Source: Paenirhodobacter populi (lineage in GTDB: Bacteria; Pseudomonadota; Alphaproteobacteria; Rhodobacterales; Rhodobacteraceae). From it: 64,000 nt of DNA. The position numbers and the translations under genes are program-made. The DNA lies in NCBI RefSeq assembly GCF_004022215.1, contig NZ_SAUZ01000002.1, forward strand, positions 248,001 through 312,000. The letters are read 5' to 3'. The notes under the pieces were generated by a model. The model ran no database searches. It was given only the letters and a program-made list of their open reading frames with translations, and was not told the DNA's origin. Positions 1 through 64,000 of the stretch are shown here, piece by piece. Each line of letters begins with the position of its first letter. Position 1 is the first letter of the stretch.

Positions 1-509
1 ACGACATATTCCGACGAATAGGTGCCGGTGCCGATGAAGTCGCGCGCCCCGATCGCCATCGCCGGCATCCACGGCGCCCATTGCCCCTGATCCAGAAACT
101 GGAAATGCAGGTCAAAGGACCGGTCGTAGAGCGATCCATATCCGCCCGGCTCGTCCGGATCGGGCTTCAGTCCCGGCACGCGCGAATAGCGGAAGGCCCC
201 GGTGACGCGCGGTGCGATCTGGAAGGTGATGTTGTTGCGCTGCGTCCCGCCCTGATACCAGCTCAGCGCAAGGCCCAGCTCGCCGTCCGGCCGGACCTCG
301 GCACTGGGCATGTCGATCAGGCCGGGCATGCCGAAAGTGTTGCGGCTGCCGCCGGTCAGGGGCTCCGCATGGCCGGCGGGAACGGCAGCGATGACGACGG
401 AAAAGACCCCGAGCGCGCCGGCCATCCCGGCCTTGCGTCCCTTCCTCCTGCGTCGTTTCAAGCTCTGCCCGTTCGCGCCGCGTCCCGCGTGCGTGATCGA
501 TCTGGTCAC
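1..509 (-). CDS. YjbH domain-containing protein, 3' part cut by the window edge
   Basis: This gene is open to the left edge, so only the first 169 codons are present. The best start is GTG at 509, with GGAGGG seven bases upstream; an in-frame ATG lies 28 codons later. The N-terminus is basic and is followed by a hydrophobic stretch ending in an Ala-Gly-His-Ala-Glu signal-peptide junction. The mature part reads SRNTFGMPGLIDMPSAEV and later GTGTYSSEYVV, which are typical of YjbH proteins, predicted outer-membrane beta-rich proteins linked to exopolysaccharide. The partner genes of a yjb operon are not visible. Family call is from remembered motif similarity; the exact polysaccharide role is unknown. 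Confidence 0.7.
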   Translation of the reverse strand, partial: MTRSITHAGRGANGQSLKRRRRKGRKAGMAGALGVFSVVIAAVPAGHAEPLTGGSRNTFGMPGLIDMPSAEVRPDGELGLALSWYQGGTQRNNITFQIAPRVTGAFRYSRVPGLKPDPDEPGGYGSLYDRSFDLHFQFLDQGQWAPWMPAMAIGARDFIGTGTYSSEYV

Positions 510-568
510 CGTGCCCTCCAGCGTCTTTTTTTCCAGTTTATAACGGCTTTGCGGAGATGCGCGAGAGG

Positions 569-590
569 GAAAGCCGCCGGAGCGGCAAAT
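569..590 (-). terminator. weak hairpin after the ABC ATPase gene
   Basis: Read on the minus strand, GCCGC-TCCG-GCGGC is followed by TTTCCCT. The stem is short and the T-tract imperfect, so this is only a possible terminator of the ABC transporter operon that ends at 604. Confidence 0.3.
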
Positions 591-603
591 CCCGGCAGGG
601 GGC

Positions 604-1650
604 TCAGTCCTCGATGACCAGCAGATCGGCGGAGCGCAGGCCCAGAACCACCTTTTCCCCAAGCGTCGGCGGCGCCGTGCCGGGGGTGTTGAAGGTGTCG
701 AAGGCGATCGTCTGCCCGCCCAGATCGGCCCGCAGCCGGATCACCGAGCCGAGGAAATCCACCTCGGTGATCGTGCCGGTCACCGCCGTGTCATGGCCGT
801 TCTGGCCAAGCGAGACCGCCTCGGGCCGCAGCCCCAGCGTCACCGTGCCGTCGGGCACCGGCCGGTTGAGGATGGTTTCCACCCCGGCCAGCCGCAACCG
901 GCCGATGGCGCTGTCCAGAACCTCGGCCTCGATCGTGTTGAGCGTGCCGACGAACCCGGCGACGAAACGGGTGGCGGGGCGGGAATAGATGTCCGAGGGC
1001 GTGCCCACCTGTTCGGCGATGCCCGCGTGCATGACGACGATGCGGTCGGACATCGACAGCGCCTCTTCCTGGTCATGCGTGACGAAGATCGTGGTGATGC
1101 CCAGTTCCTTCTGGATCGACCGGATTTCGTTGCGCAGCGAGACCCGCACCTTGGCGTCGAGCGCCGAAAGCGGTTCGTCCAGCAACAGCATATGCGGTTT
1201 CGGCGCCAGCGCCCGGGCCAGCGCCACCCGCTGCTGCTGCCCGCCCGAAAGCTGGAACGGATAGCGCCCGCCCAGATCCGGCAGGCCGATCAGCTCGAGC
1301 ATCTCGCCCACGCGGGTGCGGATCTCGGCGCTGCCGGCGCCCTTGACCTTCAGCCCGAAGCCGACGTTCTGCGCCACCGTCAGGTTGGGGAACAGCGCGT
1401 AGGACTGGAACACCATGCCGATGTTGCGCTGGTTCGGGCGCAGCTTCACCACGTCCTTGCCGCTGATCAGGATCGCGCCGGAAGAGGGCTCCTCGAACCC
1501 CGCGACCATGCGCAGCACCGTGGTCTTGCCGCATCCCGAAGGCCCGAGGAGCGAGATGAACTCACCCTTCTCGACGCTCAGGTTGAAGTCCTTCACCACC
1601 CGCGTCGGGCCGAAGGATTTTTCCAGATGCGAGATGTTCAGAAAGCTCAT
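604..1650 (-). CDS. ABC transporter ATP-binding protein, PotA-type (polyamine/iron/phosphonate importer family)
   Basis: The ATPase (348 residues) powers the importer encoded just upstream. It shows Walker A GPSGCGKTT near residue 38, signature LSGGQQQR, Walker B LLLDEP and switch His in THDQEEA, followed by a C-terminal TOBE-like domain that contains GLRPEAV. This arrangement is typical of PotA/FbpC/PhnT-class importers. The ATG at 1650 overlaps the permease stop as ATGA, so translation is coupled. It is the last gene of a binding protein-permease-permease-ATPase operon. Substrate cannot be read from the ATPase; polyamine is the usual default for this layout. Confidence 0.88.
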   Translation of the reverse strand: MSFLNISHLEKSFGPTRVVKDFNLSVEKGEFISLLGPSGCGKTTVLRMVAGFEEPSSGAILISGKDVVKLRPNQRNIGMVFQSYALFPNLTVAQNVGFGLKVKGAGSAEIRTRVGEMLELIGLPDLGGRYPFQLSGGQQQRVALARALAPKPHMLLLDEPLSALDAKVRVSLRNEIRSIQKELGITTIFVTHDQEEALSMSDRIVVMHAGIAEQVGTPSDIYSRPATRFVAGFVGTLNTIEAEVLDSAIGRLRLAGVETILNRPVPDGTVTLGLRPEAVSLGQNGHDTAVTGTITEVDFLGSVIRLRADLGGQTIAFDTFNTPGTAPPTLGEKVVLGLRSADLLVIED

Positions 1651-2429
1651 CGCGGTGCCTTGTCGAATTTCGAGAAACGGGTCACGAGGTTGAGAAGCCC
1701 CATGCACGCCCAGGTGATGACGAATGCGATCGTCGAAAGGGCGAAGGGCTCATAGGCCCGGTTCGCGCCCATGAGCTGCAGATACGGGCCGAAGGCCGGA
1801 CGGTTGAGCAGCGCGGCCAGCGTGAATTCCCCCATGACGATGGCGAAGGTCACGAAGGCGCCCGACAGCACCGCCACCAGCACGTTGGGCAGGATCACCT
1901 TCGCAAGGATCGTCACCCAGCCCGCGCCAAGCGACTGCGCCGCCTCGGTCAGGGTCGCCACGTCGATGGTGCGCAGCCCGGTGTCGATCGCGCGATACAT
2001 GTAGGGCAGCGACAGCGTCATGTAGCCGAACAGCAGCAGCGCATTGGTGCCCGTCAGCGAGCCGGTCAGCGGCAGCCAGCTTGAGGTGTTGTAAAGCCGG
2101 ATATAGCCGAAGACGATGACGATGGCCGGGATGACCAGCGGCAGAAGGGTGACGAATTCGATATAGGGCCGGATCCACGGCATCTTCAGCCGCACCCAGA
2201 AGGCCGTCGGCACCACCAGAAACACGCCGAAGGCGATGGTCAGCAGCGCCATCACCACCGAATACATGAAGGTCTCGCGGAAGCGCGGATCGGCCAGGAC
2301 GACGCGATAGGCCTCGAAGCTGTATTCGCCGCGCTTCATCGACAGCGAGAATTCCACCATGCCGATCAGCGGCAGGATGAAATAGGCCATGCCCAGCAGC
2401 AGGATGGCCCAGGAGGCGGCCTTTCTCAT
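1647..2429 (-). CDS. ABC transporter permease, second inner-membrane subunit
   Basis: This 260-residue integral membrane protein has a hydrophobic N-terminal helix (residues about 6-26), roughly six predicted membrane segments, and the binding-protein-dependent permease EAA loop near EAAQSLGAGWVTILAKVILP, the contact site for the ATPase. It resembles PotC-class permeases. Start ATG 2429 overlaps the upstream permease stop (ATGA) and its own stop overlaps the ATPase start, so all three are translationally coupled. Confidence 0.87.
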   Translation of the reverse strand: MRKAASWAILLLGMAYFILPLIGMVEFSLSMKRGEYSFEAYRVVLADPRFRETFMYSVVMALLTIAFGVFLVVPTAFWVRLKMPWIRPYIEFVTLLPLVIPAIVIVFGYIRLYNTSSWLPLTGSLTGTNALLLFGYMTLSLPYMYRAIDTGLRTIDVATLTEAAQSLGAGWVTILAKVILPNVLVAVLSGAFVTFAIVMGEFTLAALLNRPAFGPYLQLMGANRAYEPFALSTIAFVITWACMGLLNLVTRFSKFDKAPR

Positions 2430-3304
2430 TTCAGCCACCTTTCCGACCGGACCCGCAGCCAGATATAGACCACATTGGCGACGCCGGTGACGACGATCAT
2501 GCCGAAGGCCATCGCATAGCCCAGATGCGGATTGCCCAGCACGTCGCCGCGGATCTGCGCGAACAGCATGATCGGCACGATGTTCAGCGACGATCCCGTC
2601 AGCGCGATGGCCGTGGCGACGGCGCCGAAGGCATTGGCGAAGAGCAGCGCGAAGGTGCCGAGGATCGCCGGAAACAGGATCGGCAGCGCCACCATGCGCC
2701 AGTATTGCACGGCGCTGGCGCCAAGGCATTCCGCCGCCTCGCGCCAGTCGCGGCGCAGCCCTTCCAGCGCCGGGGTGATGATCAGGATCATCAGCGGGAT
2801 CTGAAAGAACAGATAGGTGATCGTCAGGCCCCAGAAGCTGAGGATGTTGAACCCCATGGCCCGCAGGTTGATGCCGAATTCCGTGCGCAGGAACACCGTC
2901 ACCAGACCGAGCGGCCCGAGCGTCGCCAGAAACGCGAAGGCCAGCGGCACGCCCGCGAAATTCGAGGCGACCCCCGAGAATGTCATCAGCGGCGAACGGA
3001 TGACCTTGGGCAATCCGCCCAGCACCACCGCCGCCGCCATCAGGAAGCCGATCAGGCAGCCGATCGCCGAGGAGGCGAACGAGATCTTGATCGAGATCCA
3101 GTAGCTGTTGAGGATGGAGGTGGTGAACAGGCCGCGGATATTGTCCAGCGTGAAGCCGCCCGCAGGCGTCTGGAAGGCGCCGATCACGATCTTCATCGTC
3201 GGCGCGATCAGGAACAGGGCGATGAACAGGCCGAAGGGCAGCAGGCCGAGCCATGTCAGCGGAAGGCGCCTGCGCGCCGTGACGGGGGGAGGGGTATCGG
3301 TCAC
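2426..3304 (-). CDS. ABC transporter permease, first inner-membrane subunit
   Basis: A PotB-class permease of 292 residues. The chosen start is GTG at 3304, giving a short polar leader before the first membrane helix (LGLLPFGLFIALFLIAP). Upstream in-frame codons read as repetitive Arg/Pro-rich sequence and lie between genes, so a longer start is unlikely. The EAA loop is visible at EAAECLGASAVQYWRMVALP. The GTG start and a distant GGAG suggest less efficient initiation than the binding-protein gene, as expected for a membrane subunit. Overlaps the second permease by ATGA. Confidence 0.85.
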   Translation of the reverse strand: MTDTPPPVTARRRLPLTWLGLLPFGLFIALFLIAPTMKIVIGAFQTPAGGFTLDNIRGLFTTSILNSYWISIKISFASSAIGCLIGFLMAAAVVLGGLPKVIRSPLMTFSGVASNFAGVPLAFAFLATLGPLGLVTVFLRTEFGINLRAMGFNILSFWGLTITYLFFQIPLMILIITPALEGLRRDWREAAECLGASAVQYWRMVALPILFPAILGTFALLFANAFGAVATAIALTGSSLNIVPIMLFAQIRGDVLGNPHLGYAMAFGMIVVTGVANVVYIWLRVRSERWLK

Positions 3305-3390
3305 GTGTAGGTCCGGCTTTCTCCGAAACGAAGGTCCGCGCGCCGGACGGGACCGGCGCGCGGATGCAGGCGGAGCGGGCTCCGCCGATG

Positions 3391-4506
3391 TTATTGCACG
3401 TTGGCGCCGACGACCGAATCCCAGCTGCCGGTGACGGCGGCCTTGTTCTCGTCGACTTCTTCCAGCGTCGGGAAATAGGCCTTGGCATAGGCTTCGGCCG
3501 GGGGCAAGGCGTCCAGCAGCTCGGCCGGGATCTTGCCCGCCGCCGACATCGCGTTGAAGCGCGCCGGGTGGCAGTAGCCCTTCAGCCAGCCGGTCTGGCC
3601 CTCGTCGGAGTAGAGGTATTCCATCCACAGCTTCGCCGCGTTCGGATGCGGCGCATGGGCCGAAATCGCCTGAACATAGACACCCGCGAGAACGCCCGAA
3701 GCCGGAACCACGACATCCGCCGGCGGGTTGCCGTTCAGCCCGTCACGCCAGGACAGCGCGTTGTAGTCCCAGGCGATGACGATCGGCGTCGCACCCTGCG
3801 CGAGCGTGCCCGCCTTGCCGATCGTCGGCACGAAGTTGCCCGCCGCGTTCAGCTTCTTGAAGAACTCAAGACCCTTTTCCCCGGCTTCCTTGCCCGAGGC
3901 GCCGCCTTCGGCAAGGCCCGCGGCCAGAACGCTCAGGATCGCCTGGTTCGAGGCGCGCGGATCACCCGCCAGCGCCACCTGACCGGCATATTCCGGCTTC
4001 AGCAGATCCGACCAGTCGGCCGGAACGGTATCCACGAGGTCCTTGTTCACCATGAAGGACATCACGCCGTAATAGTCGCCGTACCAGTAGCCGTCGGCGT
4101 CCTTGATCTCGTCCGGGATCTCGTCCCAGGTGGAGACCTTGTAGGGCTGAAGGAGCCCTTCTTCCTTCGCCTGCGGACCGAAGGCGAGGCCCACGTCGAT
4201 CACGTCGGGCGCCTGCGGGCCGGTGTTGCCCTTGTTGGCGCGGATCGCCTCGAGCTCGTCGGCGGAACCGGCGTCGGGGTTCAGCTCGTTGACGGTGATT
4301 TCCGGATATTTCGCCTTGAAGCCGGCGATCACGTCGCCATAGCCACACCAGCTGTGCGGCAGGGCGATGGTGGTCAGCATGCCTTCCTTCTTGGCGGCGG
4401 CTTCCAGCGAGGCCAGATCCTCGGCCTGGACAAGGGCGGTCGTGGCCAGCAGCGCGGCCGCACCGGCAAGGCCGCCTTTCAGCCAGCGCGCAGGATGCTT
4501 CGTCAT
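3391..4506 (-). CDS. ABC transporter periplasmic solute-binding protein, PotD-like (family 1 extracellular binding protein)
   Basis: The protein (371 residues) has a clear signal peptide: a basic start MTKHPARWLKGG, a hydrophobic Ala/Leu core, and a likely cleavage after ALVQA. The mature part is a two-lobed binding protein with motifs SWCGYGDVIAGFKAKYP and YYGVMSFMVNKDLV that recall polyamine/2-aminoethylphosphonate-type binding proteins. ATG 4506 is preferred because GGGGAG lies eight bases upstream; a TTG two codons earlier is possible. It is first in the operon and separated by 86 bases from the first permease, as usual for an excess binding subunit. The ligand is not known; polyamine is my best guess. 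Confidence 0.82.
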   Translation of the reverse strand: MTKHPARWLKGGLAGAAALLATTALVQAEDLASLEAAAKKEGMLTTIALPHSWCGYGDVIAGFKAKYPEITVNELNPDAGSADELEAIRANKGNTGPQAPDVIDVGLAFGPQAKEEGLLQPYKVSTWDEIPDEIKDADGYWYGDYYGVMSFMVNKDLVDTVPADWSDLLKPEYAGQVALAGDPRASNQAILSVLAAGLAEGGASGKEAGEKGLEFFKKLNAAGNFVPTIGKAGTLAQGATPIVIAWDYNALSWRDGLNGNPPADVVVPASGVLAGVYVQAISAHAPHPNAAKLWMEYLYSDEGQTGWLKGYCHPARFNAMSAAGKIPAELLDALPPAEAYAKAYFPTLEEVDENKAAVTGSWDSVVGANVQ

Positions 4507-4829
4507 CTTCAATTCTCCCCATCGGTCGGAAGTGCGGGCCCGGAACGGGCGCTATCTGCTCCTAGGTGCGTTCCATGACAATCATGCGACACAGGCACCC
4601 GGGCCGCGGTTTTATTGATTCACGGGTCAACACTTGCCCGAAATTCCGACCGTTGCAACAAAACTGTTGCAATACCGTCATCTTCCGGCCGGGCCACATA
4701 TTCTGCGCAGGAAATAGGCAGCTCCGGCGCGCAGGTGTTTCCCATCGTCGCGGCAGCGCGGCGCGGTAGGCAGACGGACGAGAATCTGTTTAGGTCGGAC
4801 AGCAGGCGGAACCGGGGAGGGGGACGGAC
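4507..4829. other. divergent intergenic region between the ABC importer and parA
   Basis: About 320 bases without a gene. It is less GC-rich than its surroundings around 4600-4700. The one clear element is a 7-bp inverted repeat at 4653-4672, listed separately. The promoters for both divergent transcripts should lie here, but I could not fix a convincing -35/-10 pair. Confidence 0.6.
4653..4672. promoter_or_regulatory. inverted repeat TTGCAAC-N6-GTTGCAA, candidate operator
   Basis: A perfect 7-bp inverted repeat with a six-base AT-rich spacer lies midway between two divergent genes, about 150 bases from each start. The size and symmetry suit a dimeric HTH repressor. No regulator gene adjoins it, so the factor is unknown. 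Confidence 0.4.
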
Positions 4830-5474
4830 ATGACGGGCAGGGTGATCACCGTGGCGCAGCAGAAGGGCGGGGCGGGCAAGACCACGCTCGCCGTCAATCT
4901 GGCGACGGCATTGCTGCGGCAGGGGCGGCACGTGGCGCTGCTGGACACGGATCCGCAGGGCTCGCTCGGCCGCTGGTTCATGACGCGGCGCGCCAGTCTG
5001 TCCGATGTCGGGGTCGATTTCTCGACCTCCTCCGCCTGGGGGGTCAGCTACGAGGTCGAAAAGCTGCGCCGTCAGGTCGATGTGGTGATCGTCGACACCC
5101 CGCCCAAGGTCGACAGCGACCTTCGCCCGGCGCTGCGCGAGGCGGATGTGATTCTGGTGCCGATCGCCGCCAGCCTGATGGATCTGTGGGCGACGGAGGG
5201 GGTGCTCGACCTCGCCCGGCGCGAGGGAAAGCGCCCGAAACTGGTGCTGAACCGGGTGCGGGGCCGCACGCGGCTGGATGCCGAGGTGCGGGCCGCGGCA
5301 GAGGCGCTGGAAGGCGACCTGCTGCCCGCGACGCTGGCGCATCGGGTGATCTATGCGGAAACGCTGGGGCAGGGGCTCGGCGTGGTCGAGGCCCGGCGCA
5401 GTCCTGCCGTGGCGGAGGTCGAGGCGCTTCTGCTCGCCGTCATGGCCGCGGCGGAGGCTTCCGACGCGGCCTGA
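4830..5474 (+). CDS. ParA/MinD-family ATPase without a ParB neighbour
   Basis: A 214-residue deviant Walker ATPase. The P-loop KGGAGKTT is at residues 12-19, the switch DTDPQGSLGRW follows near 41, and VVIVDTPPK near 87 is the second Walker motif. Members of this family position DNA, chemosensory arrays or other cargo by nucleotide-dependent dimerisation. The start ATG has GGAGGGGG upstream. No parB, parS cluster or replication gene is nearby, so this is an orphan ParA rather than the chromosomal parAB pair. It could serve cargo positioning. A MITE begins seven bases after its stop. Confidence 0.85.
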   Translation: MTGRVITVAQQKGGAGKTTLAVNLATALLRQGRHVALLDTDPQGSLGRWFMTRRASLSDVGVDFSTSSAWGVSYEVEKLRRQVDVVIVDTPPKVDSDLRPALREADVILVPIAASLMDLWATEGVLDLARREGKRPKLVLNRVRGRTRLDAEVRAAAEALEGDLLPATLAHRVIYAETLGQGLGVVEARRSPAVAEVEALLLAVMAAAEASDAA

Positions 5475-5480
5475 AGGGCC

Positions 5481-5639
5481 GAGGGCGTGTCAAAACCCGG
5501 ATTCGGCATCGCAACGCAGAATGCGGTTCTCCACAGTGGCACCTATGTTCGCATCGACGCGTCTATATGGCCCGAGGCTGGCTTCACGATGGAACTCGTT
5601 CTACGCCGCCGTCATGAAGGCGCGTCCTGACACAGCCTC
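5481..5639 (-). mobile_element. MITE-like element, copy A (about 159 bp, imperfect terminal inverted repeats)
   Basis: The ends read GAGGGCGTGTCAAAACCCG on the left and, reversed, GAGGCTGTGTCAGGACGCG on the right; 14 of 19 positions match. There is no coding capacity. The element inserted directly after the parA stop. A diverged copy lies at 45336-45487 and shares the ends plus GCGCCTT(C/T)ATGAC just inside. Ends of the TGTGTCAAAAC type are common among IS elements, so this is probably a non-autonomous derivative; the parent IS is not in this window. Confidence 0.6.
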
Positions 5640-5732
5640 GGCCGTAAGACCCGCGGCCCCCGGAAAACGCCGCCGCCCTGTCACATCCCGCGCCTCACCA
5701 ACGTCATCGCAGGATGCAAGGAAATCCCCCTG

Positions 5733-5804
5733 CCGTCGTTTTTCCATAAATATCCCGGGGGTGAATTCGCTGAAAGCGAAGAGGGGGCTGGACCCCTCCT
5801 CCCC
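5733..5804 (-). repeat. dispersed hairpin repeat, copy 1
   Basis: Read on the minus strand directly after the aminotransferase stop: a G/C-rich hairpin, then a TTCGCT-TTC-AGCGAA hairpin, then the conserved block CCCCGGGATATTTATGG. Seven copies occur in this window; the inner hairpin differs in sequence but keeps pairing. It may act at the 3' end of the transcript. Confidence 0.8.
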
Positions 5805-5812
5805 GTTCGCCA

Positions 5813-7171
5813 TCAGGCGACTTCGGCAAACACCTTCTTCAGCGCCTTGTCGAGTTTCTCGAACATCTCGTCCATCTGCCCCTCGGTCAGGATGAACGGC
5901 GGGCAGAGCACCACCGACTGGCCGAGCGGGCGGCAGATCAGGCCAAGGTCGGTGCAGGTATTGGCGATCCGCTCCGACACCGAGAGGGTCGAGGCGAAAG
6001 GCGTCTTCGTCGCGCGGTCCGCCACCGCCTCCAGCGCCCACATGTAGCCGATGCCGCGCAATTCGCCGATGTTCGGGTTCTTCGCGATCTCGGCCAGCCC
6101 GGCCTCCAGCCGCGGGGCAAGACGCACGACGTTGTCCGCCAGCCCCTCGTTCATCACCACGTCGATCGCCTTCAGCGCGATGGCGCAGCCGACCGGATGG
6201 CCCGAGGCGGTGAAGCCATGCGGGAATTCCTCGATCGCCTCCGAGGCGGCCTGCACCCGGTCCGCCAGTTCCGGCCCGAGGATCACCGCTCCCATCGGGA
6301 AGAACCCGGCGGTAATGTTCTTCGACGAAATGATCGCGTCGGGCATGAAGTCATAGGTCTGGCTGCCCCAGGTGTTGCCGGTGCGGCCGAATCCGCAGAT
6401 CACCTCGTCGGCGATGAAGGGGATGCCGTATTTCTTCAGGATCGGCGCGACGGCCTGGAAATAGCCCTTGGACGGCGGGATGACCCCGCCCGCGCCCATC
6501 ACCGGCTCGGCGAAGAAACCGGCGATCGTGTCGGCGCCCTCCTTGATGATCGTGGCTTCCAGCTCGGCGGCCATGCGGGCGGTGAACTGTTCCTCGGTCT
6601 CGCCGGGTTTGCCGTTGCGCCAGTAATGCGGGCAGGACAGGTGCAGGAAGCCCGGCAGCGGCAGGCCGAAGACCGAATTGTAGGGCTTGCCGGTCATCGA
6701 GGCCGACACTGCCGTCACCCCGTGATAGGCGTTCTGCCGGGTCAGGATCTTGCGCTTCTGCGGCTTGCCCTCGGCCTGATGCAGGAACCACAGGATCTTG
6801 ACCATCGTATCGTTCGCCTCGGACCCCGAGTTGGTATAGAACACCCGGCCCCGGTCGAAGGGCGACACCTCGACAAGCTTTTCGCTCAGCAGCACCGTCT
6901 GATCCGACATCCGCCCGAAAAAGGCGTGATAGCCCGGAAAGCGCGCATATTGATCCTGCGCCGCCTTGATCAGCCCCGGATGGTCGAAGCCCGCGACCAT
7001 GTTCCACAGCCCCGAATTGGAATCGAGATACTTGCGCCCCTTGGTGTCGAAGACATAGGGTCCCTCGCCATGCGTCACGACGACCGCGCCGCGTTCGTGG
7101 ACCGAAGGCAGGTCGGTGAAGCCGTAAAGCGAATATTCGTCCGCCCTGGCTTCCCAGCTGTTGTTGCCCAT
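5813..7171 (-). CDS. class III (omega) aminotransferase, PLP-dependent
   Basis: The 452-residue enzyme has the full length and motifs of class III aminotransferases: TNSGSEANDT for phosphate binding, ADEVICGFGRTG with the PLP-pyridine aspartate, and SSKNITAGFFPMGAV containing the Schiff-base lysine. Such enzymes move an amino group from a terminal amine (putrescine, beta-alanine, taurine, diamine) to pyruvate or 2-oxoglutarate. The ATG at 7171 has AAGGAGAG six bases upstream. The nearby PotD-like importer would fit polyamine use, and the pyrimidine genes at 40 kb would fit beta-alanine, but sequence alone does not decide the substrate. Confidence 0.88.
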   Translation of the reverse strand: MGNNSWEARADEYSLYGFTDLPSVHERGAVVVTHGEGPYVFDTKGRKYLDSNSGLWNMVAGFDHPGLIKAAQDQYARFPGYHAFFGRMSDQTVLLSEKLVEVSPFDRGRVFYTNSGSEANDTMVKILWFLHQAEGKPQKRKILTRQNAYHGVTAVSASMTGKPYNSVFGLPLPGFLHLSCPHYWRNGKPGETEEQFTARMAAELEATIIKEGADTIAGFFAEPVMGAGGVIPPSKGYFQAVAPILKKYGIPFIADEVICGFGRTGNTWGSQTYDFMPDAIISSKNITAGFFPMGAVILGPELADRVQAASEAIEEFPHGFTASGHPVGCAIALKAIDVVMNEGLADNVVRLAPRLEAGLAEIAKNPNIGELRGIGYMWALEAVADRATKTPFASTLSVSERIANTCTDLGLICRPLGQSVVLCPPFILTEGQMDEMFEKLDKALKKVFAEVA

Positions 7172-7277
7172 GATGCTCTCCTTGATCCTGTTCGCCCGAA
7201 ATTCCGGTTGTGGGCAGGCTATCCGCGCCAACGGCGGCGTCAATGGGCGGGGCTTGGGGCGGCGCGCTTTTCGCGGC

Positions 7278-7305
7278 TTGCTTTTCCGGCCGATCCGCGT
7301 ATAAG
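7278..7305 (+). promoter_or_regulatory. candidate promoter for rpsF-rpsR-rplI
   Basis: TTGCTT, a 16-base spacer and TATAAG lie about 100 bases upstream of the rpsF start, in the correct direction and in an otherwise GC-rich region. This is a good match to a housekeeping promoter. Confidence 0.45.
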
Positions 7306-7404
7306 GCCCGGACTTCCGCAATCATCTGAACCGGCGGAGCCTCTCGTGGCGGGCAGCGGAAGTTTTGCCCTCCTATGAAGCCGCCCATTGCAACAGGAGC
7401 ATAC

Positions 7405-7794
7405 ATGCCGCTTTACGAGCATGTCCTCATCGCGCGTCAGGACCTGTCCAACGCGCAGGCCGAAGGCCTCGTCGAACATTTCTCGACCGTTCTCGCCGAC
7501 AACGGCGGCAAGGTCGTCGCCTCGGAATACTGGGGCGTCAAGACGATGGCGTACAAGATCAACAAGAACCGCAAGGGGCATTACGCCTATCTGCGCACCG
7601 ACGCACCCTCTGCCGCCGTGCAGGAAATGGAACGTCTGGCCCGCCTGCATGACGATGTCATGCGCGTCCTGACCGTCAAGGTCGACGCCCACGAGGACGG
7701 CCCCTCGATCCAGATGCAGAAGCGCGAAGAGCGTGATGACCGTGGCCCGCGTGGCGACCGCGACGACCGCGGCCCGCGCCGCGAACGTCGTTGA
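7405..7794 (+). CDS. rpsF: 30S ribosomal protein S6
   Basis: S6 (129 residues) binds the central domain of 16S rRNA together with S18. The N-terminus [15 protein letters not shown] is diagnostic. The C-terminal tail, from about residue 110, is a charged Arg/Asp/Gly repeat ([19 protein letters not shown]), longer than in enterics and typical of alphaproteobacteria. Start ATG 7405 is preceded by CAGGAGC; an upstream in-frame ATG would add ten residues without a ribosome site. First gene of the conserved rpsF-rpsR-rplI operon. Confidence 0.97.
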
Positions 7795-7810
7795 TCGGAG
7801 GACTGTAACC

Positions 7811-8038
7811 ATGGCCAACAAACCGTTTTTCCGCCGCCGCAAGGTCTGCCCGTTCTCGGGCGACAACGCGCCGAAGATCGACTACAAGGACACCCGTCTG
7901 CTGCAGCGCTACATCAGCGAACGCGGCAAGATCGTCCCCGCCCGCATCACCGCCGTCTCGGCCAAGAAGCAACGCGAACTCGCCCGCGCCATCAAGCGCG
8001 CCCGCTTCCTCGCGCTGCTTCCCTACGCCGTGAAGTAA
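7811..8038 (+). CDS. rpsR: 30S ribosomal protein S18
   Basis: S18 (75 residues) starts [17 protein letters not shown] and carries the conserved [17 protein letters not shown] core that contacts 16S rRNA and S6. The ATG at 7811 is 16 bases after the rpsF stop, with CGGAGGA upstream. A longer open frame extends 26 codons into rpsF, but it lacks family similarity and should be ignored. Confidence 0.97.
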
Positions 8039-8050
8039 GGAGCCAGACCC

Positions 8051-8623
8051 ATGCAAGTCATCCTCCTGGAACGTGTGGCCAAGCTTGGCCAGATGGGCGA
8101 GGTCGTCAACGTCAAGGACGGTTACGCCCGCAACTTCCTGCTGCCGCAGGGCAAGGCGCTGCGCGCGAACGACGCCAACATCAAGTCGTTCGAGACCCGC
8201 AAGGCGCAGCTCGAAGCGCGCAACCTGGAAACGAAGAAGGAAGCCGAATCGCTGGCCGAAAAGCTGGCGGGTCAGTCCTTCATCGTGATCCGCTCGGCGT
8301 CGGACGCCGGTGCGCTCTACGGTTCGGTCACCCCGCGTGACGCCGCCGAGGCAGCCACCGCCGGTGGTTTCTCGATCGACCGCAAGCAGATCGCGCTCAA
8401 GGCGCCGATCAAGGATCTGGGCCTGCACGAAGTGCATGTCGTCCTGCATCCCGAAGTCGATGTGACGATCACGCTGAACGTCGCGCGCTCGCCCGAGGAA
8501 GCCGAGCTTCAGGCTTCGGGCAAGTCGATTCAGGAACTCGCCGCCGAGAAGGAGGCCGAGGCCGAATTCGAGATCGCCGAGCTGTTCGACGAAGTCGGCG
8601 CCGCCGCGGGCGACGAAGAATAA
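8051..8623 (+). CDS. rplI: 50S ribosomal protein L9
   Basis: L9 (190 residues) has the N-terminal rRNA-binding domain [34 protein letters not shown], the long connecting helix and the C-terminal domain ending near residue 150. The extra acidic tail (about 40 residues rich in Glu/Ala) is characteristic of alphaproteobacterial L9 and explains the length compared with about 149 in E. coli. Last gene of the ribosomal operon, followed by a strong terminator. Confidence 0.97.
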
Positions 8624-8648
8624 TCCCTCCCTTTACGGGAAGGACCGG

Positions 8649-8678
8649 AACCGCGCCCCGCAAAGGGCGCGGTTTTTT
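8649..8678 (+). terminator. intrinsic terminator of the rpsF operon
   Basis: AACCGCGCCC pairs with GGGCGCGGTT around a six-base loop and is followed by a run of T. It lies 26 bases after the rplI stop. Confidence 0.85.
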
Positions 8679-8763
8679 CATGCGCGGATGACGGTTGCCG
8701 GGATCGCGGAATTGCGGGCCGGGGGGAAGGGGCTGCCGGATTCCAACCGGAAACGGCTGTGGA

Positions 8764-8836
8764 TGGGGGAAGGGGGCGCCGCCCCCTCTTCGCTTTCAGC
8801 GAATTCACCCCCGGGATATTTATGGAAAAACGACGG
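8764..8836 (+). repeat. dispersed hairpin repeat, copy 2
   Basis: Nearly identical to copy 1: GGGGGC-GCC-GCCCCC hairpin, TTCGCT-TTC-AGCGAA hairpin, then CCCCGGGATATTTATGG. It is downstream of the rplI terminator, in the same direction as rplI. The remaining sequence of the 320-base gap 8624-8944 shows no gene. Confidence 0.8.
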
Positions 8837-8944
8837 GAAAGCCGGCTTTTCGGAGGAAGGCGCCCCGGATTGGTGGCCGCGAAGCGGTGGATCGGGAGCC
8901 TGCCTCCATCCGTGAAATCTGTGCCGCATGGTCTGTCGCCGCGC

Positions 8945-9436
8945 TCAGGATGGGGGGCGCGGCGGAGCCTCGGCCGGCGGGGCGGGCAGCACCGCCGCAA
9001 GGTTCAGCAGCCGGATCATCCGCCCGCCGATCACCGCCAATGCGCCGATGAATGTCTGATCGGCGTAATGCGCGATATCGGGCGGCGGGTGCAGGTCGCT
9101 GCGCGGCACGGTCAGGATGTCGGACACGGAATCGACCAGAAGACCGGTCAGCAGGCCGCCATGACCGACGACGATGAAGACATTGCGCGGATCGCCTGAT
9201 ACTCCCGCCATGCCAAGCCGGATCGACAGGTCGACGATCGGCAGGATCGTGCCGCGCAGGTTGAGCACCCCGCGCATGTGCGGTGCGGCATGCGGCAGCG
9301 GTGTCGGCCTGGACCAGCCGCGGATCTCGCGCACCGACATGATATCGAGGCAATATTCATCCGCGCCGAGGCGGAACGAGAGCAGTTCCATCGTCCCGCC
9401 GCTCTGCGGGGGTGCATCAATGTCCATTGCATTCAT
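8945..9436 (-). CDS. cheW: chemotaxis coupling protein CheW
   Basis: CheW (163 residues) links receptors to CheA. The single CheW domain spans about residues 17-150 and includes LLSFRLGADEYCLDIMSVREI and the HMRGVLNLRGTILPIVDL signature. The C-terminus is Pro/Ala-rich. The start overlaps the cheA stop by ATGA; a second in-frame ATG three codons later is also possible. It is the last gene of the STAS-cheY-cheA-cheW operon, with no receptor gene nearby, so the cluster must serve receptors encoded elsewhere. Confidence 0.92.
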   Translation of the reverse strand: MNAMDIDAPPQSGGTMELLSFRLGADEYCLDIMSVREIRGWSRPTPLPHAAPHMRGVLNLRGTILPIVDLSIRLGMAGVSGDPRNVFIVVGHGGLLTGLLVDSVSDILTVPRSDLHPPPDIAHYADQTFIGALAVIGGRMIRLLNLAAVLPAPPAEAPPRPPS

Positions 9437-11346
9437 CCTGCCATCGCCATGTCATGGGGAGAAAGGTGGCGGCGCGACAGCAGATCGGTCGGATCGACGA
9501 TCAGCGCCACGCGCCCGTCGCCCAGGATCGTCGCGGCGGAAATGCCGTGAATCGGGCCGCAGCCGCGGTGCAGCCCCTTGATGACCACCTGCCGCTGTTC
9601 GAGGATCGCATCGACGATCAATGCCGAGCGGCTTTCATCCTCATGCCGGGTCAGCAGGATGATGCCGCCGTCGTCATGCCGTCTGGGCGCGCGAAAGCCG
9701 AGTTCGGCACCCAGATCGAACAGCGGCAGGAAGCCGCCGCGCAGTTCCAGAACCGTATGGCCCGCACCGATCGCCCGGACGTTCTGTGACGACAGTGCCG
9801 CCGTCTCGATCACCGCGGACAGCGGGATGACCAGCGTTTCCTCGCCCACCCGGACGATCATGCCGTCCAGCACCGCGAGCGTCAGCGGTAGAGAGACGGT
9901 GAACACCGTTCCTTCGCCCGGCCGCGACCGGATGCCGATGCGCCCGCCAAGCCCGTGGATCGCGGTGCGGACCGCGTCGAGCCCGACGCCGCGCCCCGAC
10001 AGCGCGGAAATCTCGGTCACGGTGGAAAAACCGGGCGAGAACAGAAGGGCGTCGATCTCGCTGTCCGGTGGAGGGGATCCGGCGGGGACCAGCCCGCGGC
10101 GGACCGCGATGGTCAGGACCTTGTCCCGGTCGATCCCCGCGCCGTCGTCGCGCAACTCGATCATCAGGCGCCCGGATTGGTGCTGTGCCGTCAGGGTGAT
10201 CGTGCCGCAGGCCGGCTTGCCGAGGCCGGAGCGGACCTCCGGCGGCTCGATCCCGTGGTCGACTGCATTGCGGATCAGGTGTGTCAGGGGCTCGGCCAGC
10301 CGCTCGATCACCGTTCTGTCGATCTCGGTCGCCTCGCCAAGCGCCACCAGCCGCACCTGTTTGCCTGTGCTGGCGGCGGTTTCGCGCACCACGCGCGACA
10401 TGCGCTGGAACAGCGGTTTCACCGGCTGCGCGCGGATCATCATCACGCTTTCCTGGATTTCCCGGGTCAGCTTGGTGAAGGAGTCGAGCCCGGTCATGAC
10501 CGGCGAATTCGGCTGCGCGCCGCTGTCGGTCACGCTTTGCACGAGCATGGCCTGATTGATGACGAGTTCGCCGACGAGGTTCATCAGCCGCTCGATCCGG
10601 TCCAGATCGACCCGGACCGTCGGCACGGGGCCGGTTTCGCCCGGGGCAGGGCCGGCCCGCGCCCGGCTGATCGTCAGCGTGCAGAGATCCTCGACGAAGC
10701 AGAAAATCTCGCGGATGTCGGCCTCGGCCGTTTCCGCCGGAAGGGTGAGCGTCCAGCGCAGCGCGGGACGCGCCGGATCGAAGGCGATGAGCCCCCCGCC
10801 CACGTCCGCCGCACAGATGACATCCCGCGCGCCCAGTTCGCGCAGCGCTCGGAGCAGGTAAAGCGGCTCATGGCCGTTGTCGTAAAGGGCGCCATGCGGG
10901 GTGAAGTCCAGCTCCCATGACGCGGCCTGCGGCTTGGGCGCGGCATCCTCCCGCATGAAGGGGGCGAGCTGCCTTTGCAGTTCCACAAGGATGGACTCCC
11001 GTTCCTCCGGCGGCGGATCGCCACGTTGCGCCGCCTGCACATGATCTTCCAGCGCGTCGCTCGCCCGGTCCAGCAGCCGCAGCAGCGCCTCGGTCAGCGG
11101 CGCGCGACCGGTGCGCAGAAGGTCCAGCGCGGCTTCGTAGCGATGCGCGAAACCGACGAGCCGGTCCAGCCCGAAGGCCCCCGCGCCCCCCTTGATCGAA
11201 TGCACCGCCCGGAAGATCGTGTCGATCCGCGTCCGGTCCGTGGTATCCGCCGCCAGCGCCGCAAGACCATCGCGCAGGGTTTCCAGAAGCTCCTCGCATT
11301 CCAGAAAAAACCCGGCGCGGATCTCGGCAAGCGGATCTTGTGGCAT
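9433..11346 (-). CDS. cheA: chemotaxis histidine kinase CheA
   Basis: CheA (637 residues) autophosphorylates and passes phosphate to CheY. Domains in order: Hpt with His49 in AVHSIKGGAG; an intermediate segment around 130-225 rather than a classical P2; the dimerisation region with LMNLVGELVINQA; the ATPase with HLIRNAVDHGIE, DDGAGID and GRGVGLDAV; and a C-terminal CheW-like domain from about 495. All core kinase motifs are intact. It starts at 11346, overlapping the cheY stop by one base, and its stop overlaps cheW. Length is usual for the family. Confidence 0.95.
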   Translation of the reverse strand: MPQDPLAEIRAGFFLECEELLETLRDGLAALAADTTDRTRIDTIFRAVHSIKGGAGAFGLDRLVGFAHRYEAALDLLRTGRAPLTEALLRLLDRASDALEDHVQAAQRGDPPPEERESILVELQRQLAPFMREDAAPKPQAASWELDFTPHGALYDNGHEPLYLLRALRELGARDVICAADVGGGLIAFDPARPALRWTLTLPAETAEADIREIFCFVEDLCTLTISRARAGPAPGETGPVPTVRVDLDRIERLMNLVGELVINQAMLVQSVTDSGAQPNSPVMTGLDSFTKLTREIQESVMMIRAQPVKPLFQRMSRVVRETAASTGKQVRLVALGEATEIDRTVIERLAEPLTHLIRNAVDHGIEPPEVRSGLGKPACGTITLTAQHQSGRLMIELRDDGAGIDRDKVLTIAVRRGLVPAGSPPPDSEIDALLFSPGFSTVTEISALSGRGVGLDAVRTAIHGLGGRIGIRSRPGEGTVFTVSLPLTLAVLDGMIVRVGEETLVIPLSAVIETAALSSQNVRAIGAGHTVLELRGGFLPLFDLGAELGFRAPRRHDDGGIILLTRHEDESRSALIVDAILEQRQVVIKGLHRGCGPIHGISAATILGDGRVALIVDPTDLLSRRHLSPHDMAMAG

Positions 11347-11720
11347 CAGCCCCCGCTTCCCGCCACCAGACGCAGCGTCCGGATCATCTTCTGCGCGTCG
11401 AAGGGCTTGACGATCCAGCCCGTCGCCCCGGCGGCACGGGCGCGGGCGCGCAGTTCCGGCCCGGGTTCGGTGGTCAGCACCAGAATCGGCAGCGTGCGGA
11501 ACCGTTCCTGCCGGCGCACCGCCTCGATGAAGCCGAAACCGTCCAGATCCGGCATGTTGATGTCCGAGATGACCACATCCGGCGTGATCCGCCGCAGCAG
11601 ATCAAGCCCGGCCGCCCCGTCCTCCGCGAGATGCAGTACGATATCCTCGTGCGCGAGGGCGAGGCTGAACATGTTCCGCATCGTCGGGCTGTCATCGATG
11701 GCAAGGACGGTCAGGGTCAT
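11346..11720 (-). CDS. cheY: CheY-like single-domain response regulator
   Basis: A 124-residue lone receiver. The acidic pocket is IDDS (residues 8-11), the phospho-acceptor is Asp53 in VVISDINMPDLDG, and the conserved Lys is in VKPFDAQKM. There is no output domain, as in CheY, which binds the flagellar switch or acts as a phosphate sink. Start overlaps the STAS gene stop (ATGA), and its stop overlaps the cheA start. Its cognate kinase is almost surely the adjacent CheA. Confidence 0.92.
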   Translation of the reverse strand: MTLTVLAIDDSPTMRNMFSLALAHEDIVLHLAEDGAAGLDLLRRITPDVVISDINMPDLDGFGFIEAVRRQERFRTLPILVLTTEPGPELRARARAAGATGWIVKPFDAQKMIRTLRLVAGSGG

Positions 11721-12025
11721 GCGGCCTCCGGGTCGAACCGGGCCGGATCGATGCCGAAATCCGCCAGCGCATCGTTCAGGGCCTGAGATCGCGGCAGGAC
11801 GGCAAAGGCCTGCCCGGTCCTGCGCCAGTCCCGTTCCGCCCGCAACAGAAGTTCCAGCCCGAGCCCGCCCAGATGGCGCACCTCTCCGCCGTCGAGCCGC
11901 AATGGCGCCCCCGCCTGGGCGCGCAGCCCCTCGGCCACCCCGGCGACGGTGGCCGCGTCGAGCCGCGCGGGCAGGACAAGGCTGTTCCCTGCGGTTTCAT
12001 CGGTCCGGGTCTGCCCCATCTCCAT
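11717..12025 (-). CDS. STAS-domain protein heading the chemotaxis operon
   Basis: The 102-residue protein has the STAS/anti-sigma-factor antagonist pattern: a beta strand NSLVLPARLDAATV, the GGEVRHLGGLGLELLLRAERD loop-helix, and a C-terminal helix. The usual phosphorylatable Ser in the D-S-G/S loop is not evident (HLGGLG instead), which suggests a binding rather than a classical phospho-switch role. ATG 12025 is chosen because GGGGGA sits seven bases upstream. STAS proteins heading minimal che clusters are known in alphaproteobacteria, but their function is not settled. Confidence 0.75.
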   Translation of the reverse strand: MEMGQTRTDETAGNSLVLPARLDAATVAGVAEGLRAQAGAPLRLDGGEVRHLGGLGLELLLRAERDWRRTGQAFAVLPRSQALNDALADFGIDPARFDPEAA

Positions 12026-12253
12026 GCGCCATTCCCCCGTTTTCAGCCGGGGCAGGCTAGCAAGGGGAACGTTAAGATAGCTTTTAGATGACCCCTCGAA
12101 ATCATCCGGGCGGGGCCTCCGATGCGGCGAAAAAGGACATTCCTCTCCGCGCGCCCGGGCAAAAGCCGGCATACAGGGTGCATCCGTCCCGGGAAAACGC
12201 CCCCGAGTCGCGGCGCGATCCGGGTCGCAGGCTCGGTGGACCTTCTCCCTTTC

Positions 12254-12317
12254 GTGTTTCCATAAATATCCCGGGGTGAGCCCGGAACGGGCGAGGGGCA
12301 GCGCCCCTTTCTCCCCT
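12254..12317 (-). repeat. dispersed hairpin repeat, copy 3
   Basis: Downstream of glk and read in the same direction as glk. The inner hairpin is GCCCG-TTC-CGGGC instead of TTCGCT/AGCGAA, so both arms changed together. The rest of the 12026-12365 gap holds the start region of the STAS gene and no other clear feature. Confidence 0.75.
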
Positions 12318-12365
12318 CCACACGCGCAGCCATCGTCGGAATTCACTCCCGGCGCGGACCGGATA

Positions 12366-13334
12366 TCAGCCCTCGCGCAGGCGGTTGCGCAAATGGATCG
12401 CGCAGCCCGTCAGGGCGGCGTAGTCATCCTCGATCACCGATACCGGGAAGGCCGCGAGGAAATCCGAGAACCGCCCCTTGGCGCGGAACGCCTCGTCGAA
12501 GCCGCAGGCGCGGAGCCAGGGCGCGAAGGCCCGCGCGACGCCGCCGATCAGGTGGATGCCGCCGAAGGGCAGGTGGATCAGCGCCAGATCCCCCACGACC
12601 GCGCCCATCAGCCGCACGAAAAGCTGCGCGGTCCGCACCGCGATCGGATCGCCCGCCTTGAACGCCGCCATGATCGCCGCGGTGTCGAGCGGCGGCTGCG
12701 CCGCCTCGCCGGCCTCGGCGCGCAGAAAGGCATGGACCTGCGCCACGCCGCGGCCCGACAGGATTTCCTCGACGCAGGCAAAGCCGTGCTGGTGCTCGAT
12801 GAACCGGCGCAGGCGGATTTCCTCGTCGGTGAGGGTGGGCAGGGTGATCTGACCGCATTCCGACGGCGCGACGACCCGGCCGCCGGGGCCGTCATGCACG
12901 GGCGCAGCGTTGAAGCCGGTGCCGATGCCGATGACAAGCTGGCTCGCCCCCGGGCGGGCGGGGGCGCCGGGCAGGATCTCGCGCAGCGTATCCGGGGCGA
13001 GATGGCCGAGCGCATAGCCCTGCGCCTGAAGATCGTTCAGCACCGCGACGCGGTCGGCACGGAGTGCGCCCGCCAGAGCGGCTTCCTCGAAGACCCAGTT
13101 CAGATTGGTCATCGTGGCCACCCCGTCACGCACGGGCCCGGCCGCGGCGACGCAGGCCCCGGCCAGATGCGCGACGCCGGATTGCGCCATGTAGCCGGTC
13201 AGGATCGGCTCCAGCGCCGGATAGTCGGCGTTCGGATAGCGGCGGATGGTGTCGGGCTGCACCGCGCCGTCCCGGGCAAGGGCGACGCGGGTATTGGTGC
13301 CGCCGATATCGGCAAGAAGGGTATAAAGGCTCAT
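12366..13334 (-). CDS. glk: glucokinase (bacterial Glk type)
   Basis: Glk (322 residues) phosphorylates glucose with ATP in the cytoplasm. Motifs: LLADIGGTNTRVALA (phosphate loop) at the N-terminus, NLNWVF and LNDLQAQGYAL with the catalytic Asp, IGTGFN, and the glucose-binding APSECGQ. ATG 13334 places the family start MSLYTLLADIGG correctly; a longer frame adds 19 unrelated residues. It stands alone between the STAS gene and the CorC-like gene, all on the minus strand. Many Rhodobacteraceae use Glk to feed the Entner-Doudoroff pathway. Confidence 0.92.
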   Translation of the reverse strand: MSLYTLLADIGGTNTRVALARDGAVQPDTIRRYPNADYPALEPILTGYMAQSGVAHLAGACVAAAGPVRDGVATMTNLNWVFEEAALAGALRADRVAVLNDLQAQGYALGHLAPDTLREILPGAPARPGASQLVIGIGTGFNAAPVHDGPGGRVVAPSECGQITLPTLTDEEIRLRRFIEHQHGFACVEEILSGRGVAQVHAFLRAEAGEAAQPPLDTAAIMAAFKAGDPIAVRTAQLFVRLMGAVVGDLALIHLPFGGIHLIGGVARAFAPWLRACGFDEAFRAKGRFSDFLAAFPVSVIEDDYAALTGCAIHLRNRLREG

Positions 13335-13439
13335 ATGCGGTCCCGCTGCCTGGTTCCTGCCTTGATAGAATGCCAGCAGGCCCTGCCGCAACCCTTCCTT
13401 GCCCGCGCCCGCCGCCGACGCGGGGTCAGGGCAGACGGA

Positions 13440-14774
13440 TCACGGCTCGGGGACGGTCACGTCGGGCAGCAGCGGCACGACCTTCAGCATGGCGATGCGG
13501 TTGCCCTTGCGGGTGACGACCTCGAACCGGAAGCCGTGGAAGGCGAAGACCTGACCCTCGGCGGGGATGGTCTGGGCTTCCTGAATGACCAGCCCGGCGA
13601 TGGTATGCGCCTCGTCATCCGGCAAGGACCAGTCCATTTCCCGGTTCAGGTCGCGGATCGTGGTGGTGCCGTCGACCAGCCAGGCGCCATCCCCGGCGGC
13701 GCGGATCTGGCGTTCGGCCTTGGGGTCCATCTCGTCGGTGATGTCGCCGACGATCTCCTCGATGATGTCTTCCAGCGTCACCAGCCCGCGCAGGTCGCCA
13801 TATTCATCCACGACCAGCGCGAAATGCATCCGCCGTTTCAGGAATTCCCGCATCTGTTCGTCGAGCGGCGTGGTGTCCGGGATGAAATAGGGCTTCATCG
13901 CCACTTTCATCACGTCGAGATCCGAGGCCTCGTCCAGCTTGCCGTCGCCGGTACGCAGGAACCTGTCCACCGCGCGCAGCAGATCCTTGGCATGGATCAC
14001 GCCGACGACGTTTTCCCGCTCCCCCTTGTAAATCGGCAGGCGGGTGTGGGGCGAGTTCAGCACCGCCGCCAGCAGGTCGTCGGGCGGCAGCTCGGCGTCC
14101 AGCATCTCGATCTGGCTGCGGTGGAGCATGATCTCCGACACGGTGCGGTTGTCGAGGTCGAGCGCCCCCAGCAGCCGGTCGCGTTCCTCCTTGTCCAAGG
14201 TCCCTTCGGAGGAACCGATGGCGATCGCCCCGGCGATCTCGTCGCGGAAGGAAAAGACCGACTGGCCCGCCTCCAGCCGCACGCCGAACAGCCGCAGGAT
14301 GCCGCGCACGATCAGCCGCACCACGCCGATGACCGGGGTCAGCACCATGACGACCCAGCGGATCGGCTTCGCCACGCGGCTCGCCACGCTTTCGGGCAGC
14401 GAGATGGCGTAGGTCTTGGGCAGCACCTCGGCGAAGATCAGCACCAGCACCGTCATCACCAGCGTCGCCAGCGCCACCCCGCCCGAGCCGAAGGCCCGGG
14501 TGAACAGCGCCGTGGCGAGCGAGGCGGCAAGGATATTCGCCACGTTGTTGCCCAGCAGGATCGCGCCAATCAGCCTTTCGCTGTCCTCGACCGCATCCAG
14601 CGCCGCCGCCGCGCCGCGATCGCCCCGGTCGGCGCGCGAACGCTGCCTGGCCCGGCTCGATGCCGTCAGCGCCGTTTCCGAGGCCGAGAAGAAGGCCGAG
14701 ATCAGCAACAGGCACAGGATCGCCCCCGCCGTCAGCCAGAAGACGAAATCGAGCGAGGATTCCGGTGTTTCCAT
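13440..14774 (-). CDS. HlyC/CorC-family membrane protein with CBS pair (CNNM/DUF21 type)
   Basis: This 444-residue protein has an N-terminal membrane domain (DUF21; helices around 10-30, 65-90, 95-120, 130-150) with the motif FFSASETALTA, followed by two CBS domains around 215-345 (EIMLHRSQIEMLD, VVDEYGDLRGLVTLEDIIEEIVGD) and a C-terminal CorC/HlyC transporter-associated domain. Relatives act in Mg2+/Co2+ efflux or membrane stress resistance; old names such as hemolysin are misleading. The ATG at 14774 gives the usual start. It lies 37 bases after the xerD stop and may be co-transcribed. Confidence 0.9.
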   Translation of the reverse strand: METPESSLDFVFWLTAGAILCLLLISAFFSASETALTASSRARQRSRADRGDRGAAAALDAVEDSERLIGAILLGNNVANILAASLATALFTRAFGSGGVALATLVMTVLVLIFAEVLPKTYAISLPESVASRVAKPIRWVVMVLTPVIGVVRLIVRGILRLFGVRLEAGQSVFSFRDEIAGAIAIGSSEGTLDKEERDRLLGALDLDNRTVSEIMLHRSQIEMLDAELPPDDLLAAVLNSPHTRLPIYKGERENVVGVIHAKDLLRAVDRFLRTGDGKLDEASDLDVMKVAMKPYFIPDTTPLDEQMREFLKRRMHFALVVDEYGDLRGLVTLEDIIEEIVGDITDEMDPKAERQIRAAGDGAWLVDGTTTIRDLNREMDWSLPDDEAHTIAGLVIQEAQTIPAEGQVFAFHGFRFEVVTRKGNRIAMLKVVPLLPDVTVPEP

Positions 14775-14811
14775 GATCTTTCCCCTTGGGTCTTCGGCGC
14801 TGCCTGCCGGA

Positions 14812-15765
14812 TCATTCGCCCCGTGGGGCGGCTTTCGCAAGGGGGTGATGGTCCAGAACCAGCGACTTCAGCCGTTCGTCGAGGACATGGGTGTAGATCT
14901 CGGTCGTCGACAGGTCGGCATGGCCGAGCAGCATCTGGATCGCGCGCAGATCGGCGCCGCCCTGCAAGAGATGGGTGGCGAAGGCATGGCGCAGCACATG
15001 CGGCGTCACCCGCGCGGGGGCGATGCCGGCGGCGACGGCGATGTCCTTGAGCAGCAGAAAGAAGCCCTGCCGGGTCAGATGCCCCTCGCGGCCCGAACCG
15101 GGGAACAGGAACCGCGAGGGCCCGGCGCGGCGCGCCAGACGGGCCTCTTCCTCCTGCGCGTCGCGGGTGGAAAGCCATGCGGCCAGCGCCTCGCGCGCGG
15201 GGGCGGTCAGCGGCACCATCCGTTCCTTGTTGCCCTTGCCGCGGATGAGCAGCATCGCCGGATTGCCGCGCGCCGCCGCGACGGGGAGGGAGACCAGCTC
15301 GCTGACCCGCATCCCCGTGGCGTAGAGCAGCTCCATCAGGCAGCGGTTGCGGATATGTTCGGTGGGGTTGCGGCCGTGGTCGCGGGCGGCCTCCAAAAGC
15401 GCCTCGACCTCCTCGATGGCAAGCGTCTTGGGCAGGCGCTGCGCCTTGCCGGGGCCGGAGATGCGCAGTGCGGGATTGTCCGCCCGCCAGCCCTCCTCAT
15501 AGGCAAAACGGTAAAGCTGCCGCACCGAGGACAGCCGCCGCGCCCGCGTGGCCTTGGCAAGCCCCTCGGCCTCGCAGCGGATCAGCCATGCCTCGATATC
15601 CGCGCGGGCGAGCGTTTCCAGCCGCAGGCCCTTTGCGCTGGTGAACCCAAGGAAGGCGTTCAGGTCCCGGCCATAGCTGAGGATCGTGTTGCGCGCGGCC
15701 CCCGCCTCGGCGGCCTGCGCCTCAAGGAAGGTGGCGATCCAGCGCGGATCCGGCGGGGCTGTCAT
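14812..15765 (-). CDS. xerD: site-specific tyrosine recombinase XerD
   Basis: XerD (317 residues) resolves chromosome dimers at dif with XerC and FtsK. The SAM-like core-binding domain covers residues 8-90. The catalytic set is complete: Arg153 (GMRVSEL), Lys178 region (GKGNKERMVPL), His256 and Arg259 (HVLRHAFATHLL), His282 (LGHADLSTTEIY) and Tyr291. The start overlaps the upstream gene by ATGA. The position next to aroK-aroB is common in Rhodobacteraceae. XerC cannot be excluded, but the sequence and context favour XerD. Confidence 0.9.
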   Translation of the reverse strand: MTAPPDPRWIATFLEAQAAEAGAARNTILSYGRDLNAFLGFTSAKGLRLETLARADIEAWLIRCEAEGLAKATRARRLSSVRQLYRFAYEEGWRADNPALRISGPGKAQRLPKTLAIEEVEALLEAARDHGRNPTEHIRNRCLMELLYATGMRVSELVSLPVAAARGNPAMLLIRGKGNKERMVPLTAPAREALAAWLSTRDAQEEEARLARRAGPSRFLFPGSGREGHLTRQGFFLLLKDIAVAAGIAPARVTPHVLRHAFATHLLQGGADLRAIQMLLGHADLSTTEIYTHVLDERLKSLVLDHHPLAKAAPRGE

Positions 15766-17366
15766 CCGTTGCGTTCCAGCACGATCATTTCCAGCGCCGT
15801 GCGCCGCGCCACGGTTTCCAGCCCTTGGTAGCGCAGGAGCTTCAGCCCCGCCTCGACCCGCCGGTAATCGCCTCTGGCGCCTTCGGTGATGTCGTCGATG
15901 GCGTTCAGCATCGCCTCGCCCCGCCGGTCCATCAGCAGCGGCTGATAGGTCGCGGGCGCGGCGGTGACCGGGGCGTCGAACACCCGTTTCAGCATCAGCC
16001 CGAGCTGATCCTGCGCCGATGCGGCGCTTGTATCGCCCCGCGCGATGGCGACCAGCAGCGCCTCGTCCTGATCGTGGACGGTGTGTCGTGCCGCCGCCTC
16101 GGCGAAATCCGGGGTCAGCAGGCCGAGCCGCAGCCCGAGATCATCCGCCGTGCCGGTCAGCTGCAGATCGGCAAGCCGCGGCGCGAACATCGCGGCCAGC
16201 GCCGGTTCCAGCTCCTGTCCCTGCATCGCCTCCCACGCGCCGGGCAGGATCTGCGACACCCGCGTCGCATCGCCCGCCGTGAGGGCGCGGTCGAGCGAGG
16301 ACACCACCGTCACCCGGTCCCACACCCCGCCCGAGGCCGAGGCGCGCTCCTGCGTGTAAAGCCCCAGAAGCTGGTTCGGGTCCAGAACGCCCGCGCGGGT
16401 CAGACGCTCGGCCGCCTCGATCTGCGCCTTCCAGCCGGCATTCGATTGCAGGTCCGCCTGCGCGAAGGCCAGCGGCAGCGGCCCGGTCGACAAAGGCTCG
16501 CCGATCGCCTCGAGCAGCCGGAAGACGAGCGGCGTGGGCCGGGTCGGAGGCGGCAGGGGATCCGACACCTCGGCCAGTTCGGCGTCGAGGAAGCGCAGCA
16601 GCAGCTCCGACATCTCCGGATCGATCTGGCCAAGCGCGCGCCCGGTATCAAGGCTCAGCGCCGCCGCCTGCCAGTCGCCATGCCGCGCGAGGCAGAAGAT
16701 CCGCGCCGGGAAGGAAGGCGCGACACTGGGCGTATCGACCATGATCTCGCAGGCCTTGTCCTCTTGCCCGAGGAGCAAGGCGACATCGAACCGGCGGCGG
16801 AAGATCTCGGGGTCCGAGGATTCCGTCTGTTCCAGCAGTGCCATCGCCTGATCCAGCGCGCCCATGTCGAGCAGCCGGTCGATCCGCGCAAGGAACAGCA
16901 TGTTGCGGCTGTCGGGCGCTGCGGCCTCGGGCGGGGCGAATTCGGCCAGCAGCAGTTCCATCAGGAAGGCCTGCATCGAGGGCAGCGTGTCGATCCGTTC
17001 CTTGCGCAGGAGCCTTGCCAGACGGTCCTCGGGCGTGCGGCCCCACAGATCGCGCGGCAGGCCGATCGCCTCGGGCGGCACGAGGCCGAGCCCGTTCGCC
17101 GAGGATTGCCCGATCGGCCCGACCGAGACGATCTCATCCGTCAGCCCGCGGCTTACCGGCGGTTCGCCGGGCACCGGCGGCACATTGGCCCGCGATCCGC
17201 GCGTCGCGGGCGGCGCCACCGCCACCGGCGTCGCGATCGACCCCGACAGCCAGTCGATCGCCGACATCGGCGCCGTTTCGGCCAGCGCGGCGAAGGGACA
17301 GGCGAGCCAGGGCAGGATCAGCGCCCCGAAACGTGCCTTTTGCCCTGCGCGATGTTCAATTGTCAC
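15762..17366 (-). CDS. secreted helical-repeat protein of unknown function
   Basis: I do not recognise a named family. The 534-residue product starts with GTG at 17366, then a basic stretch and a hydrophobic segment FGALILPWLACPFAALA that looks like a signal peptide. The mature part is Ala/Leu-rich and made of helix pairs reminiscent of TPR/Sel1 arrays (for example ARIDRLLDMGALDQAMALLEQ), with Pro-rich linkers near residues 50-75. It overlaps the preceding 48-codon gene by 11 bases and xerD by ATGA, so the three form one transcript. Likely a periplasmic scaffold protein; function unknown. Confidence 0.75.
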   Translation of the reverse strand: MTIEHRAGQKARFGALILPWLACPFAALAETAPMSAIDWLSGSIATPVAVAPPATRGSRANVPPVPGEPPVSRGLTDEIVSVGPIGQSSANGLGLVPPEAIGLPRDLWGRTPEDRLARLLRKERIDTLPSMQAFLMELLLAEFAPPEAAAPDSRNMLFLARIDRLLDMGALDQAMALLEQTESSDPEIFRRRFDVALLLGQEDKACEIMVDTPSVAPSFPARIFCLARHGDWQAAALSLDTGRALGQIDPEMSELLLRFLDAELAEVSDPLPPPTRPTPLVFRLLEAIGEPLSTGPLPLAFAQADLQSNAGWKAQIEAAERLTRAGVLDPNQLLGLYTQERASASGGVWDRVTVVSSLDRALTAGDATRVSQILPGAWEAMQGQELEPALAAMFAPRLADLQLTGTADDLGLRLGLLTPDFAEAAARHTVHDQDEALLVAIARGDTSAASAQDQLGLMLKRVFDAPVTAAPATYQPLLMDRRGEAMLNAIDDITEGARGDYRRVEAGLKLLRYQGLETVARRTALEMIVLERNG

Positions 17367-17502
17367 TCGGCGCCTCCGGAAGGGTCACGTTCTGCCGTTG
17401 CTCGCCCTTGGTCGGCGTCATGTCCCCGACATAGGCATAGCCGATCACCGCCAGAATCCCGATCACCAGCAGCACCGCGATCACCTGTAGAATGCGCCCC
17501 AT
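17356..17502 (-). CDS. small single-pass membrane protein (48 residues)
   Basis: A very short gene starting MGRILQVIAVLLVIGILAVIGYAYVGDM: one membrane helix at residues 5-26 and a polar tail ending in PSDN. ATG 17502 has a GAGAGAG ribosome site. It overlaps the next gene by 11 bases, which supports real translation. Divergent from aroK. Proteins of this kind are seen in the same position in related genomes from memory, but no function is known. Confidence 0.7.
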   Translation of the reverse strand: MGRILQVIAVLLVIGILAVIGYAYVGDMTPTKGEQRQNVTLPEAPSDN

Positions 17503-17715
17503 AAAACTCTCTCGTTTCTCGTGTTTTTGTCCGGCGGTTCTTGTGTTTCCGCCCGGGGAAGACCCCGGCAACGGTTCTGACCGATTTCGCGCCTGTTTTC
17601 GCGTCGATTATATATGGCATTTTCGGGAAGATCACGCCATTCAGGGGGGCGAAATTCATGTTTGCGCGAGCGCCCGCCCATCCCGGGGCGCCGATGCCAG
17701 GAGGATGCGGCGGCC

Positions 17716-18273
17716 ATGGCGCGGCAGGGGCAGCGAGGATTGCAAAGGCCGGTCGTGCTGGTGGGCATGATGGGAGCCGGGAAAACCGCGGTCGGCACGA
17801 TGCTGGCGCGGGTTCTTGGGGTGCCGTTCCTCGACAGCGACGAGGAAATCGTCCGCGCCGCGCAGATGCCCATTTCGGAAATCTTCGCGCGCGACGGCGA
17901 GCCGTTCTTTCGCGCCCGCGAAAGCGAGGTGCTGGCCCGGCTGCTGGGCGATGCGCCGGCGGTGATCTCGACGGGGGGCGGGGCCTTTCTGTCCGAAGGG
18001 AACCGGGCGCTGATCGCGCGGCACGGGATTTCCGTCTGGCTGAAGGCGGATCTTGACCTGTTGTGGCAACGGGTGCGGCACAAGAACACGCGGCCCCTGC
18101 TGCGCACGGCGGATCCCAAGGGCACGCTCGAAACCCTGCTGGCGGCGCGCGCGCCGGTCTATGCGCTGGCGCAGGTCGCGGTCGAGGCGGAGCCGGAGCT
18201 GTCGGTCGAACATATGGCGCAGAAGGTGATCGGGGCGCTGAAGGCGCATCCCGGCGTGATCGCGGAGGATTGA
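17716..18273 (+). CDS. aroK: shikimate kinase
   Basis: AroK (185 residues) phosphorylates shikimate in chorismate synthesis. P-loop GMMGAGKT is at residues 17-24, followed by the shikimate-binding DSDEEI, the FRARESEVL and STGGGAFL motifs, and the lid Arg in RTADPKGT. ATG 17716 gives the normal family length; the open frame extends upstream, but without a ribosome site. Its stop directly abuts the aroB start (TGAATG), as in most bacteria. Confidence 0.95.
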   Translation: MARQGQRGLQRPVVLVGMMGAGKTAVGTMLARVLGVPFLDSDEEIVRAAQMPISEIFARDGEPFFRARESEVLARLLGDAPAVISTGGGAFLSEGNRALIARHGISVWLKADLDLLWQRVRHKNTRPLLRTADPKGTLETLLAARAPVYALAQVAVEAEPELSVEHMAQKVIGALKAHPGVIAED

Positions 18274-19380
18274 ATGCGGAACGTGGTGCGGGTCGAACTT
18301 GGGGAACGGGCCTATGACGTGCGGATCGGCAGCGGGCTGATCGCGCAGGCCGGGGCAGAGATCGCGCCGCTGCTGCGCCGTCCTCGGGTGGCGATCATCA
18401 CCGATGAAACCGTCGCCCGGATGCATCTTGAGGAACTGCGCGCCGGGCTTGGCGGGATCGAGGCGGTGTCACTGGCATTGCCCGCGGGCGAGGGCACGAA
18501 AAGCTGGCCCCATCTGGAACAGGCCTGCGAATGGCTGCTGGCGCAGAAGGTGGAACGCAAGGATATCGTCATCGCCTTTGGCGGCGGGGTGATCGGCGAT
18601 CTGGCGGGCTTCGCGGCGGCGATCCTGCGCCGCGGCGTGCGCTTCGTGCAGATCCCGACGACGCTGCTGGCGCAGGTCGACAGCTCCGTCGGCGGCAAGA
18701 CCGGCATCAACGTCAAGGCGGGCAAGAACCTGATCGGCGCCTTCCACCAACCGTCGCTGGTGCTGGCGGATATCGACCTGCTGGGCACGCTGACGGCGCG
18801 CGATTTCCTCGCGGGTTATGGCGAGGTGGTGAAATACGGCCTTCTGGGCGATGCGGATTTCTTCGACTGGCTGGAGGCGAACGGCCCCGCGCTCGCGGCC
18901 GGGGACAAGGCCGCGCGGCTGCGCGCGGTGACCCGTTCGGTCGAGATGAAGGCCGAGATCGTCGCCCGCGACGAAACGGAAGAGGGCGACCGCGCGCTTC
19001 TGAACCTCGGCCACACGTTCTGCCACGCGCTTGAGGCGGCGACGGGCTATTCCGACCGCCTGCTGCATGGCGAGGGCGTGGCGATCGGCTGCGCGCTGGC
19101 TTTTGAGCTGAGCCAGCGGCTTGGCCTGTGTTCGCAGGAGGCGCCAAGCCGCGTGCGCGCCCATCTGAAGGCGATGGGCACCAAGGTGGACCTGTCCGAC
19201 ATTCCGGGCGATCTGCCGGATGCCGAGGGGCTGATCGCCCTGATGGCGCAGGACAAGAAGGTGCTGGACGGCAGGATGCGTTTCATCCTCGCGCATGGCA
19301 TCGGTCAGGCCTTCGTCACCTCGGACGTTCCGCGCGACGTGCTGAAGACGCTTTTGCAGGACGCGCTGCGCGGTCGCTGA
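18274..19380 (+). CDS. aroB: 3-dehydroquinate synthase
   Basis: AroB (368 residues) converts DAHP to 3-dehydroquinate using NAD+ and a divalent metal. Key motifs: GGGVIGDLAGFAAA for NAD binding, PTTLLAQVDSSVGGKTGIN, and the metal ligands in GYGEVVKYG (Glu), LNLGHTFCHALE (His) and LLHGEGVAIG (His). Translationally adjacent to aroK. It completes two steps of the shikimate pathway at this locus. No terminator with a T-tract is obvious after it. Confidence 0.96.
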   Translation: MRNVVRVELGERAYDVRIGSGLIAQAGAEIAPLLRRPRVAIITDETVARMHLEELRAGLGGIEAVSLALPAGEGTKSWPHLEQACEWLLAQKVERKDIVIAFGGGVIGDLAGFAAAILRRGVRFVQIPTTLLAQVDSSVGGKTGINVKAGKNLIGAFHQPSLVLADIDLLGTLTARDFLAGYGEVVKYGLLGDADFFDWLEANGPALAAGDKAARLRAVTRSVEMKAEIVARDETEEGDRALLNLGHTFCHALEAATGYSDRLLHGEGVAIGCALAFELSQRLGLCSQEAPSRVRAHLKAMGTKVDLSDIPGDLPDAEGLIALMAQDKKVLDGRMRFILAHGIGQAFVTSDVPRDVLKTLLQDALRGR

Positions 19381-19721
19381 TTGATTCGGCAGAACGGCGC
19401 ACCGGGCGAATCGGCCCGAAGGATGCTGCGGCGCGGCATTCATGCTGCGCTGTGGCGTGGTGGCGCTAACGCCGCCCAAGCACCGCAGCACATCAACAGC
19501 CAAACATCTGATGTCACGCTGATTTCCCGCCATCCGGCCGGGTGAATTTACAATGCACCTGCAACATCAGTGAATGAATTTACAGAAAAACATAATGAAA
19601 ATGAATGCTTACGAAAAATGGAGAGTTTGGTTTACAATGCAGTCGGGGGAATATGCGGCGCCGGGTCATTCCGTGCCGCGAGCGGCGTTTCGCCGCGCGA
19701 CAGCGAGGAGGAGGAAACTCA
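19381..19721 (+). promoter_or_regulatory. long acs upstream region with phased TTTACA repeats
   Basis: This 341-base gap holds no convincing gene. Its second half (about 19540-19640) is strikingly AT-rich. TTTACA occurs at 19547, 19579 and 19631, in the same orientation, spaced 32 and 52 bases (close to three and five helical turns). The first and third copies extend to a perfect 11-mer TTTACAATGCA. These look like binding sites for an activator or repressor of acs. A short frame starting at 19574 inside it is probably not coding. Confidence 0.5.
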
Positions 19722-21701
19722 ATGACCAAGCACGAACAGGTCGTCGCCGACAATGGCATGTGTCCGATTCCGCAGGGTTTTGAAAACGCCCATGCGGACA
19801 CGCCCAAATATCTGGAGATGTATCGCGAATCGATCGAGAACCCCGATGCCTTCTGGGGCCGCGAGGGGCTGCGGCTCGACTGGATCAAGCCTTATAGCAT
19901 CGTCAAGAACACCGATTTCACCTTCGGCAAGGTCTCGATCAAATGGTTCGAGGACGGGGTGCTGAACGCCTCGGTCAACTGCATCGACCGGCACCTGAAG
20001 GATCGCGCGCTGCAGACCGCGATCATCTTCGAGCCCGACGACCCGCATGAAAGCTCGCGCCACATCACCTATCGGGAGCTGTCCGAAAAGGTGAACCGGA
20101 TGGCGAACGTGCTGCTGTCGCAGGGCGTGATGCGCGGCGACCGGGTGGTGATCTATCTGCCGATGATCCCCGAGGCGGCCTATGCGATGCTCGCCTGCGC
20201 GCGGATCGGGGCGATCCATTCCGTGGTTTTCGCGGGCTTTTCGCCCGATGCGCTGGCGAACCGGATCAACGATTGCGGCGCCAAGCTGGTGATCACCGCC
20301 GATACCGCGCCGCGCGGCGGCAAGCGCACGCCGCTCAAAGCGAATACCGATGCGGCGCTGCTGCATTGCTCGGACAAGGTGCGCTGTCTGGTGGTGCGCC
20401 GCACCGGCGACCAGATCAGCTGGACCGAAGGCCGCGACGTCGACATCAGCTACATGATGGAACAGGTTTCCCCCGAATGCCCGCCGCGGCCGATGGGGGC
20501 GGAGGATCCGCTGTTCATCCTTTACACCTCGGGCTCGACCGGCAAGCCGAAGGGCGTCGTGCATTCGACGGGCGGCTATCTGGTCTATGTCTCGATGACG
20601 CATGAATACACTTTCGACTATCACGAGGGCGACGTGTTCTGGTGCTCGGCCGATGTGGGCTGGGTGACGGGGCACAGCTATATCGTCTACGGGCCGCTGG
20701 CGAACGGGGCGACGACGCTGATGTTCGAGGGCGTGCCGACATGGCCCGATCCGGGCCGGTTCTGGGCGATCTGCGAAAAGCATGGCGTGACCCAGTTCCA
20801 CACGGCACCCACCGCGATCCGCGCGCTGATGGCGCAGGGCGCCGAATGGGTGGACAAATACGATCTCTCCTCGCTCAAGCTGATCGGCACGGTGGGCGAG
20901 CCGATCAACCCCGAGGCATGGCACTGGTACAACGAACATGTCGGCAAGGGCCGCTGCCCGATCGTCGACACCTACTGGCAGACGGAAACCGGCGGCAACA
21001 TGCTGACGCCGCTGCCGGGCGCGACACCGACGAAGCCGGGATCGGCGACCAATCCGTTCTTCGGGGTGAAGCCCGTGGTGCTGGAACCGCAGACCGGCGT
21101 CCGCATCGGCGAGGTGGAATGCGAAGGCGTGCTGGCGATCTCGGACAGCTGGCCGGGGCAGATGCGCACCGTCTGGGGCGATCACGAGCGTTTTCAGGAA
21201 ACCTATTTCAGCCAGTATCGCGGCTATTACTTCACCGGCGACGGCTGCCGGCGCGACAGCGACGGTTACTACTGGATCACCGGCCGCGTCGATGACGTGC
21301 TGAACGTGTCCGGCCACCGCATGGGCACGGCCGAAATCGAAAGCGCGCTCGTCGCCCATCCGGCGGTGGCCGAGGCGGCGGTGGTCGGCTATCCGCACGA
21401 CCTCAAGGGGCAGGGGATCTACGCCTATGTCACCCTGATGAACGACCAGACGCCTTCGGACGAGCTGCGCTCGGAACTGGAAAAGTGGGTGCGCACGGAA
21501 ATCGGCCCGATCGCCAAGCCCGACCTGATCCAGTGGGCGCCCGGCCTGCCCAAGACCCGCTCGGGCAAGATCATGCGCCGCATCCTGCGCAAGATCGCCG
21601 AAAACGACTATGGCGCGCTTGGCGACATCTCGACGCTGTCCGATCCGGGGGTCGTGCAGGATCTGATCGACAACCGCATGAACCGCGGAGCCGACGCATG
21701 A
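19722..21701 (+). CDS. acs: acetyl-CoA synthetase (AMP-forming)
   Basis: Acs (659 residues) activates acetate to acetyl-CoA with ATP, releasing AMP and PPi. Motifs: the adenylate loop [11 protein letters not shown], the acetate-pocket region [22 protein letters not shown], and [21 protein letters not shown] hinge. The C-terminal [11 protein letters not shown] carries the lysine that is acetylated and switched off in other bacteria. ATG 19722 has GAGGAGGAA upstream. The stop overlaps adk by ATGA. Upstream repeats suggest dedicated regulation. Confidence 0.96.
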
Positions 21702-22390
21702 ACGAGATGGCGAATGCGGTCGACACGAAACCCCTTGTGCTGATCCTGCTCGGTCCGCCGGGCGCGGGGAAGGGGACGCAGGCGCGGATCCTTGAGGAAG
21801 CCTTCGGGCTCGTGCAGCTCTCGACCGGGGATCTCCTGCGGGCGGCGGTGGCCGAGGGCACCCCCGCCGGGCTTGCGGCCAAGGCGGTGATGGAGGCGGG
21901 CGGGCTCGTCAGCGACGAGATCGTCCTCGCCATCCTCAAGGACCGGATGGCCGGGCCGGATGTGTCGGCGGGCGTCATCCTCGACGGGTTTCCGCGCACG
22001 GCGGTGCAGGCGGCGGCGCTCGATGACCTTCTGGCCGAAACCGGCCAGCGCGTCGATGCCGCGGTCAGCCTGGATGTCGACGACGAGGCGATGATCGCCC
22101 GCGTCGCCGGCCGCTACAGCTGCGCCCTGTGTGGCGAGGGCTACCACGACAGCTTCAAGATCCCGGCCGTGGCCGGGGTCTGCGACAAATGCGGCGGTAC
22201 CGAGTTCCGGCGCCGCCCCGACGATACCGCCGAAACGGCGCGGGCGCGGCTGGAGACCTATCACAGCCAGACCGCCCCGCTGATAGATCACTACGACCGG
22301 CTTGGCGTTCTGGCGCGGGTCGATGCGATGGGCTCGATCGCGGATGTGCGCGCGGCGCTCGCCCGGGTCGTGGGGGCCGTGGCGGCCTGA
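21698..22390 (+). CDS. adk: adenylate kinase, zinc-lid type, coupled to acs
   Basis: Adk (230 residues) converts AMP plus ATP to two ADP. P-loop [11 protein letters not shown] follows a short leader. The lid has four cysteines (142, 145, 162, 165) that should bind zinc, as in Gram-positive and Paracoccus-type enzymes. The first codon overlaps the acs stop (ATGA), so Acs and Adk are made together: Adk consumes the AMP that Acs releases. A housekeeping adk near the ribosomal genes is expected elsewhere, making this a second, pathway-linked copy. Confidence 0.93.
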
Positions 22391-22582
22391 CGCCGCCACG
22401 AAGCGCCGCACCCCCGGGAGGAGGCCCGGGGGACAGCGGCGGGAAGGCCGGGCGACATGCCCGGTCCAATCGGAAAACGTCCACCCCGGCAGGGGCGGGA
22501 CCGGAGGGCATGCCCGTTCCGGCCCGGGTGGGTTGTTGTGTCTCAGGGAGACCGGCCACGGCCGGCAGAAGGAGGAGAGACG
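22391..22582 (+). promoter_or_regulatory. structured spacer with several hairpins between adk and the permease gene
   Basis: Three good inverted repeats follow one another: CCCCCGGG-N6-CCCGGGGG (22411-22432), CCGGGC-N5-GCCCGG (22448-22464), and the palindrome GGGCATGCCC (22506-22515) flanked by CCGGA/TCCGG. None has a T-tract. They could limit read-through, protect the upstream mRNA end or regulate the permease. Confidence 0.45.
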
Positions 22583-24370
22583 ATGGCTTCATACAACACC
22601 AACGTGACGGCCGAGCGGGCGCGTCCGATGACCCGCGACGAAAAGCGGGTCATCGCGGCGTCATCCGCCGGCACGATCTTCGAGTGGTACGACTTCTACC
22701 TGTACGGCTCGCTTGCGGCGATCATCGGGGCGCAGTTCTTCACCGCCTTCCCCGAAGCCACGCGCAACGTCTTTGCGCTGCTGGCCTTTGCCGCGGGCTT
22801 CATCGTGCGGCCCTTCGGGGCGCTGGTGTTCGGCTCGCTCGGCGATCTGGTGGGGCGGAAATACACCTTCCTCATGACGATCATGATCATGGGCGTCTCG
22901 ACCTTCATCGTCGGGCTTCTGCCCGGCTATGCAAGCTGGGGCGTCGCGGCGCCGATCATCCTGATCGTTCTGCGGATGCTGCAGGGGCTGGCGCTTGGCG
23001 GCGAATATGGCGGTGCCGCGGTCTATGTGGCGGAACATGCGCCGCAGAACCGCCGGGGCTATTACACCGCCTTCATCCAGACGACGGCGACGCTCGGCCT
23101 GCTTCTGTCGCTGATCGTGATCCTGCTGGTGCAGGGCTATGTGAACGCGAATTATCCGATGGTCGCGGTGCTCGACCTTGCGGGCAATCCGGTGCTGAAC
23201 CCGGACGGGACGGAACGCATGATCCGCGCCTTTGACGCCTGGGGATGGCGGATTCCGTTCCTGTGCTCGATCTTCCTGCTGGGCATCTCGCTCTATATCC
23301 GGCTGCAGATGGAAGAAAGCCCGGCCTTCAAGAAGATGAAGGCGGAAGGCGCGCAATCCAAGGCGCCGCTGCGCGAGGCCTTCGGCACCTGGAAGAACGG
23401 CAAGATCGCGCTGATCGCGCTTCTGGGCCTGACGGCCGGGCAGGCCGTGGTCTGGTATTCGGGGCAGTTCTACGCGCTGTTCTTCATCCAGAACGTCATC
23501 AAGGTCGACAGCTTCACCGCGAACGTCCTTGTGGCGTGGTCGCTGATCCTCGGCACCGGGGGCTTCCTGTTCTTCGGCTCGCTGTCCGACAAGATCGGAC
23601 GAAAGCCGATTATCCTCGGCGGGTGCGTGCTGGCGGCGCTGACCTATTTCCCGGTCTTCAAGGCGCTGACCCATACGGCCAACCCGGCGCTTTATGCGGC
23701 ACAGCAGACGCAGGTCATCGTCACCGCCGATCCGAACGACTGTTCGTTCCAGTTCAACCCGACCGGGACGGCCAAGTTCACCTCGTCTTGCGACATCGCC
23801 AAGGCGGCGCTGTCCAAGCTCTCGGTGAATTCGGTGACCGAGGATGCCGCCCCCGGCACCCCCGCCACCGTGACGATCGAGGGCCAGGTGATCGCGTCCT
23901 ATGACGGTTCGAACCTGTCGGGGCCGGAACTCGCCGCCGCCCAGACCGCCTTCGACACCCAGGTGAACGCCGCGCTTTCGGCGGCGGGCTACCCGATGAC
24001 GCCGGGGGACAACATCACCGTTGCGCGGGCCAACCACTTCTTCGACATCTTCACGGTGCAGAAGCTGACGGTGGTCGTGATCCTGACCTATCTGATCTTG
24101 CTGGTGACGATGGTCTACGGCCCGATCGCGGCGATGCTGGTGGAGCTTTTCCCGACGCGGATCCGCTATTCCGGCCTGTCGCTGCCCTATCACATCGGCA
24201 ACGGCTGGTTCGGCGGGCTGCTTCCGGCGACGGCCTTCGCGATATCGGCTCAGTCCGGCAATATCTACGCGGGGCTGTGGTATGCGATCGTCGTGGCGGT
24301 GATGACTGTGGTGATCGGGGTGATCTTCGTGCCGAACAACACGCACAAGAAGAACATCTTCGTCGACTGA
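22583..24370 (+). CDS. MFS transporter, metabolite:H+ symporter (MHS) family, with a large extracytoplasmic insert
   Basis: The 595-residue permease has the MHS hallmarks: FEWYDFYLYG in helix 1, FGSLGDLVGRKYTF between helices 2 and 3, and a repeated SLSDKIGRKPII motif after helix 8. MHS members import organic acids or osmolytes with protons. An insert of about 100 residues (376-478) sits between membrane helices and should be periplasmic; Cys387 and Cys403 could form a disulfide. It follows acs-adk after a hairpin-rich spacer and has its own GGAGGAG site. Acetate or another short acid is a contextual guess only. Confidence 0.88.
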   Translation: MASYNTNVTAERARPMTRDEKRVIAASSAGTIFEWYDFYLYGSLAAIIGAQFFTAFPEATRNVFALLAFAAGFIVRPFGALVFGSLGDLVGRKYTFLMTIMIMGVSTFIVGLLPGYASWGVAAPIILIVLRMLQGLALGGEYGGAAVYVAEHAPQNRRGYYTAFIQTTATLGLLLSLIVILLVQGYVNANYPMVAVLDLAGNPVLNPDGTERMIRAFDAWGWRIPFLCSIFLLGISLYIRLQMEESPAFKKMKAEGAQSKAPLREAFGTWKNGKIALIALLGLTAGQAVVWYSGQFYALFFIQNVIKVDSFTANVLVAWSLILGTGGFLFFGSLSDKIGRKPIILGGCVLAALTYFPVFKALTHTANPALYAAQQTQVIVTADPNDCSFQFNPTGTAKFTSSCDIAKAALSKLSVNSVTEDAAPGTPATVTIEGQVIASYDGSNLSGPELAAAQTAFDTQVNAALSAAGYPMTPGDNITVARANHFFDIFTVQKLTVVVILTYLILLVTMVYGPIAAMLVELFPTRIRYSGLSLPYHIGNGWFGGLLPATAFAISAQSGNIYAGLWYAIVVAVMTVVIGVIFVPNNTHKKNIFVD

Positions 24371-24391
24371 CCCGGCCTTGCCGGTTGCATC

Positions 24392-24423
24392 GGGGCCGTC
24401 CCTTCGGGGGCGGCCTTTCTTAT
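24392..24423 (+). terminator. intrinsic terminator after the MHS permease
   Basis: GGCCGTCCC pairs with GGGGCGGCC across a TTC loop and is followed by TTTCTTATT. It lies 21 bases after the stop codon. Confidence 0.75.
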
Positions 24424-24429
24424 TGCCTT

Positions 24430-24493
24430 CATCTTTCCTTAAATATCCCGGGGGTGAGCCCGGAACGGGCGAGGGGGCTGGCCCCCTTCCCCC
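24430..24493 (-). repeat. dispersed hairpin repeat, copy 4
   Basis: Immediately after the arsC-like stop and read in that gene's direction. The inner hairpin is again the GCCCG/CGGGC version. The conserved block has one change (TTAAGGAAA in place of TTATGGAAA). Confidence 0.75.
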
Positions 24494-24852
24494 TAGAGGA
24501 TGGAAAGCACCGTCTCCGGCGGACGCCCGATCCGCGCGGCATCGCCGTGGATCACCACCGGCCGCTCGATCAGGCGCGGATGCGCGACAAGCGCGTCGAG
24601 GATCGCCTCTTCCCCGGATGCGCGCGTCAGCCCGGCGGGCACCTCGGGCTCCTTCCAACGCAGCAGATCCGCCGCCGGACGTCCGAGCTTTTCAAGCACA
24701 GCGCGCAGTTCGGCCCGGTCCGGCGGGTCTTGCAGATACAGCCGGATTTCAGGCTCGATCCCATGCGCGCGCAGCAGGTCCAGCGTCTTGCGCGATGTGG
24801 TGCAGCGCGGATTGTGCCAGATCTCCACCGTCAGAGCCCCTGTCACAGCCAT
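24493..24852 (-). CDS. ArsC/Spx-family glutaredoxin-like protein
   Basis: A 119-residue thioredoxin-fold protein of the ArsC family. The active Cys is in [13 protein letters not shown] near residue 17, and RLYLQDPP follows helix 2 as in YfgD-type proteins. Such proteins are glutathione/glutaredoxin-dependent reductases; true arsenate reduction needs three Arg residues that I cannot confirm, and no ars operon surrounds it. The start overlaps the pyrD stop by ten bases, so it is the third gene of a DUF952-pyrD-arsC transcript. Confidence 0.8.
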
Positions 24853-25901
24853 CGCGCCCGCCCGGTTCCCACCGCCTCGGCGACCGAGGAAAAACCGTCG
24901 CGCGACAGCAGGCCATCCAGCCCGCGCGCGATTCCGGGGATCAGCGACATGCCCTGATAGACCATCGCCGTATAGACCTGCACCGCCGAGGCTCCGGCCC
25001 GGATCTTTTCATAGGCCTGCTCGGCCGAGCCGACGCCGCCCACCCCGATCAGCGGGATCTTCCCGCGCGTGAGCCGCGAGAGCTGCGCCAGCACGCGGGT
25101 CGAGCGTTCGAACAGCGGCGCGCCCGACAGCCCGCCCGGCTGCCCGGCATCCGGGGAATGCAGCCCGTCGCGCGACAGGGTGGTGTTGGTGGCGACGATC
25201 GCATCGAGCCCGGCGCGCAGGGCGACCTCGGCGATATCCTCGATCTCGGCGGGGCTCAGGTCGGGGGCGATCTTCAGGAAGACCGGGATCCTCCGTTCGA
25301 GCGCATCCCGCGCCTCGGTCACGCCACGCAGCAGGGCGGCGAGCGCATCTTTCCCCTGCAGATCGCGCAGCTTTTCGGTATTGGGCGAGCTGACGTTCAC
25401 CGTGGCGAAGTCGATATGCGCGCCCGCATGGCGCAGCACGGTGGCAAAATCCGCGGCGCGGTCGGCGCTGTCCTTGTTCGCGCCGAGGTTCAGCCCGACG
25501 GGGATCCCCGCCGGCCGCTGCGCCAGACGTTCGGTGATCGGCTCCATACCGTCGTTGTTGAAGCCGAAGCGGTTGATCGCGGCGCGATCCTCGGTCAGTC
25601 GCCACAGGCGCGGCTTGGGATTGCCGGGCTGCGGCCGGGGTGTGGCGGCGCCGACTTCGAGGAAGCCGAAGCCCGCCCGCATCAGCGGCGACAGCGCCAC
25701 CGCATTCTTGTCATAGCCCGCCGCAAGGCCTACCGGGTTCGGCAGCTTCAGCCCTGCAAGCTCCGTCGCCAGCCGGGCCGAAGTGACGGGGCCGGGTGCG
25801 GGCACCAGCCCGCAGCGCAGGGTCCGCAGCGACAGGCCATGCGACAGCTCGGGATCCAGCCGGTGCAGGACGGCGAGCCCCAGCCTTTCGGTCACGCTCA
25901 T
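24843..25901 (-). CDS. pyrD: dihydroorotate dehydrogenase (quinone), class 2
   Basis: PyrD (352 residues) oxidises dihydroorotate to orotate in pyrimidine synthesis, using FMN and the quinone pool at the inner membrane. An amphipathic N-terminal extension ([23 protein letters not shown]) marks the membrane-bound class 2 enzyme. Motifs: [34 protein letters not shown] with the catalytic Ser, and [33 protein letters not shown] 25901 overlaps the DUF952 gene stop (ATGA). Confidence 0.95.
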
Positions 25902-26236
25902 GGCAGCACCTCGGGGAAGATATGGCCCGCGACGCCCATCGGCAGGGAGCGGTCCCACAGGACCTCATCCAGCCGCAGCGCACGATACAGGTGCGGAAAC
26001 AGCGCCCCGCCGCGCGAGGGCTCCCATTTCAGCGCCGGGCCGAGCCGGTCGGGATCGACCGCGACAAGGACCAGATCGCTTTCCGCGGCGAAATGCTTGG
26101 CCGCGGTTTCGGTCACCTGCGCGCTGGTGGAAAAGTGGATGAAGCCGTCCGCCAGATCGACGGGCGCGCCAAGCGTTTCGCCCGCGTCGCGGAACGCATT
26201 CCATTCGGGTCGGCGGAAAATCTTGTAGATCACCAT
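25898..26236 (-). CDS. DUF952-family protein
   Basis: A 112-residue cytoplasmic protein with the DUF952 pattern: [15 protein letters not shown] at the start, [20 protein letters not shown] in the middle, and FPHLYRAL near the end. DUF952 proteins are compact and of unknown function, often next to pyrD in alphaproteobacteria. The ribosome site before ATG 26236 is weak. It opens the transcript DUF952-pyrD-arsC-like. Confidence 0.82.
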
Positions 26237-26360
26237 GCCGATGCAATGCCGAAAGCCGGGGCCGGGGTCAATATGCTTGGGGTCGGGGATTCCGCTTTTG
26301 ACAGGCGCGGTCCAGGGCGGGCAAGGTTGACGGGACGCGATTCACCCCTCGGAGGTCCTG

Positions 26361-27950
26361 ATGAAGATCCGGTTTCTGATGTCCACGGCCTTGTCGGCCG
26401 CCCTGTTGCTGGCGGCGGCCGCGGCGCAGGCGGATTACACGCTGCACATCCTGCATACGAACGACCTTCACAGCCGCATCGAGCCGATCGACAAATTCGA
26501 TTCCACCTGCGATGCGGAAACCGATGCGAAGGGGGACTGTTTCGGCGGCGTCGCGCGGATCGCGACGAAGGTGGCCGAACTGCGCGAGGAGCTGGCGGGG
26601 CAGAATGTCCTGCTGGTCGATATCGGCGATCAGTTTCAGGGATCGCTATTCTACACCACCTACAAGGGGCGGGACGCGGCCGAGTTCATGAACGACATCG
26701 GCTATCAGGTGATGATCCTCGGCAATCACGAATTCGACGATGGGCCGGCGGTGCTGCGCGATTTCGTGGGTCTGGTCGATTTCCCGGTGATCTCGGGCAA
26801 TCTGGACCTGAGCCGGTCCGAGGAATTGCGCGGCAGGATCGGCCGGTCGCTGGTGATGGAGATCGGCGGCGAAAAGGTCGGGCTGGTTTCCGCGCTGACC
26901 ACCGACACGCCGGAAATCTCCTCGCCCGGGCCGAATGTCATCTTTCAGGACGATGCCGAAAGCCTGAAGGCGCAGGTCGAGGATCTGCAGGCGCAGGGCG
27001 TGACCAAGATCGTCGCGCTGACCCATGTGGGCTATACGCGCGACCGGCAACTGGCGGAACAGGTGCCGGGGCTGGATGCGATCGTGGGCGGACATTCGCA
27101 TACGCTGTTTTCCAATGTGATCGAGGGGGCGGAGAAATATCCTACGACGGTGAATGAAGTTCCGATCGTATCCGCCTATGCCTATTCGAAATATCTGGGT
27201 CATCTGGTGCTGACCTTTGACGATGACGGCAATCTGAAATCGGCGGGCGGAGAGCCCATCCTGCTGGATGCCTCGGTCAAGCCGGATCCGAAGATCGCCG
27301 CCCGGGTGGAGGAGCTGGCCGAGCCCATCGCCGAGGTGCGCGCCCGCGTCGTGGCCGAGGCCTCGGCCGCGATCGACGGGTCGCGCGACACCTGCCGCGC
27401 GGCCGAATGCCAGATGGGCAATCTGGTCGCGGATGCGATGCTCGACCGGGTGAAGGATCAGGGCGTCAGTATCGCCATCGAGAACGGCGGGGGCTTGCGC
27501 GCCTCGATCGAGGCGGGACCGGTGACGATGGGCGATGTGCTGACGGTGCTGCCGTTCCAGAACACGCTGTCGACCTTTCAGGCGCGCGGCTCGACCATGG
27601 TGAAGGCGCTGGAGAACGGGTTGAGCCAGGTCGAGGAAGGGGCGGGCCGCTTCCCGCAGGTGGCTGGGCTGCGGTTCGTCTGGGATCCGAAGGCGCCGGC
27701 GGGGGAAAGGCTCGTCTCGGTCGAGGTGCAGAAGGACGGGGACTGGGCGCCGATCGAGCCGGATACGGTCTATGGTATCGTGACCAACAATTACATGCGG
27801 ATGGGTGGCGACGGCTATTCCGTTTTCGCCGCCGAGGCGGAGAAGGCCTATGATTTCGGCCCGGATCTGGCGGATGTCACGGCGGACTATCTGGCGAAAT
27901 CGCAGAGCTACACACCCTATCTGGACGGGCGCATCAGGCAGGTGGAATGA
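26361..27950 (+). CDS. periplasmic 5'-nucleotidase/metallophosphoesterase, UshA-like
   Basis: The 529-residue exported enzyme has a signal peptide (MKIRFLMSTALSAALLLAAAAAQA), an N-terminal metallophosphatase domain with TNDLHSRIEP, GDQFQGS, GNHEFDDG and GGHSHTLF, and a C-terminal substrate domain with NGGGLRASI and MGGDGYSVF. It would strip phosphate from nucleotides in the periplasm, releasing nucleosides. This fits a window that also has a nucleoside hydrolase and purine and pyrimidine degradation genes. The substrate could also be other organic phosphates. CGGAGG precedes the ATG. Confidence 0.9.
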   Translation: MKIRFLMSTALSAALLLAAAAAQADYTLHILHTNDLHSRIEPIDKFDSTCDAETDAKGDCFGGVARIATKVAELREELAGQNVLLVDIGDQFQGSLFYTTYKGRDAAEFMNDIGYQVMILGNHEFDDGPAVLRDFVGLVDFPVISGNLDLSRSEELRGRIGRSLVMEIGGEKVGLVSALTTDTPEISSPGPNVIFQDDAESLKAQVEDLQAQGVTKIVALTHVGYTRDRQLAEQVPGLDAIVGGHSHTLFSNVIEGAEKYPTTVNEVPIVSAYAYSKYLGHLVLTFDDDGNLKSAGGEPILLDASVKPDPKIAARVEELAEPIAEVRARVVAEASAAIDGSRDTCRAAECQMGNLVADAMLDRVKDQGVSIAIENGGGLRASIEAGPVTMGDVLTVLPFQNTLSTFQARGSTMVKALENGLSQVEEGAGRFPQVAGLRFVWDPKAPAGERLVSVEVQKDGDWAPIEPDTVYGIVTNNYMRMGGDGYSVFAAEAEKAYDFGPDLADVTADYLAKSQSYTPYLDGRIRQVE

Positions 27951-27991
27951 AGGGATATCAGGTGGTTGCCATCCGATATTGATCCGGTTTC

Positions 27992-28474
27992 TCAGGAGAT
28001 GACCGTCACCGGATGGGTCAGGATCACCTCTTCGAGGTTCGGCGTCGTGCCGATCCGGTCGACGACGGCGAACAGCCCCGGTTCCTGCAGCGGCGTCAGC
28101 ACGCCATGCCAGGTGCCGCGGTGCAGGTTGATCGCCTGATCGCCGCGGGTCAGGAAGGCGCGCGGGGCGCCCGGCCTGCCGCCCTCGTCTGGCGCGACGA
28201 TGACGAGGAACGGGGCGTCGGTCATCGGGATGAAGGCCTGGCTGCCCTCGGGGTGGCGTTCGAGCAGGTCGAACCTGTAGGGCAGGCTGCGCGCCACCGC
28301 CTTGAAGATGGAGATCCCGGCGCGGCCGCCGGGGCCGAAGTCGAGCTTCGCCCGGTCGTGATAGCGGCCGCAGAGGCCCGCGTTGATGAGCCGGTCCGGC
28401 GCGCCATCGGCGGAGAGCACCTCGCCGAACGGGGCGAAGGCGTCAGGGGTGAGCGGTTCTGCCTGGATCTGCAT
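27992..28474 (-). CDS. allA: ureidoglycolate lyase
   Basis: AllA (160 residues) splits ureidoglycolate into glyoxylate and urea, the last step of allantoin breakdown. Family motifs: PLTPDAFAPFGEVLSADG at the start, INAGLCGRYHD, SIFKAVARSLPYRFDLLERHPEGSQAF, and NLHRGTWHGVLTPL. ATG 28474 matches the family start; a longer frame begins inside the repeat. It is the distal gene of the puuE/uraD-ureidoglycine aminohydrolase-allA set, separated by a dispersed repeat. Confidence 0.92.
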   Translation of the reverse strand: MQIQAEPLTPDAFAPFGEVLSADGAPDRLINAGLCGRYHDRAKLDFGPGGRAGISIFKAVARSLPYRFDLLERHPEGSQAFIPMTDAPFLVIVAPDEGGRPGAPRAFLTRGDQAINLHRGTWHGVLTPLQEPGLFAVVDRIGTTPNLEEVILTHPVTVIS

Positions 28475-28489
28475 CGTGGCCTCTTGCGG

Positions 28490-28558
28490 TGAGGGGGCTG
28501 GGGGCGCTGCCCCCACCGTGGGCTGCACCCCCGGTTCCCCCGGGATATTTATGGAAGA
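28490..28558 (+). repeat. dispersed hairpin repeat, copy 5 (inside the ureide operon, antisense)
   Basis: Contains GGGGGC-GCT-GCCCCC and the conserved CCCCGGGATATTTATGG block. Unlike copies 1-4 and 7, it runs opposite to both flanking genes, and its inner hairpin is poorly formed. It fills most of the gap between allA and the aminohydrolase gene. Confidence 0.7.
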
Positions 28559-28570
28559 ATGAAGGGCAGC

Positions 28571-29401
28571 TCAGCGCCCGAGGACGCCGCGCAGTTTCGC
28601 ATGGCGGTTCACGTCCTTGTAGAGCAGGTAGCGGAAGCGTTCCGTGCCGCCCGCGTAGCAGGCCTGCGGACAGAAAGCGCGCAGCCACATGAAATCGCCG
28701 GCCGCGACCTCGACCCAGTCGTTGTTCAGCTTGTAGACCGCCTTGCCCTGCAGCACGTAGAGGCCGTGTTCCATGACATGGGTTTCCTCGAACGGGATCA
28801 CCGCGCCGGGTTCCAGCGTGACGATGTTCACATGCATGTCGTGGCGCAGGTCGAGCGGCTGGACGAAGCGGGTGGTGGCCCATTTCAGGTTGGTGCCGGG
28901 CATGCCGGCGGGCGAGCGGTGCTGTTCGTTGGTCACGAAGGCCTCGGGGATGTCGAGGCCGGGGGCGGTTTCGTAGAGCTTGCGGATCCAGTGGAATTTC
29001 GCCGGTGTCTTGCCGGTGGCGCGCAGCGTCCACGGGCAGCCGGGGGGGATATAGGCGTAGCCGCCCTCGGCCATCTCGTGTTCGCCATCGGGCAGGGTCA
29101 GGGTCAGGCGGCCCGAGACGACGAAGATCACGCCCTCGGCCTCGGGGTCCGGTTCACCTGCATCGGTGCCGCCGCCGGGCATGACTTCGAGAATGTATTG
29201 CGAGAAGGTCTCGGCGAAACCCGAGAGCGGGCGGGCGATGATCCAGACGCGAGTGTCGGTCCAGCCGGGCAGGTAGCTGGTGACGATGTCGGTCATCACG
29301 CCGCGCGGGATCACCGCATAGGCTTCGGTGAAGATCGCGCGCCCGGTGTGAAGCTCGGTCTGGCGGGGCAGCCCGTCGCGGGGCGTGGCGTAGCTGGTCA
29401 T
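28571..29401 (-). CDS. allE: (S)-ureidoglycine aminohydrolase, bicupin
   Basis: The 276-residue double-cupin enzyme releases ammonia from (S)-ureidoglycine to give (S)-ureidoglycolate. The first cupin is around residues 65-130 (GGGTDAGEPDPEAEGVIFVVSG) and the metal-binding second cupin around 190-255 (FEETHVMEHGLYVLQGKAVY). It feeds AllA directly. The start overlaps the puuE-uraD stop by ATGA. The old name for the family is YlbA/UGHY. Confidence 0.9.
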   Translation of the reverse strand: MTSYATPRDGLPRQTELHTGRAIFTEAYAVIPRGVMTDIVTSYLPGWTDTRVWIIARPLSGFAETFSQYILEVMPGGGTDAGEPDPEAEGVIFVVSGRLTLTLPDGEHEMAEGGYAYIPPGCPWTLRATGKTPAKFHWIRKLYETAPGLDIPEAFVTNEQHRSPAGMPGTNLKWATTRFVQPLDLRHDMHVNIVTLEPGAVIPFEETHVMEHGLYVLQGKAVYKLNNDWVEVAAGDFMWLRAFCPQACYAGGTERFRYLLYKDVNRHAKLRGVLGR

Positions 29402-30813
29402 TTGAACTGGTCCTGAAGGCGGTGCCAGCCGATGCGTTCCACCTGTCGGCAGGCTTCGGCGAATTCGGCGTCGCGGGAATTGGCGAGGCGGCGGTAGAAA
29501 GCCTCGACGATGGTGGATTTCGTGTTGTCCTTCACCGCGATGATGAAGGGGAAGCCGAATTTTCCGACATATTCGGTGTTCAGCGCCTCGAAGGTTTCGC
29601 GTTCCGTATCGGTCAGCGCGTCGAGCCCGGCCGAGGCCTGTTCGGCTGTGCTGTCGGCGGTGAGCCGTTTCGCCTGCGCGAGCTTGCCGGCGAGGTCGGG
29701 GTGGGCCTTGAGTACGCCGAGGCGTTCATCGTCGCTGGCCGTGCGGAAGGCGCGGGCGAGGACCGAGGCGACGCCTTCGGCGCAGTCATGCGCGGGGCCA
29801 AGCTCCATCTCCCAGGCGCGTTCGGCGATCCAGGGACTGTGTTCATAGATCGCGCCGAAGCGTTCGACGAAGCGGTCCTTCGACATCTGGCTGGGACGCT
29901 CGAAGCGGTGATGCGGGTGATGCGCGGCCCAATGCGCGGCGATTTCACCGCGGGTGGCGAACCAGACGCCGCCTTTGGCTTGTGCGTAGTCGAGGAAGCG
30001 CCTCAGCCCGGCCATCTTGCCCGGCCGCCCGATCAGCCGGTTGTGCAGGCCGATCGAGAACATCTTGGCGCGGCCCTCGACCCCTTCGCGGTAGAGCGTG
30101 TCGAAGCTGTCCTTCAGATACTGGAAGAACATCTCGCCCTCGATATAGCCGGGGGAGGTGGCGAAGCGCATGTCGTTGGCTTCGAGCGTGTAGGGGATCA
30201 CCAGCTGGTCGCGGGCGCCGACCTCCAGCCAATAGGGCAGGTCGTCGTCGTAAGTGTCGGAAATCCAGTCGAAAGCGCCGGTCTCGGCGGTCAGGCGTAC
30301 GGTGTTGGCGGAACAGCGGCCGGTATACCAGCCGCGCGGCGGTTCGCCCGTGACTTCGGTATGCAGGCGGATCGCTTCGGCGATCTGGCGGCGTTCCTCT
30401 TCCTCGGGCATGTCCTTGTGTTCGACCCATTTGAGCCCGTGCGAGGCGATTTCCCAGCCGGCGGCCTGCATCCCCGCGACCTGTTCGGGGTTGCGCGCCA
30501 AGGCCGTCGCCACGCCGAAGATGGTGACGGGAATGTCAAACGCGGTGAACAGCCGGTGCAGCCGCCAGAAGCCGGCGCGGGCGCCGTATTCGTAGATCGA
30601 TTCCATGTTCCAGTGGCGCTGGCCCGGCCACATGCCCGCGCCGTTGATGTCGGACAGGAACGCCTCGGAGGCCGCGTCGCCGTGCAGGATGTTGTTTTCG
30701 CCGCCTTCCTCGTAGTTCAGCACGATCGAGACGGCGACTTTCGCGCCGCCCGGCCAGCCTGCGTCGGGCGGGGTCGGGCCATAGCCGCGCATGTCACGGG
30801 GATAACGGTTCAT
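29398..30813 (-). CDS. puuE-uraD: bifunctional allantoinase (PuuE type) - OHCU decarboxylase (UraD) fusion
   Basis: This 471-residue protein joins two enzymes. Residues 1-305 are a PuuE polysaccharide deacetylase-fold allantoinase (NYEEGGENNILHGD, ASHGLKWVEHKDM, SIGLHNRLIGRPGK), unrelated to the amidohydrolase AllB. Residues about 310-471 are UraD, with EHSPWIAERAWE, LKAHPDLAGKLA and FGFPFIIAVKDNTK. UraD makes (S)-allantoin from OHCU and the N-terminal half then opens the ring, so the product could be passed on. Order within the protein is the reverse of the pathway. Such fusions are known in proteobacteria. Confidence 0.93.
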   Translation of the reverse strand: MNRYPRDMRGYGPTPPDAGWPGGAKVAVSIVLNYEEGGENNILHGDAASEAFLSDINGAGMWPGQRHWNMESIYEYGARAGFWRLHRLFTAFDIPVTIFGVATALARNPEQVAGMQAAGWEIASHGLKWVEHKDMPEEEERRQIAEAIRLHTEVTGEPPRGWYTGRCSANTVRLTAETGAFDWISDTYDDDLPYWLEVGARDQLVIPYTLEANDMRFATSPGYIEGEMFFQYLKDSFDTLYREGVEGRAKMFSIGLHNRLIGRPGKMAGLRRFLDYAQAKGGVWFATRGEIAAHWAAHHPHHRFERPSQMSKDRFVERFGAIYEHSPWIAERAWEMELGPAHDCAEGVASVLARAFRTASDDERLGVLKAHPDLAGKLAQAKRLTADSTAEQASAGLDALTDTERETFEALNTEYVGKFGFPFIIAVKDNTKSTIVEAFYRRLANSRDAEFAEACRQVERIGWHRLQDQFK

Positions 30814-30855
30814 CTGTGCCTCCGATGTTTCAGGCGATCAAAGGACGAATGTCCG

Positions 30856-30879
30856 CCGCATGCAAGAGGCCGCATGCGG
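30856..30879. promoter_or_regulatory. inverted repeat CCGCATGC-N8-GCATGCGG between divergent urate-catabolism genes
   Basis: A perfect 8-bp inverted repeat in the 121-base gap between puuE-uraD and uraH. Each arm also contains the palindrome GCATGC. Its place suggests a shared operator for the two divergent transcripts. No regulator gene is adjacent. Confidence 0.45.
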
Positions 30880-30934
30880 GGGTGCTTGTCCGGGCTGTCC
30901 GGCCGCGTCATAGTCCGGCGAAAAGGAGATTGCC

Positions 30935-31291
30935 ATGACCGGATATCTGACGACGCATGTTCTTGATACCGCCCGGGGAACGCCTGCGGAGGGGCTGCAT
31001 ATCTCGCTCTTCCGGATCGGCGCGGACGGGGCCGAACTGATCGCGCGGGCGGTGACGAACCGGGACGGGCGCACCGACACGCCGATTCTGCCGCAGGGGG
31101 CGTTCGAGACCGGGGTTTACGAGCTGGTCTTTCACGTCGGGGACTATCTGCGGGCCAGCGGGCAGGCGGCGGCGGAGCCGCTGTTCCTTGACGTGGTGCC
31201 GCTGCGCTTCGGGATTTCGGATCCGGCGGCGCATTACCATGTGCCGCTGCTGCTGTCGCCCTTCGGCTATTCGACCTATCGCGGAAGCTGA
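30935..31291 (+). CDS. uraH: 5-hydroxyisourate hydrolase
   Basis: UraH (118 residues) hydrolyses 5-hydroxyisourate to OHCU, the substrate of the UraD half of the neighbouring fusion. It is a transthyretin-like protein with [17 protein letters not shown] at the start (catalytic His), the NRDGRTD loop, and the diagnostic C-terminal YRGS tetrapeptide. An AAAAGGAG ribosome site precedes the ATG. Divergent from the other ureide genes. The urate-oxidising enzyme is not in the window. Confidence 0.95.
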
Positions 31292-31402
31292 ACGCGCGAT
31301 AACGAAGATGGTGATCGCGCCGGCGGGCCGGAATCGGCTCGGTTTTTCGGGGGATTCCGCCCGGCGCGGGGCGGGCGGCGAAAGTTCCTGCACCGGGCGC
31401 CC

Positions 31403-31431
31403 TTGCAGCCACCCCGGCGCGCCACTAAGAC
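31403..31431 (+). promoter_or_regulatory. candidate clpP promoter
   Basis: TTGCAG, 17 bases, TAAGAC, about 50 bases before the clpP ATG. Spacing is ideal for a sigma-70-type promoter. A heat-shock sigma contribution cannot be judged. Confidence 0.4.
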
Positions 31432-31483
31432 TCTCGTAAAGCTCCGCGATTATGAATTTGGCAGGACCGCAGGAAGGCACAGG

Positions 31484-32113
31484 ATGAAAGACTCGATTGA
31501 CCTTTACATGAACACGCTGGTGCCGATGGTGGTCGAACAGACCTCGCGCGGCGAGCGTGCCTATGACATCTATTCGCGCCTGTTGAAGGAGCGGATCATT
31601 TTTCTGTCGGGGCCGGTGCATGACGGCATGTCGACGCTGATCTGCGCGCAGCTGCTGTTCCTTGAGGCGGAAAACCCGACCAAGGAAATCTCGATGTATA
31701 TCAATAGCCCCGGCGGTGTGGTCACCGCGGGTCTGTCGATCTACGACACGATGCAGTATATCCGGCCGAAGGTTTCGACGCTGGTGATCGGGCAGGCGGC
31801 CTCGATGGGGTCGCTGTTGCTGACGGCGGGCGAAAAGGGGATGCGCTTCAGCCTGCCCAATTCGCGGGTGATGGTGCACCAGCCCTCGGGCGGGTATCAG
31901 GGGCAGGCGACGGATATCCTGATCCATGCGCGCGAGACGGAAAACCTGAAGCGCCGGCTGAACGAGATCTACGTGAAGCACACCGGCAACGACTACGCGA
32001 CGGTCGAGGCGGCGCTGGAGCGCGACAACTTCATGTCGGCCGAGGCGGCGAAGGAATGGGGCCTGATCGACGAGATCCTGGAAAGCCGGGGCAAGGCCGA
32101 AGCCGACAAATGA
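31484..32113 (+). CDS. clpP: ATP-dependent Clp protease proteolytic subunit
   Basis: ClpP (209 residues) forms the barrel-shaped serine protease that degrades substrates unfolded by ClpX. The catalytic triad is visible: Ser107 in [10 protein letters not shown], His132 in VMVHQPSGG and Asp181 in [11 protein letters not shown] 31484 (CACAGG upstream) gives the usual short propeptide [14 protein letters not shown]. It is followed by clpX after 127 bases, the standard order. Confidence 0.97.
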
Positions 32114-32240
32114 CCGTGATGTGACGGCCGGAAGATCGTCCGAAACGGAAATTTGACGTTGAGATGAACATGGGGCCGCCCTACACTCCGGGGCAGCCCT
32201 TCACAGCCCCGGGGTCCCGGGGCGAGAGCAGAGGAAGACG

Positions 32241-33509
<1,269 letters not shown>

Positions 33510-33515
33510 CCGGAG

Positions 33516-33539
33516 GGGCGGGCCGCGCGCCCGCCCTTT
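33516..33539 (+). terminator. GC hairpin terminator after clpX
   Basis: GGGCGGGC pairs with GCCCGCCC and is followed by TTTC, seven bases after the clpX stop. The T-run is short. Confidence 0.6.
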
Positions 33540-33599
33540 CGCTGGATCTTGCGGCGCCGACCGGCGTATAAGGGGGGCGAAAGCCCGCGGAGGATGGAC

Positions 33600-33974
33600 A
33601 TGAACTTTCTGATGCGCATGTTGACCTGGTGGAACGGCCAGACGGTCGGAACCCAGCTTTTCACCGCCCGCAATGGCGTGAAGGTCGGCGAGGACCAGGA
33701 GGGGAACGTCTATTACCAGACCAAGGACGGCAAACGTCGCTGGGTGATCTACAACGGTGAGATCGAGGCGAGCCGGATTCCCCCCGAATGGCATGGCTGG
33801 ATCCATTTCACCTGGGACGAGCCGCCGACCGAATCCGCGCCGAAGCGTCAGTCGTGGGAATTGCCCCATATCGAGAACCGGACAGGCACGGCCCTGGCCT
33901 ATGTTCCGCCCGGATCGATCCGGCGTCCGGAACCGGTCGAGCGGCGTGATTATGAGGCTTGGCAGCCGGAATGA
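33600..33974 (+). CDS. complex I NDUFA12-family accessory subunit (17.2 kDa type)
   Basis: The 124-residue protein matches the NDUFA12/B17.2 family, an accessory subunit of NADH:ubiquinone oxidoreductase found in mitochondria and alphaproteobacteria. Typical residues: [61 protein letters not shown] 33600 is preferred because GGAGG is seven bases upstream; the ATG two codons earlier is too close. It sits apart from the nuo operon, next to mlaD, as in related genomes. Confidence 0.93.
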
Positions 33975-34016
33975 GGCTGGCCCCGTCGGGGGCCGGTCCC
34001 CACTGCGGGAGAAACC

Positions 34017-34523
34017 ATGAGCGAGAATCGCATTGAAATTCTGACCGGCGCCGCTGTGGTGGCCGTGGCAGTCGGCTTCATCATCTGGGCCGGGCAGGTC
34101 CGGGGGCTGGGCATGTCGACGGACAGCTATCCGCTGCATGCCTCGTTCCGCTCGGTCGAGGGGGTGACGGTCGGCACCGATGTGCGCATGGCCGGCGTCA
34201 AGATCGGCGCGGTGACGGATGTGCGTCTGGATCCGAAGACCTTCTTTGCCGATACGACCTTCACCGTGCGCAAGGGGATCGAACTGCCGGATGATTCGCA
34301 GGTCATCGTTGCCTCGGAAGGGCTGATGGGCGGATCGTTCATCGAGATCCAGCCGGGCGGCAGCATCACCAACCTCGCCCCCGGGGAAGAGATCGTTGAC
34401 ACACAGGGGGCGGTTTCGATCCTCAGCCTGATGATGAAATTCGCGGGTGGCGGCGGTGACACCGGGGCCGCGCCCGCCGCGGCGGGCGCCGATACGGATA
34501 CGGGCGCGGGGACGCAGCCGTGA
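34017..34523 (+). CDS. mlaD: outer-membrane lipid asymmetry protein MlaD
   Basis: MlaD (168 residues) is the MCE-domain substrate-binding subunit of the MlaFEDB phospholipid transporter. It has one N-terminal membrane helix (TGAAVVAVAVGFIIWAG, residues 10-26) and one MCE domain (about 38-118) with FRSVEGVTVGTDVRMAGVKIGAVTDVRLD. The C-terminus is a low-complexity Gly/Ala/Asp/Thr tail. mlaE and mlaF are not adjacent. It overlaps the DUF2155 gene by four bases (GTGA). Confidence 0.9.
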   Translation: MSENRIEILTGAAVVAVAVGFIIWAGQVRGLGMSTDSYPLHASFRSVEGVTVGTDVRMAGVKIGAVTDVRLDPKTFFADTTFTVRKGIELPDDSQVIVASEGLMGGSFIEIQPGGSITNLAPGEEIVDTQGAVSILSLMMKFAGGGGDTGAAPAAAGADTDTGAGTQP

Positions 34524-34882
34524 AACCGGCGCTGATCGTGCTGGCGATCGCGGCGGCGGGGCCGGTTCTGGCGCAACAGGCGGACGGGCTGGCGCAGGCC
34601 TCCGGCGCGCTGCTGCGTGGGCTCGACAAGATCTCGGGGGTTTCGACGGATATTCCGGTGCGCGTGAACGAGCGGGTCGATTTCGGCCAGATCTCGGTCA
34701 CGCTGAAGCAATGCCGCTATCCGGCGAACGACCCGGCCTCGAATGCCTATGCCTATCTTCAGATCGACGAGAAGGATGGCAAGACGGATTTCGAAGGCTG
34801 GATGATCGCCGACAGCCCGGCGCTTTCGGCGCTGGATCATCCGCGCTACGACGTCTGGGTCATCCGCTGCAACAACAGCTGA
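34520..34882 (+). CDS. DUF2155 periplasmic protein
   Basis: A 120-residue exported protein with a short signal peptide (KPALIVLAIAAAGPVLAQQ) and the DUF2155 core: VRVNERVDFGQISVTLKQCRYP, AYLQIDEKDGKTDFEGWM, and HPRYDVWVIRCN. Two conserved cysteines could form a disulfide. The start is GTG, overlapping the mlaD stop. The last 37 bases overlap the 3' end of aat on the other strand. Function unknown, but the link to mlaD is conserved in the family from memory. Confidence 0.85.
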   Translation: MKPALIVLAIAAAGPVLAQQADGLAQASGALLRGLDKISGVSTDIPVRVNERVDFGQISVTLKQCRYPANDPASNAYAYLQIDEKDGKTDFEGWMIADSPALSALDHPRYDVWVIRCNNS

Positions 34883-35484
34883 GGCGTGGGGATTTCCGGC
34901 GCGGTGAAATCCGCCGAATGGCGTAGCGCCACGGCCAGACGCCGGCGGTATTCGTCGCGCGGAATTTCCACCCCGCCAAGGCTGGCCAGATGCGCGGTCA
35001 GATATTGCGTATCGAACAGGCTGAACCCGGCCTCGCGCAGGTGGTCGACGGCATAGGCCAGCGCGACTTTCGACGCATTCGTCACGCGGGAGAACATGCT
35101 TTCCCCGAAAAACGCCCCGCCAAGCGTGATGCCGAAGGTGCCGCCGACCAGATCCGGCCCGCGCCAGACCTCGATTGAATGAGCATGGCCGAGCGTGAAC
35201 AGCGTATCGTAAAGCTCGAACAGTTCGGCATTGATCCAGGTTTCCGGTCGGTCGGCACAGCCCTCGACCACCGCATGAAAGGCGCTGTCGAGCCGGATCG
35301 TGAACCGGCCGCGCCGGATCTCCCGCGCGAGGGAGCGCGAGATATGGAACCCGTCGAGCGGCAGGATCCCGCGCCGGTGCGGCTCGAACCAGTGCAGCTC
35401 GCTGGCGTCGCGGCTTTCGGCCATCGGGAAAATCCCCTGCGCATAGCCCGCAAGCAGCATCCCGGCCGTCAGCTGATCGTGCAT
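34846..35484 (-). CDS. aat: leucyl/phenylalanyl-tRNA-protein transferase
   Basis: Aat (212 residues) adds Leu or Phe to basic N-termini, creating N-degrons for ClpAP. Motifs: LLAGYAQGIFPMA near the start, WFEPHRRGILPLD, WIN..LFELYDTLFTLGHAHSIEVW, and GGTFGITLGGAFFGESMFSR. It converges on DUF2155 and the two stop regions overlap by 37 bases. Length and start are normal. Confidence 0.94.
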   Translation of the reverse strand: MHDQLTAGMLLAGYAQGIFPMAESRDASELHWFEPHRRGILPLDGFHISRSLAREIRRGRFTIRLDSAFHAVVEGCADRPETWINAELFELYDTLFTLGHAHSIEVWRGPDLVGGTFGITLGGAFFGESMFSRVTNASKVALAYAVDHLREAGFSLFDTQYLTAHLASLGGVEIPRDEYRRRLAVALRHSADFTAPEIPTPQLLLQRMTQTS

Positions 35485-35573
35485 TCCGGCCCCCGTTGTT
35501 GCCTTGGTCGCGCGCCCGCGCTAACACTAGACCCGCCAGAGGCTGCGGCAAAGCCGCCAGACGGGTGAAACAC

Positions 35574-36281
35574 ATGGGTTTTTTCGATTTTCTGTCCTCG
35601 ATCGCACCCTATGAGGATGATGCGAAGACCATCACCCGGATGAACCTGCGGCATGAGATGATCCTTGAGCCGCTGAAGCCCGAGATCACCGGCCGCCGGG
35701 TTCTGGATCTGGCGGCGCATGACGGCAGATGGGCTTACGCCTTCGCCGCGGCCGGTGCCCGCGAGGTGATCGGGATCGAGGGGCGCGCGGAACTGGTCGA
35801 ACGGTTCCGCGATTTTCCCGATGATACCGCGCGCGGGCGGGTGACGATGGTGCAGGACGACATCTTCGACGGTCTGGAAAAGCTGGTCGCGCGGGGGGAG
35901 AGTTTCGACGTCATCGGCGTGCTGGGCATCTTCTACCACATCATGGATCACTTCCGCCTGCTACGGCTGGCCGCGGCGCTGCGGCCGAAGCTGATGATCG
36001 TCGACAGCGAATTCGCCGCGCGCCCGGGAGCGGTGATCCTGATGTCGCGCGAGCGCACCGACAAGGATCTGAACGCCATTCCGCAGATCGCGGGGCAGGT
36101 GCGCGCGGTGGTCGGGATTCCTTCGCCCAAGGCGCTGGAATCGATGGCGGATGCGCTCGACCTGTCGTTCGACTGGCTGGATTGGGAGGAGGTTCCGGAG
36201 GAATACCGTTCTCCGATCGCCGATTACTACCGCGTTGGGGAAAAGCGCCGCGGCACTTGCCTGCTGCGCGAGCGGGCATAG
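35574..36281 (+). CDS. SAM-dependent methyltransferase (class I), substrate unknown
   Basis: The 235-residue protein has a Rossmann methyltransferase core: motif I VLDLAAHDGRWAYAFAAAGA with VIGIEGR after it, and FDVIGVLGIFYHIMDHF further on. The YHI-type motif recalls mobility-of-tRNA-wobble (CmoB-like) or small-molecule methyltransferases, but no substrate can be assigned. ATG 35574 is used because the family begins MGFFDFL; the longer frame runs back into the aat 5' region. Convergent with accC, 29 bases apart. Confidence 0.75.
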   Translation: MGFFDFLSSIAPYEDDAKTITRMNLRHEMILEPLKPEITGRRVLDLAAHDGRWAYAFAAAGAREVIGIEGRAELVERFRDFPDDTARGRVTMVQDDIFDGLEKLVARGESFDVIGVLGIFYHIMDHFRLLRLAAALRPKLMIVDSEFAARPGAVILMSRERTDKDLNAIPQIAGQVRAVVGIPSPKALESMADALDLSFDWLDWEEVPEEYRSPIADYYRVGEKRRGTCLLRERA

Positions 36282-36310
36282 GAACGGCGCCCGAAGGCGC
36301 CGTCCGGGGA

Positions 36311-37657
36311 TCAGCCGTAGGTCTTGGCCAGCCACTTTTCCAGCCAGTGGATCGAATAATCGCCCCTCTGGATGTCCGGCTCGGCCAGCAGGGCATGGAA
36401 CAGCGGCACCGTCGTATCGACCCCATCGACGATCAGCTCGCCCAAGGCGCGGCTCAGCCGGGCGAGGGCTTCCTGACGGTCGCGGCCATGCACGATCAGC
36501 TTGCCGATCAGGCTGTCGTAATAGGGCGGGATCCTGTAGCCGTCGTAGATCGCGGAATCGATCCGCACGCCAAGACCGCCGGGCGCATGATACTGGGTGA
36601 TCGTGCCGGGGCAGGGCGTGAAGCCGGGGACGCGCTCGGCGTTGATCCGCACCTCGATCGCCGCGCCGCGGATCTTGAGCTGGTCCTGATGGAATTCCAT
36701 CTTCTCGCCCGCCGCGACGCGGATCTGTTCGCGCACGAGATCGACGCCGAAGATCGCCTCGGTCACCGGATGTTCCACCTGAAGGCGGGTGTTCATCTCG
36801 ATGAAATAGAATTCGCCATCCTCGAACAGGAATTCGATCGTGCCGGCGCCGGAATATTTCAGCTTGGCCATCGCGTCCGCGCAGATCTTGCCGATGCGGT
36901 GGCGCTGTTCCTCGGTGATGACAGGGCCGGGGGCCTCTTCCAGCACCTTCTGGTGGCGGCGCTGCAAGGAACAGTCCCGCTCGCCCAGATGCACCGCGCG
37001 GCCCTTGCCGTCGCCGAAGATCTGGATCTCGATGTGGCGCGGCCGCTGGAGATATTTCTCCATATACACTTCGTCGTTGCCGAAGGCGGCCTTGGCTTCG
37101 GACCTTGCGGTGCGGAAGGCGATTTCCAGTTCGGATTCGGTTTCGGCGACCTTCATGCCGCGGCCACCGCCGCCCGCCGTCGCCTTGATGATGACCGGGA
37201 AGCCGATCTGCCGCGCCGCGGCCTTCGCCTCCTCGAAATCATGGACGCCGCCGGCCGAGCCGGGAACCACCGGGATGCCCAGATTCTTCGCGGTTTCCTT
37301 GGCGGTGATCTTGTCGCCCATCAGCCGGATATGTTCCGACGAGGGACCGATGAAGATCAGGCCGTGATCTTCCAGCGCCTGCACGAAATTGGCGTTTTCC
37401 GACAGGAAGCCATAGCCCGGATGGATCGCCTGTGCGCCGGTGATCTCGCAGGCCGCGATGATCGAGGCGATATTCAGATAGCTTTCGGACGAGGGCGGCG
37501 GCCCGATGCAGACGCTTTCGTCCGCCATCCGCACGTGCATCGCATCGCTGTCGGCGGTCGAATGGACCGCTACCGAGGCGATCCCCATCTCGCGGCAGGC
37601 GCGGATCACGCGCAGCGCGATCTCGCCGCGGTTGGCGATCAGGATCTTGTCGAACAT
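36311..37657 (-). CDS. accC: acetyl-CoA carboxylase biotin carboxylase subunit
   Basis: AccC (448 residues) carboxylates biotin on AccB with ATP and bicarbonate. Motifs: [24 protein letters not shown], the glycine-rich ATP loop [24 protein letters not shown], and [18 protein letters not shown]. It is the second gene of accB-accC on the minus strand, ten bases after accB. Length agrees with the family (about 449). Confidence 0.97.
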
Positions 37658-37667
37658 GGGTTTGCCC

Positions 37668-38150
37668 TCACTCGACGATCATCAGGGGCGCGCCGAATTC
37701 CACCGGGGTGCCATCCTCGACGAGGATGCGCTTCACCGTGCCCGATTTCGTCGCGGGGATGTGATTCATCGTCTTCATCGCCTCGATGATCAGCAGGGTC
37801 TGTCCCTGCTGCACGGAATCGCCGACCTTGACGAAGGTCGCGGCGCCGGGTTCCGGCGCCAGATAGACGGTGCCGACCATCGGCGAGGTCACCGCGCCCG
37901 GCAGTGTCGCCGGATCGGCATCCACCACCGGCGCGGGCGCCGCAAGCGCGGGCACGGGAGCCGCCGATACCGCGGGCGCGGCAGCGGCCGGGGCCGCCAC
38001 GATGGTCGCCTGCTTCACCACACGCACCTCGAGGCTGTCATCCTCGCCATATTCCCGCACCACCGAGAGTTCGGTCAGCTCGTTCTTGTTCAGAAGCTCT
38101 GCAAGCGCCTGAATGAATGCCACGTCGTTATCATGGGATTGTTTGGTCAT
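37668..38150 (-). CDS. accB: acetyl-CoA carboxylase biotin carboxyl carrier protein
   Basis: AccB (160 residues) carries biotin on Lys126 within the motif EAMKTMN. The N-terminal domain is followed by an Ala/Pro-rich mobile linker (about residues 50-80) and the C-terminal biotinyl domain. The fatty-acid synthesis step depends on its operon partner AccC. AGGACGGC precedes the ATG. The usual upstream aroQ is absent here. Confidence 0.96.
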
Positions 38151-38531
38151 GCCGTCCTCAAGGGGTGCTGTCTGGTCTTCTTTGCCGGTCGTTTTGCGCC
38201 GGGGTTGCCATAATCATCCCGCCTTATACGCGCTCAGTCCCGCAGAGAAAAGCGCCATGGGACAATATCCTCCATGTGCATTGGCGCTGCGAGGCAGGAA
38301 ATGGCGATATGGAAGGGTCCATGACCGGTGGCACCGGTCCCGTGAGGCGCGACAGGCCGCGCTGGCGCCTGCACGGATCCGCGTGGACATTTCATTCGCT
38401 TTGAGACCCGTCCGCAGTCAGATCGGGCGGGACAGGCCGGCGACATAGACAGAGAGCCCCGCGTTTCACGCGAGGCTCTCCGAAAGGATGGCAGATCGGA
38501 ACTCGGGCATTTTGCCGTTCCTCGTTTCGGA
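38151..38531 (-). other. gap between accB and the next gene, holding the accB leader and a long hairpin
   Basis: About 380 bases without a supported gene. A TATAAG at 38223-38228 (minus strand, about 75 bases before accB) is a possible -10 box. Short open frames on both strands have poor codon patterns. The hairpin at 38452-38480 is listed separately. Confidence 0.5.
38452..38480 (-). terminator. long hairpin after the disordered-protein gene
   Basis: Minus strand: GAGAGCC-T-CGCG...CGCG-G-GGCTCTC with a five-base loop and one mismatch pair. The following TGTCTATG is not a proper T-run, so it may stabilise the 3' end rather than terminate transcription. Confidence 0.45.
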
Positions 38532-39077
38532 TCACCGCAGAAGATCGAGGCTTTGCCTCTGCGGGGCGGTATCCAGTCCCTGCCACCCGGTCTGGTCATT
38601 TCCCGTCGGGCCGGCGGCAGCGGTGGCTGCGCGATCCGGCCGCTTTGTGTCTTGTTCCGGCGTTTCCGTCGTCGGGGCGGGTGCGGCCCGCGCCGGGATT
38701 GCCTTATCCGGCACCACGTCAAACTCGGGCGGGGCCTTCAGTTCGGCAGCCTTTGCCTGAAGAGGCGAGACCGAGAAGGTCGGCGGCGGCCCGGTCGGCA
38801 TATCCGGATCGATGGTTTCCATCTCCGACAGGCTGAGCGCCAGAACGGCGGTTTCGCCGCGCGTGGCCGTGGCTTCGCCCTGCGCCCGGAGCTGGGCGAG
38901 GGCACGCGCCGAACGATCCTCGGGCGTCTGCGTATCGACCCCGGCCTCCATTCCGCTGCCCGCGCCATTGGTCGCACTCGCCGGTTCGACCGTGCTGGCC
39001 GGTGCCCTTTCGGGCGCAACAGTCGTCATCGCCGGCGACCAGCCGATCTGAGGCAGAAAACCCGATATCCGATCCAT
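38532..39077 (-). CDS. Ala/Pro-rich, probably disordered hypothetical protein
   Basis: I do not recognise this gene. The 181-residue product has no cysteine, no signal peptide and no membrane helix; it is dominated by Ala, Pro, Thr, Glu and Asp and should be largely unstructured. Slightly hydrophobic patches (TAVLALSLSEME, RISGFLPQIGW) might be binding motifs. ATG 39077 has CAGG directly upstream. It lies between accB and the TetR gene on the same strand, with gaps of 132 bases or more on both sides, so it is probably its own transcript. Confidence 0.55.
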   Translation of the reverse strand: MDRISGFLPQIGWSPAMTTVAPERAPASTVEPASATNGAGSGMEAGVDTQTPEDRSARALAQLRAQGEATATRGETAVLALSLSEMETIDPDMPTGPPPTFSVSPLQAKAAELKAPPEFDVVPDKAIPARAAPAPTTETPEQDTKRPDRAATAAAGPTGNDQTGWQGLDTAPQRQSLDLLR

Positions 39078-39209
39078 CCTGTTGCCCCCGCGAACGCAAT
39101 TCCACGCAATTCAGATGCCACTCTCCTCTGAAACTGCGGCGAAAGTCTTACGCAAGGGTAAACCCTTCAGCGGAATCCGCGGCCTCGCGGCCGGAAATCC
39201 CTGAAAAGT

Positions 39210-39836
39210 TTAAGGATCGGGGGACAGGAGCCGGTCGAACAGCCGGTCGAGAAAGACCTCGGCCTCGGCAAAGGCATCGTGCTCGGGGCCGAGGATCGCG
39301 CGCACCTGCACCTCGAAATCCGCGTAATGCTGGGTCATCGCCCAGATCGAGAAGATCAGGTGATACGGGTCGATCCGCGCCAGACGCCCCGCCTCGATCC
39401 AGTCGCGGATCACCGCCGCCTTTTCATCGACCAGCGATTTCAGCCCGCCCGACAGCACATCGGTGATCCGCGGCGCGCCCTGCAGCACCTCATTGGCGAA
39501 AAGCCGGCTTTCGCGGGGCATTTCCCGGCTCATTTCCAGCTTGCGGCGCACATAGGTCATGATCTCGTCGCGCGGTTCGCCGGCCGGGTCGATCGCGCGC
39601 AGCGGATCCAGCCAGACATCCAGCAGACCGTTCAGCAATTCGCTGTGGATCGCCTCTTTCGAGGGGAAATAATACAGCAGGTTCGGCTTCGACAGTCCCG
39701 CCGCGCGGGCGATCTGGTCCAGCGTCGAGCCGCGGAACCCGTTGGACGAAAAGACCTCCAGCGCGGCCTCGAGGATCGCCTCCGTATTGCGGCGCTGGAT
39801 CCGGGTCTTGGGTCGGTTCGCTCCGATATCGTCCAA
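39210..39836 (-). CDS. RutR-like TetR-family regulator of pyrimidine catabolism
   Basis: The 208-residue repressor has an N-terminal TetR HTH (residues about 15-60) with ILEAALEVFSSNGFRGSTLDQIARAAGLSKPNLLYYFPSKEAIH, which is close to RutR, and a C-terminal ligand domain ending in VFLDRLFDRLL. The start is TTG at 39836, with AAGGAG nine bases upstream; no ATG or GTG upstream fits. RutR binds uracil/thymine and controls pyrimidine use. Divergent from an N-carbamoyl amidohydrolase whose leader holds a RutR-like site. Confidence 0.82.
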   Translation of the reverse strand: MDDIGANRPKTRIQRRNTEAILEAALEVFSSNGFRGSTLDQIARAAGLSKPNLLYYFPSKEAIHSELLNGLLDVWLDPLRAIDPAGEPRDEIMTYVRRKLEMSREMPRESRLFANEVLQGAPRITDVLSGGLKSLVDEKAAVIRDWIEAGRLARIDPYHLIFSIWAMTQHYADFEVQVRAILGPEHDAFAEAEVFLDRLFDRLLSPDP

Positions 39837-40161
39837 CGATCTGCTCCTTGGGAAACAGCAGGGCTATAGCGTGAAGGCCGGCGCGAATCAACACGACCGG
39901 GGTGCCCCTGCGGGTGCCGTGGGGAAAACCTTGTGGATGCCACATTTCCCGCATCCCGCGCGCCGCGGCAGCGCCCCCGCTGCCTCCGCCGTGCGCCTGT
40001 TTTTTGTGCGCAAGCCTGCGGAATAGCCGGTCGCGCCCCGCTTTGGCGGCGGATTTCGTTGACCGCATGGCCGGAGCATGTCCCCATCGGCCTGACCATC
40101 CGGTCAGAAAAAGAGTCGCAAGAGCCTGACCAACCGGCCGGCGCATCAATGGAGAGATGAA
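39837..40161. other. divergent control region between the RutR-like gene and the amidohydrolase
   Basis: The 325 bases hold no gene. The right half contains the RutR-like operator and a degenerate second copy. The left half has only GC-rich sequence with a T-run at 40002-40006. Confidence 0.6.
40092..40107. promoter_or_regulatory. RutR-type operator CTGACCATCCGGTCAG
   Basis: A perfect 6-bp inverted repeat CTGACC-N4-GGTCAG lies 55 bases before the amidohydrolase ATG. It matches the known RutR consensus TTGACCA-N2-TGGTCAA at the core TGACC/GGTCA. A degenerate copy, CTGACC-N4-GGCCGG, starts at 40126, 34 bases on. Confidence 0.7.
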
Positions 40162-41415
40162 ATGCCCGCACCCGGAGAGAACCTCCGCACCAATTCCGCG
40201 CGTCTTTGGGACAGCCTGATGGAGATGGCGAAGATCGGCCCCGGCGTGGCCGGCGGCAACAATCGCCAGACCCTGACGGATGAGGATGCCGAGGGCCGCG
40301 CCCTGTTTCAGGACTGGTGCACCGCCGCGGGCCTGACGATGGGCGTCGACCGGATGGGCACGATGTTCGCGACCCGCCCGGGCACGGATCCGGAGGCGCT
40401 GCCCGTCTATATCGGCTCGCATCTCGACACCCAGCCGACGGGCGGCAAGTTCGACGGGGTGCTGGGCGTGCTCGCCGGGCTGGAGGTGATCCGCTCGATG
40501 AACGATCTGGGGATCCGCACCCGCCATCCGATCGTGCTGACCAACTGGGCGAACGAGGAGGGCGCGCGTTTCGCCCCGGCGATGCTGGCCTCGGGCGTCT
40601 TCGCGGGGGAGATCGACCTCGACTACGCCTATGCGCGCAAGGATCCCGAGGGCAAGAGCTACGGCGCCGAACTCGAACGCATCGGCTGGAAGGGCGACGA
40701 AGAGGTCGGCGCCCGCAAGATGCACGCCTATTACGAATATCACATCGAGCAAGGCCCGATCCTCGAGGCCGAGGACAAGACCATCGGCGTCGTGACCCAT
40801 GTGCAGGGGCTATGGTGGCTGGAATTCACCCTGACCGGCAAGGCCGCGCATACAGGCTCGACGCCGATGGCCATGCGGGTGAACGCCGGGCTCGCCATGG
40901 CGCGGATCTTCGAGATGGTCGAAGAGGTGACGATGGCCGCGCAGCCCGATGCGGTGGGCGGCGTGGGGCAGGTGACCTTCGCCCCCAATTCGCGCAACGT
41001 GCTGCCCGAAACCGTGGTCTTCACCGTCGACATCCGCACCGTCGATCAGGCGAAGCTCGACCATATGCGGGCCGAGATCGAAACCCGTGCCGAAGAGATC
41101 TGCGCGGCCCTCGGCGTCACCTGCGCCATCGAGGCGGTCGGCCATTTCGACCCGGTGACCTTCGCGCCGGAACTGGTCGAAACCGTGCGCGCGGCGGCGG
41201 AGAAACTCGGCTACAGCCACCGCGACATCGTCTCGGGCGCGGGCCACGACGCCTGCTGGGCGGCGAAACTGGCGCCCACGACGATGATCTTCTGCCCCTG
41301 CGTCGACGGGCTGAGCCATAACGAGGCCGAGGAGATCAGTCCCGAATGGGCCGCCGCCGGGGCGGATGTGCTGCTGCATGCGGTTCTTGAAACGGCGGAG
41401 ATCGTGGAGGCGTGA
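40162..41415 (+). CDS. Zn-dependent hydantoinase/carbamoylase-family amidohydrolase, probably N-carbamoyl-beta-alanine amidohydrolase
   Basis: The 417-residue M20-family enzyme has the binuclear metal set: GSHLDTQPTGGKFDGVLGVL (His, Asp), NEEGARFAP (Glu), HIEQGPIL, GKAAHTGSTPM and SGAGHDACWAA. In this family the product is either allantoate amidohydrolase or N-carbamoyl-beta-alanine/amino-acid amidohydrolase. The RutR-like regulator, operator and importer favour the last step of reductive pyrimidine breakdown, giving beta-alanine, CO2 and ammonia. The missing allantoate enzyme of the ureide pathway is the alternative. RBS GGAGAG. Confidence 0.82.
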   Translation: MPAPGENLRTNSARLWDSLMEMAKIGPGVAGGNNRQTLTDEDAEGRALFQDWCTAAGLTMGVDRMGTMFATRPGTDPEALPVYIGSHLDTQPTGGKFDGVLGVLAGLEVIRSMNDLGIRTRHPIVLTNWANEEGARFAPAMLASGVFAGEIDLDYAYARKDPEGKSYGAELERIGWKGDEEVGARKMHAYYEYHIEQGPILEAEDKTIGVVTHVQGLWWLEFTLTGKAAHTGSTPMAMRVNAGLAMARIFEMVEEVTMAAQPDAVGGVGQVTFAPNSRNVLPETVVFTVDIRTVDQAKLDHMRAEIETRAEEICAALGVTCAIEAVGHFDPVTFAPELVETVRAAAEKLGYSHRDIVSGAGHDACWAAKLAPTTMIFCPCVDGLSHNEAEEISPEWAAAGADVLLHAVLETAEIVEA

Positions 41416-41494
41416 TGTTCCTGCATGGCGTGACCCGCCCGCTCTCCCGTCACTGCGGGCCGCATCCGGCCCTCTCACCCGAAGCCCTCTTTCT

Positions 41495-41570
41495 GCCGTC
41501 GTTTTTCCATAAATATCCCGGGGGTGAGCGCGGCACGCGCGAGGGGGCGGCGCCCCCTTTCTCCCCCTCC
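41495..41570 (-). repeat. dispersed hairpin repeat, copy 6 (between co-directional genes, antisense)
   Basis: The inner hairpin is GCGCG-TGC-CGCGC in minus-strand reading, a third paired variant. It lies opposite to the flanking plus-strand genes, in the gap between the amidohydrolase and ABC ATPase genes. Confidence 0.75.
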
Positions 41571-41623
41571 ACCCGTGCACCGGAACGGCGTTTTCCCCGG
41601 ACCGCAGCCACAGGACCGGCACG

Positions 41624-42409
41624 ATGACGGCCGCGCCGGTGATCGACATAGCGAACCTCGATCTGGTCTTTCAGACGAACGACGGCCCGGTGCAGGCGCT
41701 GAAAGACGTGAACCTGACGATCGGCAAGGGGGATTTCGTCTCCTTCATCGGGCCTTCGGGCTGCGGCAAGACCACGCTTTTGCGCTGCATCGCAGCGCTG
41801 GAAACCCCGACCTCGGGCCGGCTGACGGTCTGCGGCATCAGCGCGGACGAGGCGCGCAAGGCGCGCAGCTACGGCTATGTGTTCCAGGCGGCGGGGCTCT
41901 ATCCGTGGCGGACCATCGCGGGCAACATCCGCCTGCCTCTGGAGATCATGGGCTACACCCGCGCCGAACAGCAGGAGCGCGTGCAAAAGGTGCTCTCGCT
42001 CGTCGAGCTGGAGGCCTTCGGGCGGAAATACCCGTGGCAATTGTCGGGCGGCATGCAGCAGCGCGCCTCGATCGCGCGGGCGCTGGCCTTCGACGCGGAT
42101 ATCCTGCTGATGGACGAACCCTTCGGCGCGCTTGACGAAATCGTCCGCGACCACCTGAACGAGGAATTGCTCAAGCTCTGGCGGCGGACGCAAAAGACCA
42201 TCGCCTTCGTCACCCATTCGATCCCCGAGGCGGTTTACCTGTCGACGAAGATCGTGGTGATGAGCCCGCGCCCCGGCCGCATCGCCGAGGTGATCGAAAG
42301 CCCGCTGCCGCGCGGCGACCGGCCGCTGTCGATCCGCGAAAGCCGGGAATTCCTCGACATCGCCCATCGCGTGCGCGAGGGGCTGCGCGCGGGCCATGCC
42401 TATGATTGA
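41624..42409 (+). CDS. ABC transporter ATP-binding protein (SsuB/TauB/ThiZ class)
   Basis: A 261-residue ATPase with Walker A GPSGCGKTT, Q-loop FQAAGLYPW, signature LSGGMQQR, Walker B LLMDEPFGALDE and switch THSIPEAVYLS. There is no TOBE domain, as is normal for the nitrate/sulfonate/pyrimidine-precursor class. ATG 41624 follows a CACAGG region; the upstream 200-base gap contains repeat copy 6. First of four importer genes. Confidence 0.9.
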   Translation: MTAAPVIDIANLDLVFQTNDGPVQALKDVNLTIGKGDFVSFIGPSGCGKTTLLRCIAALETPTSGRLTVCGISADEARKARSYGYVFQAAGLYPWRTIAGNIRLPLEIMGYTRAEQQERVQKVLSLVELEAFGRKYPWQLSGGMQQRASIARALAFDADILLMDEPFGALDEIVRDHLNEELLKLWRRTQKTIAFVTHSIPEAVYLSTKIVVMSPRPGRIAEVIESPLPRGDRPLSIRESREFLDIAHRVREGLRAGHAYD

Positions 42410-43277
42410 GCGGTTCAGAACCCTTGCCGCCATCCTGACCGTCGTCGCGGTGATCGTCGTGGTCTGGTATGTCTTCGCGGTCGTGCTGAACAGCCGCTGG
42501 GAATACGATCAGGCCGCCCGCGCGGGCGTGCAGATCGGCCTGCCGGAACTGATCGAACGCACGCTGGCGCAGGACCGGCCGATGCTGCCCACGCCGCATC
42601 AGGTGCTGGCGGGGCTGTGGGAGGGCGTGACGCGCTATGCTCCCACCTCGCGGCGCAGCCTTGTCTATCACGCCGGGGTGACGCTGTCGGCGACGCTCGC
42701 GGGCTTCGCGCTCGGTGCGGCGGCGGGGCTGCTGCTGGCGGTGGGCATCATGCATTCGCGCGCGATGGACATGTCGGTGATGCCCTGGGCCATCGCCTCG
42801 CAGACGATCCCGATCCTGGCGATCGCGCCGATGGTGATCGTGGTGCTGGCCTCGCTCGGGATCAAGGGGCTGCTGCCCAAGGCGCTGATCGCGGCCTATC
42901 TGAGCTTCTTTCCGGTGCTGGTCGGCATGGTCAAGGGGCTGCGCGCCCCGGACGGGATGCAGCTCGACCTGCTGCGCACCTGGAATGCCTCGCGCGCGAC
43001 GACCCTGTTCAAGCTGCGGCTGCCCGCTTCGCTGCCGTATCTCTTCGCCTCGCTGAAGGTGGGGATCGCCTCGGCGCTGGTCGGCACGATCGTGGCGGAA
43101 CTGCCGGCCGGGGCGACGGTGGGGCTGGGGGCGCGGCTCCTGTCGGGCAGCTATTACGGGCAGACGATCCAGATCTGGTCGGCGCTCTTCGCGGCGGCGA
43201 TCCTTGCGGCGGTTCTGGTGGCGGCGGTGGGCGCGGTGGAGCGTCTGGTGCTGAAACGCATGGGGCTGGCGCGATGA
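42396..43277 (+). CDS. ABC transporter permease (first), SsuC/TauC class
   Basis: A 293-residue membrane protein with an N-terminal helix (residues 8-28), a periplasmic segment up to about 80, and five further helices. The EAA-type loop reads RTWNASRATTLFKLRLPASLPYLF. ATG 42396 overlaps the ATPase by 14 bases; ATG 42402 two codons later is equally possible. The first permease is longer than usual because of the periplasmic segment, as seen in pyrimidine-cluster importers. Confidence 0.88.
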   Translation: MPMIERFRTLAAILTVVAVIVVVWYVFAVVLNSRWEYDQAARAGVQIGLPELIERTLAQDRPMLPTPHQVLAGLWEGVTRYAPTSRRSLVYHAGVTLSATLAGFALGAAAGLLLAVGIMHSRAMDMSVMPWAIASQTIPILAIAPMVIVVLASLGIKGLLPKALIAAYLSFFPVLVGMVKGLRAPDGMQLDLLRTWNASRATTLFKLRLPASLPYLFASLKVGIASALVGTIVAELPAGATVGLGARLLSGSYYGQTIQIWSALFAAAILAAVLVAAVGAVERLVLKRMGLAR

Positions 43278-43287
43278 GGAGGATGCG

Positions 43288-44148
43288 ATGAGCTGGCAGG
43301 GATGGGCGGCCATCGCCTTCTGGATCGCGGCGACGATGCTCAACTGTCACATCGCCAATCGCTGGTATCGCAGCCGGTGGGCAAGGCCCTTCGTCGCCAC
43401 GCTGTTCGGGGTGACGCTGCTGGTGCTGTGGGAAGGGCTCGTGCGCGGGCTGAACGTCAGCCCGGTGATCCTGCCAGCCCCCACGGTGATCGCCGCACGC
43501 TTCGCGCAAAGCCTGCCGCTTCTGTGGGGCGATTTCACCCAGACGATCCTGAAGGGGGCGCTGTCGGGCTATCTGATCGGCTGCGGGGCGGCGGTGCTGG
43601 TGGCGATACTTGTCGACCGCTCGCCCTTTCTGCGGCGCGGGCTGCTGCCCGTCGGGAATTTCATCGCCGCTCTGCCGATCGTCGGCATCGCGCCGATCCT
43701 CGTGATGTGGTTCGGCTTCGACTGGCAGTCGAAGGCGGCGGTCGTGGTGGTGATGGTCTTCTTCCCGGTGCTGATCAACATGGTGGCGGGGCTGGCCGCG
43801 ACCGATCCGTTGCAGCGCGACCTGATGCGGACCTATTCTGCGACCGGACGGCAGAGCCTGCTGTATCTGCGCCTGCCCGCCGCCATGCCCTTCCTTTTCA
43901 ACGGGCTGAAGATCGCCACCACGCTGGCGCTGATCGGGGCCATCGTTGCCGAGTTTTTCGGCTCTCCGACGCGGGGCATGGGGTTTCGCATCTCGACCGC
44001 CGTCGGTCAGCTTGATCTGCCGCTCGTCTGGGCGGAAATTGCGGTGGCGGCGCTGGCGGGATCGGGCTTCTTCGGGCTGATGACCCTGATCGAGAAGGCG
44101 GTGACCTTCTGGCATCCTTCACAGCGCGCCGCCGGGCGGGGCGCGTGA
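43288..44148 (+). CDS. ABC transporter permease (second)
   Basis: A 286-residue permease with about seven hydrophobic segments and the cytoplasmic loop RTYSATGRQSLLYLRLPAAMPFLFNG that contacts the ATPase. AGGAGG precedes the ATG. Together with the first permease it forms a heterodimeric channel, unlike the homodimeric SsuC type. Ten bases follow the first permease stop. Confidence 0.88.
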   Translation: MSWQGWAAIAFWIAATMLNCHIANRWYRSRWARPFVATLFGVTLLVLWEGLVRGLNVSPVILPAPTVIAARFAQSLPLLWGDFTQTILKGALSGYLIGCGAAVLVAILVDRSPFLRRGLLPVGNFIAALPIVGIAPILVMWFGFDWQSKAAVVVVMVFFPVLINMVAGLAATDPLQRDLMRTYSATGRQSLLYLRLPAAMPFLFNGLKIATTLALIGAIVAEFFGSPTRGMGFRISTAVGQLDLPLVWAEIAVAALAGSGFFGLMTLIEKAVTFWHPSQRAAGRGA

Positions 44149-44153
44149 CAACC

Positions 44154-44184
44154 AACCGGAACAATCGGCAACCGGAACAATCGG
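44154..44184 (+). repeat. tandem 16-bp repeat before the binding-protein gene
   Basis: AACCGGAACAATCGG occurs twice, perfectly, with a 16-base period (44154-44168 and 44170-44184), between the second permease and the binding-protein start. It may be a slipped duplication or a paired protein/RNA site. Confidence 0.7.
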
Positions 44185-44205
44185 AAAAACCAAGGGGAGA
44201 TGATG

Positions 44206-45186
44206 ATGAACAGATACCTGATCGGTGCGGCGCTTCTGGCCCTGACCGCGGGCGCGGCGGCGGCGCAGGATGTGAAGCTCCAGCTCAAATGGGTGACGCA
44301 GGCCCAGTTCGCGGGCTATTACGTCGCCAAGGACAAGGGGTTCTATGAGGAAGAGGGCCTGACCGTCGAGATCATGCCGGGCGGTCCGGATATCGCGCCG
44401 ACGCAGGTCATGGCGGGCGGCGGCGCGGATGTGACGGTGGACTGGCTGCCCTCGGCGCTGGCCGCGCGGGAAAAGGGGCTGCCGCTGGTCAATATCGCGC
44501 AGCCGTTCAAAAGCTCGGGCATGATGCTGACCTGCCTTGCGGAAACCGGGATCACGGGACCGGAGGATTTCCGCGGCAAGACGCTTGGCGTCTGGTTCGG
44601 CGGCAACGAATATCCGTTCCTGAGCTGGATGGCGACGCTGAAGATCCCGACCGATGGCTCGCCCGAAGGGGTGACGGTGCTGAAGCAGGGCTTCAACGTC
44701 GATCCGCTCTTGCAAAAGCAGGCGGCCTGCATCTCGACCATGACCTATAACGAATACTGGCAGGTCATCGACGCCGGTATCAAGCCCGAGGAGCTTGTCA
44801 CCTTCAAATATGAGGACGAGGGTGTGGCCACGCTGGAAGACGGGCTTTACGTCATGGAGGACAAGCTCGCCGATCCCGCGTTCAAGGAGAAGATGGTGAA
44901 ATTCGTCCGTGCCTCGATGAAGGGCTGGAAATACGCCGAGGAGAACCCCGACGAGGCCGCCGATATCGTGCTGGAAAACGACGAAACCGGCGCCCAGACC
45001 GAAGAGCACCAGAAGCGCATGATGGGCGAGATCGCCAAGCTGACGGCGGGCTCGAACGGTGCGCTGGATCCGGCGGATTATGAGCGGACGGTGAAGATCC
45101 TGCTGGCGGGCGGGTCGGATCCTGTGATTTCCAAGGCACCCGAGGGGGCCTATACGCTGGAAATCACCGATGAGGCGCTGAAGTAG
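44206..45186 (+). CDS. NMT1/THI5-like ABC solute-binding protein
   Basis: The binding subunit has a signal peptide (MNRYLIGAALLALTAGAAAA, cleavage before QDVK) and the THI5/NMT1 fold: LKWVTQAQFAGYYVAKDKGFYEEEGL, MPGGPDIAPTQVMAGGGADVTVDW. Family members bind pyrimidine rings such as hydroxymethylpyrimidine, or related heterocycles. Three ATG codons are in a row at 44200-44208; the third has the best distance to AAGGGGAG. With the RutR-like control, uptake of a pyrimidine-derived compound is likely; a thiamine precursor is the alternative. Confidence 0.87.
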   Translation: MNRYLIGAALLALTAGAAAAQDVKLQLKWVTQAQFAGYYVAKDKGFYEEEGLTVEIMPGGPDIAPTQVMAGGGADVTVDWLPSALAAREKGLPLVNIAQPFKSSGMMLTCLAETGITGPEDFRGKTLGVWFGGNEYPFLSWMATLKIPTDGSPEGVTVLKQGFNVDPLLQKQAACISTMTYNEYWQVIDAGIKPEELVTFKYEDEGVATLEDGLYVMEDKLADPAFKEKMVKFVRASMKGWKYAEENPDEAADIVLENDETGAQTEEHQKRMMGEIAKLTAGSNGALDPADYERTVKILLAGGSDPVISKAPEGAYTLEITDEALK

Positions 45187-45201
45187 GGGGGGTGCAAGTG
45201 G

Positions 45202-45278
45202 ATGGGGAGGAGGGGGCCAGCCCCCTCTTCCGCTGACGCGGAATTCACCCCCGGGATATTTATGGAAACACGATGGGA
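45202..45278 (+). repeat. dispersed hairpin repeat, copy 7
   Basis: Directly after the binding-protein stop and in the same direction: GAGGGGGC-CA-GCCCCCTC, then TTCCGC-TGAC-GCGGAA (a fourth paired variant), then CCCCGGGATATTTATGG. A MITE follows 57 bases later. Confidence 0.8.
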
Positions 45279-45335
45279 GAGGCGGGCCTTTGCCGGGAGT
45301 CTTGGTCCTTTTGTCTTATAGAATGGGCGCGGGCA

Positions 45336-45487
45336 GAGGGTGTGTCAAAACGCGCCTTTATGACAATGCCTTGGAAGGAACCTCTTCAGAAGTGCCGGAG
45401 TGAGGCAGATGACGCGCACCTGCGTGGAGCTATAGGCTGTCGAACGTTCTCCTCCGCGTCGCTGGAACCGGGTTTTCACACAGGCCC
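45336..45487 (+). mobile_element. MITE-like element, copy B (about 152 bp)
   Basis: Left end GAGGGTGTGTCAAAACGCG; right end, reversed, GGGCCTGTGTGAAAACCCG (14 of 19 match). It shares the ends and the first inner bases GCGCCTTTATGAC with copy A at 5481-5639, but its centre has diverged. No coding potential. The rest of the 45187-45555 gap holds repeat copy 7 and no gene. Confidence 0.6.
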
Positions 45488-45555
45488 GGCGGCGGGAAAC
45501 GTGCTTTTAACCTTTTCGGGCGCATAGCTGTGCAGAGGGAACCGATGAGGGACAG

Positions 45556-46002
45556 ATGGCACCGACGACCGCACGCCGCAATCCGACCCGTTCCGAAGGG
45601 ACGCGCCCGGGGGTGATCTGGGCCTGGGCTGTCGCCGGGGTGATCCTTGTCGGCGGGCTGTTCTATCTGGTCTGGAAATCGCAGTTCGCCGCCGCGCAGA
45701 GCTATCTTTTCGATACGGGGAGCGTGGCGGAGGAAAGCGGCTATTGCCTTGCGGTCGCGCAGGATGTCGTGGCGGGCGGGCCGCCGGTCGGCAGCTATGT
45801 CGACGAGGCGGCGAAGTTCTGGCTCAATCGGCTCAAGGCGACGGGCGCGCCGATGGGGCCGGTGATCGTGCAGGCGCGCAAGCGGCTGGCCGGTGATCTG
45901 AACCGCCGGGCCGGCTCGAACGAGGACCAGATGGCGCAGGCGATGGAGGTCTGTTCCCGCCGCGCGGTCATGTACGGGATGCGGTTCCGTGCCTTTCAGT
46001 AG
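45556..46002 (+). CDS. single-pass membrane protein of unknown function
   Basis: Not recognised. The 148-residue protein has a basic N-terminus (TARRNPTRSEGTRP), one membrane helix (about residues 20-40, VIWAWAVAGVILVGGLFYLVW), and a helical C-terminal domain of about 105 residues with two cysteines (SGYCLAV, EVCSRR). By the positive-inside rule the C-terminal domain should be periplasmic. It precedes the ScfR-type regulator by 100 bases on the same strand but is probably separately controlled because TTTACA-type sites lie between. Confidence 0.6.
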   Translation: MAPTTARRNPTRSEGTRPGVIWAWAVAGVILVGGLFYLVWKSQFAAAQSYLFDTGSVAEESGYCLAVAQDVVAGGPPVGSYVDEAAKFWLNRLKATGAPMGPVIVQARKRLAGDLNRRAGSNEDQMAQAMEVCSRRAVMYGMRFRAFQ

Positions 46003-46034
46003 CGACAGGGCGCGGAGGGTGACCCTGCGTCATC

Positions 46035-46072
46035 GGTAAATTCCATTGCAGGGCCGGGTGTTGCGTGTAAAT
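46035..46072 (+). promoter_or_regulatory. pair of inverted TTTACA-type sites before the ScfR-type gene
   Basis: GGTAAATTC (46035) and TGTAAAT (46066), 31 bases apart, lie 30-67 bases before the ATG. They are the reverse of the acs upstream motif: reversed, the second reads ATTTACACGCAA, similar to ATTTACAATGCA. Autoregulation is a reasonable guess. Confidence 0.4.
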
Positions 46073-46101
46073 CTTGGGCCGTTCATCGCGCCGGAGGTGA
46101 C

Positions 46102-47445
46102 ATGGCCCGCATCGCGCTCACCGGCACCCGGATCCGGGAACGCCGCACGATCCTGCGCATCCGGCAGGCGGATCTTGCCCGTTCGGTGGGGATCTCGCCC
46201 GCCTATCTCAATCTGATCGAACACAACCGGCGACGGATCGGGGCGCCGCTTCTGGCACAGCTTGCCGAGGCGCTCGGCACCTCGGCGGTGGCGCTTGCCG
46301 AAGGGGCGGAGGCGATCCTGTTCGACGGGCTGAGGATGGCGGCCGCCGCGGGGGATCCCGGCGGCGCCCCGGCCGAGCTTGACCGGATCGAGGAATTCGC
46401 CAGCCTGTTCCCCGGCTGGGCCGGGCTGCTGGTGAACCGGCAGGAGCGCGTCGCCTCATTGGAGCGGATGGTCGAGACCTATGCCGACCGCCTGTCGCAT
46501 GATCCGTTCCTGCTGGACGCGCTGCACGAACTGCTTTCGGGCGTCACCGCGCTGCGTTCGACCGCGACGATTCTGGCCGAGACGGAGGATATCGAGCCGG
46601 AATGGCAGGGCCGTTTCCTGCGCACGATCGGCGAGGAAGGGGAGCGTCTGTCCGCCACCGCGGCGGCGCTGGCGCGGCATCTGGATGCGCTGGTGGCGGC
46701 GGAAACGGGTCTTTCGGCGCCGCTCGATCAGGTGGAGGCCTGGCTTGCCGCCTGCGACTGGCATCTGCCGGAACCTGATGCCCCCGGCGCACGGCAGATC
46801 GAGGCCCGGATCGAGGCGGCGCCGCAACTGGCGGGCACGGCGGCACGGGATCTGGCACGGCGCTATGCCCGTCAGGCCGAGGCCGATGCGCGGGCCTTGC
46901 CGCTCGGCGATTTCCTGTCGGCGATCGCGCGTTTCGGCCCGGAGCCCGCGCGGCTTGCGGCGGAATTCGGCGCGCCGCTTGGCGCGGTGTTCCGCCGTCT
47001 GGCGACCCTGCCGCCCGAGGCCGCGGCGGAGCTGCCGGGCGGGAGGATCACCGCGGGGCTGGTGATATGCGACGGGTCGGGTACGCTGACTTTGCGCCGC
47101 CCGGTTCCGGGCTTCGCGCCGCCGCGCTTCGGCGCGGCCTGTCCGCTCTGGCCGCTGTATGAGGCGCTTGGCCGGCCGATGCAGCCGGTGCAGGCGCTGA
47201 TCGAGGTGGCGGGCCGGATGCCGCGCCGGTTCCGCGCCTTCGCCTTTTGCGCGCCCTTGCCGCCGGCAAGTTTCGACGCGCCGCTGTTGGTTGAATCGAT
47301 GATGCTGGTGTTGCCCGCGACCGGCGACGATGCGGCGCGTCCGGTCGGCACCGCCTGCCGGATCTGCCCGCGGGCGAATTGTCCCGGCCGCAACGAACCC
47401 GCCCTGCTACCGCAGCCGGAACCGGCGCGGGGGCTTGCTGTTTGA
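46102..47445 (+). CDS. short-chain fatty-acyl regulator (ScfR/RamB-like XRE protein) with a DHp-like segment
   Basis: The 447-residue regulator has an XRE HTH at residues 10-62 (RQADLARSVGISPAYLNLIEHNRRR) and a C-terminal DUF2083-like region with GACPLW-type sequence (FGAACPLWPLYEAL) and terminal cysteines CRICPRANC. This is the pattern of ScfR proteins (RamB, PccR) that sense short acyl-CoAs. Between them, residues 140-195 look like a histidine kinase dimerisation helix pair: His142-Glu-Leu, then IGEEGERL. It lies 54 bases before a lone receiver gene and a symporter-kinase, an unusual partnership. Effector unknown. Confidence 0.8.
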   Translation: MARIALTGTRIRERRTILRIRQADLARSVGISPAYLNLIEHNRRRIGAPLLAQLAEALGTSAVALAEGAEAILFDGLRMAAAAGDPGGAPAELDRIEEFASLFPGWAGLLVNRQERVASLERMVETYADRLSHDPFLLDALHELLSGVTALRSTATILAETEDIEPEWQGRFLRTIGEEGERLSATAAALARHLDALVAAETGLSAPLDQVEAWLAACDWHLPEPDAPGARQIEARIEAAPQLAGTAARDLARRYARQAEADARALPLGDFLSAIARFGPEPARLAAEFGAPLGAVFRRLATLPPEAAAELPGGRITAGLVICDGSGTLTLRRPVPGFAPPRFGAACPLWPLYEALGRPMQPVQALIEVAGRMPRRFRAFAFCAPLPPASFDAPLLVESMMLVLPATGDDAARPVGTACRICPRANCPGRNEPALLPQPEPARGLAV

Positions 47446-47499
47446 CAGCCATGCCCGGCACCGCGATAGTCGGGATGGAGGAGCGGGGGAGGGAAGCTG

Positions 47500-47886
47500 A
47501 TGACGACGGACAGGAGGATCCTGTTGGTCGAGGACGAGCCACATATCGCCGAGGCGATCCGGTTCATCCTGACCCGCGCGGGATGGCTGGTGGCGGTCGA
47601 GCCGGACGGCGCCGCCGTCCTTGGCCGGATCCGGACCCTGCGGCCCAGGGTGGTGGTGCTGGATGTGATGCTGCCGGGGCGGTCGGGGCTGGATATCCTG
47701 ACCGATCTGCGCACCGATCCCGCCTTTTCCACGCTGCCGGTGCTGATGCTGACGGCGCGCGGCCACGGGCGCGACCGGGAGGCGGCCGAGCAGGCCGGCG
47801 CCACGGCCTTTCTGGCGAAGCCATTCGCCAATGCCGATGTTCTGGCCGCGGTCGAACGGATCGCCGGCGCGGATCAGGCGGGCTGA
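47500..47886 (+). CDS. single-domain response regulator (no output domain)
   Basis: A 128-residue receiver. Acidic pocket VEDE (residues 10-13), phospho-acceptor Asp55 in VVVLDVMLPGRSG, Thr in MLTARG and Lys in AKPFAN are all present. It lacks the LuxR-type HTH found in CrbR, the partner of CrbS in other bacteria. Start has GGGGGAGGGAA upstream. The stop overlaps the next gene (TGATG). It is the likely phosphate acceptor of the symporter-kinase two genes downstream. Confidence 0.9.
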   Translation: MTTDRRILLVEDEPHIAEAIRFILTRAGWLVAVEPDGAAVLGRIRTLRPRVVVLDVMLPGRSGLDILTDLRTDPAFSTLPVLMLTARGHGRDREAAEQAGATAFLAKPFANADVLAAVERIAGADQAG

Positions 47887-48170
47887 TGGGGCGCGGTCCC
47901 CGCCCGGTGTTTCTGGCGCGGCGCTCCTACCGGCGGCGGCGGGCGATGGATGCTGTGCGGCTGCTGCCGGTTCCGGGGACGCTGGCGGTGCTGCTGCCGG
48001 CCCTGTGGCAGCCGGCGCCGCGTCCGGCGCTGGCGGTGGTCTGGCTGTTCGGCACCTGGGCGGTGCTGATCGTGCTGACGGCGGTGCTGTCGCGACACCT
48101 CGCCCCGGCGATCGAGGCGGAGGAAGAAGCCCTGACCCCCGCCGATGACGACCCCGCGGGCGGGCGCTGA
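47886..48170 (+). CDS. small two-helix membrane protein before the symporter-kinase
   Basis: A 94-residue protein with an Arg-rich N-terminus (ARRSYRRRRAM), two hydrophobic helices (about 24-42 and 49-68) and an acidic tail. I do not recognise a family. The position just before an SSS-type gene is where DUF485/DUF4212 partners of acetate-permease-like symporters sit, so it may be an analogous accessory subunit. Overlaps the receiver stop; three bases separate it from the symporter-kinase. Confidence 0.65.
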   Translation: MGRGPRPVFLARRSYRRRRAMDAVRLLPVPGTLAVLLPALWQPAPRPALAVVWLFGTWAVLIVLTAVLSRHLAPAIEAEEEALTPADDDPAGGR

Positions 48171-48172
48171 CG

Positions 48173-50902
48173 ATGCCTTTCGACATCCTCGTCATCGTCT
48201 GCCTCGTCTATGTGATCGGCCTGTTCTGCGTCGCCTTTCTGGCCGAGCGCCGCGCCGCGCGCGGGCAGTTGCGGTTCCTGCGCGGCCCCTGGGTCTACAC
48301 CCTGTCGCTGTCGATCTACTGCACCGCCTGGACGTTTTTCGGCGCGGTCGGCTATGCGGCGCGGTCGGGGCTGGAATTCGCCACGATCTACCTTGGCCCG
48401 ACGCTGGTTTTCATCGGCTGGTGGGGGGTGCTGCGCAAGCTGGTGCGGATCGGCCGCGCGCATCGGGTGACCTCGATCGCCGACCTGATCTCGGCCCGCT
48501 ACGGCAAGTCGAACGGGCTCGGGGTGATCGTCACGGTGATCTCGGTGGTCGTCGCGGCGCCTTACATATCCCTGCAATTGCAGTCGGTCACGGTGAGTTT
48601 CGCCACTTTCGCCGCGCAGGCGCCGGAATGGGGCCCGCCGGAGCATGGTTCCATCGCGCTGTGGCTGGCGGCGGGGCTGGTGCTGTTCACCATCCTCTTC
48701 GGGACCCGCAACCTCGATTCGAGCGAGCGTCACCACGGCGTCGTCATGGCCATCGCGGTCGAGGCGGTGGTGAAGCTCGCCGCGCTGCTGGCGGTGGGGG
48801 CCTATGTCACATGGGGGCTGGCGGACGGGCCGGGCGATATCCTTGCGCGGATCGATGCGACGGCACGCGAGGGATGGACGCTCGTCCCCTCGCGCTTCGC
48901 GGGGCTGACCTTCGTCGCGGCGGCGGCGGTGCTGACGCTGCCGCGGATGTTTCAGGTGCTGGTGGTGGAAAATGCCGACGAACGGCATCTGGCGACGGCA
49001 AGCTGGGCCTTCCCGCTCTATCTGATGCTGATGAGCCTGTTCGTCGTGCCGATCGCGGTGATGGGGCTGGAACGGATGCCCGAGGGGTCCAATCCCGATC
49101 TGTTCGTGCTGACGCTGCCCTTGCAGGAGGGACAGGGAAACCTTGCGCTGCTGGCCTTTCTGGGCGGGTTTTCCTCGGCCACCTCGATGGTGATCGTGGC
49201 CGCGATCGCGCTGTCGACGATGATGTCGAACCATATCCTTGCGCCTGCATGGCTGGGGCTGCGGCGACGCATCGGCCGGGGCGGTGGCGATCTGCGCAGC
49301 GTTGTGCTGATCAGCCGGCGGTTCTGCATCGCCGCGGTGCTGGCGCTCGGCTATGGCTACTATCGCTTTTCCGGCGGGGGCGAGGCACTGGCCGCGGTCG
49401 GGCTGATCGCCTTCGTCGGTGCGGCGCAGGTGCTGCCCGCGCTTCTGGGCGGGCTGTTCTGGCGCGGTGCCACGCGGATCGGCGCGACGCTCGGCATGAT
49501 GGCGGGGTTCGCGCTGTGGATGTATACGCTGTTCCTGCCCTCTTTCGGCGGCGGGGCGATCCTGTCCGCCGATCTGATGGCGCATGGGCCATGGGGCATC
49601 GCCGCGCTGCGCCCGCATGCCCTGTTCGGCCTGACGGGGCTGGATCCGCTGTCGCATGCGCTGGTCTGGAGCCTGCCGGTCAACGCGGCGGTGTTCTTCC
49701 TCGCCTCGGGCCTGTCCTTCCCCGATCCGATGGAGCGGCTGCAAAGCATGGCCTTCGTCAATGTCTTCGACCACGGCCCCGGCGCCAAGGGCTGGGCGCG
49801 CGGTCAGGTGGAGGCCGAGGATCTGCTGTCCATGGCGCAGCGCATTCTGGGGGCCGAGGCCGCGCAGCATTTCTTTCAGGCCGAGGCGGCGCGGCAGGGC
49901 AAGCCCGGTTTCCTGCCCGATCCGACGCCCGCCTTTCTGACGCTGCTGGAACGCGAACTGGCGGGTTCGGTGGGTGCGGCGACGGCCCATGCGATGATCG
50001 CGCAGCTGACGGGCGGCGCCTCGGTCACCGTGCGGGACCTGATCCTCGTCGCGGGCGAGGCTGCCGAGAGCAAGGAACACGCCGCCCAGATCGAGGCGAA
50101 ATCCGAGGAGCTGGCCCGCACCGCCCGCGCCTTGCGCGAAGCCAACGCCAAGCTGACGGAACTGGCGCGGCAGAAGGACGCCTTCCTCGGCCAGATCAGC
50201 CATGAGCTGCGCACGCCGATGACCTCGATCCGTGCCTTTTCGGAAATCCTGATGGAACCCGAGCTGCCGCCCACGGCGCGGGCGCGATATGCGGGCATCA
50301 TCCATGAGGAAAGCCGCCGGCTGACGCGGCTGCTCGACGATCTGCTCGACCTCGGCGTTCTGGAAAGCGGGCGGGCGCAGCTGTCGCTGTCGCCGGTGCG
50401 CCTGCGCGACCTGATCCGCCGCGCCATTGCCGCCGCCGCGAATACCCGGCCCGAACGCGCGCTGCGCTATCAGCGCGACGTGACCGCCGAAGAGGTCGTC
50501 GTCACCACCGATGCGGACCGGCTGTTGCAGGTCTTCATCAACCTGATCACCAATGCGCGGAAATATTGCGCGGCCGATCCGGCGGTGCTGCGGATCGGGG
50601 TGCGGCGGCGCGGATCCTCGGTGGTGATCGACTTCATCGACAATGGCGCGGGGATTCCGCGCCGGGAACAGGCCCTGATCTTCGAGAAGTTTTCCCGGCT
50701 GGGCGAGGCGCCCGAGATTCCGGGCGTCGGCCTCGGCCTCGCCATCTGCCGCGAGATCATGGTCAATCTGGGCGGCTCGATCGACTATCTGCCGGGGCAG
50801 GGCGGCGCGGCCTTTCGGGTCGTGCTGCCGATGACCTGCCCGCCGCGGCCGGGCGAGGGGCGGAAAGTCCCCCCGGATGCGAAGGCCGTCAACCGATCGT
50901 AA
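48173..50902 (+). CDS. sodium/solute symporter - histidine kinase fusion (CbrA/CrbS-like)
   Basis: The 909-residue protein joins an SSS/SLC5 transporter domain (residues 1-500, about 13 helices; LISARYGKSNG and FLGGFSSATSMVIVA are SSS-like), a STAC-like linker (about 540-615), a coiled coil (about 625-665), and a kinase core with His677 in ISHELRTPMTS, N-box NLITNARKY, DNGAGIP and GVGLGLAI. In CrbS the transporter part senses acetate-type acids and the kinase controls acs. The catalytic motifs are intact. Operon partners are the receiver and, upstream, the ScfR-type regulator. Confidence 0.9.
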   Translation: MPFDILVIVCLVYVIGLFCVAFLAERRAARGQLRFLRGPWVYTLSLSIYCTAWTFFGAVGYAARSGLEFATIYLGPTLVFIGWWGVLRKLVRIGRAHRVTSIADLISARYGKSNGLGVIVTVISVVVAAPYISLQLQSVTVSFATFAAQAPEWGPPEHGSIALWLAAGLVLFTILFGTRNLDSSERHHGVVMAIAVEAVVKLAALLAVGAYVTWGLADGPGDILARIDATAREGWTLVPSRFAGLTFVAAAAVLTLPRMFQVLVVENADERHLATASWAFPLYLMLMSLFVVPIAVMGLERMPEGSNPDLFVLTLPLQEGQGNLALLAFLGGFSSATSMVIVAAIALSTMMSNHILAPAWLGLRRRIGRGGGDLRSVVLISRRFCIAAVLALGYGYYRFSGGGEALAAVGLIAFVGAAQVLPALLGGLFWRGATRIGATLGMMAGFALWMYTLFLPSFGGGAILSADLMAHGPWGIAALRPHALFGLTGLDPLSHALVWSLPVNAAVFFLASGLSFPDPMERLQSMAFVNVFDHGPGAKGWARGQVEAEDLLSMAQRILGAEAAQHFFQAEAARQGKPGFLPDPTPAFLTLLERELAGSVGAATAHAMIAQLTGGASVTVRDLILVAGEAAESKEHAAQIEAKSEELARTARALREANAKLTELARQKDAFLGQISHELRTPMTSIRAFSEILMEPELPPTARARYAGIIHEESRRLTRLLDDLLDLGVLESGRAQLSLSPVRLRDLIRRAIAAAANTRPERALRYQRDVTAEEVVVTTDADRLLQVFINLITNARKYCAADPAVLRIGVRRRGSSVVIDFIDNGAGIPRREQALIFEKFSRLGEAPEIPGVGLGLAICREIMVNLGGSIDYLPGQGGAAFRVVLPMTCPPRPGEGRKVPPDAKAVNRS

Positions 50903-50965
50903 ACCCGGATCTGCCACATCTGCGAAAGACCGCCCCCATGATGCTTCGGTGCAGAGGACAGACCC

Positions 50966-52045
50966 GTGCAGGAACAGACAGATCAGCAACAACCGGGGCA
51001 GGAACCCGCCGCACCGGCCCCGTCGGTGTTGCGGCGCATGATCCGCGCGGCGCCGGCTGAGGATGCGGCGGAGCCGGGGCCGGAACGGGCCATCGGGCTG
51101 GCGATCGCCAAGGCCGCGCGGGACCGGCTCGATCTTGAAATCGACGTGCGGTCACTGACCGAGCGCCGCGCCAGCCTCGCCGAACTGCCCGAACTGATCG
51201 AGAACATGTCGCTTTTGCTGCTGATCGAGGGACCTGCCGAGGCGATGGGGCTGGTCGTGCTGCCCGGCCCGACGCTCTCGGCGATCGTCGAGGTGCAGAC
51301 GACCGGGCGCATCGCCCGCAATCCCCCGCCGCCGCGCAAGCCGACGCGGATGGATGCGGCGATGACGGTCGATCTGGTGGATGCGGTTCTCGCCGGGATC
51401 GAGACGGAACTGGCCCGCAGCGGGGAGGCCGTCTGGGCCTCGGGCTTCCGCTATGCCTCATACCTCGACGATATCCGCTCCATCGGTCTGCTGATGGAGG
51501 ATGTGAGCTATCGGGTCTGGACCATGCGGCTGGCGATCGGGCCGCAGGCGGTCCGCGAGGGCGGCCTGCTGTGGATCGTGCCCGAACAGGGCCGCGCGAA
51601 GCCGGCGCTGCCGCCGCAGCGGCCGGCTGCCGCGCCGGTGCCTCCGGACGATGCGACCTGGGCGCAGCATCTGGAACAGGCGGTGATGGGCAGTCAGGCG
51701 GCGCTGGACGCGGTGCTGCATCGGGTCAGCATGCCGCTGTCGGCGGTGATGGCGCTGCGGCCCGGCGTGGACATTCCGCTGCCGCCCGACGCGCTTGCGC
51801 GCCTGCAGCTGGAGGCGGACGGGCGCGCCGTGGCGACCGTGCGGCTCGGCCAGCGCCGGGGCCTGCGCGCGGTGCGGCTGGTGGCGGAGGATGCCCCGCA
51901 GGAGGCGCCCGCGCCGCGCAGCGAGGAACCGGATCACGAGGCGTGGCGTCGCGGTGAGGACGGGGCGGCGATCCTGCGCGACGCGGCCTCGGCGCCGCTG
52001 AAGGCCGATCCCGGCGATCCCGGGCCGATGCAGAATGCCGTCTGA
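50966..52045 (+). CDS. FliM/FliN-family motor-switch-like protein
   Basis: The 359-residue protein has an N-terminal Pro/Ala-rich tail, a central FliM-like region (ERRASLAELPELIENMSLLLLIEGP; LVDAVLAGIETELA) and a C-terminal SpoA/FliN domain (about 240-310, RVSMPLSAVMALRPGVDIPLP). In the flagellar motor such proteins form the C ring. There are no other flagellar genes here, so it is either a stray fliM-type gene or a specialised switch homologue. Start is GTG 50966. Linked in direction, not overlap, to the symporter-kinase gene 63 bases upstream. Confidence 0.75.
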   Translation: MQEQTDQQQPGQEPAAPAPSVLRRMIRAAPAEDAAEPGPERAIGLAIAKAARDRLDLEIDVRSLTERRASLAELPELIENMSLLLLIEGPAEAMGLVVLPGPTLSAIVEVQTTGRIARNPPPPRKPTRMDAAMTVDLVDAVLAGIETELARSGEAVWASGFRYASYLDDIRSIGLLMEDVSYRVWTMRLAIGPQAVREGGLLWIVPEQGRAKPALPPQRPAAAPVPPDDATWAQHLEQAVMGSQAALDAVLHRVSMPLSAVMALRPGVDIPLPPDALARLQLEADGRAVATVRLGQRRGLRAVRLVAEDAPQEAPAPRSEEPDHEAWRRGEDGAAILRDAASAPLKADPGDPGPMQNAV

Positions 52046-52175
52046 AGGTTTCCCGCGGCTTGCAGGGTTGCGGGCCTGTCCGCGCCGGTCTATCCGCCTG
52101 TGCGAAGGCGGTTTTTCTTGCAGGGCGGCGGGGCGCCCGTAAACTCGCACCGGCGACAGGAGGGCATTCAGCGGC

Positions 52176-54143
52176 ATGGCGGAACGCGCGAAGCTGACGA
52201 GGGACGGCGCATGGGCCCGGATCGTGATGGCCGGACGGCAGGAGGCGCCGCGCGGCGCGGGCTTCGACCCGGCCCTGCGCGCGGATCTGCAGCGGGCCTT
52301 GACCGAGGCTCTTGCCGGGACCGGCCTGCGGGCGATCGTGCTGCGCGCGGGCGAGGGCGGCTGGCCCGTCGCGGCGGATCCCGCGCAGGACTATCTGGCT
52401 CAGGCCGATGCCCCGACGCTGGCCGACCTTGCGGCGATGATCGCGCGGTCCCCGGTGCCGGTGATCGCGCTGATGGATGGTCTGGTCGCGGGCGGGGCGC
52501 TGGCGCTGGCACAGGCGGCGGATCTGCGGATCGCCCGGCCGGGCACGCGCTTTGCCGCGCCGGAATTCGGGCTTGGCTTCGTGCCGGGCGGCGGCGGGAT
52601 GGTGCGGCTCGCGCGCCGGATCGGGGTGGAGCCCGCGCTGGAGTTCGTCACCTCGGGTCAGGTCCTGCGGACCGAGGCGGCGCATCGGCTGGGCCTGTGC
52701 GATACGGTGGCGACCGGGATCACCGCCGACCTGCCGGATGACATCGCCCCGCGCGCCGCGGCGATCGCCGAGCCGCAGGCCTATATCGACAGCCTCGCCC
52801 GCCTGCGTAGCCAGCCGCGGCAGGGGCCGCAGGCGGAGGTCATGGCGCGCCTTCTGGACGTCTGCGAGGCAGCCGTGCTGCTGCCCGAGGAAGAGGCGAT
52901 CACCTTCGAGGGCGTCGCCTGCGCGGATCTGATCGCCGGAGAGATGTCGCAGGCGCTGCGCCATGTGCTGGCCGCGCGGCGCCGGGCGGTGCGGCTGGCC
53001 GGGACCGGGCCGGGCGCGACGGCGCAGATCACCCGCCTCGCGCTGTGGAACCCCTCCGAACGGCTGACCCATGCGCTGGTCGAACGCGGGGTTTCGGTCG
53101 AGATCGGCGCCTCGGAGCCCGCGCGGCTGGAACAGATCCTGCAGGTCGTCGCCCGGGCGCAGCATGCCGGTGTCGCGGCCGGGCATCTGACGGAACCGCA
53201 ACGCGCTGCCGCGTGGGACCGGCTGACGCCGGTGGCCGGGATCGCGGATTTCTCGCCCGCGCAGATGGTGCTTGCGGCGCCGCGTCCGGGGGAGGTCGCG
53301 GCCCTGCGGACGCATTTTGCCTCGGGTGAGGGGGTGCTCGCGCTCGAAGGCGTGCGGCAGCGCGAAGCGGGCGAATTGCAGTTCAGCCGTGCCGCCGCGC
53401 TGGCCGAGGTGACAGGCGGGCCGGAAACCGACGCCGCCCTGCAGGCGCTGGCCGGGATCCTGCGGGCCGAGCGCGATCTGGTGATCCATGCGGAGGGGCT
53501 TTCCGCCTCGTTCGAGACGACGTTCTGGCTGGCGGCGGAGCGGATGGTGATGGCGGGGGCGACGCCGGCCGCCGTCGATGCGGCGCTGACCGCATGGGGC
53601 TTTGCCGAAGGGCCGTTCGCGCGGCTCGACCGGCGCGGCCTGCCCGCGGCATTCGCGCAGTTCAATGCGCGGGATGGCCGGGCGGGGGCCTATCTCAACT
53701 GGCTCGGGCTGGAAGGCCGCACCGGGCGCGCGGCGGGCAGGGGTGTCTGGCTTTACGGCGAGGCCGGCGCACGGATTTGGCCGGATGAGGAAGAGGAACT
53801 GCGCGCCCTGCGCCGCGAGGCAGGGATCACGCCGCAGGTGCTTGCACCGCAGGAAATCGTCGCGCGCATCCTCGCCGAGCTCGCCCGGGCGGGCGCGGAT
53901 GCCTTGCAGCAGGGCCGGGCGCATCGGGCGGGGGATGTCGATCTGGTGGCGATCTCGGTGCTGGGCTTTCCGCGTCACCGGGGCGGACCGCTGTTTCAGG
54001 CGGACCGGGCAGGGCTTCTGGCGGTGCGCAAGCGGCTGCGCGCGCTGGCCGACGAAAGCGCCCCGGCGCCCGACACGCTGTGGGATGTGCTGATCCGCAA
54101 TGGCCGCAGATTCGCCGAGCTGGACGAACCGGTCGCCGCCTGA
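52176..54143 (+). CDS. FadB-like fused enoyl-CoA hydratase/3-hydroxyacyl-CoA dehydrogenase with degraded active sites
   Basis: The 655-residue product keeps the FadB layout: a crotonase domain (1-180), a Rossmann region (about 270-330) and C-terminal dehydrogenase domains (about 440-650, GFPRHRGGPLFQAD). However, the first catalytic Glu of the crotonase is Ala110 (GGALALA); only Glu130 remains. The GxGxxG NAD loop is replaced by WNPSERL-type sequence, and no catalytic His-containing motif is seen. It may be an isomerase, a binding protein or a pseudo-enzyme. The reading frame is intact, so it is not a simple pseudogene. Confidence 0.75.
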   Translation: MAERAKLTRDGAWARIVMAGRQEAPRGAGFDPALRADLQRALTEALAGTGLRAIVLRAGEGGWPVAADPAQDYLAQADAPTLADLAAMIARSPVPVIALMDGLVAGGALALAQAADLRIARPGTRFAAPEFGLGFVPGGGGMVRLARRIGVEPALEFVTSGQVLRTEAAHRLGLCDTVATGITADLPDDIAPRAAAIAEPQAYIDSLARLRSQPRQGPQAEVMARLLDVCEAAVLLPEEEAITFEGVACADLIAGEMSQALRHVLAARRRAVRLAGTGPGATAQITRLALWNPSERLTHALVERGVSVEIGASEPARLEQILQVVARAQHAGVAAGHLTEPQRAAAWDRLTPVAGIADFSPAQMVLAAPRPGEVAALRTHFASGEGVLALEGVRQREAGELQFSRAAALAEVTGGPETDAALQALAGILRAERDLVIHAEGLSASFETTFWLAAERMVMAGATPAAVDAALTAWGFAEGPFARLDRRGLPAAFAQFNARDGRAGAYLNWLGLEGRTGRAAGRGVWLYGEAGARIWPDEEEELRALRREAGITPQVLAPQEIVARILAELARAGADALQQGRAHRAGDVDLVAISVLGFPRHRGGPLFQADRAGLLAVRKRLRALADESAPAPDTLWDVLIRNGRRFAELDEPVAA

Positions 54144-54146
54144 GGA

Positions 54147-54362
54147 TCAGGCCAGCAGCACGCCCACGACGACCATCATCAGCCCGATCACCGAGGTGAA
54201 CAGCGCCGCCAGATTGATCGTCATCGCCTGCTGCAGCCTGCCGCGCAGGGCCGCGTCGTCCAGCCCGCCTCGCCGCGCGCGCAGGATGGACAGGATGCTC
54301 GCCACGATCCCGCAAAGCCCCGCGACCGACACGACCGCGCCCGCCCAGATCAGATAGTCCAT
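54147..54362 (-). CDS. small two-helix membrane protein
   Basis: A 71-residue protein with two membrane helices (about 4-26 and 46-69) separated by a charged segment RARRGGLDDAALRGRLQQ. ATG 54362 follows GTGAGG. Its stop lies three bases from the FadB-like stop on the other strand. No family recognised; the small size and codon pattern look genuine. Confidence 0.6.
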   Translation of the reverse strand: MDYLIWAGAVVSVAGLCGIVASILSILRARRGGLDDAALRGRLQQAMTINLAALFTSVIGLMMVVVGVLLA

Positions 54363-54445
54363 CCTCACGCCCCCTGTTCGACGCGCAGGGCCTAGCCGCT
54401 GCGACCCGGCTTGGCAAGGTTCTGCGCGCATCCGTCCGGTTGCGC

Positions 54446-54474
54446 TTGAAGCGGTCCCGCCCGCGGGCTAGTCA
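54446..54474 (+). promoter_or_regulatory. candidate gapR promoter
   Basis: TTGAAG, 17 bases, TAGTCA, ending about 30 bases before the gapR ATG. Moderate match. Confidence 0.3.
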
Positions 54475-54503
54475 GGCGCAAGCCACAGCGAGGGAGAGCC
54501 TTC

Positions 54504-54755
54504 ATGCCCAATGACGCCGCCTATAATGTCGCCGCCGACGAACTGCGCCAGTTCATCGAACAATACGAACATCTCGAAGCCGAGAAGAAGGACATCACCG
54601 AACAGCAGAAAGAGGTGATGGCCGAGGCCAAGGGACGCGGCTACGACACCAAGGTGATCAAGAAGATCATCGCCATCCGCAAGCGCGACAAGGACGACAT
54701 CGCCGAGGAAGAGGCGATCCTCGATCTGTACAAGTCGGCGCTCGGCATGGTCTGA
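54504..54755 (+). CDS. gapR: GapR-family (DUF2312) nucleoid-associated protein
   Basis: The 83-residue protein is nearly all helix and coiled coil: ADELRQFIEQYEHLEAEKKDITEQQKEVM followed by a basic region KVIKKIIAIRKRDKDD. This is the DUF2312 family; Caulobacter GapR clamps overtwisted AT-rich DNA ahead of replication and transcription forks. AGGGAGAG precedes the ATG. Conserved throughout alphaproteobacteria and usually essential or important. Confidence 0.93.
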   Translation: MPNDAAYNVAADELRQFIEQYEHLEAEKKDITEQQKEVMAEAKGRGYDTKVIKKIIAIRKRDKDDIAEEEAILDLYKSALGMV

Positions 54756-54770
54756 AGGGCCCGTGCATGA

Positions 54771-54804
54771 AAACCCCTCCGGTGCGACGGCACCGGAGGG
54801 GTTT
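54771..54804. terminator. bidirectional terminator between gapR and csbD
   Basis: A perfect 12-bp stem (CCCCTCCGGTGC/GCACCGGAGGGG) with a four-base loop, flanked by AAA on the left and TTT on the right. It suits both convergent genes. Confidence 0.85.
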
Positions 54805-54824
54805 GTCATTCAGCGCCGGTCAAT

Positions 54825-55025
54825 TCAGCGCTTATCCTTGAAGAAGTCGTTGATCTGCTTGTTGGCTTCTTCCTTGGTCCAGCCGTATCTTTCCTGAAGC
54901 TTGCCCGACAGCTGTTCCTGCTTGCCGGCGATCTGCTGCAGGTCATCATCCGTCAGATCGCCCCATTTCGATTTCACGCTGCCCTTGAGCTGCGTCCATT
55001 TGCCTTCGATGATATCCCAGTTCAT
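54825..55025 (-). CDS. CsbD-family stress protein
   Basis: A 66-residue hydrophilic protein with the CsbD pattern MNWDIIEGKWTQLKGSVKSKWGDLTDDDL and ERYGWTKEEANKQIND. CsbD-like proteins are small, abundant stress proteins of unknown mechanism. GGAGC ribosome site before the ATG. Convergent with gapR and sharing its terminator. Confidence 0.92.
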   Translation of the reverse strand: MNWDIIEGKWTQLKGSVKSKWGDLTDDDLQQIAGKQEQLSGKLQERYGWTKEEANKQINDFFKDKR

Positions 55026-55085
55026 CGGGTGCTCCTTTCATCATTGTGATGGGGAAACGCGGCAGGGCGGAGCTTGTTCCAAAGG

Positions 55086-55112
55086 AAAACGGCGCCCCGG
55101 AGGACGCCGTTT
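55086..55112 (-). terminator. intrinsic terminator after the VPLPA-CTERM gene
   Basis: Minus strand: AAACGGCG-N10-CGCCGTTT followed by TCCTTT, 18 bases after the stop of the surface-protein gene. Confidence 0.7.
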
Positions 55113-55129
55113 CCGCGCATCGGCAGAGA

Positions 55130-56635
55130 TCAGCGGCGGCGCAGGCGGCGGACCAGACCGAAGCCGCCAAGCGCCGAGATCAGCAGCAGCGCCGGAGCCG
55201 GGACGGGCACGGACGGCAGGCTCAGATCCGTGATCGCATAGGTCGCGTCGCTGAACGAGACGGTTTCGAAATTCGTCAGGCTCAGGCTGAAGCCGTCGAG
55301 GAAGCTCAGGCTCAGCACGCTGTCGAGCCAGCCGAGGCCGACCAGATCGGTCGAGGCATATTCGACGAAGCTGACCACGTCGTTGCCGAGGCCACCGTCG
55401 AACAGCCCGAAGCTGCCCGCGCCGGTATCGGTGATCTCAAGCAGGTCGTCGCCCGCGCCGAGGAACACATCGCCAATCACCGTCGCGCCGGTCGAGACGC
55501 TGAACACGTCGTCGCCAAGGCCGAGGTCGGTCACCCCGATCAGCACCGAGCCGCGCGCGCCCGAATAGAGGTCGTCGCCCGCGCCCAGCTTCAGCGCCGG
55601 GCCCGAGGTCGCCTCGATCACGCCGCCGTCGAGGTTCACGACATGCTGGATGCCCAGGTTGCCCTCTTCGCCGTTCAGGTTGCCGGCGTCGTCATAGCCG
55701 GTCTCGACGATGATCCCCGCGGCGCCCTTGATGGTGCCGCTGTTGGTGATGACCGAAGCGGTGGTCAGATCCTTCGTCGCGTCGAAGTCGATCGCCGCGT
55801 CGTCATCCGACAGGATCGTGCCGTAGTTGGTGATGGTGCCGGAATCGAGGTCGATCGCATCCTGCACGAAGTCGATGCCCAGAGTGTCGGCCTGCGAATG
55901 CAGCGTGCCGTAGTTGGTGATCGTGACGTATTCACCGGCGTTGATCGCATCGTCGAGCGCCGAGATCGTGCCGTGGTTTTCGACGATGCCGTAATCGTCG
56001 AGCTCGATCCCCTCGGTGCCCGCGGTGATCGTGCCATAGTTGCGCACGATGGCGTCGTCGCCGATGTCGATCGCCTTGGTGCCGGCGGTGATCGTGCCGA
56101 AATTTTCGACCACGCTGGTGTCGCCCAGATCGACGCCCTTGGTGCCGGCGGTGATGGTGCCGCTGTTGAGGATATAGCCGTTGTTTTCGCCCTCGGCGTT
56201 CACGCCCTTCTTGCCGGCGGTGATGCCCGAAGCCTCGTCGAGGGTCAGGGTCAGCCCGCTTTCGGCCTGCACGCCGTCGCCTTCGGCGGATTTCAGCGTC
56301 CCGCCGATCAGCGCGACCGTGGCGTCATCGACAAGGTTCAGCGCGTCCTTGTCGCTGAAGCTTTCCACCGTGCCGCCGATGGTGAAATCGGCGCCGTCGT
56401 TGAAGCGGAAGACGTGGTTGCCGGTGCCCGAGGCATTGGTGACCGTCGCGCCGGACGCCACCGTGACGGTGACGTTGTTGACATCCTTGCGGTCGACGCC
56501 CTTGGTGTCGGTGCCGGTGCAGGTGACCGTATCGCCATTGTCGGGCTTGGACGGCGAGCAGCTTGCGAGAGCCGGTTGCGAGGCAAGCGCGAGCGGCGCC
56601 AGCGCCACCGAGGCGAGGAGGAGAGAGCGAAGCAT
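55130..56635 (-). CDS. VPLPA-CTERM surface protein with beta-helix repeats
   Basis: The 501-residue protein has a signal peptide (MLRSLLLASVALAPLALASQPALA), two early cysteines, and a long acidic repeat region (about residues 140-330) built on units like NFGTITAGTKAIDIGDDA, with Asn-x-Gly-Thr-Ile turns typical of right-handed beta-helices. A second Gly/Asp-rich part (LGAGDDLLEIT) recalls calcium-binding haemolysin-type repeats. The end, VPVPAPALLLISALGGFG plus a basic tail, is a VPLPA-CTERM sorting signal processed by an exosortase-type system. Very low pI expected. Role at the surface unknown. Confidence 0.85.
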   Translation of the reverse strand: MLRSLLLASVALAPLALASQPALASCSPSKPDNGDTVTCTGTDTKGVDRKDVNNVTVTVASGATVTNASGTGNHVFRFNDGADFTIGGTVESFSDKDALNLVDDATVALIGGTLKSAEGDGVQAESGLTLTLDEASGITAGKKGVNAEGENNGYILNSGTITAGTKGVDLGDTSVVENFGTITAGTKAIDIGDDAIVRNYGTITAGTEGIELDDYGIVENHGTISALDDAINAGEYVTITNYGTLHSQADTLGIDFVQDAIDLDSGTITNYGTILSDDDAAIDFDATKDLTTASVITNSGTIKGAAGIIVETGYDDAGNLNGEEGNLGIQHVVNLDGGVIEATSGPALKLGAGDDLYSGARGSVLIGVTDLGLGDDVFSVSTGATVIGDVFLGAGDDLLEITDTGAGSFGLFDGGLGNDVVSFVEYASTDLVGLGWLDSVLSLSFLDGFSLSLTNFETVSFSDATYAITDLSLPSVPVPAPALLLISALGGFGLVRRLRRR

Positions 56636-56751
56636 GGTAACCCCATCATTAATTTCACGGGTCTGTTATCGCCGCCCGATGACAGGCGCGTGACAGCCGA
56701 CCGGGAAAATCAATTCTCGGTTGAGTTAACTTCGCCGCGCAACACCCTGTC

Positions 56752-56788
56752 CGAAAATGAAAACGCCGGGGGTATAGGCCCCCGGCGT
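56752..56788 (-). terminator. intrinsic terminator of eno
   Basis: Minus strand: ACGCCGGGGG-N6-CCCCCGGCGT, a perfect 10-bp stem, followed by TTTTCATTTT. Lies 26 bases after the eno stop. Confidence 0.9.
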
Positions 56789-56813
56789 CCGGTTTTCCGC
56801 GATGATCGCCGCC

Positions 56814-58118
<1,305 letters not shown>

Positions 58119-58186
58119 CTATAGCCCGCCCCGGATGGTGCGAAAAGACCTCTTGCCCGCTGTTAGCGACAGACAGCGCAGGAAAG

Positions 58187-59059
58187 TCAGGCGGCGTCGC
58201 GTTTGCGCACGCTCTGCCGCCAGATGGCATAGAGGCCGGAGCCCACGACGATCGCACCGCCGATCAGCGTCGCCGCATCCACCGTTTCGCCGAAAACCGT
58301 CACGCCGATGATCAGGGCAAAGATCATCCGCGTGTAGCGGAAAGGGGTGATGACCGAAATCTCGCCGATCCGCATGGCCCAGATCAGCGCGTAATAGCCG
58401 CTGACGCCGACAAGGCTGGCGCCCAGCAGTTTCATCACCTCGGTGCCAGTCGGCATGACCGGGCGATCCCCCAAGAGGACCAGCAACAGCACGCCAATCG
58501 GCACGATCGCGCTGAACCCATAGGCGCCAAGCTGGATCGAGGTGATCGAGGCCGGGATCCGCCGCGTCACCACATCGCGCGCCGCCAGCCCGATGACGGC
58601 GAACACCGCCAGCAGCGACAGGGCGGAGAACGCCTCGGTGCCCGGCCGCACGATGATCATCACGCCCAGGAACCCCACGAGGATCGCGGTCCAGCGCCGC
58701 CAGCCGACCTTTTCATTCAGGAACAGCGCCGCGCCAAGCGTGACGGCCAGCGGCGCGGCCTGCTGGATCGCCGAGGCCTGCGACAGCGGCGTGAACACGA
58801 TCGCGCAGACGAAGCAGATCGTGCCGGCCATCTCGCTCAGGTTGCGCGCCATCACGCTCGGGATCAGCAGATGCCGCGCCCGCAACCGGATGCCAAGCAG
58901 CCGCGCCATGACGGCAAAGCAGATCGCCCCGGTCAGCCCGATCAGGGCCAGCACCTCGCCCACCGGCAGGCGGTGTGCCAGAAGCTTGATGAACATGTCC
59001 TCGATGGCAAAGCAGAGCATCGACGCAACCATGAGCAGGCTGCCGCGCAGGTTTTCCAT
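58187..59059 (-). CDS. EamA/DMT-family transporter
   Basis: A 290-residue protein with ten predicted membrane helices and two EamA repeats (about 6-135 and 145-280); VFTPLSQASAIQQAAPLAVTLGAALFLNE is typical of the first. DMT transporters export or import amino acids, nucleosides or other small molecules; the substrate is unknown. ATG 59059 gives MENLRGSLLM; a longer frame adds 16 residues with no ribosome site. Confidence 0.85.
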   Translation of the reverse strand: MENLRGSLLMVASMLCFAIEDMFIKLLAHRLPVGEVLALIGLTGAICFAVMARLLGIRLRARHLLIPSVMARNLSEMAGTICFVCAIVFTPLSQASAIQQAAPLAVTLGAALFLNEKVGWRRWTAILVGFLGVMIIVRPGTEAFSALSLLAVFAVIGLAARDVVTRRIPASITSIQLGAYGFSAIVPIGVLLLVLLGDRPVMPTGTEVMKLLGASLVGVSGYYALIWAMRIGEISVITPFRYTRMIFALIIGVTVFGETVDAATLIGGAIVVGSGLYAIWRQSVRKRDAA

Positions 59060-59149
59060 GAGGGGGATCCATATCAGGCGAGGGCGGACAGCGCCCCTGT
59101 GCCCCAAAGACGGTGCAACGTCCAGAGCCCGATTGTGCCGGGCACAACG

Positions 59150-59863
59150 TCAGGTCGTGATCAGCCGCGGCGTGGTGACCTGAATGTCCGCCCAGATCGG
59201 CAGATGGTCCGAGGCGCGCCGTGCCAGCGGGCTGTCGAAGACGCCCATCCGTTCGACCTTCAGCCCCGGCCCCGTCACCAGCCGGTCGAGCCGTCCGATC
59301 GGCGCGCGCGACGGATAGCTCGGCCCGGGGATGTGCAGGTCGAACGGCGTCAGCGCCTCGAACCCCTTCTGGCGCGACCATTCGTTGAAATCGCCGATGG
59401 CGAGCGCCGGGGCCTGCGCGTCGCGCATCCGGGCCGCGATCTCTTCCCATTGCAGGCGCCGGTCCATCCGCCGCAGGCCCAGATGCGCGGCGATCAGCGT
59501 CACCGGCGGCAGGCCCTTCGGCTCGATCACCAGCCGCAGGGCGCCGCGCGGCTCCAGCCCCGGCAGCAGGAAGCCATCCGCCGAGTCGATCCGCCCGCCC
59601 TTGCGCAGAAGCACCGCCTGCCCGTGCCAGCCAAGCGATTCCGGCCCGGTGCGGGGCAGCTCGGCGATGCGGAAGTCGGTTTCCCGGTCGATCAGCGAGG
59701 CGGGCAGCGCCGCGGGGCGGTTGCCCATGCGGCGGTCGACCTCCTGCAGCGCGACGACATCGGCGGACAGCGCGTTGATGACGGCAAGGATCCGTTCCGG
59801 ATCCCGCTGACCATCGGTGCCGACGCATTTGTGCAGATTGTAGGACGCGATACGAAATGTCAT
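59150..59863 (-). CDS. endonuclease/exonuclease/phosphatase-family hydrolase
   Basis: The 237-residue enzyme has the EEP fold: ASYNLHKCVG, VVALQEVDRR (metal Glu), AHLGLRRMDR, AIGDFNEW (catalytic Asp-Asn) and ASDHLPIWADI (terminal Asp-His). It has no signal peptide, so it is cytoplasmic. Substrates of this family range from DNA to phospholipids and inositol phosphates; nothing here decides. It precedes the EamA gene on the same strand, 90 bases apart. Confidence 0.85.
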   Translation of the reverse strand: MTFRIASYNLHKCVGTDGQRDPERILAVINALSADVVALQEVDRRMGNRPAALPASLIDRETDFRIAELPRTGPESLGWHGQAVLLRKGGRIDSADGFLLPGLEPRGALRLVIEPKGLPPVTLIAAHLGLRRMDRRLQWEEIAARMRDAQAPALAIGDFNEWSRQKGFEALTPFDLHIPGPSYPSRAPIGRLDRLVTGPGLKVERMGVFDSPLARRASDHLPIWADIQVTTPRLITT

Positions 59864-59889
59864 TGTTGCAGTATGTTACCCGCGTATAT

Positions 59890-61311
59890 TCATGTGCCGC
59901 AGAAGGTGCGCAGCACCCGTTCCTCGTTCAGCGGCGCAGCTTCGAGATCGGCGAAATCCGGATCCGGTTCGTAGGGCCGCGCCAGTGCCGCGTTCAGCCG
60001 GTGGAAGGGGGCGTAGTCGCCCTCGACCCCGGCTGCGATGGCTGCTTCGATCCGGTGGTTGCGCGGGATGCGGACGGGGTTGGCCTGCGCCATCATCGTC
60101 TTCGGGTCGGTTTCCCCGGCCAGCCGGGCGCGCCAGTCCGGCTCCCACGCGTCGAAGGCGGTCGGATCGATGAATTCGTCGCGTGCCGCGCCGGTGACAA
60201 GGCCACGGAAGGTGCGGGTGAAATCGGCGCCGTTGTCGGCCATGCGGCTCAGCAGGGACTGGATCAGGGGCAGGTCCGCCTCGGTCGCCGCGGCGAGGCC
60301 GATCTTGCGGCCGAACCTTTGCAGCCAGGCCTGCTGGAACGTGGGCACGAATTCGTTGACGGCCTCGGTGGCGGTGTCGATCGCCGCATCGCCTTCGCCC
60401 AGTAGCGGCAACAGGCAGCTTGCCAGTTGCGCAAGGTTCCACGCCGCGATCTGCGGCTGGTTCGCATAGGCGTAGCGGCCCTGCTGGTCGATCGAGGAAA
60501 ACACCGTCTGCGGATGGTAGGCATCCATGAAGGCGCAGGGGCCGTAGTCGATGGTTTCGCCCGACACGGCCATATTGTCGGTGTTCATCACCCCATGGAT
60601 GAAGCCCACCGACATCCATCCGGCGATCAGCCGCGCCTGCGCCGCGACGACCGCGCGCAGCAGGCCAAGGGGGCCGTCCGCCTCGGGGTAGTGGCGGGCG
60701 ATGACGTGATCGGTCAGGAGGCGCAGCGCCTCAATGTCGCCACGGGCGGCGAAGAACTGGAAGGTGCCGACGCGGATATGGCTGGCCGCGACGCGGGTGA
60801 ACACTGCCCCGGGCCGGGCAAAGCCGTCGCGGGCGATCGTCTCGCCGGTGGTCACCGCCGCCAGCGCGCGGGTGGTGGGCAGGCCAAGCGCGGCCATCGC
60901 CTCGCTGACCACATATTCGCGCAGCACCGGGCCGAGCCATGCCCGCCCGTCGCCGCCACGCGAAAACGGCGTGCGGCCCGCGCCCTTGAGCTGAATGTCG
61001 AAGCGTTGTCCGTCGAGGGCGACGACCTCGCCCAGCAACACCGCGCGCCCGTCGCCAAGCCGCGGCACCCAGCCGCCGAACTGGTGCCCGGCATAGGCCT
61101 GCGCGATGGGCGTGGTGCCCTCGGGCATGCGGTTGCCCGCCAGCATCTCCACCCCTTCCGGCCCGGAAAGCCAGTCGGGATCGAGGCCAAGACGCTCCGC
61201 CAGATCGCGGTTCACGGCGATCAGCGTGGGCGCACGCACCGGCGTCGGCGCCTGCCGGGCGTAGAAGCGGTCAGGCATGCGGGCGTAGCTGTTGTCAAAG
61301 GGCAGGGTCAT
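59890..61311 (-). CDS. selO: SelO/YdiU protein adenylyltransferase (AMPylator)
   Basis: SelO (473 residues) is a pseudokinase that transfers AMP to Ser, Thr or Tyr of proteins, linked to redox control. It shows [24 protein letters not shown], the Lys in [46 protein letters not shown] (the pseudokinase Asn-Asp pair) and a Cys near the C-terminus (TFCGT), the position of selenocysteine in animals. Length matches bacterial SelO. Confidence 0.94.
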
Positions 61312-61357
61312 CGGGTCCTCCTGTCCTTTATATAGAGGCGCGCGCGCCTCATGCCAG

Positions 61358-62293
61358 TCACAGCCGCGCCAGACGATCCGTCAGCAGGGCAAAGAATCCC
61401 TCTGCATCGACCTTGCCGATGAAGGTGGCATTCGCCGGGCGGTCGGTCACGTGCCACCAGTCGGCGACGGTCATGCCAAGGGTCAGATCGGACTGCGTCT
61501 CGACCTCGACATTGACGAAGCGGCCCTCGAACAGATCGGGGTGCAGCAGGTAGGCGATGACGCAGGGGTCATGTAGCGGTGCGCCCGTGGCCCCGTATTT
61601 CTCGACATCGAAACGTTCAAAGAAGTCGAGCCAGCCGCAGACGACGCTGGCGACCGGCGTGCCGATGGCGCGGATCGCGGTGACGCGGGCGGGGGTGGTC
61701 AGCACCTGATGCGTCACGTCAAGCGGCATCATCACGATATCGCAGCCGGATTTCACCACGATATCAGCGGCTTCCGGATCGACGTAGATGTTGAACTCGG
61801 CCGCCGGGGTGATATTGCCGACCTCGAAATAGGCGCCGCCCATCAGGACGATTTCCCACACCTTTTCAATGATATCCGGCGCACGGTTGAAGGCCGTCGC
61901 GATGTTCGTCAGAGGGCCGAGCGGGCAGAGCGTGACGGTCCCCGCAGGTTCGCGGCGCAACGTCTCGATGATGAAATCGACGGCATGGCGGTCTTGCAGG
62001 GGCATTGTCGGCTCGGGCAGATCGCAGCCGTCAAGGCCGGTCTTGCCATGCACATGTTCCGCCGTCACCAGCTTGCGCCGCAGGGGCGCGTCGCAGCCGG
62101 CGAAGACCGGCACATCGCGCCGCCCGGCCAGTTCGCAGACAACGCGGGCATTGCGGGTGGTCAGCGGCAGCGGCACATTCCCCGCGACGCAGGTGAGCCC
62201 CAGAACCTCAAGCTCGGGGCTCGCCAGTGCCAGCAGGATCGCCACCGCGTCATCCTGTCCGGGATCCGTGTCGATGATGATCTTGCGTGACAT
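61358..62293 (-). CDS. nucleoside hydrolase (inosine-uridine preferring family)
   Basis: The 311-residue enzyme cleaves N-glycosidic bonds of ribonucleosides. The calcium-binding [16 protein letters not shown] motif is at residues 8-23; [41 protein letters not shown] and the C-terminal [14 protein letters not shown] complete the site. It links the periplasmic nucleotidase to base catabolism. Base preference is not clear from sequence. AAAGGAAC precedes the ATG. Confidence 0.92.
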
Positions 62294-62327
62294 TGCGGTT
62301 CCTTTGCAATGGGTTGTTCGGTGACGT

Positions 62328-64000
62328 TCAGACGGATTCGGCCTGTTCCAGCGCCTCGAGCGCCGCCATCCAGAGCTCCTCGGCCCGGATCATGGCCGCG
62401 CTTGCCTCGGCATGTTTGCGCAGCCACTTGTTGCGGTCGTTCGCGCGGGCGGCATCGTAAAGTTCCGGATCCGCCAGTATTTCGTCAATCTTCCCAAGCA
62501 TTTCCGTCAGCTTGTGGACACGCTCCTCGCATTTCCGGGCCTCGGCCCGGAGGGTGAGGATCGTATCGCGCGACGGTTTCGCGGGCTTTTCCTTCGGCTT
62601 CGGCGCGGGTTTCGTGCCCGGATCCCCGGCCAGAAGCTCGGCCCGGTATTGTTCCAGATCGCCGGCATAGGGGGCGACCGCGCCGTCCTTCACCAGCCAG
62701 AGCCGGTCCGCCACCATCGACAGCAGGTGCATGTCGTGGCTGACCAGAATGACGGCGCCGGAATAGTCGTTCAGCGCCTCGACCAGCGCCTCGCGGCTTT
62801 CGATGTCGAGGTGGTTCGTCGGTTCGTCGAGGATCAGCAGATGCGGCGCGTCGATCGTCGCCAGCAGCAGCGACAGCCGCGCCTTCTGCCCACCCGAAAG
62901 CTTGCGCACCAGCGTTTCCGCCTGATCCGCATGCAGCCCGAAGCCCGCAAGCCGCGCCCGCAGCCGGGACTGGTGCTCGTTCGGGCGAAGCCGTTGCAGA
63001 TGTTGCAGGGGCGTGGCGTTCAGGTCCAGTTCATCGACCTGATGCTGGGCGAAATAGCCGATGCGCAGCCGCGAGGAGCGGGTGATGGTCCCGTCGATCG
63101 TCGGAAGTTTCCCGGCCAGCAGCTTGGAAAGCGTGGATTTCCCCTCGCCGTTCCTGCCCAGCAGGGCGATCCGGTCGTCCTGATCGATGCGCAGGTCGAG
63201 CCGTTTCAGCACCGGCTTGCCGTCATAGCCGACCGAGGCGCCCTCCATCGCGATGATCGGCGGCGAAAGCTGTTCCGGCGCGGGGAAGCTGAAGGCGACT
63301 TTCGCGGCTTCCTCGGGCGCGTTGATCGGCACCATCTTTTCCAGCATCTTGACGCGGGCCTGCGCCTGCACGGCCTTCGACGCCTTGGCCTTGAAGCGGT
63401 CGACGAAGCTTTGCAGATGGGCGCGGCGGGCCTCCTGCTTCTTCGCCTCGGCGGCCTGAACGGCGCGGGCGGCGGCGCGTTGGCGGGCGAACTGGTCGTA
63501 GGGGCCGCTCCACAGCGTCAGCTTGCGGTTTTCCAGATGCAGGATCGACCCCACGGCCCGGTTCAGCAATTCCCGATCGTGCGAGATGATGATGACCGTA
63601 TGCGGGTATTTCACCAGATAGCTTTCGAGCCACAGCGCCCCTTCGAGGTCGAGGTAGTTCGTCGGCTCGTCCAGCAGCAGCAGGTCGGGCTGCGCGAACA
63701 GCACCCCCGCCAGCGCGACGCGCATCCGCCAGCCGCCGGAGAAATCCGAACAGGGGCGCAACTGCGCCTCGGCGTCGAAGCCCAGCCCCTTGAGGATCGC
63801 CGAGGCGCGGCCCTCGGCCGACCAGGCGTCGATATCGGCCAACCGGGTCTGGATGTCGGCGATGCGATGGGGATCGGTGGCGGTCGCGGCCTCGGCCAGC
63901 AGCGCCGCGCGTTCGGTATCCGCCGCCAGCACCGTATCGAGCAGCGAGGTCGAGGAGGAAGGCACCTCCTGCGCGACACCGCCGATGCGGGCGCGCGAGG
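62328..64000 (-). CDS. ABC-F family ATPase (Uup/EttA-like), 5' end cut by the window
   Basis: The gene is open beyond the right edge, so the first Walker A is missing; 556 codons are seen. Visible: the first signature SGGWRMRVALAGVLF and Walker B LLLLDEPTNYLDLEGALW, the inter-domain linker (Arg/Lys-rich, AQARVKMLEKM), the second Walker A GRNGEGKST, signature LSGGQKARLSLLL and DEPTNHLDI, and a long charged C-terminal coiled coil. ABC-F proteins act on ribosomes, not membranes. The tail suggests the Uup-like or YheS-like group rather than EttA. Confidence 0.9.
   Translation of the reverse strand, partial: SRARIGGVAQEVPSSSTSLLDTVLAADTERAALLAEAATATDPHRIADIQTRLADIDAWSAEGRASAILKGLGFDAEAQLRPCSDFSGGWRMRVALAGVLFAQPDLLLLDEPTNYLDLEGALWLESYLVKYPHTVIIISHDRELLNRAVGSILHLENRKLTLWSGPYDQFARQRAAARAVQAAEAKKQEARRAHLQSFVDRFKAKASKAVQAQARVKMLEKMVPINAPEEAAKVAFSFPAPEQLSPPIIAMEGASVGYDGKPVLKRLDLRIDQDDRIALLGRNGEGKSTLSKLLAGKLPTIDGTITRSSRLRIGYFAQHQVDELDLNATPLQHLQRLRPNEHQSRLRARLAGFGLHADQAETLVRKLSGGQKARLSLLLATIDAPHLLILDEPTNHLDIESREALVEALNDYSGAVILVSHDMHLLSMVADRLWLVKDGAVAPYAGDLEQYRAELLAGDPGTKPAPKPKEKPAKPSRDTILTLRAEARKCEERVHKLTEMLGKIDEILADPELYDAARANDRNKWLRKHAEASAAMIRAEELWMAALEALEQAESV

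Follow-up and report, generated by a model that had tools for sequence, protein, structure and literature searches.

A kinase-like DHp hairpin inserted in an ScfR-type regulator suggests a split two-component circuit for acetate use in Rhodobacteraceae

A transcription factor of Paenirhodobacter populi carries a helical hairpin that looks copied from the histidine kinase encoded in the same gene cluster, which suggests that a lone receiver brings its signal directly to this regulator, controlling acetate use. The cluster probably encodes a two-component circuit of the acetate type whose response regulator is split, its output half residing on a separate protein, so that the signal would run from kinase to receiver to regulator hairpin and on to acs. 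If true, a one-component regulator was wired directly to a two-component system when the kinase's hairpin for docking the receiver was copied into it, and the circuit would be a candidate for switching acs (acetate) in Rhodobacteraceae.

Gene Cluster and Its Conservation

Four plus-strand genes occupy positions 46102 to 50902 of the window (the whole 64,000-nucleotide stretch analyzed). They encode, in this order, an XRE/ScfR regulator (46102–47445; 447 amino acids), a lone receiver (47500–47886; 128 amino acids), a small protein (47886–48170; 94 amino acids), and an SSS(SLC5)-histidine kinase (48173–50902; 909 amino acids). One nucleotide (47886) is common to the receiver stop and the small-protein start, and the kinase begins 3 nt past the end of the small protein's stop codon (48170). 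Domain calls, coordinates, and the order conserved in relatives confirm the four-gene cluster recognized in the initial annotation, and its description of a receiver without output domain also holds, as Pfam finds Response_reg alone (E = 2.4e-24) and no HTH. Asp12, Glu13, Asp55 (the phospho-acceptor, encoded at 47662–47664), and Lys107 are kept in all 101 receivers from complete sets of cluster proteins; the complete sets numbered 103, and L135 and L178 were left out because the kinase H-box was not found.

The kinase carries HisKA (residues 668–733) and HATPase_c (780–887) in Pfam, and its residues 6–460 match a solved chain named “histidine kinase” (10ed_A, E = 4.5e-66). Its SSS half (SSF) matches PF00474 above the cut-off, at 25.1 bits, in the genome search and is missing from one Pfam scan. 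The Pfam scan found no Response_reg within its 909 residues, so the protein is not a hybrid. The linker between SLC5 and kinase (residues ~540–640), where CrbS has a STAC domain, may be STAC-like; the family scans reported no STAC match. The small protein, detected in 72 of 80 sampled loci, contains a pair of hydrophobic stretches, whose means over 19 residues reach 1.4 and 2.4, and the family profile scan gave no family above its cut-off. That it might be the small SSS symporter subunit DUF4212 was rejected, there being no DUF4212 match in the family scans.

Regulator, receiver, and kinase lie in the same order on one strand in 76 of the 80 loci, a sample whose titles are nearly all Rhodobacteraceae, and because this order is kept the arrangement is far from chance. 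Of 149 genomes of the order, 144 have the kinase as well as a regulator orthologue, and the same three genomes are without either. The regulator count leaves out G006 (best E = 1.7e-11) and G118 (8.4e-20), since their matches were no better than those to ScfR paralogues; the raw tally at E ≤ 1e-10 is 146. At class level, the kinase occurs in 28 of 29 regulator-bearing genomes and in 33 of 240 genomes overall, with a match cut of E = 1e-20 that was set after the table was inspected and with the 33 kinases picked by open-frame length (894 to 1041 amino acids). The co-occurrence search proposed at the outset therefore finds the cluster conserved well beyond this strain.

The receiver adjoins the kinase in 77/77 named loci that have a kinase (77/80 sampled loci overall) and remains beside it in genomes where the regulator sits apart; the proposed circuit offers a testable output for this persistent neighbor. 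In G227, the regulator gene lies next to the kinase gene but the surrounding 16 kb revealed no receiver, and the idea of the receiver as the kinase's invariable companion was dropped on account of this exception. Four regulator-less genomes have genes between receiver and kinase; their identification as acs was rejected, as the products are RNase_T (exonuclease) proteins. Two of these proteins have a PAS domain and one a subthreshold HisKA match.

A DHp Hairpin inside the Regulator

The regulator is an ScfR/IsaR-type transcription factor by Pfam, AlphaFold2 model, and Foldseek. It has an XRE-type HTH at residues 11–62 (46132–46287, plus strand; HTH_3, 36.5 bits against a cut-off of 23, E = 5e-9) and a GAF-like/ScfRs C-terminal region (47062–47406, plus strand; ScfRs, 40.4 bits against 24, E = 3.4e-10), and both domains were found in 64/64 homologues at E ≤ 0.01. 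Its model (mean pLDDT 89.7) has Mycobacterium tuberculosis PrpR as top Foldseek match (6cz6, E = 9e-10), and by analogy with PrpR the regulator is probably a tetramer. When the regulator profile is aligned with PrpR (6CYJ), positions 58–135 pair with 12–88 and 204–457 with 94–405, and therefore ~68 residues have been inserted cleanly.

The insertion, which the initial annotation did not notice, lies between the HTH and the ligand core. It corresponds to a helical hairpin at residues 135–203 (helices 135–160 and 166–203; 46504–46710, plus strand) that is absent from the host's RamB-like paralogue and that matches the kinase HK853 in profile comparison (2c2a/3dge, E = 6e-5). Its phospho-acceptor-type histidine, His142 (codon 46525–46527, plus strand), is kept in 60/64 homologues and in 101/101 complete sets. 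By sequence and model the hairpin is of DHp type, a helical hairpin with a conserved phospho-acceptor-type His. Alignment A1 left out the hairpin-less L056 and L057. Pfam recognizes HisKA in just 10 of the 64 regulators at E ≤ 0.01 (window regulator, E = 0.055). A Foldseek search with the hairpin alone returned nothing below E = 0.1, with a designed bundle first and HK853 second, and was dropped as DHp proof because it does not discriminate.

By the same sequence comparisons the regulator lacks the hallmarks of an active histidine kinase: the Pfam scan shows no HATPase (CA) domain, and the H-box Arg and Pro are gone, the kinase's H+3 Arg being common to the regulator in 1% and its H+5 Pro in 0% of 101 regulator/kinase pairs.

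The Hairpin Resembles the DHp of the Cluster's Kinase

A profile of the 64 regulator hairpins has the SSS-kinase as its best nonregulator match in 28/28 genomes (E = 7e-18 to 8e-12), even where the regulator and kinase genes are apart; other kinases score above 1e-7, except one at 2.6e-11. Direct BLAST of the regulator against its own kinase gives a match that crosses the hairpin in 25/27 genomes (best E = 4e-19; 0.005 in the window), and when the host's 15 HisKA domains were compared with the hairpin, the cluster kinase came top (z = 8.9; next, 7.2). Over H+7 to H+16, the segment that faces the receiver in HK853/RR468, only 43/101 sets have the cognate kinase as the strictly best match; this signal from helix alpha-1 alone is too weak and was rejected as strong residue-level proof of a common receiver specificity.

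These similarities make it plausible that the lone receiver lands on the hairpin, and they back the proposal of the initial annotation that the HTH missing from the receiver is supplied by the ScfR-type protein. Were the hairpin a mere dimerization spacer, with the genes neighbors for joint expression and the receiver acting elsewhere, one could point to the DHp being a dimerization domain, to the regulators encoded away from the kinase in certain genomes, and to the lack of a receiver beside the pair in G227. A spacer, however, has no need to resemble the cognate kinase above all others in every genome compared, separated genes included, or to keep His142, and we consider it improbable. Also quite unlikely is a decoy or phosphatase, whereby the regulator would titrate or dephosphorylate the receiver, feed back on the kinase, and regulate DNA independently. 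Position H+4, where HisKA kinases have their phosphatase residue, stays Ser/Thr in 97/101 hairpins, as such a function would favor, but this reading leaves the receiver without another evident output in the cluster and sits poorly with the absence of regulator and kinase from the same three genomes.

Proposed Signaling Path

In the circuit that we infer, as regards docking, phosphotransfer, DNA binding, the direction of regulation, and the acetate signal alike, the SSS-kinase would sense what is probably acetate, or else the flux that passes its transporter-like domain, and would phosphorylate the lone receiver. The receiver would then dock on the DHp hairpin, related to the kinase's own, within the ScfR-type DNA-binding protein. 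Docking, perhaps with phosphotransfer to His142, would alter how the regulator sits on paired TTTGTAAA boxes and would in this way govern how strongly acs is expressed, and in many relatives the regulator's own operon too.

Docking may be all that happens. The receiver would then bind the hairpin according to its phosphorylation state, no phosphoryl group would be passed, and His142 would be structural or serve recognition, much as DivL of Caulobacter, with neither kinase nor phosphatase activity, uses the docking surface of its DHp to read DivK~P (PMC4211667). In 4 of the 64 regulators Gln or Phe replaces His142 while the receivers retain Asp, and therefore phosphotransfer cannot be universal; the loss of the kinase's H+3 Arg and H+5 Pro from the hairpin also favors docking alone. 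Against docking alone, His142 is far better kept than its neighbors, and we give this reading a chance a little short of even. A His-Asp-His relay from the kinase His through the receiver Asp to the His of a captured DHp, and so ending on a transcription factor, is a comparably tentative possibility; a copy of the kinase's docking domain would have been inserted into a metabolic regulator whose acyl-CoA input was then lost in Rhodobacterales.

Loss of CoA Contacts

The initial annotation had intracellular acyl-CoA as a second input, and this part of the proposal finds no support in this organism. The four putative Fe–S ligands, Cys347 (47140–47142), Cys419 (47356–47358), Cys422 (47365–47367), and Cys427 (47380–47382), all on the plus strand, are kept in 64/64 homologues and form the C + C-X2-C-X4-C pattern that PrpR shows (PMC6765138). 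Five PrpR CoA contacts were scored (Phe240, His319, Arg338, Lys347, and Lys410; Phe155 and Lys217 were left out), with L056 and L057 restored, and the window regulator keeps none of the five, each being deleted or replaced. Among 39 short forms, window included, the Phe240 region is gone in 38, Arg replaces His319 in 39, and the Arg338 and Lys347 positions are mostly hydrophobic; in 25 long forms from other parts of the class, four of these contacts are mostly retained, the exception being Lys410. That the regulator also senses acyl-CoA, with outside acid and inside acyl-CoA converging on it, could draw on the retained ScfRs domain and cysteines and on the long-form relatives, but the changes in the short forms make it rather doubtful.

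A Two-Box Element at Regulator and acs Promoters

Paired TTTGTAAA boxes were found by pattern search at both regulator promoters and acs promoters. The strict pattern, YTGTAAA-N25-YTGTAAA, gives 84 sites in 81/149 genomes, 64 upstream of the regulator, 12 upstream of acs, and 8 unclassified; acs coordinates are lacking for some genomes with unclassified sites (e.g., G051 and G120). Regulator upstream regions served to derive the element as well as being searched for it, which makes the 64 sites there partly a product of the method; the 12 acs sites are free of this. The strict element is missing from 63/144 regulator-bearing genomes, and the window's own regulator promoter has a degenerate copy only, a weak pair off the strict pattern (CGGTAAA at 46034–46040 and GTGTAAA at 46065–46071, plus strand, 31 bp apart).

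In the window, acs (acetate–CoA ligase; 19722–21701, plus strand; TIGR02188 equivalog, 1009 bits against a cut-off of 725) is the putative target, and its promoter holds CTGTAAA-N25-TTGTAAA (19547–19585, minus strand) as a putative operator. This copy, 26.5 kb from the cluster, is the sole match in the window at up to 2 mismatches (0.02 expected) and the only exact match in the 4.78-Mb genome assembly. A rare element common to regulator and acs promoters, the window's acs included, thus lends support to acs as a target of the regulator, as the initial annotation had supposed.

The boxes might belong to another regulator, such as a RamB-like paralogue, controlling both acs and the ScfR-type regulator. 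Similar boxes are recognized by ScfR-family members (PMC3420887 and the available part of PMC10370305), the element box resembling PrpR's TTTGCAAA (PMC3420887), and the host does encode a RamB-like paralogue (NF038139, 543 bits, below the cut-off of 700; the cluster's regulator scores 91.6 bits). Set against this, the element occurs in 0/5 regulator-less genomes and 81/144 regulator-bearing ones (Fisher p = 0.018, a value that ignores kinship), and a single strict copy in each genome, mostly at the ScfR-type regulator's promoter, suits autoregulation, so that control by another regulator appears unlikely.

Relation to Known Systems

Like RamB, PrpR, and PccR (ScfR or IsaR family), the regulator has an XRE HTH, an ScfRs C-terminal region, the C + C-X2-C-X4-C cysteines, putative paired TTTG(C/T)AAA-type boxes, and a predicted site ahead of the regulator gene itself; unlike them, it adds a DHp hairpin, belongs to a lineage that has lost CoA pocket residues, and is apparently wired to a two-component system. 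Titles and abstract openings of the open-licence literature gave no match to a DHp-in-ScfR architecture. CrbS/CrbR (MxtR/ErdR) shares the fusion of SLC5 to a kinase and acs as apparent target, but CrbS is a hybrid and CrbR a single LuxR-type protein in the part of PMC5715377 available, whereas the kinase here is without a receiver and the HTH is on a separate protein, one that belongs to a different family and has a different DNA box. As far as a literature search extended, no CrbR-kind acs regulator is described in Rhodobacteraceae.

RpuS/RpuR and PrlS/PrlR of alphaproteobacteria likewise have SLC5-kinases and come from the same bacterial class; PMC7918813 describes PrlS as a hybrid and places PrlR among the LuxR-family regulators, and RpuR is reported to be necessary for mctP promoter activation (PMC9100948). 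DivL/DivK of Caulobacter offers a lone receiver read by a nonkinase DHp; DivL resembles a kinase and works through CckA (PMC4211667), whereas here the DHp sits in a DNA-binding protein. Finally, Pden_1785 of Paracoccus denitrificans is an ScfR-network protein clustered with two-component genes, for which the available part of PMC10370305 reports neither function nor DHp; judged by description alone, it is likely a member of the regulator group found here.

Gene Content and Conservation of the Cluster

The regulator (window 46102 to 47445; XRE HTH and ScfRs), the lone receiver (47500 to 47886; Response_reg as its sole domain), the small protein between receiver and kinase (47886 to 48170), and the SSS-histidine kinase (48173 to 50902; HisKA and HATPase_c) all lie on the plus strand as the initial annotation had placed them, and its receiver without an output domain was confirmed by Pfam and NCBIfam, the source of all these assignments. 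The small protein has no match above cut-off in either database. The kinase's transporter half is absent from the Pfam scan listing, yet it exceeded the SSF cut-off in a genome search and matched the solved chain 10ed_A (E 4.5e-66); no C-terminal receiver was detected in the kinase by the Pfam scan.

Co-occurrence across relatives, proposed earlier as a check on the cluster, held. Of 149 genomes from the order, 146 have the kinase at E ≤ 1e-60 and 146 a regulator match at E ≤ 1e-10, with both missing from G018, G081, and G133, and the order regulator-receiver-kinase on a single strand was found at 76 of the 80 relative loci with record titles. G006 and G118 contain the kinase and merely weak, paralogue-like regulator matches. 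At locus L150 the receiver and kinase are on the opposite strand, past a gene for a FliM/FliN C-terminal (FliMN_C) domain protein, and at L141, L157, and L164 neither was inside the fetched flanks. Several other families of the class, outside the order, share the regulator-receiver-kinase set. In a class sample of 240 genomes, the regulator hairpin described below was found in 29 (E ≤ 1e-20) and a non-hybrid kinase (frames of 894 to 1041 aa) in 33; 28 of the 29 also have the kinase and 5 genomes have the kinase only (Fisher p 2e-30 without correction for kinship), while the single hairpin-regulator genome lacking the kinase is 68% complete.

Where the regulator and kinase are separated (G014, G015, G019, G042, G141, G149, G264, G357, and G368), the receiver remains next to the kinase; a second receiver adjoins the regulator in G149, and ~7.5 kb lie between the regulator and the receiver-kinase pair in G188 and G314. 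The one clear exception is L066 (genome G227), with adjacent regulator and kinase and no receiver within the 16 kb examined; unlike G227, its congener G341 (L068) has the receiver.

A Kinase-Like Hairpin inside the Regulator

A first Pfam scan of the regulator gave a HisKA hint at residues 136 to 184 (E 0.055), and the aligned homologues display an H-box-like stretch, near-textbook in some relatives (HELRT...LTSIRSFSEIL). Position 142 is His in 60 of 64 aligned regulators; the other four have Gln (2) or Phe (2). The profile of these 64 aligned with two parts of Mycobacterium tuberculosis PrpR (6CYJ): profile positions 58-135 pair with PrpR 12-88, and positions 204-457 with PrpR 94-405. The ~68 regulator residues that fall between positions 88 and 94 of the PrpR chain have no partner there; this gap is likewise seen at the hairpin position in the host's RamB-like paralogue and two hairpin-less relatives. 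Residues 129 to 211 of this profile matched the kinase HK853 (5uht, 2c2a, and 3dge; E 5e-4), as did a hairpin-only profile (E 6e-5), ranked under one repetitive protein A construct. The AlphaFold2 model of the regulator (mean pLDDT 89.7), whose best PDB match as a whole is PrpR, places helices at 135-160 and 166-203 (block pLDDT 78 to 96). Two results count against the hairpin assignment: just 10 of the 64 regulators passed HisKA individually (E ≤ 0.01), and Foldseek with the hairpin alone gave no significant match.

Direct alignment of regulator and kinase from the same genome ran through the hairpin in 25 of 27 pairs, with E values of 4e-19 (L075), 2e-17 (L076), and 0.005 (window); no alignment was obtained for L097, and that of L095 falls outside the hairpin stretch. 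The cluster's kinase ranks best among the 15 HisKA domains of the host genome. We regard as the strongest test of the hairpin's origin a scan of 28 whole genomes with a profile of 64 hairpins, in which the SSS-kinase was the best match after the regulator in all 28 (E 7e-18 to 8e-12), even where the kinase sits elsewhere in the genome; the identity of these kinases was cross-checked with the other genome searches. The matches ranked next had E >1e-7, with two exceptions: a 568-aa kinase in G368 (2.6e-11) and, in G330, a 168-aa frame (3.4e-10). The stretch from H+7 to H+16, counted from the His, is less telling by itself, the cognate kinase being strictly best in 43 of 101 cases against the host's 14 other kinases. 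Arg at H+10 is common to regulator and cognate kinase in 85% of pairs versus 27% of non-cognate ones, and Ile at H+15 in 97% versus 7%. The regulator hairpin lacks the catalytic neighbors Arg H+3 and Pro H+5, with Ser/Thr kept at H+4 in 97 of 101. As judged from Asp12, Glu13, Asp55, and Lys107 (101 of 101) and Thr or Ser at 85 (101), the phosphorylation residue set is retained in the receivers.

A Two-Box Element Upstream of the Regulator and acs

Plus-strand TTGTAAA (≤1 mismatch) occurs upstream of the regulator in 69 of 75 regions (the window and 74 of the 80 loci) where base shuffles predict 20; copies number 166 on the plus strand and 22 on the minus strand. Box pairs are exactly 32 bp apart in 42 of the 75 regions, the runner-up spacing being 42 bp (11 sequences); a 19-bp spacing also recurs (6), and both minor spacings may be operator variants. 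The strict element, YTGTAAA-N25-YTGTAAA, is present in 81 of 149 genomes, 79 of them with a single copy, versus 7 matches in total for a reversed control pattern, and in 0 of 5 regulator-less genomes. Out of 84 sites, 64 precede the regulator by 51 to 96 bp and share its orientation. Another 12, each in the reverse orientation, precede the acetyl-CoA synthetase gene (acs) by 137 to 191 bp, and the remaining 8 lie elsewhere or could not be classified. The sole strict element of the window's genome is at 19547 to 19585, in front of acs (TIGR02188), and the element is also at acs in its two sampled congeners. Among the 30 best-matching acs genes, scanned with ≤2 mismatches, 19 have the 32-spaced pair in the same orientation as the strict acs sites and 1 has it in the other; spacing 29 occurred in 10, and each other scanned spacing (26 to 39) in ≤4. 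Several long-form regulators, one of two length groups, are preceded by TTTGTAAA boxes, with a 32-bp pair in L060; L061 and L062 have no TTTGTAAA boxes upstream.

We infer with good reason that the regulator binds this element, because its box differs by one base from the footprinted PrpR box TTTGCAAA, because members of its family reportedly bind a pair of almost identical boxes, separated by 18 bp in the case of Paracoccus denitrificans RamB (PMC3420887, PMC10370305), and because of the distribution of its sites.

Input Signal and Proposed Mechanism

In the available text of the PrpR study (PMC6765138), CoA is held by Phe240, His319, Arg338, Lys347, and Lys410 among others, and the Fe−S cluster sits on four Cys. 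These cysteines are retained in 64 of 64 homologues. Among the 25 long forms, Phe240 is retained in 21, His319 in 19, Arg338 in 21, and Lys347 in 22, but Lys410 is not. In the 39 short forms, including that of the window, the Phe240 region is missing in 38 and Arg replaces His319 in 39, the remaining CoA positions being hydrophobic in most. Acyl-CoA sensing by the regulator, as first suggested, is thus not supported for the window's protein; the acyl-CoA input seems to be an ancestral trait that this lineage has lost, since the CoA residues are mostly kept in long forms and gone in short ones. The signal of the kinase is probably acetate, given the link to acs and CrbS as a functional analogue.

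In the best reading, the kinase would act through the receiver on the regulator hairpin and hence on acs and the regulator's own gene, the final protein step being either phosphotransfer to His142 or DivL-like docking. Four regulators lack the His, L046 and L067 (Gln) and L059 and L079 (Phe), all of them away from the receiver and kinase (G264, G368, G188, and G314), and their receivers keep the Asp, which suggests that docking without phosphotransfer may be sufficient somewhere. In its proposed action the cluster resembles CrbS/CrbR, a system to which it does not belong. By its HTH, ScfRs domain, and Fe−S cysteines the regulator belongs with ScfR/IsaR, although the checked CoA-contacting residues are absent. 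No description of its architecture was found among the titles and abstract openings of the open-licence papers searched; Pden_1785, an ScfR-network protein, is recorded in one paper as adjoining two-component genes, a point taken no further in the text available (PMC10370305).

Other Putative Outputs and Neighboring Genes

At L121 to L125 and L132 (G203, G234, G198, G278, G379, and G006), an SSS-kinase and a nearby lone receiver occur with no regulator of the ScfR-hairpin type. At L122 to L125 an RNase_T (exonuclease) protein separates the receiver from the kinase and is perhaps another output of the pair; two of these four proteins also contain PAS, and one matches HisKA weakly. Short frames consisting mostly of a HisKA-type hairpin like the regulator's were found on the minus strand at L120:3049-3552 (168 aa, E 8.7e-9, G330) and L126:4053-4319 (89 aa, E 1.7e-10, G379); G379 has kinase and receiver and no detected regulator. 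These frames are possible free-standing DHp adaptors, and, given the HisKA matches in them and in the RNase_T protein, the hairpin may be a docking module serving more than one kind of output protein.

Directly downstream of the kinase is the FliMN_C gene (50966 to 52045), which 62 of 80 relatives carry on the same strand as the regulator. Past it lies a FadJ-like enoyl-CoA hydratase/3-hydroxyacyl-CoA dehydrogenase (52176 to 54143), far under the FadJ/FadB equivalog cut-offs and found within the fetched flanks of 16 of 80 relatives. Upstream (42396 to 45186) are two frames judged by eye to be ABC permease-like, together with an NMT1/THI5-like binding protein; L080 and L093 have an ~80% identical binding protein close to the regulator, L080 despite its split cluster.
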